Shown here: positions 1-37,504 of the stretch, piece after piece | Layout: each line of letters begins with the position of its first letter | Numbering within the stretch: the first letter of the stretch is position 1 | NCBI GenBank assembly: GCA_021815315.1 | Contig: JAKAHB010000005.1 | Location: forward strand, 1 to 37,504 | Direction of reading: 5' to 3' | Source of the DNA: a bacterium | GTDB taxonomy: Bacteria; Patescibacteriota; Minisyncoccia; Portnoybacterales; JAKAHB01 | Length of the DNA: 37,504 bases | Program-made: the position numbers and the translations under genes | The notes under the pieces: model-generated | Databases searched by the model: none | What the model saw: only the letters and a program-made list of their open reading frames with translations | What the model was told of the DNA's origin: nothing

Positions 1-1
1 T

Positions 2-181
2 TTGCTCCTGGGGGTCGGTTTAAAGGCTACCAGCGGGAATATTTATCTCTGGCCCCAAGCCCTCCCCACTTTTTACCGGGGGCTTTCTTATCTTTTGTTT
101 AACGTGATAGCGGCGCTTTTTTGGTTTTTTATTTTTAACTATTTTCGTATTAAAGACAAATTGAATGTTGAAAGGCTATAG
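2..181 (+). CDS. C-terminal fragment of a membrane protein, probably rod shape-determining protein MreD (5' truncated by window edge)
   Basis: Frame 2 is open from the window edge: LLLGVGLKATSGNIYLWPQALPTFYRGLSYLLFNVIAALFWFFIFNYFRIKDKLNVERL*. Hydrophobic, and overlaps the start of PBP2 (mreD-mrdA order is common). Confidence 0.6.
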   Translation: MLLGVGLKATSGNIYLWPQALPTFYRGLSYLLFNVIAALFWFFIFNYFRIKDKLNVERL

Positions 182-2114
182 GGTAAAAAAAAATTCCAGA
201 GAAGTCATCGAACCGGAAGAGATATTTGTCGATTCTCATCTGCAAAAAAATTCCGACGACGAACTGCTTTTGGGACACAAGATGGAATCCCCGGTGGCCA
301 AAAAGGCGATCGTATTTTTTTTGGCTTTAGGCGGGTTAGTGTTTTTGACTATTTGGGCCAGGGTTTTTCAACTACAATTTTTGGAAGGAGCAAAATATAA
401 GGCCTTGGCCCAAAATAACCAATTTTATCTTGTTCCGATCTTGGCGCCTCGCGGACTTATTTATGACCAAAATAAAAAAATTTTGGCTCAAAATAAAGCT
501 GCCTACGCGCTACTCTTGAACTTCCGCTCGCTAGGGGCAAACCGGGAGCAGCGAGAGGCTAAAATTTCGGAGCTGCGTAAATTGGTTAGTCCGGACAAGG
601 ACATGGGCGAAGACCAATTACGAGGTTTAATTGAAAATCCTCCTAACGAAGCGGTTATGATTAAGACAGAGCTGGGGCACGAAGAGATGCTAAGTCTGGA
701 CGCCAAAAAAGAAGAGTTTCCTGGCTTACTGATTCAAGAATCAAGTCGGCGCTATTATCCGTTTGGGGAAGAAATCGGGCACCTTTTGGGCTATTTGGGT
801 CGCATTACCGAAAAAGAAAAAGAAATTTACCCCCATTATTTTTTGACCGAAAAAGTTGGGAAAAGCGGCTTAGAATTTTCTTACGAATCTTTTCTAAGAG
901 GTCAGCCTGGTTACAAAAAATATTTTTTTAACGGCGAAAACGGCAACAACGAAGATTTGTCCTACGAAGAAAAAAGCAAATCCGGCAACAGCCTTATTCT
1001 AAATCTGGACTTGGGGCTGCAAAGGAAGCTTTACGCGAGTCTAAACAGTGCGTACGTGGCTCAAAGAAAACAGGACCGAGAAGTCGAGGGTGCTTCGGCG
1101 GTTGTTATTGACCCTAGAAACGGAGCGGTGAGAGCGATGGTTAGCCTTCCTTCTTTTGATGATAACAAATTTTCCATCGGGCTTACCGAGCAAGATGTCG
1201 CCAATCTTTTTAACAACGAAACCAAGCCTCTTTTTAATCGGGCGATTGCCGGGCAATATCCTTCCGGGTCAGCCATTAAGCCGATCATGGCGTCGGCCGC
1301 TCTTGAAGAAAAAATAATTACTCCGACCAAACAGATTGACGACTTACACGGAGTTTTAACGGTATCAAGCCCGTTTGATCCAAGTGTAACGTATTCCTTT
1401 AGAGATTGGGCTGTGCATGGCGTGGTTGATCTCTATTCGGCTATTGCTAAATCTTGCAATATTTATTTCTATGAAATTGGAGGGGGCTATAAAGACCAAC
1501 TGGGGCTAGGGATTGAACGCATCAGTAAATATTTTTTAAAGTTTGGCTTGGGAAAAAAAACAAACATAGATTTGCCGGGCGAGCAGGAGGGGCTGGTGCC
1601 TACGCCGCAATGGAAGAAAGAGACAAAAAACGACCAATGGTATATTGGCGACACCTACCACGTTTCTATCGGGCAAGGCGGTTTTTTGGCTACCCCCTTG
1701 CAGATGGTATCAGCAATCGCTGCTATTGCCAATGGTGGCAAGATATATCAGCCCAGGGTTGTTGACAAAATCGTTGATTCAGAAGAAAATATTATCAACG
1801 AGTTTAAGCCGAAAATTTTAGCCGAAAACATAATCAATGACGTTAATCTGGCTGAAATACGCAAAGCCATGCGTCAAACAGTAACCGATGGTTCGGCTAG
1901 GCAGATGTCTTCCTTGCCGGTGGCGGTGGCCGGAAAAACCGGAACGGCGCAAACAGGAAAGGGCACCCTGACTCATGCTTGGTTTGTCGGCTTTGCTCCT
2001 TACGAGAAACCGGAGCTGGCTATCGTTGTGATGGTGGAGAACGCGGGCGAGGGCCACGCGGTAGCCGTGCCAGTGGCTCAAGATGTTCTTGGTTGGTATT
2101 TTTCTTCTCACTAG
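165..2114 (+). CDS. mrdA: Penicillin-binding protein 2 (peptidoglycan transpeptidase)
   Basis: 649 aa; N-terminal TM, PBP dimerisation region, SxxK (PSGSAIKP), SxN (KSCN) and KTG (AGKTGTAQ) motifs. Confidence 0.93.
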   Translation: MLKGYRVKKNSREVIEPEEIFVDSHLQKNSDDELLLGHKMESPVAKKAIVFFLALGGLVFLTIWARVFQLQFLEGAKYKALAQNNQFYLVPILAPRGLIYDQNKKILAQNKAAYALLLNFRSLGANREQREAKISELRKLVSPDKDMGEDQLRGLIENPPNEAVMIKTELGHEEMLSLDAKKEEFPGLLIQESSRRYYPFGEEIGHLLGYLGRITEKEKEIYPHYFLTEKVGKSGLEFSYESFLRGQPGYKKYFFNGENGNNEDLSYEEKSKSGNSLILNLDLGLQRKLYASLNSAYVAQRKQDREVEGASAVVIDPRNGAVRAMVSLPSFDDNKFSIGLTEQDVANLFNNETKPLFNRAIAGQYPSGSAIKPIMASAALEEKIITPTKQIDDLHGVLTVSSPFDPSVTYSFRDWAVHGVVDLYSAIAKSCNIYFYEIGGGYKDQLGLGIERISKYFLKFGLGKKTNIDLPGEQEGLVPTPQWKKETKNDQWYIGDTYHVSIGQGGFLATPLQMVSAIAAIANGGKIYQPRVVDKIVDSEENIINEFKPKILAENIINDVNLAEIRKAMRQTVTDGSARQMSSLPVAVAGKTGTAQTGKGTLTHAWFVGFAPYEKPELAIVVMVENAGEGHAVAVPVAQDVLGWYFSSH

Positions 2115-2216
2115 ATTATCCGCAAAAACTGATTGCCAAAAAAAATAATAAAAAAGTCCATAGGCGCAAGCCTATGGCGATTCATTTTAATGAGCTTCTA
2201 ATATTAAATAACTATT

Positions 2217-2666
2217 ATGGAGAACTATATCAGTCGAGAGGGCTTGGAAAACCTAAAAAAAGAATTAGAAATTCTGAAAGTGAGAAGACGTGAAATCTCT
2301 CAACTCTTGGAAGAGGCAAAAGCCCTGGGAGACCTTTCGGAAAATCACGAGTATCACGAAGCTAGAGAAGCTCAAGCTTTCAACGAGGGCAGGATCCAAG
2401 AGCTGGAAGAAAAGATAAAAGATGCTAAGATAATAACAGGGAGAGGGAATTCAGAGGTGCGTATCGGCTCGGTCTTAACGGTTAAGTTCAATGGCGATAA
2501 AAGAAATTTTATAATTGTCGGTTCGGAAGAAGCAGATCCGGTTAATGGAAAAATTTCCAACGAATCGCCGATTGGCAAAGCTTTTCTCGGAAAAAAAGTT
2601 AGCGATGAAATAGAAGCGGAAACACCCAGTGGCAAAAAGATTTATAAAATCGTGGAAATAAATTAG
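2217..2666 (+). CDS. greA: Transcription elongation factor GreA
   Basis: 149 aa; typical GreA N-terminal coiled coil ([28 protein letters not shown]) and C-terminal domain. Confidence 0.95.
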
Positions 2667-2731
2667 CGTTCCATCTTGAGCCGATTTTCAAATTTGTTTT
2701 TTGTCCTAAAATTTGTGCTCGCATCAATATT

Positions 2732-4201
2732 ATGGCTTCTGCCGAAGAAATAAGGGAAGAAAAAAAGAAAAAAGTGACCGCTTTCAGGGCTGGCGGTGTT
2801 GACCCCTATCCGGCTACGGTTGGCAGTTTTTTGTCCATTGAAAAAACGTTGGAAGAGTTTGACCGGTTGGAGCAAGGCGAAGAAGAAATTTCGGTCGTGG
2901 GCAGGATAATGCTGTTGCGCCCTCAAGGCGGTTTGGTTTTCGGGCAGATAGAAGACGAATCGGGGCGCTTGCAATTCTTTTTTGACAAACAGGGACTGGG
3001 AGAAGACAAATTCAAAATACTGGCCGATAATTTTGAAGTGGGAGACATTGCCAAGCTTTCTGGCGTCTTGTTTGAAACTAAACGGGGCGAGAAAACCATC
3101 AGAGTCGGAAATTATGCGATGCTGACAAAAGCCCTGCGAGCTTTGCCGGAGAAATGGCACGGCCTGCAAGATTCTGAGAAAAGATTGCGTCGCCGCTATT
3201 TGGATTTGCTTTTAAACAGAGAAACAAGGGATGTCTTCCATAAAAAGGCCGTTTTTTGGGATGGCGTGCGGGAATTTTTAAAAGAGGAAGGCTTTTTGGA
3301 AGTTGAAACGCCGGCCTTTGAGGCGGTCCCCGGCGGAGCCGAAGCGGAGCCATTTGTCACCCACTACAACGCCTTGGACCAAGACTTATACTTGAGAATC
3401 TCGCTCGAATTACCGCTAAAAAGATTGCTCGTCGGCGGTTTCCAAAAAGTTTTTGAAATCGGCCGCGTGTTTCGCAACGAAGGAATGGATGCGGCTCACT
3501 TGCAAGATTATACGGCGATGGAGTTTTATTGGGCCTATCACGACTTGAAAGACTTAAAAAAAATAGTTCAGGACCTTTATCAGTTTGTCATCAAAAAAAC
3601 TCTGGGCGGGTTGAAGCACTCTTCTGGCGAAACGGAAATTGACTGGTCGGGCGAATGGCCGGAGATTGATTACTTTGAGCTATTTAAAGAAAACACGGGG
3701 CTTGATTTAAACGAAGTCTCGGACGATGATTTGAGAGCCAAAATCAAAGAACTTAAATTAAAAACAGACTTGAACGTGGAGAAACTTGGTCGTGGAAGAA
3801 TGACCGATCTAATCTATAAAAAAACTTGCCGGCCAAAACTTATTCAACCTTGCTTTTTGGCGGGACATCCCTTGGAAATTTCTCCGTTATCAAAAAAAGA
3901 CCCGCAAAATTCTAAAAAGGTTTTGCGTCTCCAGCCGGTGGCAGGCGGAGCGGAGCTGGGGAACGGTTTTGCCGAGCTTAACGACCCTCAAGACCAACGA
4001 GAACGTTTTGAGGCACAAGTGAAGTTACGGGAGGCCGGCGACAAAGAGGCGCAAATGATGGACGAGGATTTTGTGGAGGCGCTAGAATATGGCATGCCGC
4101 CCGCGGCGGGATTTGGCTTGTCGGAACGCCTGTTCGCTTTCATTATGAATAAGTCCGTTCGGGAAACAACGCTTTTTCCAGCGGTGAGGAAAGAAGAGTA
4201 A
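2732..4201 (+). CDS. lysS: Lysyl-tRNA synthetase, class II
   Basis: 489 aa; OB-fold domain, class II motifs (FEIGRVFRNEGMDAAHLQDYTAMEFYWAY; GGAELGNGFAELNDPQDQRERFEAQ; FGLSERLFAFIMN). Confidence 0.95.
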   Translation: MASAEEIREEKKKKVTAFRAGGVDPYPATVGSFLSIEKTLEEFDRLEQGEEEISVVGRIMLLRPQGGLVFGQIEDESGRLQFFFDKQGLGEDKFKILADNFEVGDIAKLSGVLFETKRGEKTIRVGNYAMLTKALRALPEKWHGLQDSEKRLRRRYLDLLLNRETRDVFHKKAVFWDGVREFLKEEGFLEVETPAFEAVPGGAEAEPFVTHYNALDQDLYLRISLELPLKRLLVGGFQKVFEIGRVFRNEGMDAAHLQDYTAMEFYWAYHDLKDLKKIVQDLYQFVIKKTLGGLKHSSGETEIDWSGEWPEIDYFELFKENTGLDLNEVSDDDLRAKIKELKLKTDLNVEKLGRGRMTDLIYKKTCRPKLIQPCFLAGHPLEISPLSKKDPQNSKKVLRLQPVAGGAELGNGFAELNDPQDQRERFEAQVKLREAGDKEAQMMDEDFVEALEYGMPPAAGFGLSERLFAFIMNKSVRETTLFPAVRKEE

Positions 4202-4228
4202 ACTCGTTTAAATCTTTTAATTTAGTTT

Positions 4229-5515
4229 ATGTTGGACATCAGGTTTATTCGCGAAAATAAAGAAGCAGTCGCGGAAGCGGCTAAAAATAAAAACATCAAT
4301 TTGGACATTGATGAGCTTTTGGTCTTAGACGAGCAAAGAAGAGAACTAATCGCCAAATCGGAAGAGACAAGGGCCGAGCAAAAAAAACTGGGCAAAGAGG
4401 ACATCAAAAAGGCGAAAGAACTGAAAGACCAATTCAGAGAGCTGGAAACTCAATTAAAAAAAATTGAGGATAAATTTAACGAACTGATGGTCAAGATGCC
4501 GACTGTTCCCTCCTCAGACACTCCGGTCGGGAAAGACGAATCGGGCAACATTGAGATTTCAAAATGGGGTGAGCTCCCTAAGTTTAATTTTACGCCCAAA
4601 ACCCATATTGAACTTGGCCAGGCGCTTGACATCTTAGACCTAGATCAGGGCGCCAAAGTGGGAGGTTATCGGGGTTACTACGTTAAGAACGACGGTGTTT
4701 TATTGATGATGGGCTTTTTGATGTACGCCTTGCAAAAAATGGCGGCCAGAGGTTACAATCCGATGATTCCCCCGACTTTGGTCAAGGATTGGCCATTGTT
4801 TGGTAGCGGTTATTTCAAAAGCAGAGAATACGATTCAGAAACAGACGAGATTTATCAGGTGGCCACTGGCGACAAAGAGGCCGATGGCAGTTATTCGGGC
4901 GAAAAAAAATTTCTGGTGGGGACAGCCGAGCCCTCATTGCTGGCTTATTTTTCCGATAAGGTCTTGGACGAAAAAGAACTACCGGTTAAGGTTTGCGGTT
5001 ATAGCCAATGTTATCGCAGCGAAATTGGCAGTTATGGCAAGGATACCAAGGGGATATATCGCGTTCACGAATTTATGAAGATAGAACAAGTGGTAGTTTC
5101 AAGAGCCGACTTGGACGAATCCACTAAAATTCAAGAGGAAATGGTGGGAATTTCCGAAGAATTGCACAAGGATTTGGGCTTGCCCTATCGAAAATTACAA
5201 ATTTGCACCGGGGATATGTCGGCTGGGAAATACCGCGCTTTTGATTTGGAAGCTTGGATGCCCGGACTTAATAAATATGGCGAAACCGGCTCAGCTAGCA
5301 ATTTTGTTGATTGGCAGGCGCGAAGATTAAACGTTAGGTATAAAGACAGCGAAGGAAATAAAAAATTTGCTTACCTGTTAAATAATACCGCTCTGGCTTC
5401 ACCGAGGACATTTATCGCCATTTTAGAAAATTACCAGCAGGCGGATGGAACGGTAATTGTGCCGGAAGTTTTACGGCCCTTTGTAGGGAAAGAGAAGATT
5501 GGGCCGAAGAGGTAA
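4229..5515 (+). CDS. serS: Seryl-tRNA synthetase
   Basis: 428 aa; N-terminal coiled-coil arm and class II core (KFLVGTAEPSLLAYF, CYRSEIGSYGKDTKGIYRVHEFMKIEQ). Confidence 0.95.
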   Translation: MLDIRFIRENKEAVAEAAKNKNINLDIDELLVLDEQRRELIAKSEETRAEQKKLGKEDIKKAKELKDQFRELETQLKKIEDKFNELMVKMPTVPSSDTPVGKDESGNIEISKWGELPKFNFTPKTHIELGQALDILDLDQGAKVGGYRGYYVKNDGVLLMMGFLMYALQKMAARGYNPMIPPTLVKDWPLFGSGYFKSREYDSETDEIYQVATGDKEADGSYSGEKKFLVGTAEPSLLAYFSDKVLDEKELPVKVCGYSQCYRSEIGSYGKDTKGIYRVHEFMKIEQVVVSRADLDESTKIQEEMVGISEELHKDLGLPYRKLQICTGDMSAGKYRAFDLEAWMPGLNKYGETGSASNFVDWQARRLNVRYKDSEGNKKFAYLLNNTALASPRTFIAILENYQQADGTVIVPEVLRPFVGKEKIGPKR

Positions 5516-5553
5516 CGGCCTGAGCCGCGAGAATGTTTAATGGGGGCAAAATT

Positions 5554-6495
5554 ATGATTGAGCGTCGCAAAAAAAAGGAAAACAAAAAAAAGGAAAAACT
5601 TTTCAAGCATTTCCTTTTTTTTGTTTTACCGACAATTTTAATAGTCGGGCTTTTTTATTTGATTGTCGTTTCGCAATATTTTCAGATAAAAAACATCAAC
5701 TTTTCCGGCAGTCAAGAGATCGCGGTTTCCGATCTTGAAATTTTCGCCAACAGTTTTCTGGCTGGCAGCGGCCGGCTGGGAAAAAACCTGATCTTCTTTA
5801 ATGAAGAAGCTTTTGTCGGCAAATTGCGGCAATCTTTTTCCGGCGTCAAAACAGCGGAAATTAAAAGGATCTGGCCGGGAGAAATTCAGGTAACAATTAC
5901 CGAGAGAAAACCCGAAGCTATTTTTTGCGCGGTTAATCTGGCCGGACAACCGGAAGAAAAAAAACCGGTCTCTTCGGGCGATACCGCCAAAAACAACAAT
6001 GGCGCGCGTGACGGTCAACAAACAACAACGGACACCGTTAAACCGATTACGTCGGTGAAAGAGCAGCCGTTGAAGGATTTTTGGGACAAAGCCATAGTCA
6101 GAGGCTGCTACTTTATTGACAACGAAGGCATAACCCTAAAAGATGCTGCTTTAATCTTGGGTGGACGTTATCCCGGAATAATGGCCGAGGCGGGAGACTT
6201 GCTTTTGGGGAAACAGGTAATGACGGAGGAGCTCGTATCCGCGGCCAAGGAAATTCAGCAAGGCTTAACCGGCTTAGGGCTTAATCCTCGCAAGTATTTT
6301 CTTTTCAGCCGAAACAAAGAAATGAGAGTTTTGATAAATGACCAGTGGACGATTATTTTTGATTTGGGCACCGATTTGAACCGGCAATTGTCGGTTCTGG
6401 GGCGTTCTCTGAAAGAGGAAATAAAGGAGCGGGCAGTCAGCCTTGATTATATCGATTTGCGAGTTGAGGGCCGAGCCTATTATCGCTTGCGCTGA
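5554..6495 (+). CDS. ftsQ: FtsQ/DivIB-like cell division protein with POTRA domain
   Basis: Single TM then POTRA-like segment (YFQIKNINFSGSQEIAVSDLEIFANSF) and FtsQ-type domain. ATG at 5554 preferred to the track start at 5533. Confidence 0.7.
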   Translation: MIERRKKKENKKKEKLFKHFLFFVLPTILIVGLFYLIVVSQYFQIKNINFSGSQEIAVSDLEIFANSFLAGSGRLGKNLIFFNEEAFVGKLRQSFSGVKTAEIKRIWPGEIQVTITERKPEAIFCAVNLAGQPEEKKPVSSGDTAKNNNGARDGQQTTTDTVKPITSVKEQPLKDFWDKAIVRGCYFIDNEGITLKDAALILGGRYPGIMAEAGDLLLGKQVMTEELVSAAKEIQQGLTGLGLNPRKYFLFSRNKEMRVLINDQWTIIFDLGTDLNRQLSVLGRSLKEEIKERAVSLDYIDLRVEGRAYYRLR

Positions 6496-6521
6496 GGAGG
6501 ATCTTAAAGGCTAGAATTTTT

Positions 6522-6549
6522 AAATCCCCCGCTGTTGGCGGGGGATTTT
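6522..6549. terminator. Bidirectional intrinsic terminator between convergent genes
   Basis: AAATCCCCCGC-TGTTG-GCGGGGGATTT, perfect 11-bp stem flanked by A/T runs between convergent ORFs ending at 6495(+) and 6560(-). Confidence 0.85.
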
Positions 6550-6559
6550 GTGCCGTTTT

Positions 6560-8353
6560 TTATTTTATTTTATACACCCAAATAGATTGGCCGATTTTAG
6601 CGACCGGCTCCAAGTTTTCCAGCCACCGGTAGTAACCGTTTTTACCATTAAAGCTCGAGGTTGGTCGACCCAAGTCGTTTTGGCGGTAGGTCATGGACAA
6701 GGCGAGGTAGTTGCTTTGGGTTAGTTGCTCCCTCTGGTAATGTCCGTGCCACACAAGCGCCCGATTGCCAAAATAATAATCGGGGGAACTGCCGCCAAAA
6801 TAATCAAGATAGATTTTGTCCACGCCATTTTGGTCAGCCCAAGTTTTAAGTCGTTTTAAATCTTGTCCCCAGTCCAAATTCGAGTCAACGGTATATTTGT
6901 AGCCGTTTTGTGGTCCGCCGATGGATTCGTTAAAATAAGCCAGAAAACTTGGGTAAACAGCGACCACGGAAGCAACGCCAAAAGCCAAAATGAAAGCGAC
7001 CAGCCCTTTTTTAAAACGAGAATTATTTAAAAAGCAGTTGCTGACGCAAGTGTCATCGTTTAACCAAAGAGAGATTTGGCCGCTGACCAAAAGATAGATA
7101 AACGGAAAAGTTGGCAAGATATGGCGCACTCCGATATTCAGGTTAGCCGAAAAAACGCTGGTATACCAATAGATGACGACAACGGTCAACATAGATAATT
7201 GAGGAAAGACCGATTTAAGCCAAAGAGCAAAATTGTGTTGGTTGTTTCTTCCGCAGTAAAGATTTTTTAAAAAATAAAAAAAGGCGATTAAGGTTAAAAG
7301 ATGCAAGGCCAGAGTCTCTTTGATCAGATAGGTAATCGGGAAATAGCTTTTCCAGCCAAGCGAGGCGACTTCGCCCATAAAATAGGTAGTGTTGCCGCCA
7401 AGCGCTCGTTGAAAAACCATGGCGACGCCAAATAAATACTGGGCCAAGGCGCGCAAGACCGGTTTGCCGGCCATCCAATGGAGCAAGGAGGAGACAAGGT
7501 GGACGGGAGAGCTGCCCAAGATAAAGTCAATGTCCCTTTGTTGCAAGCCGGCCGGGTAATGCCAGACGTGGAAGAGATAGACCGGAATAACGACAAAAAT
7601 AATGCCGACCAACCCCAGGCTTAATAATTTACCGAAATAGTTTGAAAATCGAGTAATAAATTTTTGTTCTTTTTCTTTTAGAAAAACGTAAACCAGCGTC
7701 AATAAAATAAAAGCGGGGATTAAAAGAACAGTAGAGAACTTAGCCAAAAGTGCTAAGCCGAAAATCAAGCCGGCTTTAGCGGTATTTTTCCAATCGGGCG
7801 TTTTGAGCCAATGAGAAAAATAGTAGAGAGCGATAAAAAAGGCGGTCGCGGCTCCAACATCGGTAGTGACAAAACGACAATGAGCCAGGACAGTCGGAGA
7901 AAAAGCGTAAAGGACCGTGGCCAAAAGAGCCGCTTTGTCTCCATAGAGTTCTTTGGCCCAACGAAAGACGAAAAATCCCAAAAGAAGCATCAACAACAGG
8001 AATGGCAGACGGCCCCAGAAAAGCATCGCGTCAGCGTTGTTGCCGGCCTGGTACATGAAATAGGAACCAAAATCCCACTGGCCGTTGATGTCTTGCGTCC
8101 AGGCTTTGTAGTTATCAGGAAAATTTATTTTATTGCCGGTAATTTTAGACCAACCCCAGACGGACAAGCCGGCTAGATCCTTTAACAGCGGCGGATGCTC
8201 GGGATTGAGCCGCATATCTTGTTTTACGATATACGAATAGCCGGCGGGCAAGTGCGCCACCTCGTCCATAATGGCGGAATCGCCTCGCAGACTGAAAAAG
8301 GCAAGCGTCACCGAGGCCAAAAGTATAACCGTCGCGATAAGTTTTGTTCTCAT
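6560..8353 (-). CDS. Polytopic membrane glycosyltransferase, PMT/ArnT (GT39)-like
   Basis: 597 aa, multiple TMs; RGDSAIMDEVAHLPAGYSYIVKQDMRLNPEHPPLLKDL resembles PMT_2 first-loop acidic motif with catalytic Asp/Glu and HPPL. Confidence 0.8.
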   Translation of the reverse strand: MRTKLIATVILLASVTLAFFSLRGDSAIMDEVAHLPAGYSYIVKQDMRLNPEHPPLLKDLAGLSVWGWSKITGNKINFPDNYKAWTQDINGQWDFGSYFMYQAGNNADAMLFWGRLPFLLLMLLLGFFVFRWAKELYGDKAALLATVLYAFSPTVLAHCRFVTTDVGAATAFFIALYYFSHWLKTPDWKNTAKAGLIFGLALLAKFSTVLLIPAFILLTLVYVFLKEKEQKFITRFSNYFGKLLSLGLVGIIFVVIPVYLFHVWHYPAGLQQRDIDFILGSSPVHLVSSLLHWMAGKPVLRALAQYLFGVAMVFQRALGGNTTYFMGEVASLGWKSYFPITYLIKETLALHLLTLIAFFYFLKNLYCGRNNQHNFALWLKSVFPQLSMLTVVVIYWYTSVFSANLNIGVRHILPTFPFIYLLVSGQISLWLNDDTCVSNCFLNNSRFKKGLVAFILAFGVASVVAVYPSFLAYFNESIGGPQNGYKYTVDSNLDWGQDLKRLKTWADQNGVDKIYLDYFGGSSPDYYFGNRALVWHGHYQREQLTQSNYLALSMTYRQNDLGRPTSSFNGKNGYYRWLENLEPVAKIGQSIWVYKIK

Positions 8354-8370
8354 GATAATAAGTTTATATT

Positions 8371-9966
8371 TTATTTTATTGTTAGATATTTAATTTCCCC
8401 CTCCCGTTTTAAGTCTCCTCCGAATTTCTTTTGCAACTTCTGCCAGACTTGGTTATCGTCGGTTAGCAGAAAAATGGAAGTTGGCTGATTTTTGTTCAGC
8501 CGCAGATTTTGCCAGTCGTCTCGCTTGAGATATTCTTGGTTGGGCGCGGGATAGCTTAAAAACATTGTGCTTTGAGCGGCGACAGAAACACCATCCGGAT
8601 AGGGCACGGGAACGCCATTCTCGTTAGCGATGATAATTTTGCGCTCACCTTGGGGGCGGTTCTTTATTGTTTCCGCCAAAAATCTATAGGACTGATTAAA
8701 GGCGCCGGCGACTTCTTTATTTTGTCCCCAGATAATGAAATATTGAGAGAAACTGACGGGGAGAAAAGAGATTAGGACCAAAATCAAAACAGTAAATAGA
8801 GCTGTTTGCGTTTTTTTTGATTGGAACTTTTTAACCCACGAAAGAAGCAGCCAAAAACCCAGAGCGGCTAAAATGCAGGAAGGGACCAACGAACCGATGC
8901 TGCGCAAAGCGTGGGGCACCCCCTCGTTAGTCAAAAAAGCTGGAGCCAACATAATGCCCCACCACACAAGCAGTAACCACGAATATTCCAGCCTTTTTAA
9001 TTTTCCCTGGCGATAAAGCTTGGGACTGAAAATTGAGACCAAGCACCAACCCAGCCCCAAAAGAAACAACAAGCCTACTGGGTATGAAAGTAAGGGTTGG
9101 CCGGACAAATTATGCCGCCAATTACTGTCGCCATAAACATTAAATTCTCCCAAGGTTTTGATCAGGCTCCAGGCGGCGGCTTTTAGAGGCGAAGCGGAAG
9201 TTAGCACTGAAACTTGGGTAGAGCGCCCCATGAAATATTCGGGGTGCTGGTAAAAATATTTGGCGATGGGAAAGACGGTTACGATCGCGAAAATGGTGAA
9301 AACGACCCAGCGCCAGAGCCTTTCTTCAAAAAAAGTTTTCCACCAGCCTTTATATTTTTTTTGAGAGAATTTGAAGATGTCAAAAACCAAAGGAACCGCC
9401 AAAATTACCGGAGCGACGCGAAAGGCAATGTAGGTGTGAAATCCCAATCCAAAAAGAATGCCTGCCAGGGCAAAACCCCAAGCATTCTTTTTGCGCAGAC
9501 CCCAATAAATAAAGGCCAGGCTGGCGGTAATCAACAAGGGGACGGCAATGGCGCGAAAAGCGATGCGGGAGAAATTAATGTGCCAGACAGAAATGGCGAC
9601 TAAAAAAGAGCTCAACAGGGAAACAAGATAAGCCTTTTTGCCCTTAAACAGCCAGAAGCAGAGAAAAGCGACAGCCAGCACGGTCAAAATCCCGATGGCC
9701 ATAGACGGTAATTTTGATTGCCAAATGCCGACGCCGAAATATTTAAAAGAGAGAGCCATCAAATTGATGAACAGTCCTTCGCGGCCGTTGTTATCAACGT
9801 AAAATATTTTATAATCACCGGTTTTTACGGCCTCCAGCGCGTTGTTGGCGTTGGTAGCCTCATCGGGATAAAGCGAGGGTGGAATTTGGCTGATATGCCA
9901 AACTCTAAAAAAAGTGGCGATAATCAAAATTAAAAATAGAAGAAACCAATAAGTTTTTTTCTGCAT
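8371..9966 (-). CDS. Polytopic membrane glycosyltransferase, PMT (GT39)-like
   Basis: Multiple TMs; FRVWHISQIPPSLYPDEATNANNALEAVKTGDYKIFYVDNNGREGLF is a typical PMT_2 N-terminus (PDE motif). Internal ATG at 9966 is the more plausible start. Confidence 0.75.
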   Translation of the reverse strand: MQKKTYWFLLFLILIIATFFRVWHISQIPPSLYPDEATNANNALEAVKTGDYKIFYVDNNGREGLFINLMALSFKYFGVGIWQSKLPSMAIGILTVLAVAFLCFWLFKGKKAYLVSLLSSFLVAISVWHINFSRIAFRAIAVPLLITASLAFIYWGLRKKNAWGFALAGILFGLGFHTYIAFRVAPVILAVPLVFDIFKFSQKKYKGWWKTFFEERLWRWVVFTIFAIVTVFPIAKYFYQHPEYFMGRSTQVSVLTSASPLKAAAWSLIKTLGEFNVYGDSNWRHNLSGQPLLSYPVGLLFLLGLGWCLVSIFSPKLYRQGKLKRLEYSWLLLVWWGIMLAPAFLTNEGVPHALRSIGSLVPSCILAALGFWLLLSWVKKFQSKKTQTALFTVLILVLISFLPVSFSQYFIIWGQNKEVAGAFNQSYRFLAETIKNRPQGERKIIIANENGVPVPYPDGVSVAAQSTMFLSYPAPNQEYLKRDDWQNLRLNKNQPTSIFLLTDDNQVWQKLQKKFGGDLKREGEIKYLTIK

Positions 9967-10074
9967 ATATTGTGTTAATAATACACTCTTCTCATTATAC
10001 AATATCTTTACTTTTATGTTAAAGGATGGTAGTTATTGAAGAAAGAGATAACCCCTAGCGGGAGGAGGACGCTA

Positions 10075-10632
10075 ATGTCCAGTAGCTTTTTGCTGGTTAA
10101 CACGGAGAGCCTGCGGGATCTCAAGGCTTTACAGGATTTTGTTCTGGCGCGCGCGGTCAACCTAGGAGGAAGTTGGGAGCCTGCCAATTTACCGGTTCCA
10201 GACAAAGGCTGGGAAGATCTCACCGGTCTTTGTCCCTTTGTGGGGCAGCTAACCTTACTGGCGACTCGCCTGGGGATATCCGAGCGGGAATGCACGCAGG
10301 GGGACAGGAAGTTCACCTTCTGCGGTTCCCGGGTGAGTCACGAAGACAACTTTGGCCCACTGGGAGGAAGGCAGGGGTTTGCTTATACTCCGTGGCCTTT
10401 TTGCTGGAGGCTACTACTTGCTTTCACCTGGGCGCTGGAGCAACGAAAGAACTTCCGCAGTTTGAAGACAGACAGTCTGAAAGCCGGAGTATTCCGGCTA
10501 GCTTCGTTGGTCTGGGGGCTTCAAGCGCTGTCTCTGGGTGACGGCCAAATCAGGGACGCCATCGGCTTGTCCGAGGGCAACCCCAATTGCCTGGTTTCGC
10601 CCAAGGGCGATTTCCAAGGCAGACAATCATGA
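10075..10632 (+). CDS. Orphan protein of unknown function (GC-rich cassette 1)
   Basis: Strong SD (GGGAGGAGG) 6-10 nt upstream of ATG at 10075; followed immediately by an intrinsic terminator. No family recognised. Confidence 0.65.
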   Translation: MSSSFLLVNTESLRDLKALQDFVLARAVNLGGSWEPANLPVPDKGWEDLTGLCPFVGQLTLLATRLGISERECTQGDRKFTFCGSRVSHEDNFGPLGGRQGFAYTPWPFCWRLLLAFTWALEQRKNFRSLKTDSLKAGVFRLASLVWGLQALSLGDGQIRDAIGLSEGNPNCLVSPKGDFQGRQS

Positions 10633-10637
10633 TTCCC

Positions 10638-10667
10638 TCCCCACCTCGGTGGGGACTTTTTATTTTT
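10638..10667 (+). terminator. Intrinsic terminator of cassette 1
   Basis: TCCCCACC-TC-GGTGGGGA followed by CTTTTTATTTTT. Confidence 0.85.
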
Positions 10668-10692
10668 GGGACGAGAGCGGGGAAACCTCCGT

Positions 10693-10742
10693 TGTAAAGG
10701 CCGGGTCTTTACAAGTTATCCAGTAAAGACCCGGCCTTTACA
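10693..10742. repeat. 50-bp palindromic repeat, copy A
   Basis: TGTAAAGGCCGGGTCTTTAC-AAGTTATCCA-GTAAAGACCCGGCCTTTACA: perfect 20-bp inverted arms, 10-nt loop. Recurs at 17923-17972 in reverse complement, partial at 22970-23000. Confidence 0.95.
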
Positions 10743-10763
10743 TTAGGCCGTACATTAGGCCGT
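10740..10763. repeat. Tandem duplication of a 12-mer
   Basis: ACATTAGGCCGT x 2 exact, abutting repeat copy A. Confidence 0.9.
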
Positions 10764-10859
10764 CTTGCTCTGGCTAAAATCTTTTTTTTGTGATATGCTG
10801 ATAAAAGCAAGACTGTGAATTTTGGCTCCGTGTTTGGAGTCTGGTTTTGTTGGAAATTT

Positions 10860-11168
10860 ATGTTTATTTTTAGTCAGAAGTCCTCTCGCGATATCCTTAA
10901 AGATTTTTTCCCCAAGGGATTGCCGCCGGAAAAAGAAGAGGAAATTCTAGATAAAATGATTGACCTTTTGCAAAAAAGGCTGCTTTTGCGCGTGGCGGAT
11001 AATTTGACTAGCGCCCAGAAAGGAGAGCTGGACGCTTTGCTAAAAAATAACGATCCCAGCGAAATCGGCGCTTTTATGGAGAAAAACGTGGAGAATATGG
11101 AAGAAGTTTTAAGCGAGGAAATAGAAAAATTAAAAAAAGAGATCGAAGAATTTGTAAAGGCGGAATAA
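10860..11168 (+). CDS. Small helical protein, conserved-looking partner upstream of HerA/TraG ATPase (DUF5663-like?)
   Basis: MFIFSQKSSRDILKDFFPKGLPPEKEEEILDKMIDLLQKRLLLRVADNLT...; internal ATG 10860 preferred; helical and charged. Confidence 0.65.
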   Translation: MFIFSQKSSRDILKDFFPKGLPPEKEEEILDKMIDLLQKRLLLRVADNLTSAQKGELDALLKNNDPSEIGAFMEKNVENMEEVLSEEIEKLKKEIEEFVKAE

Positions 11169-11225
11169 CAGGACATTAAGTTAAAAATTTTTAGCGTTAG
11201 TTTACAGACCTTTAAATCTGCAAAT

Positions 11226-11630
11226 ATGGACGATCCAATCAAAAAAGAGAAAGTGGTTCCCGAAGGCGAACCAATAAAGCCGAGGAGCCTTCCCCAAGAA
11301 GAGATGCCCCTGCCGGAAGCGGTGAAGGAGGTGCTTGGCGGGGGCCCCGAGTCTCAAGAAACAAAGAAGCAAGTCATTGAAACAGCGGCCCAGCAGGCGG
11401 TCGCTGCCGTGACACCGGCCCCAGCCGCGCTTCCCGGCGCCCCGGTTCCCTCAACAGAAGAGCAGCAGATAGAAGAGGCGGTAAATCTGGCCTTTACCAA
11501 AGGCATTGAAAACGCGATTGAGCAAATTAAAAAAAGTGGCAAAGACCACTTGTTAGACGCTTTTCATGATAAAATGGTGGACGAACTCTACCAGCGCTTA
11601 ATTCAGTCGGGGAAGCTAAAACAACTGTAA
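11226..11630 (+). CDS. Small Pro/Ala/Glu-rich protein upstream of HerA/TraG ATPase
   Basis: 134 aa, disordered N-terminus, helical C-terminus (FTKGIENAIEQIKKSGKDHLLDAFHDKMVDELYQRLI); same strand and spacing as flanking ORFs. Confidence 0.7.
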   Translation: MDDPIKKEKVVPEGEPIKPRSLPQEEMPLPEAVKEVLGGGPESQETKKQVIETAAQQAVAAVTPAPAALPGAPVPSTEEQQIEEAVNLAFTKGIENAIEQIKKSGKDHLLDAFHDKMVDELYQRLIQSGKLKQL

Positions 11631-11678
11631 ATTTCAGCATAATATTTTATCAAACTCTCGTTACTTTTTTGTTAGTCT

Positions 11679-14081
11679 ATGTTTTCTCTTGATCTTAATC
11701 TCATTTTATGGCCGACCCTGGGACTTGTTTCTTTTTTTTGCGTTTTTTTCGGTCTCTGGTTGCTGCTAAGGTCAATCAGAAATAAAGGGAACATTACTCG
11801 TTCCTTGAATATGGGCTTGCTCTCGGTGGCTCTGCCCTATTACCAGGACGAAAAAAAAGACGACAAAAGAACCGGCAAAGAGATTATCGGAGTAATGGAG
11901 CAGGTTTTTACCAGCTTCGTTAATATGCGCGAAAAAGGGCTGAGTAAATTTTTGTATTCAGAGCCCTATATTGTCTTGGAGATAGGCACGCCCAAGGGGA
12001 GCCAAGAGGCGGTTTTTTATTTTGGCGCGCCGAGACGTTATCTGGAAATCGCCAAAAAAGTTGTTTACGGCTTCTATCCCAACGCCCAAGTTCAAGAGGT
12101 TAAAGACTATAATATTTTTGAAGAGAATGGCGCTACGGCCGGGTCTTATGTCTCTCTAAAAAATAATTATTTCTTGCCGATAAAAACCTATCAAGACCTC
12201 GGCTCCGACCCCCTGGCTGAAATTGTCAGCACCCTAACCAAGTTGGAAGAGAAAAAAGAAGGAGGCGCTTTCCAATTAATTATGCGCCCGGCCAAGTCGG
12301 GCTGGAACAAAAAAGCCAGAAAAATTCTGGAAGAAATGGAACGAGGCAAAACCTTTGACCAGGCTAAAACAATCGCTTTTCGGCACCCGCTGTGGGATAC
12401 GCTGGTGCGGGGCGGGAAGCAACAGCCCCAAGCAGCGCCCGAATTGGCCCCGGTGGTTTCTCTTTCCGCGCGCAAGATAGCCGAGGCCGTGCAGGGCAAA
12501 ATAAGCAAAGCCGGCTTTGAGTGCAATCTGCGTTTGCTGGCTTCCGCTTCCACGATTGAACAAGCCGAGCAAATTTTATCGCAAATGGAAAGCGCTTTTT
12601 CGCAGTTTGAAAGTCCGGAGCTGAATGGTTTTAGGACCAACCGATTGACTAGGGGGGCTTTAAAAAAATCAATCTACTTTTTTTCTTTCAGAATTTTTAA
12701 TCCCGACCAGAAAATTTTGCTCAACACCGAAGAACTATCCAGTATCTTCCACTTTTCCGTTAGCGGATCAAGGATGCCGCGCTTGAAAGCGTTGAAAGCC
12801 AAAGACGCGCCGCCTCCTTCCGGCTTACCGACGGAAGGGATTATCCTGGGAAAGAATGTTTATCGCGGCGTGGAGACTACCGTTAGAATGTCGTTGGATG
12901 ATCGCCGTCGCCACCTCTATGTCGTGGGACAAACAGGAACCGGCAAGTCATATTTTCTGCGGCAATTGGCGACACAAGACATGGAAGCCGGCCACGGAAT
13001 GGCTTTCTTTGACCCGCACGGCGAAGAGATAGAAAACCTTTTGGGGCTGGTTCCCCAAGAGAGGATTGAGGATGTGATTGTCTTTGACCCCAGTGACCTG
13101 GAAAGGCCGTTGGGGCTGAACATGCTGGAATATAATCCGAAGTATCCGGAGCAGAAGACTTTTATCGTCAACGAGATGATCAACATCTTTGACAAACTCT
13201 ACGATCTGAAACAAACTGGCGGACCGATGTTTGAGCAGTATATGAGAAACGCCCTGCTTCTTTTGATGGACGATCCGCAGGAACAAGCGACCCTGATGGA
13301 TGTTCCCAAAATTTTTGCCGACCCGGATTATCGGGCGAGACTTTTGGCTAAGTGCCGAAACGAAGTTACGCGCGATTTTTGGGAGAAAGAAGCAGAAAAA
13401 GCGGGGGGCGAAGCGGCGCTGCAAAACATCACTCCTTACGTCACCAGCAAGTTCAACACCTTTGTGGCCAACGACTACATGCGGCCGATAATCAGCCAGC
13501 CAAAAAGCGCTTTTAATTTTCGCGAAGTTATGGATTCCGGTAAAATCTTGTTGGTTAATTTGTCCAAAGGCCGCTTGGGGGACATCAACAGCAGTCTCTT
13601 GGGCATGATTTTGGTCGGGAAGCTCACCATGGCCGCTTTGTCGCGCGTGGATGTCGCGGGCGAGCAAAGACGTGATTTCTTTTTGTACATTGACGAATTT
13701 CAAAATGTAACCACGGATAGTATTAGCACGATTCTTTCGGAAGCTCGTAAATATCGTTTGGATTTGACCGTGGGGCACCAATACATCAAACAACTGCAAG
13801 AAAAAATTCGCGATGCTGTTTTTGGCAATGTCGGCTCAATCTGCGCTTTCCGGGTGGGCGCCGAAGACGCGGAATTTTTGGCCAAACAATTTGAGCCGGT
13901 ATTTACGGCGGCTGATTTAATCGGCATTGATAACCGCAAGGCCTATGTTAAACTTTTAATGAGTGGAATGACCGCTTTGCCTTTCAATCTGGAGACTTTG
14001 CCGGGCAAAGAGAGCAACCTGGAATACGGGCAGAAGATCAAAGAACTTTCCAGGCTTAAATACGGGAAACTTAATCTTTAA
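11679..14081 (+). CDS. HerA/TraG/VirD4-like ATPase (type IV secretion system DNA-binding domain family)
   Basis: 800 aa; N-terminal TM, Walker A VVGQTGTGKSYFLRQLA, MAFFDPHGE, Walker B-like FFLYIDEFQNV, GHQYIKQL. Confidence 0.85.
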   Translation: MFSLDLNLILWPTLGLVSFFCVFFGLWLLLRSIRNKGNITRSLNMGLLSVALPYYQDEKKDDKRTGKEIIGVMEQVFTSFVNMREKGLSKFLYSEPYIVLEIGTPKGSQEAVFYFGAPRRYLEIAKKVVYGFYPNAQVQEVKDYNIFEENGATAGSYVSLKNNYFLPIKTYQDLGSDPLAEIVSTLTKLEEKKEGGAFQLIMRPAKSGWNKKARKILEEMERGKTFDQAKTIAFRHPLWDTLVRGGKQQPQAAPELAPVVSLSARKIAEAVQGKISKAGFECNLRLLASASTIEQAEQILSQMESAFSQFESPELNGFRTNRLTRGALKKSIYFFSFRIFNPDQKILLNTEELSSIFHFSVSGSRMPRLKALKAKDAPPPSGLPTEGIILGKNVYRGVETTVRMSLDDRRRHLYVVGQTGTGKSYFLRQLATQDMEAGHGMAFFDPHGEEIENLLGLVPQERIEDVIVFDPSDLERPLGLNMLEYNPKYPEQKTFIVNEMINIFDKLYDLKQTGGPMFEQYMRNALLLLMDDPQEQATLMDVPKIFADPDYRARLLAKCRNEVTRDFWEKEAEKAGGEAALQNITPYVTSKFNTFVANDYMRPIISQPKSAFNFREVMDSGKILLVNLSKGRLGDINSSLLGMILVGKLTMAALSRVDVAGEQRRDFFLYIDEFQNVTTDSISTILSEARKYRLDLTVGHQYIKQLQEKIRDAVFGNVGSICAFRVGAEDAEFLAKQFEPVFTAADLIGIDNRKAYVKLLMSGMTALPFNLETLPGKESNLEYGQKIKELSRLKYGKLNL

Positions 14082-14134
14082 ACAGCGATGTCAATTCGCC
14101 AATAGTTATTTGGGTACTGGCGTTGCGTATCAAA

Positions 14135-14743
14135 ATGAGCTTCACCAAAAAGGATCTTTTTGCCTCGTTGATTCTAGGCGAGGTGGCATCGTGGCTAGTT
14201 ATAGCCATCATTCATAATCTTAATATTAAGATTTCTCTGACAAGGCTTTTGCCCGTGATTTTGCCGTTAGTCGTTTTGGTGGGCATGTATCTTGCTTTTT
14301 GGATCGGAAAATGGGCGGGGATCATTTGGCAGTTGGCTAAATTCGCGGCTTCGGGAGTCCTAAACACCCTGGTGGACTGGGGAGTTTTAAATCTTTTAAT
14401 TTTTATCACGGGTATTGCCACCGGTTACTATTATTCTCTTTTCAAAGCCATCTCTTTTGTTATCGGGGCCACCAACAGTTATGTCTGGAATAAGTTTTGG
14501 ACTTTTGAAGCCGGCGATAGCAGAGAAGCGGGCAAGGAATTTTTGCAATTCTTTGTCGTCAGCCTGATTGGTTTTGGCATCAACGTGGGAATAGCGTCTT
14601 TGATCGTGAACTATCTCCACGCTCCGGCCGGCGTTTCTTCAAAGCTTTGGGCCAACGCGGGCGCGGCCGCCGGATCGGTAGCGGCTTTGATTTGGAACTT
14701 TTTGGGGTACAAATTAATTGTCTTCAAAAAAAAGGACGCTTAG
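14135..14743 (+). CDS. GtrA-family membrane protein
   Basis: KFAASGVLNTLVDWGVLNLLIF...GATNSYVWNKFWTFE...FVVSLIGFGINVGIASL...WNFLGYKLIVFKK is the GtrA signature; ATG at 14135. Confidence 0.85.
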   Translation: MSFTKKDLFASLILGEVASWLVIAIIHNLNIKISLTRLLPVILPLVVLVGMYLAFWIGKWAGIIWQLAKFAASGVLNTLVDWGVLNLLIFITGIATGYYYSLFKAISFVIGATNSYVWNKFWTFEAGDSREAGKEFLQFFVVSLIGFGINVGIASLIVNYLHAPAGVSSKLWANAGAAAGSVAALIWNFLGYKLIVFKKKDA

Positions 14744-14828
14744 AACTTCCTTGAGAAACTTGACCTTTTCCGGCAAAAGATTTCTGATTTAAGTGTAAGC
14801 ATTGTAGTTTTTAACTTTTAGTCTCTTT

Positions 14829-15923
14829 ATGTCTAATTTGGTTTTATATCGCAAATATCGTCCGACCAAGTTTTCTGAACTGGTTGAACAGAAAGCGATT
14901 GTCAAAACAATAACTAACGCGTTGGCGGGGGACAAGCAAGCCCACGCCTATCTTTTTTGTGGGCCGCGAGGCGTCGGGAAAACAACTCTGGCGCGCTTGA
15001 TTGCCAAGGCGGTTAATTGTTTAAATAGAAAAGAAGGGGAATTTGAGCCCTGCAATCAATGCCTGGCTTGCAAAAGCATCATAGAAGGCAAGGCGTTGGA
15101 TATCATTGAAATAGACGCCGCTTCCAACCGGGGCATTGATGAAATTCGCGATTTACGGGAAGGCATCAGGTTCTCTCCCAGCCATTTGAAGTATAAAGTT
15201 TTTATCATTGACGAAGTCCACATGTTGACGCGGGAAGCCTTTAACGCCCTCTTGAAAACGTTGGAAGAACCGCCCGCGCACGCTTTGTTTATTCTGGCCA
15301 CCACTGAAACGCACAAGGTTCCAGCCACGATTATTTCGCGTTGTCAAAAATTTGATTTTGGTCGGTTTTCGTTGGAAGCCATCACGGAAAGACTCAAGCG
15401 ACTGGCCCAAGCCGAAAAAGTAAAAATAGACGAGCGCGCTTTGAATCTAATCGCGCTTAATGCCGCCGGAGGCATGCGAGACGCGGAAAGTCTGCTGGGG
15501 CAAATTATTTCCCTGCAAGACGAGCAGATTACTTTTGAAGAAGCACGTGATATTTTAGGCGTGGTAGACAACGCCAAAATTAAAGATTTTTTTGACCTGT
15601 TAATCGCCAAGGATCAAGGCGCGGCTATCAAGTTCATCAATGACCTGCTGGAGCAGGGAACGGACTTGGCCCAATTTGTTAAATCAGCTATAAATTATTT
15701 GCGCCAGTTGATGATTTTGCGGGTGGATGCTGGGTTAAACAAGCTCGCGGCGGCTGAATTGACAGACGAGCAGGTGGAGATTATAGTAAACCAGGGAAAA
15801 AAGTTCACGGAAGAGCAAACTTTACGCTTGATAAAGTTGTTATTGCAAGCGGAAAACGAAATGAAACTTTCGCCGATTGTCCAATTGCCGTTGGAATTAG
15901 TGGTAATGGACTTTTTAAGTTAA
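14829..15923 (+). CDS. dnaX: DNA polymerase III subunit gamma (short form of gamma/tau)
   Basis: LYRKYRPTKFSELVEQ, GPRGVGKTTLARLIAKAVNC, Cys-containing zinc module, VHMLTREAFNALLKTLEEPP; 364 aa, no long tau-specific C-terminus. Confidence 0.93.
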   Translation: MSNLVLYRKYRPTKFSELVEQKAIVKTITNALAGDKQAHAYLFCGPRGVGKTTLARLIAKAVNCLNRKEGEFEPCNQCLACKSIIEGKALDIIEIDAASNRGIDEIRDLREGIRFSPSHLKYKVFIIDEVHMLTREAFNALLKTLEEPPAHALFILATTETHKVPATIISRCQKFDFGRFSLEAITERLKRLAQAEKVKIDERALNLIALNAAGGMRDAESLLGQIISLQDEQITFEEARDILGVVDNAKIKDFFDLLIAKDQGAAIKFINDLLEQGTDLAQFVKSAINYLRQLMILRVDAGLNKLAAAELTDEQVEIIVNQGKKFTEEQTLRLIKLLLQAENEMKLSPIVQLPLELVVMDFLS

Positions 15924-15930
15924 TAGATTT

Positions 15931-16004
15931 TGCCGGGTCGTCTAACGGTAGGACAGCGGCCTTTGAAGCCGTTTATCGGGGTTCGAATCCCTGCCCGGCA
16001 GCCA
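15931..16004 (+). tRNA. tRNA-Gln (anticodon TTG), CCA encoded
   Basis: Acceptor TGCCGGG/CCCGGCA, anticodon arm GCGGC-CTTTGAA-GCCGT, T arm GGGGTTCGAATCCC, followed by GCCA. Confidence 0.93.
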
Positions 16005-16047
16005 GATTATAATAGGTTATGGCGACCAAGACGGGCCGAAATAATTT

Positions 16048-16635
16048 ATGAGCGAAAATAAAACTGAAAATAACACAATCTATGTGTTTATCGACGCATC
16101 AAACCTATGGGCAGCCTTAAAGGCGAAAGGCAAGTTTATTGATTTTGAGAAAGCCACTAAATATATCAAAGAAGAATTTAGCGGAACAACTATCAAAGTT
16201 TTTTACTATACCGCATATCCAGCTGAAGGGACAAGAAGTTATAGTTTGGACGGAAGACATAAGTTTTTTACTTTCTTGAAAAAAGGCTTAGGATTCGAGG
16301 TAATCAAAAAGGAATTGAAAAGAATCAGCATCGTTGATGAACACGGAGAGGCAATTGAGGAAAAAGGGAACATGGATGTGGAAATTACTATTGACGCCAT
16401 GCATCATTTAGGGAAATACAATGTAGCAGTATTTTTTACCGGAGATTCTGATTTTCTGGCGCTTGTAACTTATTTGAGAAATTACGAGAAGAAGGTTTTT
16501 ATTTTTTCTTCAAAAAATAATGTATCTCAAGAGTTGAGAACGAGCGCAGACGGATACATCGACATTTTGAATCTTGAGGTTATTTGGGGCAAGAATTTAA
16601 AACACAGAGCTGAACTAAAGAAAGAGCACAAATAA
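16048..16635 (+). CDS. NYN-domain (LabA/DUF88-like) putative RNase
   Basis: YVFIDASNLWAALKA, KGNMDVEITIDAMHHL, VAVFFTGDSDFLALVTYLRNYEKKVFIFSSK: the conserved acidic motifs of NYN/PIN-like nucleases. Confidence 0.85.
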   Translation: MSENKTENNTIYVFIDASNLWAALKAKGKFIDFEKATKYIKEEFSGTTIKVFYYTAYPAEGTRSYSLDGRHKFFTFLKKGLGFEVIKKELKRISIVDEHGEAIEEKGNMDVEITIDAMHHLGKYNVAVFFTGDSDFLALVTYLRNYEKKVFIFSSKNNVSQELRTSADGYIDILNLEVIWGKNLKHRAELKKEHK

Positions 16636-16639
16636 AAGC

Positions 16640-16700
16640 CGCCCTCCTTGCGGAGGGCGACCCTTGGATGTTATACCCTTTCGGTTATGGTAACCGAAAG
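16640..16700. other. Two consecutive perfect hairpins downstream of NYN gene
   Basis: CGCCCTCC-TTGC-GGAGGGCG (16640-16659) and CTTTCGGTT-ATGGT-AACCGAAAG (16678-16700); no clear U tract. Confidence 0.7.
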
Positions 16701-16865
16701 ACATTATCAGTATAGCAGGCCGTTTGCCAAAGTCAATAGTTGCTCACATGCTAGATAATTTCTGAAATTTGACCCTGGCCGAGGCTGGTCATTCTGTTCT
16801 ATCTATACCTTACCGGATTTAATCTTCGGGGGGTTTAGCCCAGGAGGGCTAGCAAAAGCAAGCAA

Positions 16866-17033
16866 ATGAAAAAATTTATTTGGTTGGGATTATTACTGGG
16901 AAGTACAATTGGCGGGCTTGTCCCATCGCTTTGGGGCGCAGATTACTTTTCTCTTTCGGGAATTTTGTTCTCGGTGGCTGGTGGCGTTTTTGGCGCCTGG
17001 TTCGCCTATAAAGCCGGTCAATATTTCTTTTAG
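16866..17033 (+). CDS. Small glycine-rich membrane protein (55 aa)
   Basis: Read directly (below the ORF-track length cutoff): MKKFIWLGLLLGSTIGGLVPSLWGADYFSLSGILFSVAGGVFGAWFAYKAGQYFF*; two hydrophobic segments, followed by a strong terminator. Confidence 0.6.
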   Translation: MKKFIWLGLLLGSTIGGLVPSLWGADYFSLSGILFSVAGGVFGAWFAYKAGQYFF

Positions 17034-17067
17034 TTTCTGCTAAAAATTGGATACACAAATAGAGCCA

Positions 17068-17104
17068 AATCAAAAATAGCCGCTTTTAGCGGCTATTTTT
17101 GATT
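17068..17104. terminator. Bidirectional intrinsic terminator
   Basis: AATCAAAAATAGCCGC-TTTTA-GCGGCTATTTTTGATT, perfect 16-bp stem between convergent ORFs. Confidence 0.9.
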
Positions 17105-17122
17105 AAGAGGTTTTTAGGGTGA

Positions 17123-17776
17123 TTATGTTTTTTCCAGCCCAAAAGTGAATGTCTTATAATCCTTGGCGAATAATTTTTGGGCGAGATGGAAAATGGTATA
17201 AGTTATGAAAAAAGCGGCAAAGACATCGATTGAGTAGTGGATGTGACCCAGCAAGGTAATTGCTCCGAACATGACCGAGGAAAGAAGAAAAATGATTCTT
17301 AGAATGCGGTTTTTCCAAAAAATTAAGGCTAATAAAAAGGGCAGGCCGGTGTGACCGGAAAAAAACAGATCTCCCCCTCCGAAAGTTATTTTTTCAATCC
17401 AGTTGCTCAAGTCCATGGGTATTTGTTGCGGAGAGGCGCCGATATGGGTAAGACCGACGAAAAAGGAGCGGACGATAATAAACAAGGCGATGCTTTTGAT
17501 TATAAAAGGGATTCTTCTGGGCTCATAAACCAAAATCGCAATGGCGAAAATCCAAAACAAGATGGCGCCGTCAACAAACACAAAATCTACGTTAACAACG
17601 GGCAAATTGTCCAAAAAGACGTCGGTAACCGCGTTGCTGGCCGCGTGGGAAGCATAAACTGTCGTGCCGTAATTTAACAGCAAACCCAGGCTTAATAATA
17701 AAAAACCGGAAAGGGCGGAAAAAAGGAAAGCCCTGTTCAGCCAATGCTTTTTATGTTTTTGAACAAAGTGTCCCAT
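17123..17776 (-). CDS. PAP2_C / sphingomyelin-synthase-like membrane phosphatase or phosphotransferase
   Basis: Six-TM-like protein with GGDLFFSGHT and HYSIDVFAAFF motifs, matching D3/D4-type motifs of the SMS/PAP2_C group. Confidence 0.7.
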   Translation of the reverse strand: MGHFVQKHKKHWLNRAFLFSALSGFLLLSLGLLLNYGTTVYASHAASNAVTDVFLDNLPVVNVDFVFVDGAILFWIFAIAILVYEPRRIPFIIKSIALFIIVRSFFVGLTHIGASPQQIPMDLSNWIEKITFGGGDLFFSGHTGLPFLLALIFWKNRILRIIFLLSSVMFGAITLLGHIHYSIDVFAAFFITYTIFHLAQKLFAKDYKTFTFGLEKT

Positions 17777-17922
17777 ATCTATTTTTTGCTAATTTGGTGT
17801 CGGATTAAAAATATTAAGGCCTTTTAACTAATACGACAAAAAACGAGTTTTTGATGCGTCAAGTCAATTTAATCTTAGTATGAGACCCACGAAAATACAA
17901 GCGAGTCGTTCGGGCAGCTGTC

Positions 17923-17972
17923 AGTAAAGGCCGGGTCTTTACTGGATAACTTGTAAAGACCCGGCCTTTACA
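17923..17972. repeat. 50-bp palindromic repeat, copy B (inverted relative to copy A)
   Basis: AGTAAAGGCCGGGTCTTTAC-TGGATAACTT-GTAAAGACCCGGCCTTTACA; 49/50 identical to the reverse complement of copy A. Confidence 0.95.
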
Positions 17973-17990
17973 ACGGGCTTGGAGAAAAAT

Positions 17991-18014
17991 AAAAAAGCCC
18001 CGCGGCTGCGGGGC
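17991..18014 (-). terminator. Intrinsic terminator of cassette 2
   Basis: On minus strand GCCCCGC-AGCC-GCGGGGC-TTTTTT. Confidence 0.85.
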
Positions 18015-18044
18015 GTGATTTTTGCCAGGGCCTTGGACTTGGGG

Positions 18045-18605
18045 CTATCTCTTCATATCCTTAGCCAGGCCGGGAAAGTTTTTCTCCAGCCACAAGGTTT
18101 GCTGAAGACGGCCGGTAAAGTTGTCGTACAACAACAGGCCAGCCCAGGCGTAGAGCAGGAGACAGGCCCAAATGAATTCCTGCCCTGAACCTACGAACCA
18201 GATCAGAGGACCCGCCACTCCCAGGAGAAAGAACAGGAGCGGCACGATGAAGATGTTGTGATAGAAGTCCGTCCAGGTGCCTTTACCCTGGAGAACCCTG
18301 ATGCAGGTTGGCCATAAAATGGCCAACGCCAGCGAAAGCCAGCCCCACCACCGGGCAAAATTTCCCCAGTCGGCACTAGCGCCGTTTTGCAGCGTGATGG
18401 TTGGCAAGCCGCGTTGTTGTAGGACGGTCAGGCCGATCAAGACGATGGTGATGAGGCAGATATCCCCGACCTCGCTGGCGTAGGAGATGTTGTAGGGGAA
18501 ACCTTCATTTGCTTCCCGCATCGGGTGCAAAACCCCGACGCAAAGGATCACCAAGACAAAAGCCGCCAGCCAAATGGGGACTTGGGCCAACAGATCGTAA
18601 ATCAC
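18045..18605 (-). CDS. Polytopic membrane protein of unknown function (GC-rich cassette 2)
   Basis: 186 aa, about 5 hydrophobic segments; GTG start preceded by strong SD (TGGAGGTAGAGCC-GTG); own promoter-like sequence and terminator. Confidence 0.7.
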   Translation of the reverse strand: MIYDLLAQVPIWLAAFVLVILCVGVLHPMREANEGFPYNISYASEVGDICLITIVLIGLTVLQQRGLPTITLQNGASADWGNFARWWGWLSLALAILWPTCIRVLQGKGTWTDFYHNIFIVPLLFFLLGVAGPLIWFVGSGQEFIWACLLLYAWAGLLLYDNFTGRLQQTLWLEKNFPGLAKDMKR

Positions 18606-18656
18606 GGCTCTACCTCCAGTTTAAAAGGGCGTTTAGCAGTTCAGCTTTCTGGTCCA

Positions 18657-18684
18657 ACAATAGCACGTTTTCAAGACCTGTCAA
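18657..18684 (-). promoter_or_regulatory. Sigma70-like promoter of cassette 2
   Basis: Minus strand TTGACA (18684-18679), 16-nt spacer, TATTGT (18662-18657). Confidence 0.55.
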
Positions 18685-19692
18685 TTATTTGATCAGGTTC
18701 TGGTAAACAGTTAAGGTCCTGGCGGCGATAGCTTCCAGGCTTTCTTTCTGGGCCAGTTTTAGAGCATTTTTTTGCAGATGATTTCTTAACGACTCGTCCC
18801 GGATGAGTCTCTCAAGAAGAAAAACAAATTCTTCGTCGGTTTTAGCTTTCAAGCAATTTTCTTCATGAACCAACCAGCCTTGATAGACCGGAATATCGCG
18901 CACCAAGATGGGCAGGCCCACCGCGGCGGCTTCCAGAAGCACCATCCCTTGGTTTTCTTCGTGGGAGGGAAAAACAAAAATGTCCAAAGCGTTGAAAGCG
19001 GCGCAACCGTCTTCAACAAAACCCGTGAATTGAACGTTTGGAGGCAAAACCCGAGGTAATGATTGAGCCATCAATTTGCTGTAAATTTTTCCAAACCAAA
19101 CAAAATCATGATCGTTGAATTTTTTGGCTAGAAGCAAAAAAGTGTCCACGCCCTTTCGCGGGACTACCAGCCCAACGGTTCCCACTACCGTTTTAGACAG
19201 TGAATATTGCCGGCGAGTTGTTTCTCTCTTGGCCTGATCTTTGAAATAATTTTTTAGATTGACTCCGTTTGATTGAACAAAAATTTTTTCCGCCGGTAAT
19301 CCGTAAGCCACCAAAAGAGATTTGGTGTATTCGCTGGGAGAAAAAATGATATTGGCTAGGCCATAGGCGTATTTTAAGTATCTTTTCACCAGCGGCGAAA
19401 GCAATTTGCCGAAACGAAAAACTTCACGGAAATCTTCGGCGGTGACATGCGACCAGATAATTATTTTTTTACCCTTCCGACGAGCCTTATAAATTATCCA
19501 CAAAGAGCGCAACCAAGGAGTGTTTATTTGTAAGATGTCGCAAGAATTATCCCACTTTTCCGTATAATCAATTCGTAGATTTTCCAGCAGTTCTTTTTGG
19601 TTGCGGTAGGATGTTAATAGCCCAGTGCCGATATTTTTGTATAAGAATCCCCCCATGAAGTGGTAGAATTCGAGGTAGAGGCAAATTTTCAT
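18685..19692 (-). CDS. GT4-like glycosyltransferase
   Basis: 335 aa; KTVVGTVGLVVPRKGVDTFLLLAKKF, FVFPSHEENQGMVLLEAAAVGLPILVRDIPVYQGWL typical GT-B C-terminal domain. Confidence 0.85.
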   Translation of the reverse strand: MKICLYLEFYHFMGGFLYKNIGTGLLTSYRNQKELLENLRIDYTEKWDNSCDILQINTPWLRSLWIIYKARRKGKKIIIWSHVTAEDFREVFRFGKLLSPLVKRYLKYAYGLANIIFSPSEYTKSLLVAYGLPAEKIFVQSNGVNLKNYFKDQAKRETTRRQYSLSKTVVGTVGLVVPRKGVDTFLLLAKKFNDHDFVWFGKIYSKLMAQSLPRVLPPNVQFTGFVEDGCAAFNALDIFVFPSHEENQGMVLLEAAAVGLPILVRDIPVYQGWLVHEENCLKAKTDEEFVFLLERLIRDESLRNHLQKNALKLAQKESLEAIAARTLTVYQNLIK

Positions 19693-20858
19693 ATTTCTTT
19701 ATTATTTAATAATTCCCGATAAATTTTTTCCAAGCGGGCCAAAATTCTGGCGGGAGAATGTTCCAGGGCCAAAGTTTTGGAGGCGGAGCCCATCGTCAAA
19801 AGCAGTTGTTTGTCCGCAAAAAGAGCCAAAATTTTTTCCGCCAAGCTTTGAACGTCATCGGCAGTGGCCATCAATCCGTTCACTTTGTCTTTAACGATTT
19901 CGGGCAGGCCTTTTTCGGGCACGGCGATAATCGGTAAACCGGTGGCCATCGCTTCTAGTACCGACAAAGGCATATTCTCTGTTTTACTGGCGGTGATAAA
20001 AACATCCGCTGCTTCAAGAGACTCAACCAAGTCTTTTCCTCGCAGTGAACCGGTAAACTTGGTTTTTTCTTCAATGCCCAGGTGGTTAGCTAATTCTTCA
20101 AGCTTACCTCTTTCCGGACCGTCGCCGACAATCAGTAAGTCAATTTTCGGGTTTATTTTAACGACTAAAGAAAAAGCTCTAAGCACTTGATCAATGCTTT
20201 TTTCATAACTTAACCGCCCCATATAGACGAGTGTTTGTTCGCCAACCCGAAACTTACTTTTTAATTCCTTTTTAACTTCACGGGGCACCGGTTTAAAGAA
20301 ATCGGTGTTAATCGTGTTGGCTAAAATTTTTATCGGCGGGCGCAACCCGTGTTGAACCAAATCATCGGCTAAAGCTTTAGACGGGCTGATGAATAAATCG
20401 CAGCAGTTATAGTTTTTGAGCGTATATTTCCATGAAAATCGTTCGGTCCAGGCAAAATCCAGTTTGATGTGTTTGAGGTAATGGTTATAGAAAGTATGGT
20501 GAGTCCCAACCAGCTTGGCGCCGGATATTTTTGCGGCTAAAATCGCTCCCCAGCCGAGAGAGAATGGGGTATGGCTGTGAATAATTTCGGGACGAAATTT
20601 TTTGATGGTCCGGACGACGGAAAGGCTCAAAGGCAGGGCGAGTCTTTCCCCTGGATAGATTTTGGTTGAGGTTGAAGGGCAGAATAATATTTTGAATTTG
20701 TTGTTGTCGGTCAAAATCTTTTGGTTGGCTCTGGCGGCGGCGGTTACGGCAATTACCTCATGCCCCGCCTCGGACAAACTTTGAGCCGATTGATAGGCGG
20801 TATTGGCGACGCCGTTTGTTTGGGGCGGGAAAGTGTCGCTGAAGATCGCGATTCTCAT
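19689..20858 (-). CDS. GT4 glycosyltransferase, (di)glucosyldiacylglycerol-synthase-like
   Basis: MRIAIFSDTFPPQTNGVANTAYQSAQSLSEAGHEV; YMGRLSYEKSIDQVLRAF; TASKTENMPLSVLEAMATGLPIIAV. Overlaps next ORF by 4 nt. Confidence 0.88.
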   Translation of the reverse strand: MRIAIFSDTFPPQTNGVANTAYQSAQSLSEAGHEVIAVTAAARANQKILTDNNKFKILFCPSTSTKIYPGERLALPLSLSVVRTIKKFRPEIIHSHTPFSLGWGAILAAKISGAKLVGTHHTFYNHYLKHIKLDFAWTERFSWKYTLKNYNCCDLFISPSKALADDLVQHGLRPPIKILANTINTDFFKPVPREVKKELKSKFRVGEQTLVYMGRLSYEKSIDQVLRAFSLVVKINPKIDLLIVGDGPERGKLEELANHLGIEEKTKFTGSLRGKDLVESLEAADVFITASKTENMPLSVLEAMATGLPIIAVPEKGLPEIVKDKVNGLMATADDVQSLAEKILALFADKQLLLTMGSASKTLALEHSPARILARLEKIYRELLNNKEI

Positions 20859-21676
20859 TTTATTTTATGCAGAAAGTTAAGAATGTTTCTGGCGACTTCC
20901 TCTTGGTAAAGAGAAGCTAAAAAATGCCCGGCGTTAAGTCGCGCTAATTGGCAAGAAGGGATTTTTTTTACCATATCATCTATTTCTTTTTCACTGACAA
21001 AATTATCGTTGTTGCCGTGCATAATTAAGGTCGGGCAGGTTATTTTTTCCAAAGCCTGGCTATAATCCATTTTAAAGACTTGCGCTAACATCCAAAAATT
21101 AACAGACAAGGGCATGGTCAGAAGCCCCATAAAAGTTGAACCCCAATAACCATAGTGCTTAGCCTGGTTGAAATAGTGATAGTGTTTTCTTTTTTGCCAA
21201 AGGAGCGTAAAGGCCAGGACATCCAAAAGGGTATGGCAAATCGGAGATAAGAACGAGAGATGGGCGTATTTGAAAGGGCTAACGTGATTGGCGCTTATTA
21301 GGATTAGGCTTGCCAATCTTTGAGAGTCGCCAACGGCAAAATCAAGTCCGATATAACCGCCGAAAGAATAGCCGATCAGGCAAACCTTGTCCAGCTCCTC
21401 TTGCTTAATGATCGCTTCAATATCTTTTCTAAATCGCGAGAATTTGTAAAGGCTTCTAACTCTGGTTTTGTCTGAAAAGCCATGGCCGCGCAGATCCAAG
21501 GCAAGACTGTTGATATTATTTTCGGCCAAAATATCCATTAAATGCAGCCAGGTGGTATGGTTGGAGGAAAGGCCGTGAAGCAGAATCGCCGTGGGGCGAT
21601 TTTTGGAAACGAAACGGGAAAAATAAAAAATCTTGCCCTGGCCCGTATCAACAAATTTTTTTTCAAGCTTTGTCAT
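20855..21676 (-). CDS. Alpha/beta hydrolase
   Basis: ILLHGLSSNHTTWLHL, LALDLRGHGFSDKT, LIGYSFGGYIGLDFAVG, LIMHGNNDNFVS; catalytic Ser in GYSFGG. Confidence 0.88.
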   Translation of the reverse strand: MTKLEKKFVDTGQGKIFYFSRFVSKNRPTAILLHGLSSNHTTWLHLMDILAENNINSLALDLRGHGFSDKTRVRSLYKFSRFRKDIEAIIKQEELDKVCLIGYSFGGYIGLDFAVGDSQRLASLILISANHVSPFKYAHLSFLSPICHTLLDVLAFTLLWQKRKHYHYFNQAKHYGYWGSTFMGLLTMPLSVNFWMLAQVFKMDYSQALEKITCPTLIMHGNNDNFVSEKEIDDMVKKIPSCQLARLNAGHFLASLYQEEVARNILNFLHKIK

Positions 21677-22267
21677 TTATTCAAGCGAAGATTTATCGGC
21701 CATCCGGGAAGTAATCAAATAAATAATCGCGAGAATGATGGCGGCCAGTAAAATCAGAATCGCTCCAGTGTCCAGATAGCCGTTTATTTTGTAGAGAGAT
21801 TGTCCGAAAAAATAGCCAATAAACAAAAGCGCCAGGGATTTTGGAATGGTGGCGATGAAATTAATAAACATAAATTTTGAGAAAGGCATTTTTGCCACAC
21901 CGGCGGCTACCAGAGGAATTCCGCCGATGCCGTGGGCAATTTTCCCAAGGAGCAATGTTTTTTTGGGATGTTTTTTGAAATGTCGCTCTACGTGTTCAAG
22001 GCGTTTTTGGTTGATACCGAGAAAAGCCATCAACTTGGTGGCGCGTCTGTGTCGGCTTGAATAGCCAACGGCGTAATGCAGAGCGTCGCCGGTCAAATCG
22101 GCGACAACAATAACAAAAACAGTCGCTAGCCAACTTAATTTGCCGAGCGAGATAAAAAACCCGGCGATAACGGTGACGATCGGTCCTTCAAAAACAACAA
22201 TCGGGAAGAGAATGGCGTAGCGGTAAAGCAGTAGCAGGGAAATTATTTTGGCGATGGAGACAGTCAT
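21677..22267 (-). CDS. DedA/VTT-domain membrane protein
   Basis: VVFEGPIVTVIAGFFISLGKLSWLATVFVIVVADLTGDALHYAVGY...GKIAHGIGGIPLVAAGVAKMPFSKF; ATG at 22267 preferred over the track start. Confidence 0.8.
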   Translation of the reverse strand: MTVSIAKIISLLLLYRYAILFPIVVFEGPIVTVIAGFFISLGKLSWLATVFVIVVADLTGDALHYAVGYSSRHRRATKLMAFLGINQKRLEHVERHFKKHPKKTLLLGKIAHGIGGIPLVAAGVAKMPFSKFMFINFIATIPKSLALLFIGYFFGQSLYKINGYLDTGAILILLAAIILAIIYLITSRMADKSSLE

Positions 22268-22402
22268 GGTAATTATTTGCAGTCTAGCGTGAAAGGCCAT
22301 AAATATCAAGAAACTGAAAGATTTTTCAAACCGGTGCGTACAAGCAATGTGTAAGGCGTCGCCTGGCAGAATGAACAGACATAATTGCCTAGCCCGAAAT
22401 TC

Positions 22403-22975
22403 ATGTCCCAAAACTTAACCGAAAATAGCGAACAAAAGCTGATAAGAAAGGCGCGGAGAGGAGACCAGCGAGCGTTGGAAAATCTGGTGCAGCGGTATTT
22501 GCCTGTCGTTTTTGGTTTGTCCTGGCGTTATTTACGTAACAAAGCGGATGCCGAAGATGCCGTTCAAGAGGTTTTTGTTAAGATTTGGCGAAATTTGAGA
22601 AAGTTTAATCAGCAAAAAAGTTTTAAGACTTGGATTTGCGAAATAGCTAAGAACACTTGTTTGGACATGATTAAAAAGAAAAAGGCAATTCCCTTCAGCG
22701 CTTTTGAATCTAACGAGGGTGGTAATTATTTGACAGAAACCTTGGCGACCGCGGGCCTCTCGCCTGTTGAACTAGCCGAGCGGTCGATGCTAAAAAGAGT
22801 ATTTAAACCGGCAATAAAAAATTTGCCCCTCGGTTACCAGAAGGTTTTAAATATGTATTATTGGAAGGGACTCAATTTTAGGGAAATTTCAGAAACTCTT
22901 AATCAGCCATTAAACACAATCAAAAGCCGACATCGGCGAGCGGTAATTTCGCTTGAACGGCTACTAGACTTGTAA
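22403..22975 (+). CDS. RNA polymerase sigma factor, ECF (sigma-70 family)
   Basis: Region 2 (YLRNKADAEDAVQEVFVKIWRNLRKFNQQKSFKTWICEIAKNTCLDMIKKKK) and region 4 (LPLGYQKVLNMYYWKGLNFREISETLNQPLNTIKSRHRRAVISLERLL). Confidence 0.92.
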   Translation: MSQNLTENSEQKLIRKARRGDQRALENLVQRYLPVVFGLSWRYLRNKADAEDAVQEVFVKIWRNLRKFNQQKSFKTWICEIAKNTCLDMIKKKKAIPFSAFESNEGGNYLTETLATAGLSPVELAERSMLKRVFKPAIKNLPLGYQKVLNMYYWKGLNFREISETLNQPLNTIKSRHRRAVISLERLLDL

Positions 22976-23000
22976 AGACCCGGCCTTTACAAGTTATCCA
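22970..23000. repeat. Partial/rearranged copy C of the palindromic repeat
   Basis: TTGTAAAGACCCGGCCTTTACAAGTTATCCA: one arm plus the AAGTTATCCA linker, arm inverted relative to copy A. Supplies the sigma-factor stop codon. Confidence 0.9.
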
Positions 23001-23056
23001 CAAAAAACGCACCAGAAAGCGTTCTTTGTTCGTATATATTCATAGAAAAAAGAGCT

Positions 23057-23482
23057 ATGAAAGGAAACCTAAAAAAACTGTCCCGTAGCCATCAAGCCGA
23101 GGTTCCAGCCGATTTGTTCCAAAAAATTATGCGTCGCATTAGATTTGAACAGGAGTTGGCTTTGGCTCGTCAACGTTTTGCCTTGGCGAACGTTTTGTTG
23201 CTAGCCAGCTTGCTTTTAACCGTGCCGGCGTGGCAAAAATTATGGCTGGAGTTTTCCCAATCTGGTTTTGGGCAATACGCCTCTTTAATTTTATCCGACT
23301 TTAAAACGGTGCTGGCCAATTGGCAAGATTATGGGATGGCTCTTCTGGAATCAATTCCGGTGGTGGAGATTGCGGGGTTACTGTCGGTCATTCTTTTATT
23401 TTTGTTGGCTTTGAAATTTTTAGTGGGGAACAGAGAAAAACTTTTAACTATTATGGCGTTAGATAATAGACTAACACATTAA
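23057..23482 (+). CDS. Membrane protein, candidate anti-sigma factor
   Basis: Directly downstream of ECF sigma; short cytosolic N-terminus then two TMs; no classical zinc motif seen. Confidence 0.6.
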   Translation: MKGNLKKLSRSHQAEVPADLFQKIMRRIRFEQELALARQRFALANVLLLASLLLTVPAWQKLWLEFSQSGFGQYASLILSDFKTVLANWQDYGMALLESIPVVEIAGLLSVILLFLLALKFLVGNREKLLTIMALDNRLTH

Positions 23483-23486
23483 GCCT

Positions 23487-23975
23487 ATGAATTTTCAAGA
23501 ATTTTTTCAATCCAAAAAGTTCAAGAGGATTTTAATCGGCGTCGGTTCGTTGATTGTTCTGCTTTTGGTGTTCCAAGCGGGAGTTTTTGTCGGGTTTAGA
23601 AAGGCCAAATTCTCTTACCGTTGGGGAGAAAATTATCACCAGATGTTTGGTGGCTCCGGGAACGGTTTCATGCGTGATTTTGAGGGGCGAGATTTTATTG
23701 ATGGCCACGGCGTTGCCGGGATAGTTGTAAAAATCGATAGCAACAAGATGGTAATAAAAGGGCAAGACGGGATTGAAAAAGTGGTGGTTGTCTCTGGCAA
23801 AACATCAGTTAAAAAGGGGAGAGAAGATGTCAAAATAACCGAGCTCAAAACCGATGAGCAGGTGGTAGTTGTTGGCGCTCCCAATGAAAACGGTTTAATT
23901 GAGGCAAAAATGATTAGAGTGCTTGATAAGAACAATTCGCTTCGCGGACTTTTCAATGACTTGAGAAAACAATAA
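23487..23975 (+). CDS. Membrane-anchored DUF5666-like protein
   Basis: N-terminal TM then VAGIVVKIDSNKMVIKGQDGIEKVVVVSGKTSVKKG..ELKTDEQVVVVGAPNENGLIEAKMIRVL (OB/beta-like repeat). Confidence 0.65.
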   Translation: MNFQEFFQSKKFKRILIGVGSLIVLLLVFQAGVFVGFRKAKFSYRWGENYHQMFGGSGNGFMRDFEGRDFIDGHGVAGIVVKIDSNKMVIKGQDGIEKVVVVSGKTSVKKGREDVKITELKTDEQVVVVGAPNENGLIEAKMIRVLDKNNSLRGLFNDLRKQ

Positions 23976-23979
23976 TTTT

Positions 23980-25869
23980 ATGGATTTTATAATTCCCAGA
24001 TTGAAATTTTTTAAGAAAAAAAGTATTTTGGCCGTTGCCGTTTTAGTGATCATCGGATGCGGGTATTTGGGTTACCGGATATTAACGCCCAGCCAAACCG
24101 CGGCTCAATACATTACCACTGCCGCGGAGAAAGGAACGCTGACCGAATCTGTTAACGGAACAGGGCAGGTTTCCAGTTCTGATCAAATTGATATTAAACC
24201 CCAAGTGGGCGGAAAGATAATAAGGGTTACGGTAAGGAACGAGCAAGAAGTTAAAAAAGGCGATCTTTTGGTTCAGTTGGACGCTCAAGACGCTCAAAAG
24301 GCGGTACGAGACGCTGAAACTAGTTTGCAAAGCGCGCAACTGGCTTTGCAAAAACTGCGACAACCGGCGGACTCCCTTTCGCTTGTCCAAGCGCAAAACA
24401 GTCTGGAATCGGCTCAAAACGTTCTTGAGAAGCTGGAACTTTCTCAACCCGCTGATTACCAAAAAGCCAAAGATGCTTCAAAAAAGGCGCAAGACAATTT
24501 GGTTAAGGCCTATGACGATTCCTTTACCGACATTTCCGAGACTTTCCTTGACTTGCCGACAATTATTTCCAAGTTACACGATGTTCTTTATAGTTATGAA
24601 ATAAGTCAGAGCGGCGTGGCCGTTGCCGCTAATTCTTGGAATACCATCGCGCTAGTTAATTCTGTCAACCAAAACAAGCGTGATGTTATGCAGCAAGATA
24701 TAGACAAAGCTGCTGCCGATTATGACGTTGCCAAGCTTAAATATGACCAAAGTTTTGTCGATTATAAAAATATAGATAGGTCTTCAAGCCCCGTGGCGAT
24801 TGAAACGACCCTGGCTGGAGTCCTGGACGCCACCAAGAGTATAGCGCAGGCAGCTAAGAGTGCCAATGATATGCTAAACGCCTGGGGAGACTATCGCACG
24901 CAATACGAGCAGCCGACTTTTAGCAAAGTAACCGACTATCAAACAGTCCTGTCAACCGATATCCAGCAGACTAGTTCTCATTTGGCTACCCTTTTAAGCC
25001 AACAAAGAACCCTGCAAGATGACAAGGAGGCGGTAAACAACGCCGGTAATGATCTGGGGCAAATGGAACAGAATGGTCCCTTAGATCTAGCGGCTGCGGA
25101 ACAATCGATAAAAGAAAAAGAAGCTTCTTTGGAAAAACTGCGAGTGGGCGCAGATCCTTTAGATATCCAAAGTCAGCAGTTGGCTGTAAAGCAAAAAGAA
25201 AATGCTTTGTTGGACGCCAGACAAAAATTAGCCGATTACGGTATCAAATCTCCGCTTGACGGAGTCGTAGCCAGTGTTGACGCTAAGGTTGGCGACCAAG
25301 CTTCCGCCGCAAGCGCTTTGGCGACCGTGATCACCAAGCAGAAGGTTGCCAAAATTTCTCTTAATGAAGTTGATGTCGCTAAAATCAAAATTGGGCAAAA
25401 AGCAACGCTCTCGTTTGACGCGGTTGATAGTTTGAGTCTCACCGGCGAAGTGGCGGAAATTGATGCTGTTGGCACGGTTAGCCAGGGAGTCGTTTCTTAT
25501 AATATAAAAATAATTTTTGACACTCAAGACGAGCGAATCAAACCGGGCATGAGCGTGACGGCTTCTGTTATCACCAGCGTTGAGCAGAACGTTTTAATTG
25601 TCCCCAGTCCCGCGGTCAAGACTCAAGGAAGCCAAAACTATGTAGAGGTTTTGAAAGATGGAGCATCCCAGCAAAAGGCGGTTCAGGTTGGCCTGTCTAA
25701 TGATTCTCAAACGGAGATTGTGAGCGGCATAGACGAAGGCGAAGCCGTTATAACGCAAACCATCTCAACCGGTTCTTCCCCTAAAACGACTGCTTCCGCC
25801 CAACCTTCTGGTCAAAGAACTATTTTGCAGGAAATAGGCGGAGGAAGTCGCGGGATAGGAGGTCGTTAA
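23980..25869 (+). CDS. MacA/HlyD-like periplasmic-adaptor-type subunit of an ABC exporter
   Basis: 629 aa; N-terminal TM, biotinyl-lipoyl halves (DQIDIKPQVGGKIIRVTVRNEQEVKKGDLLVQLDAQDAQ / YGIKSPLDGVVASVDAKVGDQASAAS), long coiled coil between. Confidence 0.87.
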   Translation: MDFIIPRLKFFKKKSILAVAVLVIIGCGYLGYRILTPSQTAAQYITTAAEKGTLTESVNGTGQVSSSDQIDIKPQVGGKIIRVTVRNEQEVKKGDLLVQLDAQDAQKAVRDAETSLQSAQLALQKLRQPADSLSLVQAQNSLESAQNVLEKLELSQPADYQKAKDASKKAQDNLVKAYDDSFTDISETFLDLPTIISKLHDVLYSYEISQSGVAVAANSWNTIALVNSVNQNKRDVMQQDIDKAAADYDVAKLKYDQSFVDYKNIDRSSSPVAIETTLAGVLDATKSIAQAAKSANDMLNAWGDYRTQYEQPTFSKVTDYQTVLSTDIQQTSSHLATLLSQQRTLQDDKEAVNNAGNDLGQMEQNGPLDLAAAEQSIKEKEASLEKLRVGADPLDIQSQQLAVKQKENALLDARQKLADYGIKSPLDGVVASVDAKVGDQASAASALATVITKQKVAKISLNEVDVAKIKIGQKATLSFDAVDSLSLTGEVAEIDAVGTVSQGVVSYNIKIIFDTQDERIKPGMSVTASVITSVEQNVLIVPSPAVKTQGSQNYVEVLKDGASQQKAVQVGLSNDSQTEIVSGIDEGEAVITQTISTGSSPKTTASAQPSGQRTILQEIGGGSRGIGGR

Positions 25870-25877
25870 AATTTGTT

Positions 25878-26570
25878 TTGATTATGATTGAATGCAGAAG
25901 CATTACAAAAATATATGTTAACGGAGATCAAGAAACTAGGGTTCTTGGAGGAGTTTCTTTCACGATTGCAGAAGGCGAATTCGTCGCGGTTATGGGGCCG
26001 TCCGGTTCGGGCAAGTCAACCCTGATGCATATTTTAGGAGCCCTTGATTATCCAACTGCTGGCACTTATTTCTTGGATGGTAAAGACATTTCAAAAATGT
26101 CCGATGACGAACAAGCCGATATTCGCAAAGACAAAATCGGCTTTGTCTTCCAATCTTTTAATCTTCTGCCGCGCGCGACGGTAGTCCGCAACGTGGCTTT
26201 GCCCTTGGTTTACGCGGAAGTTCCCAAAAAGGAAAGAGAAAAAGCGGCAAAACTTGCGTTAACCCAAGTCGGCTTGGATGAGTCTCGTTTCTATCATCTT
26301 TCCAACCAACTTTCCGGGGGACAAATGCAAAGAGTGGCGATTGCTCGGGCCTTGGTTAACAACCCTTCTTTGATTTTGGCTGATGAGCCGACAGGAAATC
26401 TGGACACAAAAACGGGAGAAATTGTTTTGAAAACCTTTGAGCAATTAAATAAAGAAGGCCATACAATTGTTCTGATCACCCACGAGGCCGAGGTGGCGAG
26501 ACATGCTCAACGCATAATTCACATTAAGGATGGAGATATTATTAAAGACGAGAAAGTTGACCGACCATGA
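25878..26570 (+). CDS. MacB/LolD-like ABC transporter ATP-binding protein
   Basis: Walker A GPSGSGKSTLMHILG, LSGGQMQRVAIARALVNNPSLILADEPTGNLD. Confidence 0.93.
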   Translation: MIMIECRSITKIYVNGDQETRVLGGVSFTIAEGEFVAVMGPSGSGKSTLMHILGALDYPTAGTYFLDGKDISKMSDDEQADIRKDKIGFVFQSFNLLPRATVVRNVALPLVYAEVPKKEREKAAKLALTQVGLDESRFYHLSNQLSGGQMQRVAIARALVNNPSLILADEPTGNLDTKTGEIVLKTFEQLNKEGHTIVLITHEAEVARHAQRIIHIKDGDIIKDEKVDRP

Positions 26571-27790
26571 AATGGCCAGACCTTTTTGAAGAAACCTATG
26601 CGGCCATAACCATAAACAAAGCGCGTTCAGGCTTAACTATTTTAGGTATCGTTATTGGCATCGCTTCGGTGATCGCAATGGTTGCTATCGGGCAGGGGGC
26701 GCAAAGCTCTATTGAGGCCAATATCCAGTCAATCGGATCAAATTTAATTTTAATAATGCCCGGCTCGCAAAGAGGAGCGGGGGTGCAGGTAAGCTCCGGT
26801 CGCGGTAGCGCCCAAACCTTGAAACTGGCTGATGCCAACGCCCTGGAAAAAGAAATTTCCGGAATAAAAGCAATGGCCCCGGAAATTTCCAGGCGTTATC
26901 AAGCGACGGCGAAGGGAAAGAACACTAACACGCAAGTCATCGGTACGGTTCCTGCCTATCTGGACGTTCGCAACGTGAAAATTTATTCGGGAAATTTTTT
27001 TACTGGTCAACAACAAAAGAGTTTGTCCAAGGTGGCGGTTCTGGGTCCGACAGCTAGAGACGATCTTTTCGGAACAGATGTTGATCCCGCCGGACAAAGC
27101 ATCCGGATTAACGGAATTGAATTTAAAATAATCGGCGTCACCAAAGCTAAGGGAGGGACTGGCTTTGGTAGCCAGGACGATATGATTTTTGTGCCCCTGG
27201 AAACGGCTCAGCGTTTTCTGGCGGGAGAAGATTACTTGACAACTATCAGTGTCCAAGCCCAAGATCAAAATTCAATGACGACTATTCAGCAAGAAATCGC
27301 AAATTTGTTGCTTCGTCGTCATAACATCGCCAATCCCCAGGCAGCCGATTTTAATGTTTTGAACCAGTCCGATATCGTGGCAACTGCGTCTAGCGTTACC
27401 AGTGTTTTTACAATCTTGCTTTCTTCTATTGCTGGGATTTCTTTGTTGGTCGGAGGCATCGGCATTATGAACATGATGCTCACTACGGTAACGGAAAGAA
27501 CTAGGGAAATCGGTTTGCGCAAAGCTATCGGTGGCAAAAGGCGGGATATTAATCGGCAGTTTTTGGCGGAATCGGTGATGCTTACCTTCCTGGGCGGAAT
27601 TTTCGGAGTCATTTTAGGCTGGTTGTTGGCTTGGGGGGTGAGCAAATTCGTTAATATCGCGACTCAAGTTTCTTTCGTTTCCGTTTTGCTTGCTTTTGGG
27701 GTCTCCGCCGCTATTGGCATAATCTTTGGTTATTATCCAGCGCGTCGAGCTTCCAAATTGAATCCGATTGCAGCCTTAAGATACGAATAG
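26567..27790 (+). CDS. MacB/FtsX-like ABC transporter permease
   Basis: N-terminal TM, MacB periplasmic-core-like domain, C-terminal FtsX TMs (GGIGIMNMMLTTVTERTREIGLRKAIGGKRRDI). Confidence 0.92.
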   Translation: MKWPDLFEETYAAITINKARSGLTILGIVIGIASVIAMVAIGQGAQSSIEANIQSIGSNLILIMPGSQRGAGVQVSSGRGSAQTLKLADANALEKEISGIKAMAPEISRRYQATAKGKNTNTQVIGTVPAYLDVRNVKIYSGNFFTGQQQKSLSKVAVLGPTARDDLFGTDVDPAGQSIRINGIEFKIIGVTKAKGGTGFGSQDDMIFVPLETAQRFLAGEDYLTTISVQAQDQNSMTTIQQEIANLLLRRHNIANPQAADFNVLNQSDIVATASSVTSVFTILLSSIAGISLLVGGIGIMNMMLTTVTERTREIGLRKAIGGKRRDINRQFLAESVMLTFLGGIFGVILGWLLAWGVSKFVNIATQVSFVSVLLAFGVSAAIGIIFGYYPARRASKLNPIAALRYE

Positions 27791-27856
27791 GCGCGAGCAG
27801 ATAAAGGGCGGGTTTTTACCAAGAAACTTAAATTAATAATTATTAAGATAAAAAAG

Positions 27857-28318
27857 ATGGAAAACAAAAAATATGTTATTGTCGTAGCGGGGCTGATTGT
27901 TATTGTTGGCGCTTTTTTCGGCGGGATGAAATACGGCCAGAGTAAAAAAAGTATTACAACTCAAGACTTACAAAACCTTTCCAGCGATCAGCGCCAGCAA
28001 TTGTTTCAACAAACAAGGGGCGCGGGAAATTCTACCGGCGGGCGCAGAGGAGCAGGAGCAAACGGTCAAAACGGAAATTTTGTGAACGGCGATATTATTG
28101 GCAAAGACGATAAAAGCATTACCGTCAGTTTAAACGGCAACGGTTCTAAAATAGTGTTTTTTTCCGATACCACTAAGATCGGCAAGATTGTTGATGGCAC
28201 GACAGCTGATTTGGAAGTCGGGAAACAAGTGATGGTTGAGGGGACTAAAAACAGCGATGGCAGCCTGACGGCCCAATCAATCCAGTTGCGCCCAACGACA
28301 GCAACTCCAAGCAAATAG
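27857..28318 (+). CDS. Membrane-anchored DUF5666-like protein (paralogue-like to 23487-23975)
   Basis: TM then [68 protein letters not shown]. Confidence 0.65.
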
Positions 28319-28371
28319 ACGGGGAAGAATTTTATTTCGAAAAGCTTTTAAAGGGCATCTTTGAGGCGCTA

Positions 28372-28400
28372 TTGACATTTTTAGGCGTTTCGTTTATCAT
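28372..28400 (+). promoter_or_regulatory. Sigma70-like promoter of cassette 3
   Basis: TTGACA (28372-28377), 17-nt spacer, TATCAT (28395-28400). Confidence 0.6.
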
Positions 28401-28476
28401 TAGCTCAAGAATTGTACCCCAAAAACAGAATAGTTTTTGTCTTGTCAGGGGCGGGAGCCCCGGAAGGGAAAGGACG

Positions 28477-29178
28477 ATGAACAGAAAGTTCTGGGCCCTG
28501 GTGGCCCTGGTGGCCCTGGTGGCGTTGGCGGAATCCGCTTGGGCCGGGGGCCTCAACGGCCCCTTCACCAAGTTGACCTATGGCCCCGGCACGGCCAGCG
28601 TGGCCGACAACTCCTTCGTCGGTTACACCCCGCCCAACGGGCGGGTGAGTGACAACGGGTTCGAGGGGGCCGGCGTCGCCGGCCGGAACCTGGAGCTGGA
28701 CCTGAAGCAGGGCGGCTCCAGCCTGAACGCCGGGAGCTGGTGGGTGCTGGACATCACAGAGGGCGGCAACAACGTCGCCCTCCTCAGCATTGAGGTCACC
28801 GGCAACAAGCTGGTCGCCACCAACGTGGTCGGCGGCCATAACGGGGCAACCACGGCCTCGTGGGACGGGGCCGGGCGGTTGCAACTGGGGTTTGGCCCAA
28901 GCGGCCAAATCTCCCAGAGCAACGACTTTTTCGCCGCTGTCCAGCCGGACGAGCTGGTGATCGGCGGCAGGAAGGGCCGGGGCCTCGAGGGCGCCTATGA
29001 CCTCTTTCAGGTGGACCCCAACGGGGCCACCCGCCGCGACCTGACCCCCGCCGGCTTCCAGGAGGTGGATGCCGGGCTTTACCGGCGGGGTAACCAGTGG
29101 CTCGCCACCTTTGACGGCGACGGCGCGATCTTCTTGGATCGCGACGCTCACGTCGGTGGCATCGGGGTCATCAAGTAG
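28477..29178 (+). CDS. Secreted beta-rich protein of unknown function (GC-rich cassette 3)
   Basis: SD GGGAAAGGA before ATG 28477; signal peptide MNRKFWALVALVALVALAESAWA; GC-rich codons (Lys apparently all AAG) unlike neighbours. Track start at 28372 lies in the promoter and is rejected. Confidence 0.8.
   Translation: MNRKFWALVALVALVALAESAWAGGLNGPFTKLTYGPGTASVADNSFVGYTPPNGRVSDNGFEGAGVAGRNLELDLKQGGSSLNAGSWWVLDITEGGNNVALLSIEVTGNKLVATNVVGGHNGATTASWDGAGRLQLGFGPSGQISQSNDFFAAVQPDELVIGGRKGRGLEGAYDLFQVDPNGATRRDLTPAGFQEVDAGLYRRGNQWLATFDGDGAIFLDRDAHVGGIGVIK
28495..28521 (+). repeat. 9-bp tandem repeat (GCCCTGGTG)x3 within the signal peptide
   Basis: Encodes ALV-ALV-ALV in the hydrophobic core. Confidence 0.95.
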
Positions 29179-29249
29179 CGCGGCTGTCGCCGCGCGCCTA
29201 GGCCAGTCTTGTCTGGCCGGGCCGGTTCTACGGAACCGGCCCTTTTTTT
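29178..29249 (+). terminator. Triple-hairpin terminator region of cassette 3
   Basis: GCGCGGC-TGTC-GCCGCGC (29178-29195), GGCCAG-TCTTGT-CTGGCC (29201-29218), GGGCCGGTTC-TACG-GAACCGGCCC (29219-29242) then TTTTTTT. Confidence 0.9.
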
Positions 29250-29325
29250 ATTTCTGTTCTTGCTAAAGTTCAGTCTTGGTTACTAGCGGCCGTCTATGCT
29301 AGAATAGAAAGCATAGATAAAGATT

Positions 29326-30693
29326 ATGGCCAAAAAAATATTTGAAAAAATTGTAGAAACGCCGGCGGATGTTTTGAGCAAGGGGATTGAGGAAGTAGCC
29401 AAAGCGGAAAAAAAACTTTCTCAAGAAAAACCGATAAAAGTGGCCAGAAGATATTGGCATATTCTAGGGCCGGGGCTGACCACCGGCGCGGCAGACGACG
29501 ACCCTTCGGGCATTGCCACCTATTCGCAAACCGGGGCCAGGTATGGCTTTCAGCTTTTGTGGTTGGCTCCTCTGACCTTTCCTCTGATGGCGGTGGTGCA
29601 GGAAATATGCGCTCGCATTGGTATGGTTACGGGCAGGGGACTAGCTGCCAATATCCGCCAACACTATCCAAGGTGGGTGCTCTATCTTTGCGCCGGTCTT
29701 TTATTTTTTTCCAACACTTTTAATTTGGGAGCCGACTTGGGCGTGATGGCCAAAGCCACACAGCTGCTATTCCCTGGGTTGACTTTTGCCTTACTGGTCA
29801 TTGGTTTTGCCCTTTTGAGTCTGGCGCTACAAATTTTTGTTAGCTATGAACGCTATTCCAAATATTTGAAATATCTGGCCCTGGCGCTTTTGTGCTATGT
29901 CTTTTCGACCTTAAGCATCAAGCTTAACTGGTTGGAAATTTTTAAGCACAGTCTTATCCCCAGCCTCAATTTTTCCAAAGAACAGATTTTTTTAATTTGC
30001 GGCATTCTGGGAACAACAATTTCGCCTTATCTTTTTTTCTGGCAGCCCTCGCAGGAAGTGGAAGAGGAAATCAAAGATGGCAAAACCAGAATAGAGATGC
30101 GTCAAGGGGCTAGCGTCAAGGAACTAAAGAATATGAGAACCGACGTGTGGTCGGGGATGATTTTTTCCAACGCGGCCATGTTCTTTATTATTGTCGCTTG
30201 CGCTGGCACTTTATTTGTCAACGGATTGACCAATATCAATACCGCCCAAGAAGCGGCTTTGGCCTTGCGGCCTTTCGCCGGAAATTTTGCCTATTTACTT
30301 TTTACTTTAGGAATTATCGGCGTGGGTCTTTTGGGGGTGCCCATCTTGGCTGGCTCGGCTTCTTACGCTTTGTCTGAAAGCTTTGGCTGGCGGCACGGCC
30401 TTTACCGCAAACTAAAACAGGCTTCGGCTTTTTATAGCGTGATTATCGTTTCGGTGTTGGCGGGGCTACTGATGAACTTTATCGGGCTGGATCCGATCAA
30501 GACGCTAATCTACGCGGCGGTAATCAATGGCATCGTGGCACCGGTGATTCTGGTATTGATTATGGGAATCAGCAGCGATAAAAAAATAATGGGAGAGCGG
30601 GTCAATGGCCCGTTGACGAAAGGAATAGGCTGGCTGACGACCTTGCTGATGATTGTTGTCGGAGCAGCCACAATCGCGGGATTTTTTGTCTAG
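29326..30693 (+). CDS. NRAMP-family-like transporter (divergent metal-site motifs)
   Basis: 455 aa; GPGLTTGAADDDPSGIATYSQTGARYG (TM1) and GILGTTISPYLFFWQPSQEVEEE (TM6) fit the PF01566 superfamily. Confidence 0.82.
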   Translation: MAKKIFEKIVETPADVLSKGIEEVAKAEKKLSQEKPIKVARRYWHILGPGLTTGAADDDPSGIATYSQTGARYGFQLLWLAPLTFPLMAVVQEICARIGMVTGRGLAANIRQHYPRWVLYLCAGLLFFSNTFNLGADLGVMAKATQLLFPGLTFALLVIGFALLSLALQIFVSYERYSKYLKYLALALLCYVFSTLSIKLNWLEIFKHSLIPSLNFSKEQIFLICGILGTTISPYLFFWQPSQEVEEEIKDGKTRIEMRQGASVKELKNMRTDVWSGMIFSNAAMFFIIVACAGTLFVNGLTNINTAQEAALALRPFAGNFAYLLFTLGIIGVGLLGVPILAGSASYALSESFGWRHGLYRKLKQASAFYSVIIVSVLAGLLMNFIGLDPIKTLIYAAVINGIVAPVILVLIMGISSDKKIMGERVNGPLTKGIGWLTTLLMIVVGAATIAGFFV

Positions 30694-30734
30694 AGCAGTC
30701 CCAGATATTTATTTTTTAATAATCGGAATAGAAG

Positions 30735-31529
30735 ATGATTGAAGTTACCAATTTAACGAAAAAATTTAAAGATAACGACCTATTAGCCGTTGATGGCATT
30801 TCCTTTTCGGTCAAAGCCGGAGAAGTTTTTGCTTTTTTGGGCCCCAACGGCGCCGGGAAAAGCACGACCATAAAAATGCTAACTACGTTGCTGGAACCAA
30901 CTGGCGGCCAAATGCGCATTGGCGGAAAAGATCCGGTTGAAGAGCAAGACGAAGTGCGCAAGCTGTTTGGTATCGTTTTTCAAGACCCGAGCCTGGATGA
31001 CGAATTAACCGCGTGGGAGAACATGGAATTTCATGGCGTGCTCTATCGAGTTCCCAAAAAATTACGTCGGGAAAGAATTGAGGAGCTGCTGAAGTTCGTT
31101 GAATTGTGGGAGCGCAAAGACGACTTGGTAAAGAATTTTTCCGGAGGGATGAAGAGACGACTGGAAATAGCCCGGGGGTTGTTGCACCACCCTAGAGTTT
31201 TTTTCTTGGACGAGCCGACTTTGGGTCTTGACCCGCAGACAAGAAATCATATTTGGTCGTATATCAAGGAATTAAACAAAAAAGAGGGAATCACGGTATT
31301 TTTTTCCACCCATTATATGGAAGAAGCCGACCGGGTGGCCGATCGCCTCGCGGTCATTGACCACGGTAAAATTGTGGCCGAGGGCACACCCCAGGAACTA
31401 AAAGACCGGGCGGGAGTTGCCTCGCTGGAAGACGCTTTCATCGCTCTGACGGGTAAGGAAATCAGAGAAGAGAGCGCGGGCAGTCTGGACCGCTTGCGCA
31501 ACGGCGCCAAGATGTGGCGCAGGCGCTAG
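30735..31529 (+). CDS. ABC-2 type transporter ATP-binding protein (DrrA-like)
   Basis: GPNGAGKSTTIKMLTTLLEPTGG, NFSGGMKRRLEIARGLLHHPRVFFLDEPTLGLDPQTR. Confidence 0.93.
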   Translation: MIEVTNLTKKFKDNDLLAVDGISFSVKAGEVFAFLGPNGAGKSTTIKMLTTLLEPTGGQMRIGGKDPVEEQDEVRKLFGIVFQDPSLDDELTAWENMEFHGVLYRVPKKLRRERIEELLKFVELWERKDDLVKNFSGGMKRRLEIARGLLHHPRVFFLDEPTLGLDPQTRNHIWSYIKELNKKEGITVFFSTHYMEEADRVADRLAVIDHGKIVAEGTPQELKDRAGVASLEDAFIALTGKEIREESAGSLDRLRNGAKMWRRR

Positions 31530-31558
31530 GATTGAAACAGCAAATTCACAAAATTACT

Positions 31559-32305
31559 ATGAAAATAATTTGGATCCTTTGGCTAAGACAAATTAAAAGA
31601 TATTTTCGCTCAAAAGCGCGCATGGTCGGTTCTTTGGGGCAACCTTTGCTTTTTTTATTGGCGCTGGGCTATGGTTTTGGGCCGGTGTTTAAAAAAGCTG
31701 GGGGTGGCAATTACATTGAATTTTTAGCGCCCGGAATTGTAGCTATGGCCATACTTTTTACTTCTGTTTTTTCCGGCATTGAAATTATCTGGGACAGACA
31801 ATTTGGTTTTTTAAAAGAAACTTTGGTTGCTCCAGTTTCCCGCTTGCAGATTATGATCGGGCGGACTTTGGGCGGAGCCACCGTGGCTTTGTTGCAAGGC
31901 ATCATCGTTTTGGTCTTGGCGATAATTGCCGGTTTTCGTCCGACGCACCTTGGCTTGGCGGCGCTGTCGTTGGTTTTTATGTTTTGCACCGCTTTGTTGT
32001 TCACCGCCCTGGGAACAGCCATCGCTTCTGTTTTGGAAGACATGCAGGGCTTCCAGCTGATAATAAATTTTTTAGTAATGCCGCTTTTCTTTCTCTCAGG
32101 CGCGTTGTTCCCGTTGGAGGGTTTACCCAAGGCTATCGGTATGGTTGCCAGAGCCAACCCCTTAACTTATGGCGTTGATGGTTTGCGCGGGACCCTGGCC
32201 GGATTTAGCCATTTTTCCTTGGGATTGGATTTTATAATTTTGTTGGCAGTGGTCTCTCTCTTTATGATCATCGGCAGTTATTTGTTTTCAAAAATTCAGG
32301 CGTAA
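31559..32305 (+). CDS. ABC-2 type transporter permease (DrrB-like)
   Basis: Six-TM ABC-2 membrane domain; ATG at 31559 preferred; C-terminal PLTYGVDGLRGTLAG motif. Confidence 0.9.
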   Translation: MKIIWILWLRQIKRYFRSKARMVGSLGQPLLFLLALGYGFGPVFKKAGGGNYIEFLAPGIVAMAILFTSVFSGIEIIWDRQFGFLKETLVAPVSRLQIMIGRTLGGATVALLQGIIVLVLAIIAGFRPTHLGLAALSLVFMFCTALLFTALGTAIASVLEDMQGFQLIINFLVMPLFFLSGALFPLEGLPKAIGMVARANPLTYGVDGLRGTLAGFSHFSLGLDFIILLAVVSLFMIIGSYLFSKIQA

Positions 32306-32337
32306 AAATTTCGGGCCGGAGAAAAATAATTTAAAAC

Positions 32338-32366
32338 TTGAAAAATTTTAAGAATCAATGTATTTT
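32338..32366 (+). promoter_or_regulatory. Candidate promoter of cassette 4
   Basis: TTGAAA, 17-nt spacer, TATTTT. Confidence 0.4.
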
Positions 32367-32435
32367 ATTTAAAACAAGAGAATACCAACGCTTTGTTAAA
32401 CCACCGTTCTTTGAACGGGGGTAAAAGGATGGTGA

Positions 32436-33485
32436 GTGGTGGCCGAAGAACAGCTGAAGAGACAGAGGGAGAATGTCCAGGCTATTTTGGATCGGGAGGG
32501 CCTGACCAAAAAATACATCCCGGATTTCTCGGTAAGACTGATGGACGTTTGGGAGGGGAACCCCCGGCTGAATGTTGATGAAGGGGCGCTGGACGAGCTG
32601 GCCGGGAGCATCGCAACGGTCGGCGTTAGGGAGCCGCTTCTGGGTTTTCCCGTGAGCGAACGCGCGAAGATCATTGATGGCCAGCGTCGCCTCTTGGCTT
32701 GCAGGAAAGTGGAGAGAGAAACCGCTCCGCTAATCCTGGTTGAGGGGCTGGCCGAGGAGGAAAAGCTCATCTTGGCCCTCTCTGCCGCGATAACGCAAAA
32801 AAAATTATCACTGGTGGAAGAGGGTTACTGGATGCAGGACCTCAAAAACCGGGGGTATGCTCCCGACCAGATCGCCCGTTTCATGGGCTGTGCCTTGCCA
32901 ACGGTTTGGGAGCGGCTAGCCATTATGTCACTACCCGAGGGCATCTTGGCCGCGCTGGCTTCGGGTAACCTCTCCCGCCAGGAAGGACTTTTGCTGGCCA
33001 GGTGTCCGAGGGATCTGGTTGGGCAAATGGTCCAGGACCTGGAGGGCTTTAGGCGTCGCTACCTTTCCGAAGGGGGCCGCCGGCCCAACGCGAAAAGAGT
33101 GGAGCAAGAAGCAATTCGCGAGCTGGCTCCCCAGGGGAGGCAGCTCCAAAGCGTTCAACAAGCGGCTGGTCTGGTTGCCCAGCCACGGCGGGTCGTTTCT
33201 ACCCCCCAAGAGGCGCTGTTTAGGGAGCTCCGTTCCGCGCTAGGACGGCTTGGGGACTGCCTGGATGATCTGGCCAAGTTGGGCAATGAACAACTTGGCC
33301 CTGAAGCAATCGAGGAGCTGATCAGGGAGAGGCGGTTTAGCCCGAACTTGTTGGCGACCTTATACTCGGAAGCCGATGAGGCAACCGGACTTTTGGAAAA
33401 CTTCCTCTCCCGCCTGGAAAGGCTGGGGCACAAGGACTTTATTTCGCGGTTGCAAAAAGCAGCCGCTGCCAGTAAAAAGAAGTAG
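32436..33485 (+). CDS. Stand-alone ParB/Spo0J-like protein (GC-rich cassette 4)
   Basis: ParB N-domain (NPRLNVDEGALDELAGSIATVGVREPLLGFPV..AKIIDGQRRLLACRKV) plus KorB/ParB HTH (YAPDQIARFMGCALPTVWERLAIMSLPEGILAALASGNLSRQEGLLLA). SD AAAAGGATGG before GTG. Confidence 0.8.
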   Translation: MVAEEQLKRQRENVQAILDREGLTKKYIPDFSVRLMDVWEGNPRLNVDEGALDELAGSIATVGVREPLLGFPVSERAKIIDGQRRLLACRKVERETAPLILVEGLAEEEKLILALSAAITQKKLSLVEEGYWMQDLKNRGYAPDQIARFMGCALPTVWERLAIMSLPEGILAALASGNLSRQEGLLLARCPRDLVGQMVQDLEGFRRRYLSEGGRRPNAKRVEQEAIRELAPQGRQLQSVQQAAGLVAQPRRVVSTPQEALFRELRSALGRLGDCLDDLAKLGNEQLGPEAIEELIRERRFSPNLLATLYSEADEATGLLENFLSRLERLGHKDFISRLQKAAAASKKK

Positions 33486-33507
33486 GGGCAACATGCTAAA
33501 TCATCCC

Positions 33508-33536
33508 GCGGCCGGTAAAATCCCGGCCGCTTTTTA
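33508..33536 (+). terminator. Intrinsic terminator of cassette 4
   Basis: GCGGCCGG-TAAAATC-CCGGCCGC-TTTTTATT. Confidence 0.88.
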
Positions 33537-33677
33537 TTCTCTGATAAGATCTCTTCGGGTCAACAACCAATCTTAAAACCGGTGTAAAGAGCGGGCTTTT
33601 CCGGGCGGGGTTGAACAACAATTGTTTCGGTTCTATAATAAGCTGGCATTAAAATATTAAGAATTAAACTTTTTGCT

Positions 33678-34847
33678 ATGGACTATAAGAAGGCCTCTCT
33701 AAATCTGCACAAAAAACATCGCGGGAAAATGGAGATCAAATCCAAGGTTTCTTTAAAGAAAAAAAACGACCTGTCAACAGCCTACACTCCGGGTGTGGCC
33801 GAGGTTTGCCGTTTAATTGCCAAAGACAAAAAAGCGGTTTATACCCACACCATCAAAGCCAACACTATCGCTGTTGTAACCGACGGCTCGGCGATTTTGG
33901 GTTTGGGCAATTTGGGCCCGGAAGCGGCTTTGCCGGTGATGGAAGGCAAAGCGATTCTTTTTAAAGAGTTTGGCAATGTGGATGCTTTTCCGATTTGTCT
34001 GGCGACGCAAGATACAGAAGAGATTATCAAGGCGGTCAAGTTAATCGCCCCGGCTTTGGGCGGAATTAATTTGGAAGATATTTCGGCGCCGCGCTGTTTT
34101 GAAATTGAAGAAAGACTAAAAAAGGAACTGGACATCCCCGTCTTTCACGACGACCAGCACGGGACAGCCATTGTAACGCTGGCGGCTCTTTTAAATTCCT
34201 TGAAGGTTGTTAAAAAAGAAATTGGCCGAATTAAAATTGTGGTTAACGGCGCCGGCGCGGCGGCCATGTCGATCGTCAAATTGTTAGTAATGGCGGGCGC
34301 AAAAAACAGGAATGTGATTATGTTAGACACCAAAGGAATCCTTTATCAGGGACGAGAAGGAATGAACAAATACAAAGAAAAAATCGCTAAGATCACCAAT
34401 TCACAAAAGATTAAAGGGGGGCTGGAAGAAGCGTTGGCCGGGGCGGATGTTTTTATCGGTGTTTCCGCGGCCAACGTTTTGAACAAGAAAATGGTAGCAA
34501 CCATGGCGAACCGGCCGATTGTTTTTGCCATGGCTAACCCCGATCCGGAAATAAGCTATGCCGAGGCCCAAAAAACCAAAATTGCCGTTTTTGGCACCGG
34601 TCGCTCCGACTACCCCAACCAAATCAATAACGTCTTGGCCTTCCCGGGAATTTTTCGTGGCGCCTTGGACGCGCAAGCTCGGCAGATTACCGACAAAATG
34701 AAGTTGGCGGCCGCCTACACCATCGCTAAACTGGTGAGCAAAAAAGAACTTAAGCCTACTTTTATTATCCCGGCAGTCCTGGACAAACGGGTCGGTCGGG
34801 CCGTTGCCGCGGCGGTGAAAAAAGCGTACAATGAGAACAGGGTATAG
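33678..34847 (+). CDS. NAD(P)-dependent malic enzyme
   Basis: 389 aa; STAYTPGVAEVCRLI, VTDGSAILGLGNLGPEAALPVMEGKAILFKEFG, VFHDDQHGTAIVTLAALLNSLK, GAGAAAMSIVKLL. Confidence 0.93.
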   Translation: MDYKKASLNLHKKHRGKMEIKSKVSLKKKNDLSTAYTPGVAEVCRLIAKDKKAVYTHTIKANTIAVVTDGSAILGLGNLGPEAALPVMEGKAILFKEFGNVDAFPICLATQDTEEIIKAVKLIAPALGGINLEDISAPRCFEIEERLKKELDIPVFHDDQHGTAIVTLAALLNSLKVVKKEIGRIKIVVNGAGAAAMSIVKLLVMAGAKNRNVIMLDTKGILYQGREGMNKYKEKIAKITNSQKIKGGLEEALAGADVFIGVSAANVLNKKMVATMANRPIVFAMANPDPEISYAEAQKTKIAVFGTGRSDYPNQINNVLAFPGIFRGALDAQARQITDKMKLAAAYTIAKLVSKKELKPTFIIPAVLDKRVGRAVAAAVKKAYNENRV

Positions 34848-34850
34848 CAA

Positions 34851-34914
34851 CTAGCCGATAGGGGCTAGACTAAATATTAAATTTCCGGTGCTAGTGGCTA
34901 TTGGCTAGCCCCTA
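34851..34914. repeat. CTAG-rich inverted repeat with alternative pairings
   Basis: TAGGGGCTAG (34859-34868) pairs with CTAGCCCCTA (34905-34914); alternatively CTAGCCGATAG (34851-34861) pairs with CTATTGGCTAG (34898-34908) with one G-U. Confidence 0.75.
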
Positions 34915-34926
34915 GTGCCTAAAAAT

Positions 34927-35346
34927 ATGGCCAGTTCTTGGATTCGCGTCGTATATTATTATCTATTCGCCTTGGTCGGTTTGGTCTTGGTGATTATAGC
35001 GCTGATCAACGGGATAAATTTGGCTTTAAAAATGACCGTCTTTAAACAAGCCGATCTGGACACCTACGGTTATCAAAAACAACCGCCCATTCCGGCTTCT
35101 TTGGAAAAACAAGTTGGAGACCTGGGGAGCAACAAAGAGCTTAACTTGAGTGAAACGAATAAAAAAGAAATTCAAAATTGGCTGACAGATTACAAGGCCT
35201 GGAAAGAACAGCAAGCCAAAGTTGATCCGGTTATAGCCCAGCGTCAACGAGAAGCCTCCACTGCGATAGCGATGTTGGTCATCGGCCTGCCTTTGTTTCT
35301 CTTCCACTTTTTGATAATTAAAAAAGAAAAGATAGGACTGGCCTAA
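34927..35346 (+). CDS. Membrane protein with two TMs, unknown function (DUF5671-like?)
   Basis: TM at each end with a soluble mid-segment; ATG 34927. Confidence 0.65.
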   Translation: MASSWIRVVYYYLFALVGLVLVIIALINGINLALKMTVFKQADLDTYGYQKQPPIPASLEKQVGDLGSNKELNLSETNKKEIQNWLTDYKAWKEQQAKVDPVIAQRQREASTAIAMLVIGLPLFLFHFLIIKKEKIGLA

Positions 35347-35350
35347 AAAT

Positions 35351-35575
35351 ATGCGGGACAAAATAAAAAGAAATCTTGCTTGGTTTTTTGTTATTTTTTT
35401 GTTGGGAATTTTGGCTTTTTTATCCCACAACTTTGTTAGCGGGCAAACGGGCGAAGAATCTTTTTTATCGGCAATTCTCTTCCTTTCCTTTTTTGCCTGC
35501 CTGCTGGCGGATTTTGTTTTAGTAATCGTTTTGATAGTCCAAGCTATAAAAATTAGAAAGGAGCCAAAGGTTTGA
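35351..35575 (+). CDS. Small two-TM membrane protein
   Basis: 74 aa hydrophobic ORF tightly packed between 34927-35346 and the DedA gene; overlaps the next ORF by 4 nt. Confidence 0.65.
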   Translation: MRDKIKRNLAWFFVIFLLGILAFLSHNFVSGQTGEESFLSAILFLSFFACLLADFVLVIVLIVQAIKIRKEPKV

Positions 35576-36201
35576 GAATAGAAGCTTGCGCCGCGTTGAT
35601 TTCCAACCTTTGTTCCGCGAATGTTGGAGTCAGTGGCGAACTAATCGCCTATATAGTTATCGCCTTCGCCATGATTTTTGAGGGCGAGATTTTTTTGTTG
35701 GTAGCCGGTTCCCTGGTGCACCTGGGGGTTTTGGACCTTTGGCCAACGCTAGTCGCTTCTTTCCTGGGAACGATCGGGAGCGATATCTTTTGGTATTCTC
35801 TGGGCAATAAATACGGAACAAAATTGATAGTCAAGCATGGCCGCTGGTTTTTTATCACTCCGGAACGTTTTGCCAAGATTGAAAGATTAATTCAGAAAAA
35901 AGGGAATTGGTTGATTCTATTCTCTAAATTTTTATACGGTCTCAACCACGCCTTTTTGGCGGCGGCCGGAGCGGTGAAATTCAGCTTTGAAAGATTCATC
36001 AAGGTGCAAATTTTTGCCTCGGCTTTTTGGGTGGTCTTATTCATCTTGTTGGGGAGATTTTTTGCTTCCAGTTTATTGATAATAAAAAAAGACATCCGTT
36101 TGGTTGGCGGAGGGATGTTGGTCCTTATAATTTTATTTGTGCTCTTGGAAAGATTTTTGGAAAAAAGATTTTTGCGTAAGTTTTTAGGCAACGGGAACTA
36201 G
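35572..36201 (+). CDS. DedA-family (VTT/SNARE-associated) membrane protein
   Basis: FEGEIFLLVAGSLVHLG..., GTIGSDIFWYSLGNKYG..., FSKFLYGLNHAFLAAAGAVKFSFERFI are DedA signatures; TTG start preceded by AAAGGAG. Confidence 0.87.
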   Translation: MRIEACAALISNLCSANVGVSGELIAYIVIAFAMIFEGEIFLLVAGSLVHLGVLDLWPTLVASFLGTIGSDIFWYSLGNKYGTKLIVKHGRWFFITPERFAKIERLIQKKGNWLILFSKFLYGLNHAFLAAAGAVKFSFERFIKVQIFASAFWVVLFILLGRFFASSLLIIKKDIRLVGGGMLVLIILFVLLERFLEKRFLRKFLGNGN

Positions 36202-36261
36202 GCGTAGGGGAAATTGGGGGCTCGTAATTAAACGAGGAACCCGGCAAGAAAGGAGAGGCCG

Positions 36262-36444
36262 ATGCGACCTTTAACCAACAAGGAGCGGCGAGCGCTGGGA
36301 AAGCCGGCTCTTACCCTGGCAGAAATGGCTCTGGAAAAAGCAACGTGGGGCCCCAATCTTGAGCTACTGGACCTGGAATTAAACCCCGAGCTTGTGGCCG
36401 GCTGGACGGACGTCGTCATCAATCCCCACAAGCATCGGCGGTAG
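36262..36444 (+). CDS. Small orphan protein, 60 aa (GC-rich cassette 5)
   Basis: SD GAAAGGAGAGG before ATG 36262; own terminator immediately downstream; MRPLTNKERRALGKPALTLAEMALEKATWGPNLELLDLELNPELVAGWTDVVINPHKHRR. Confidence 0.6.
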   Translation: MRPLTNKERRALGKPALTLAEMALEKATWGPNLELLDLELNPELVAGWTDVVINPHKHRR

Positions 36445-36473
36445 CCGTTCATGGGGGCGCAGGCCGTCTTTTG

Positions 36474-36502
36474 AGAGCGGGGAACTCCCCGCTCTATTTT
36501 TA
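36474..36502 (+). terminator. Intrinsic terminator of cassette 5
   Basis: AGAGCGGGG-AACT-CCCCGCTCT followed by ATTTTTATG. Confidence 0.85.
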
Positions 36503-36515
36503 TGTTTACCGGGGC

Positions 36516-36543
36516 TTGACAAGTATTTTCTATCTGCTAAAAT
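36516..36543 (+). promoter_or_regulatory. Strong sigma70-like promoter upstream of 23S rRNA
   Basis: TTGACA (36516-36521), 16-nt spacer, TAAAAT (36538-36543). Confidence 0.7.
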
Positions 36544-36655
36544 TGGTATTACGTTAATAAAGTTATTCTTTCTTAACTCACCTGATGATAAAACAAATAA
36601 AAAAATTGCGTTACAGAAGAAGTGATTAGCCCCTTCGTGTTTTGCGCGCGAAAGG

Positions 36656-36683
36656 AAATCGCTTCAAAAAAGCGATTTTTTGT
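36656..36683 (+). terminator. Terminator-like hairpin in the 23S leader
   Basis: AAATCGCTT-CAAAA-AAGCGATTT followed by TTTGTTT, between the promoter and the 23S 5' end. Confidence 0.7.
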
Positions 36684-36839
36684 TTCTTAAATTTTGGCAG
36701 TCAATGCCTGTGGGTAAGAACCTGCAGACATTGGTTGCTGAAGGATTGCATCTTAACAACTGAATATAGTTAAGCATCCGTAGGTAAAAAAAGTAAAAGT
36801 ATATAAGGGTTACTAATCAAACCTTGCTTCAATTTTTGC

Positions 36840-37504
36840 AAGGTAGACATTAAGGGCGTATGGTGGATGCCTTGACACAAGAAGGCGATGAAGGACGTTG
36901 TGTGCCTGCGATAAGCCTCGGGGAGGTGGCTAACAACCTATGAACCGGGGATTTCCGAATGGGGAAACCTTACGATGGTAAAGCATCGTAGCTGTGTTTT
37001 AAAAACACGGAGCGCACCCGCTGAAGTGAAACATCTCAGTAAGCGGAGGAAAGGAAAACAAATGTTATTCCCCCAGTAGCGGCGAGCGAAAAGGGAGAAG
37101 CCCAAACCCTTTGATGCTTCGCATCGGGAATGTCAAAATCCTAATTTCTAATTTCCAAAAAATCTTTAATATCAAATGTCTAATTTTTCATTTGTTATTT
37201 GCCTTTGATTGGAAATTGGTAATTGGAAATTGGTAATTCCGCTGCGAAGTAGCGGAGGGGGTTGTAAGGCGATAACGTTTTGGGGCAACCCAAAGGGAGT
37301 CTATAAGATAAGTGCTGCCTAGGAGAATCGTCCTGGAAAGGCGAACCAAAGAGGGTGAAAGTCCCGTAAACGAAAGGCCATTTATGCTCCTAGTTATTGT
37401 TCTTGAGTACGGCGAGGCATGAAAACCTTGTCGGAATCCGCCAGAACTATCTGGCAAGGCTAAATACTTCTTGTGATCGATAGTGAACCAGTACCGTGAG
37501 GGAA
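36840..37504 (+). rRNA. 23S ribosomal RNA, 5' part (truncated by window end)
   Basis: Conserved 23S segments: ATGGTGGATGCCTTGACA, GATGAAGGACG, GATTTCCGAATGGGGAAACC, GTGAAACATCTCAGTA, CCCAGTAGCGGCGAGCGAA, AAGGCTAAATACTTCTTGTGATCGATAGTGAACCAGTACCGTGAGGGAA. Confidence 0.97.
37127..37238 (+). repeat. AT-rich inverted-repeat insertion inside 23S rRNA
   Basis: CTAATTTCTAATTTCCAA (37141-37158) is complementary, with one mismatch and G-U pairs, to TTGGAAATTGGTAATTGG (37209-37226); 14-nt tandem unit GGAAATTGGTAATT x2 (37211-37238). Confidence 0.8.

Follow-up and report, generated by a model that had tools for sequence, protein, structure and literature searches.

Intervening sequences (IVSs) in bacterial 23S rRNA have terminal repeats of a length comparable to those described here, carry an S23p ORF within the loop, and are excised by RNase III (PMC4990558). 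The origin, spread, and function of these sequences and of their protein have been unclear since 1990 (PMC4990558). For CPR bacteria, Tsurumaki et al. 2024 (PMC11270868) recorded both short 23S inserts of <200 bp and inserts encoding the IVS protein (IVP), which they treat as uncharacterised or as probable IVSs; the main-text results and methods of that paper draw no tie to dispersed repeats or in-frame copies. A second related system is that of the Rickettsia palindromic elements (RPEs), palindromic repeats of ~100–150 bp that a reduced genome carries as in-frame insertions in core genes unrelated to one another, with empty orthologues (PMC10969869). A search of the open-access literature turned up neither palindromic elements nor in-frame repeats described from CPR bacteria.

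The window analyzed here is a whole stretch of 37,504 nucleotides from a genome (designated G000) of the Portnoybacterales, an uncultured order of very small CPR bacteria, and its 3′ end carries the beginning of a 23S rRNA gene with an insert. The features of this region are as follows.

36840–37504, + strand: 5′ part of the 23S rRNA gene (RF02541, 358 bits, model positions 1–511), truncated by the contig end
37107–37128, + strand: 5′ strand of the rRNA hairpin that hosts the insert (probable H15), predicted to pair with 37239–37260 and near-identical in genome G019
37129–37238, + strand: inserted ORF-less palindromic element of 110 nt, whose end points are shared by dispersed copies
37129–37158, + strand: left arm, heptamers AATGTCA-AAATCCT-AATTTCT-AATTTCC followed by AA (sequence, BLAST match boundaries, and lag-7 periodicity)
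37173–37194, + strand: inner CAAATG/CATTTG stem-loop (predicted fold)
37209–37238, + strand: right arm, TTGG plus AAATTGG/TAATTGG heptamers (sequence; the 14-nt TRF unit equals two heptamers)
37239–37260, + strand: 3′ strand of the host hairpin (probable H15; fold predictions and comparison with G019)

Alignment to RF02541 places ~130 surplus bases in the loop of a model hairpin (positions ~274–291), between CCAAACC and GGGGTTGT, and so bears out the first-pass annotation, which had recognized surplus sequence in a 23S hairpin. In that annotation, the insert lay "around helix 16", but the alignment puts it in the preceding helix, a long hairpin immediately 5′ of helix 16 that is bounded by the conserved AGCCCAAACC and GGGGTTGTAAGG and that we take to be helix 15 (H15) in the usual 23S numbering. 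The H15 hairpin is absent from Escherichia coli and short in Bacillus subtilis. The two separate mini-hairpins described earlier do not appear in the folds, where the GC-rich flanks GATGCTTCGCATC and CCGCTGCGAAGTAGCGG pair with each other to form the rRNA stem. Because these flanks are mutually paired and G019, a member of another family, has nearly identical ones, they are assigned to the rRNA. The host strands 37107–37128 and 37239–37260 are predicted to pair both with and without the insert. The complete hairpin has a predicted folding energy of -62.8 kcal/mol (z = -5.8), a value equaled by none of 200 shuffles, and the insert folded alone has z = -4.6. No Rfam intron model, group I or group II, matches the window at its gathering threshold.

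The AT-rich inverted repeat noted earlier is indeed a palindrome, but it is larger than the 18-bp arms then proposed, each arm being ~30 bp and consisting of four heptamers; the insert has a lag-7 self-match of 0.61. The 14-nt tandem duplication is present (37208–37238, 2.2 copies by TRF) and belongs to the heptamer array, and the inner stem is formed by CAAATG at 37173–37178 and CATTTG at 37189–37194, as previously described. The cyanobacterial heptanucleotide repeats (STRR) are also tandem heptamers, some of them within RNase P RNA. The element resembles them in its heptamers and in its location in a structured RNA hairpin but differs in that its heptamers form inverted arms and in having IVP-bearing relatives. 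The folds show terminal inverted repeats with a long stem. The S23p/IVP ORF is absent from the 110-nt copy and present in arm-sharing relatives elsewhere; its absence does not exclude membership of the IVSs because short ORF-less IVSs occur in other bacteria. As in the IVSs with S23p/IVP of Coxiella burnetii (H45; PMC4990558) and Leptospira, the insert lies in a variable 23S hairpin, the terminal inverted repeats of ~28–30 bp form one stem with a long duplex suited to RNase III, and the full form has a PF05635 ORF between the arms. In contrast to the classical IVSs of H9, H25, and H45, it occupies a new helix, before H16, lacks an ORF, has arms built of heptamers that recur genome-wide and in protein genes, and its excision is a prediction. 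From this analysis, the insert probably behaves as an IVS of the RNase III type.

A BLAST search of the 656 kb of the G000 genome outside the 23S fragment gave 25 HSPs with the insert at E<0.01, compared with a mean of 0.4 and a maximum of 4 for 200 dinucleotide shuffles of the insert, although the arms are AT-rich and of low complexity, which inflates weak matches. Matches occur in 22 of the 23 genomes of the order, with fixed ends, and positions 37129 and 37238 are the recurrent start and end of matches elsewhere. The H15 insert of G006 can be aligned over its entire length with about a dozen intergenic copies, the best of which (G006:C11:48974–49114) is 80% identical over 138 nt (E 1.7e-28), and an arm of the 23S insert of G016 is identical at 34 of 34 positions to two other places in that genome. 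The insert therefore does have copies elsewhere in its own genome, and these, the spread through the order, the absence of the insert from sister species, and the end-to-end match in G006 support the suggestion of the first-pass annotation that an intergenic repeat of a CPR type invaded the rRNA. That reading missed that several of the 23S hairpins, and genes for core proteins too, have been hit, and that full-size relatives flank the gene of the 23S intervening-sequence protein. We consider it likely that a mobile palindromic element with inverted-heptamer arms, whose complete form encloses a 23S_rRNA_IVP (S23p, PF05635) gene, gave rise to the 23S insert as one of its copies without an ORF, and that this copy has survived at a permissive site where it is probably either cut by RNase III or retained as a spike.

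Other palindromes are present in the G000 genome. One of them, GC-rich and REP-like (CTTGTAAAGGCCGGGTCTTTACAAG, commonly with GTTATCC at its end), is found at ~17 places, including 10697–10738, 17927–17968, and 22977 in the window, and three REP-like copies (G000:C12:15366–16148) flank the sole Y1 transposase (RAYT) gene of the genome, at C12:15629–15913; the GC-rich palindrome and the Y1 gene constitute a REP/RAYT pair, here in a CPR bacterium. A perfect palindrome of 36 bp (TTTGTATTTTCCACGCATATGCGTGGAAAATACAAA), which may be an operator or an element, occupies four intergenic places (L111 7060 and 7941, L116 19686, and L126 4095, in C8, C18, and C14). The presence of a Y1_Tnp gene in G000 would suit a REP-type element mobilized by RAYT, but this explanation of the insert is already contradicted and has almost no credibility, since the palindrome flanking that gene is the different, GC-rich one, and RAYT was rejected as the mover on the absence of Y1_Tnp from the palindrome-rich genomes G006, G012, and G022.

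The 5′ domain of the 23S rRNA was read in 14 genomes of the order. Inserts at the H15 apex are present in seven of these (G000, G006, G007, G009, G010, G017, and G019), which span three families; the predicted folds show that they always lengthen H15 co-axially. G008, G011, G014, and G021 have a short hairpin at the apex and are empty, and G002 aligns poorly at this position. The insert is thus not conserved in all relatives, and the filled G007 and the empty G021 belong to one genus. G016 and G022 have element-like inserts in domain I hairpins other than H15, and G006 has a second insert in another domain I hairpin. For further inserts, at model positions ~224–229 in G014, G008, and G010, no dispersed copies could be recognized convincingly in the respective genome. 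In G016, another 23S hairpin (G016:C82:10982–11077, L287) contains a second, unrelated dispersed repeat (CCACTGATTAACGCTGATT...) with copies at C32, C74, and C108.

This distribution bears on the possibility that H15 underwent an ancestral expansion that was vertically inherited and turned AT-rich, its likeness to intergenic sequences being low-complexity convergence. Such a history would account for the use of one apex in three families and for the alignment of the G000 and G019 cores (score 33 versus a shuffle maximum of 23); it is largely refuted by the empty sites in the same-genus G021 and several other genomes, by the 80% identity of the G006 insert to an intergenic copy over the full length of the insert, and by the inserts of other species in different 23S hairpins, and we regard it as very improbable. 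Part of the H15 pattern may nonetheless be old and inherited because the G000 and G019 inserts can still be aligned with each other. Seven 23S inserts are a small sample, and the fact that neither a target-site duplication nor an exact empty DNA site is established for the 23S insert counts against the mobile-element explanation.

PF05635 genes occur in 22 of the 23 genomes of the order, about 70 genes in all; 14 control genomes have none. The only genome of the order without an IVP gene, G015, also has no palindrome matches, and the numbers of IVP genes and palindromes are correlated (Spearman 0.60, p = 0.003, uncorrected for descent). Inverted repeats scoring ≥20 flank the IVP gene at 16 of 27 loci in the order, as compared with 3.1% when the flanks are shuffled and 1.3% at 625 control ORFs. 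The same fraction, 16 of 27 IVP loci versus 1.5% of shuffles, was obtained for an independent set drawn from further families of the class. The IVP flanks have a 7-base period (a lag-7 peak) that is absent from control flanks, the heptamer word differing from locus to locus; the analysis ignored locus orientation, which dilutes the signal and does not create it. The IVP genes at G006:C25, G012:C28, and G016:C9 are enclosed by arms whose sequence is of the type found in the ORF-less palindromes, and at these loci the left arm ends, on its inner side, at the IVP start codon. In G006, the arms of IVP-bearing and ORF-less copies match at 88% over 54 nt. The IVP-gene arms in G000 are only loosely similar to the 23S insert (C11:343–401, E 0.02), which counts against the mobile-element explanation. 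The IVP copies at the ends of contigs C8 and C11 of G000 are 98% identical and may be separate elements or strain variants of a single locus. One IVP of G000 matches the solved S23p-type structure 2rld and, weakly, 2gsc, and IVP is homologous to Avd of diversity-generating retroelements (PMC10053308); a nucleic-acid role is therefore plausible.

A dispersed repeat unconnected to IVP, either an STRR-like product of heptamer slippage or a MITE-like palindrome spread by an unknown route, could also have given rise to the insert, with the IVP genes just sharing repeat-rich spacers. A genome-wide scan for the heptamer pattern shows that TTGGWAATT arrays are frequent in cyanobacteria and other phyla and rarely near IVP (2 of 119 loci in other phyla, among the matches listed), which also counts against the mobile-element explanation, and several unrelated short repeats occupy the permissive loop of RsmA. 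Such a repeat is unlikely to be the source, as inverted arms are far commoner at IVP flanks than at control ORFs in two independent sets, the IVP flanks are heptad-phased, and the two kinds of arm in G006 match.

One-armed forms of the element (AATTTCC ×4 and a second heptamer array) are present in frame in PheT, TsaD, GltX, RsmA, and MiaB of relatives, and also in DnaG, a P-type ATPase, and glycosyltransferases, the DnaG and P-type ATPase being putative identities named by reading the sequence. Filled and empty orthologues exist for the core genes with one-armed copies; in PheT, for example, an insert of ~20 residues in G014 is absent from G012, of the same genus, and from others. The TsaD and PheT peptides correspond to gaps in PDB alignments, and the gap for the GltX peptide is less clean. 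The in-frame insertion in unrelated protein genes and the empty orthologues recall the RPEs, but the coding copies here are one-armed, copies are also found in 23S rRNA, and relatives carry an IVP gene. That the coding copies are one-armed and not palindromic counts against the mobile-element explanation. The RsmA/KsgA loop is filled by differing repeat-like peptides, such as FPISNFQFP, FLRKQESRAWIPGQTRDD, and LCKRGIKGDL, in 8 of 10 genomes of the order and is empty in 2 (L319–L328); it is a protein parallel to H15. In G000, a protein of >1500 residues with a LamG-like domain (C11; L061 381–5000) has at least four clear in-frame related repeats (GNFQLPISNAKSNSNDSMSN) as linkers.

In the mobile-element explanation, copies would land mainly in intergenic DNA, and those in genes would survive only at permissive places, namely the variable tips of rRNA hairpins and in-frame protein loops. 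Folding of the ribosome would be tolerated at the 23S site because the arms extend the H15 stem into a single long hairpin. RNase III, which is encoded at G000:C16:1082–1468, would probably cut the precursor in the long duplex, as in classical IVSs, to give a nicked 23S rRNA; alternatively, the hairpin would be retained as a spike. IVP, alone or with an unknown enzyme, may drive the spread, and ORF-less copies may arise by internal deletion.

The IVP genes described here are thus located outside rRNA and enclosed by paired arms, and palindromes that share these arms but have no ORF occur in rRNA, spacers, and core proteins, with empty counterparts in sister genomes; this makes the mobile-element hypothesis directly testable. 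For CPR bacteria as a whole, we lean, if only slightly, toward the view that PF05635 genes are the signature of a mobile element whose arms are inverted and heptad-phased; its offspring without an ORF would colonize spacers, protein loops where the reading frame is kept, and hairpins of rRNA, and the classical IVSs would be its rRNA-resident fraction. Such an element is a possible source of many of the uncharacterised short rRNA inserts of CPR bacteria.
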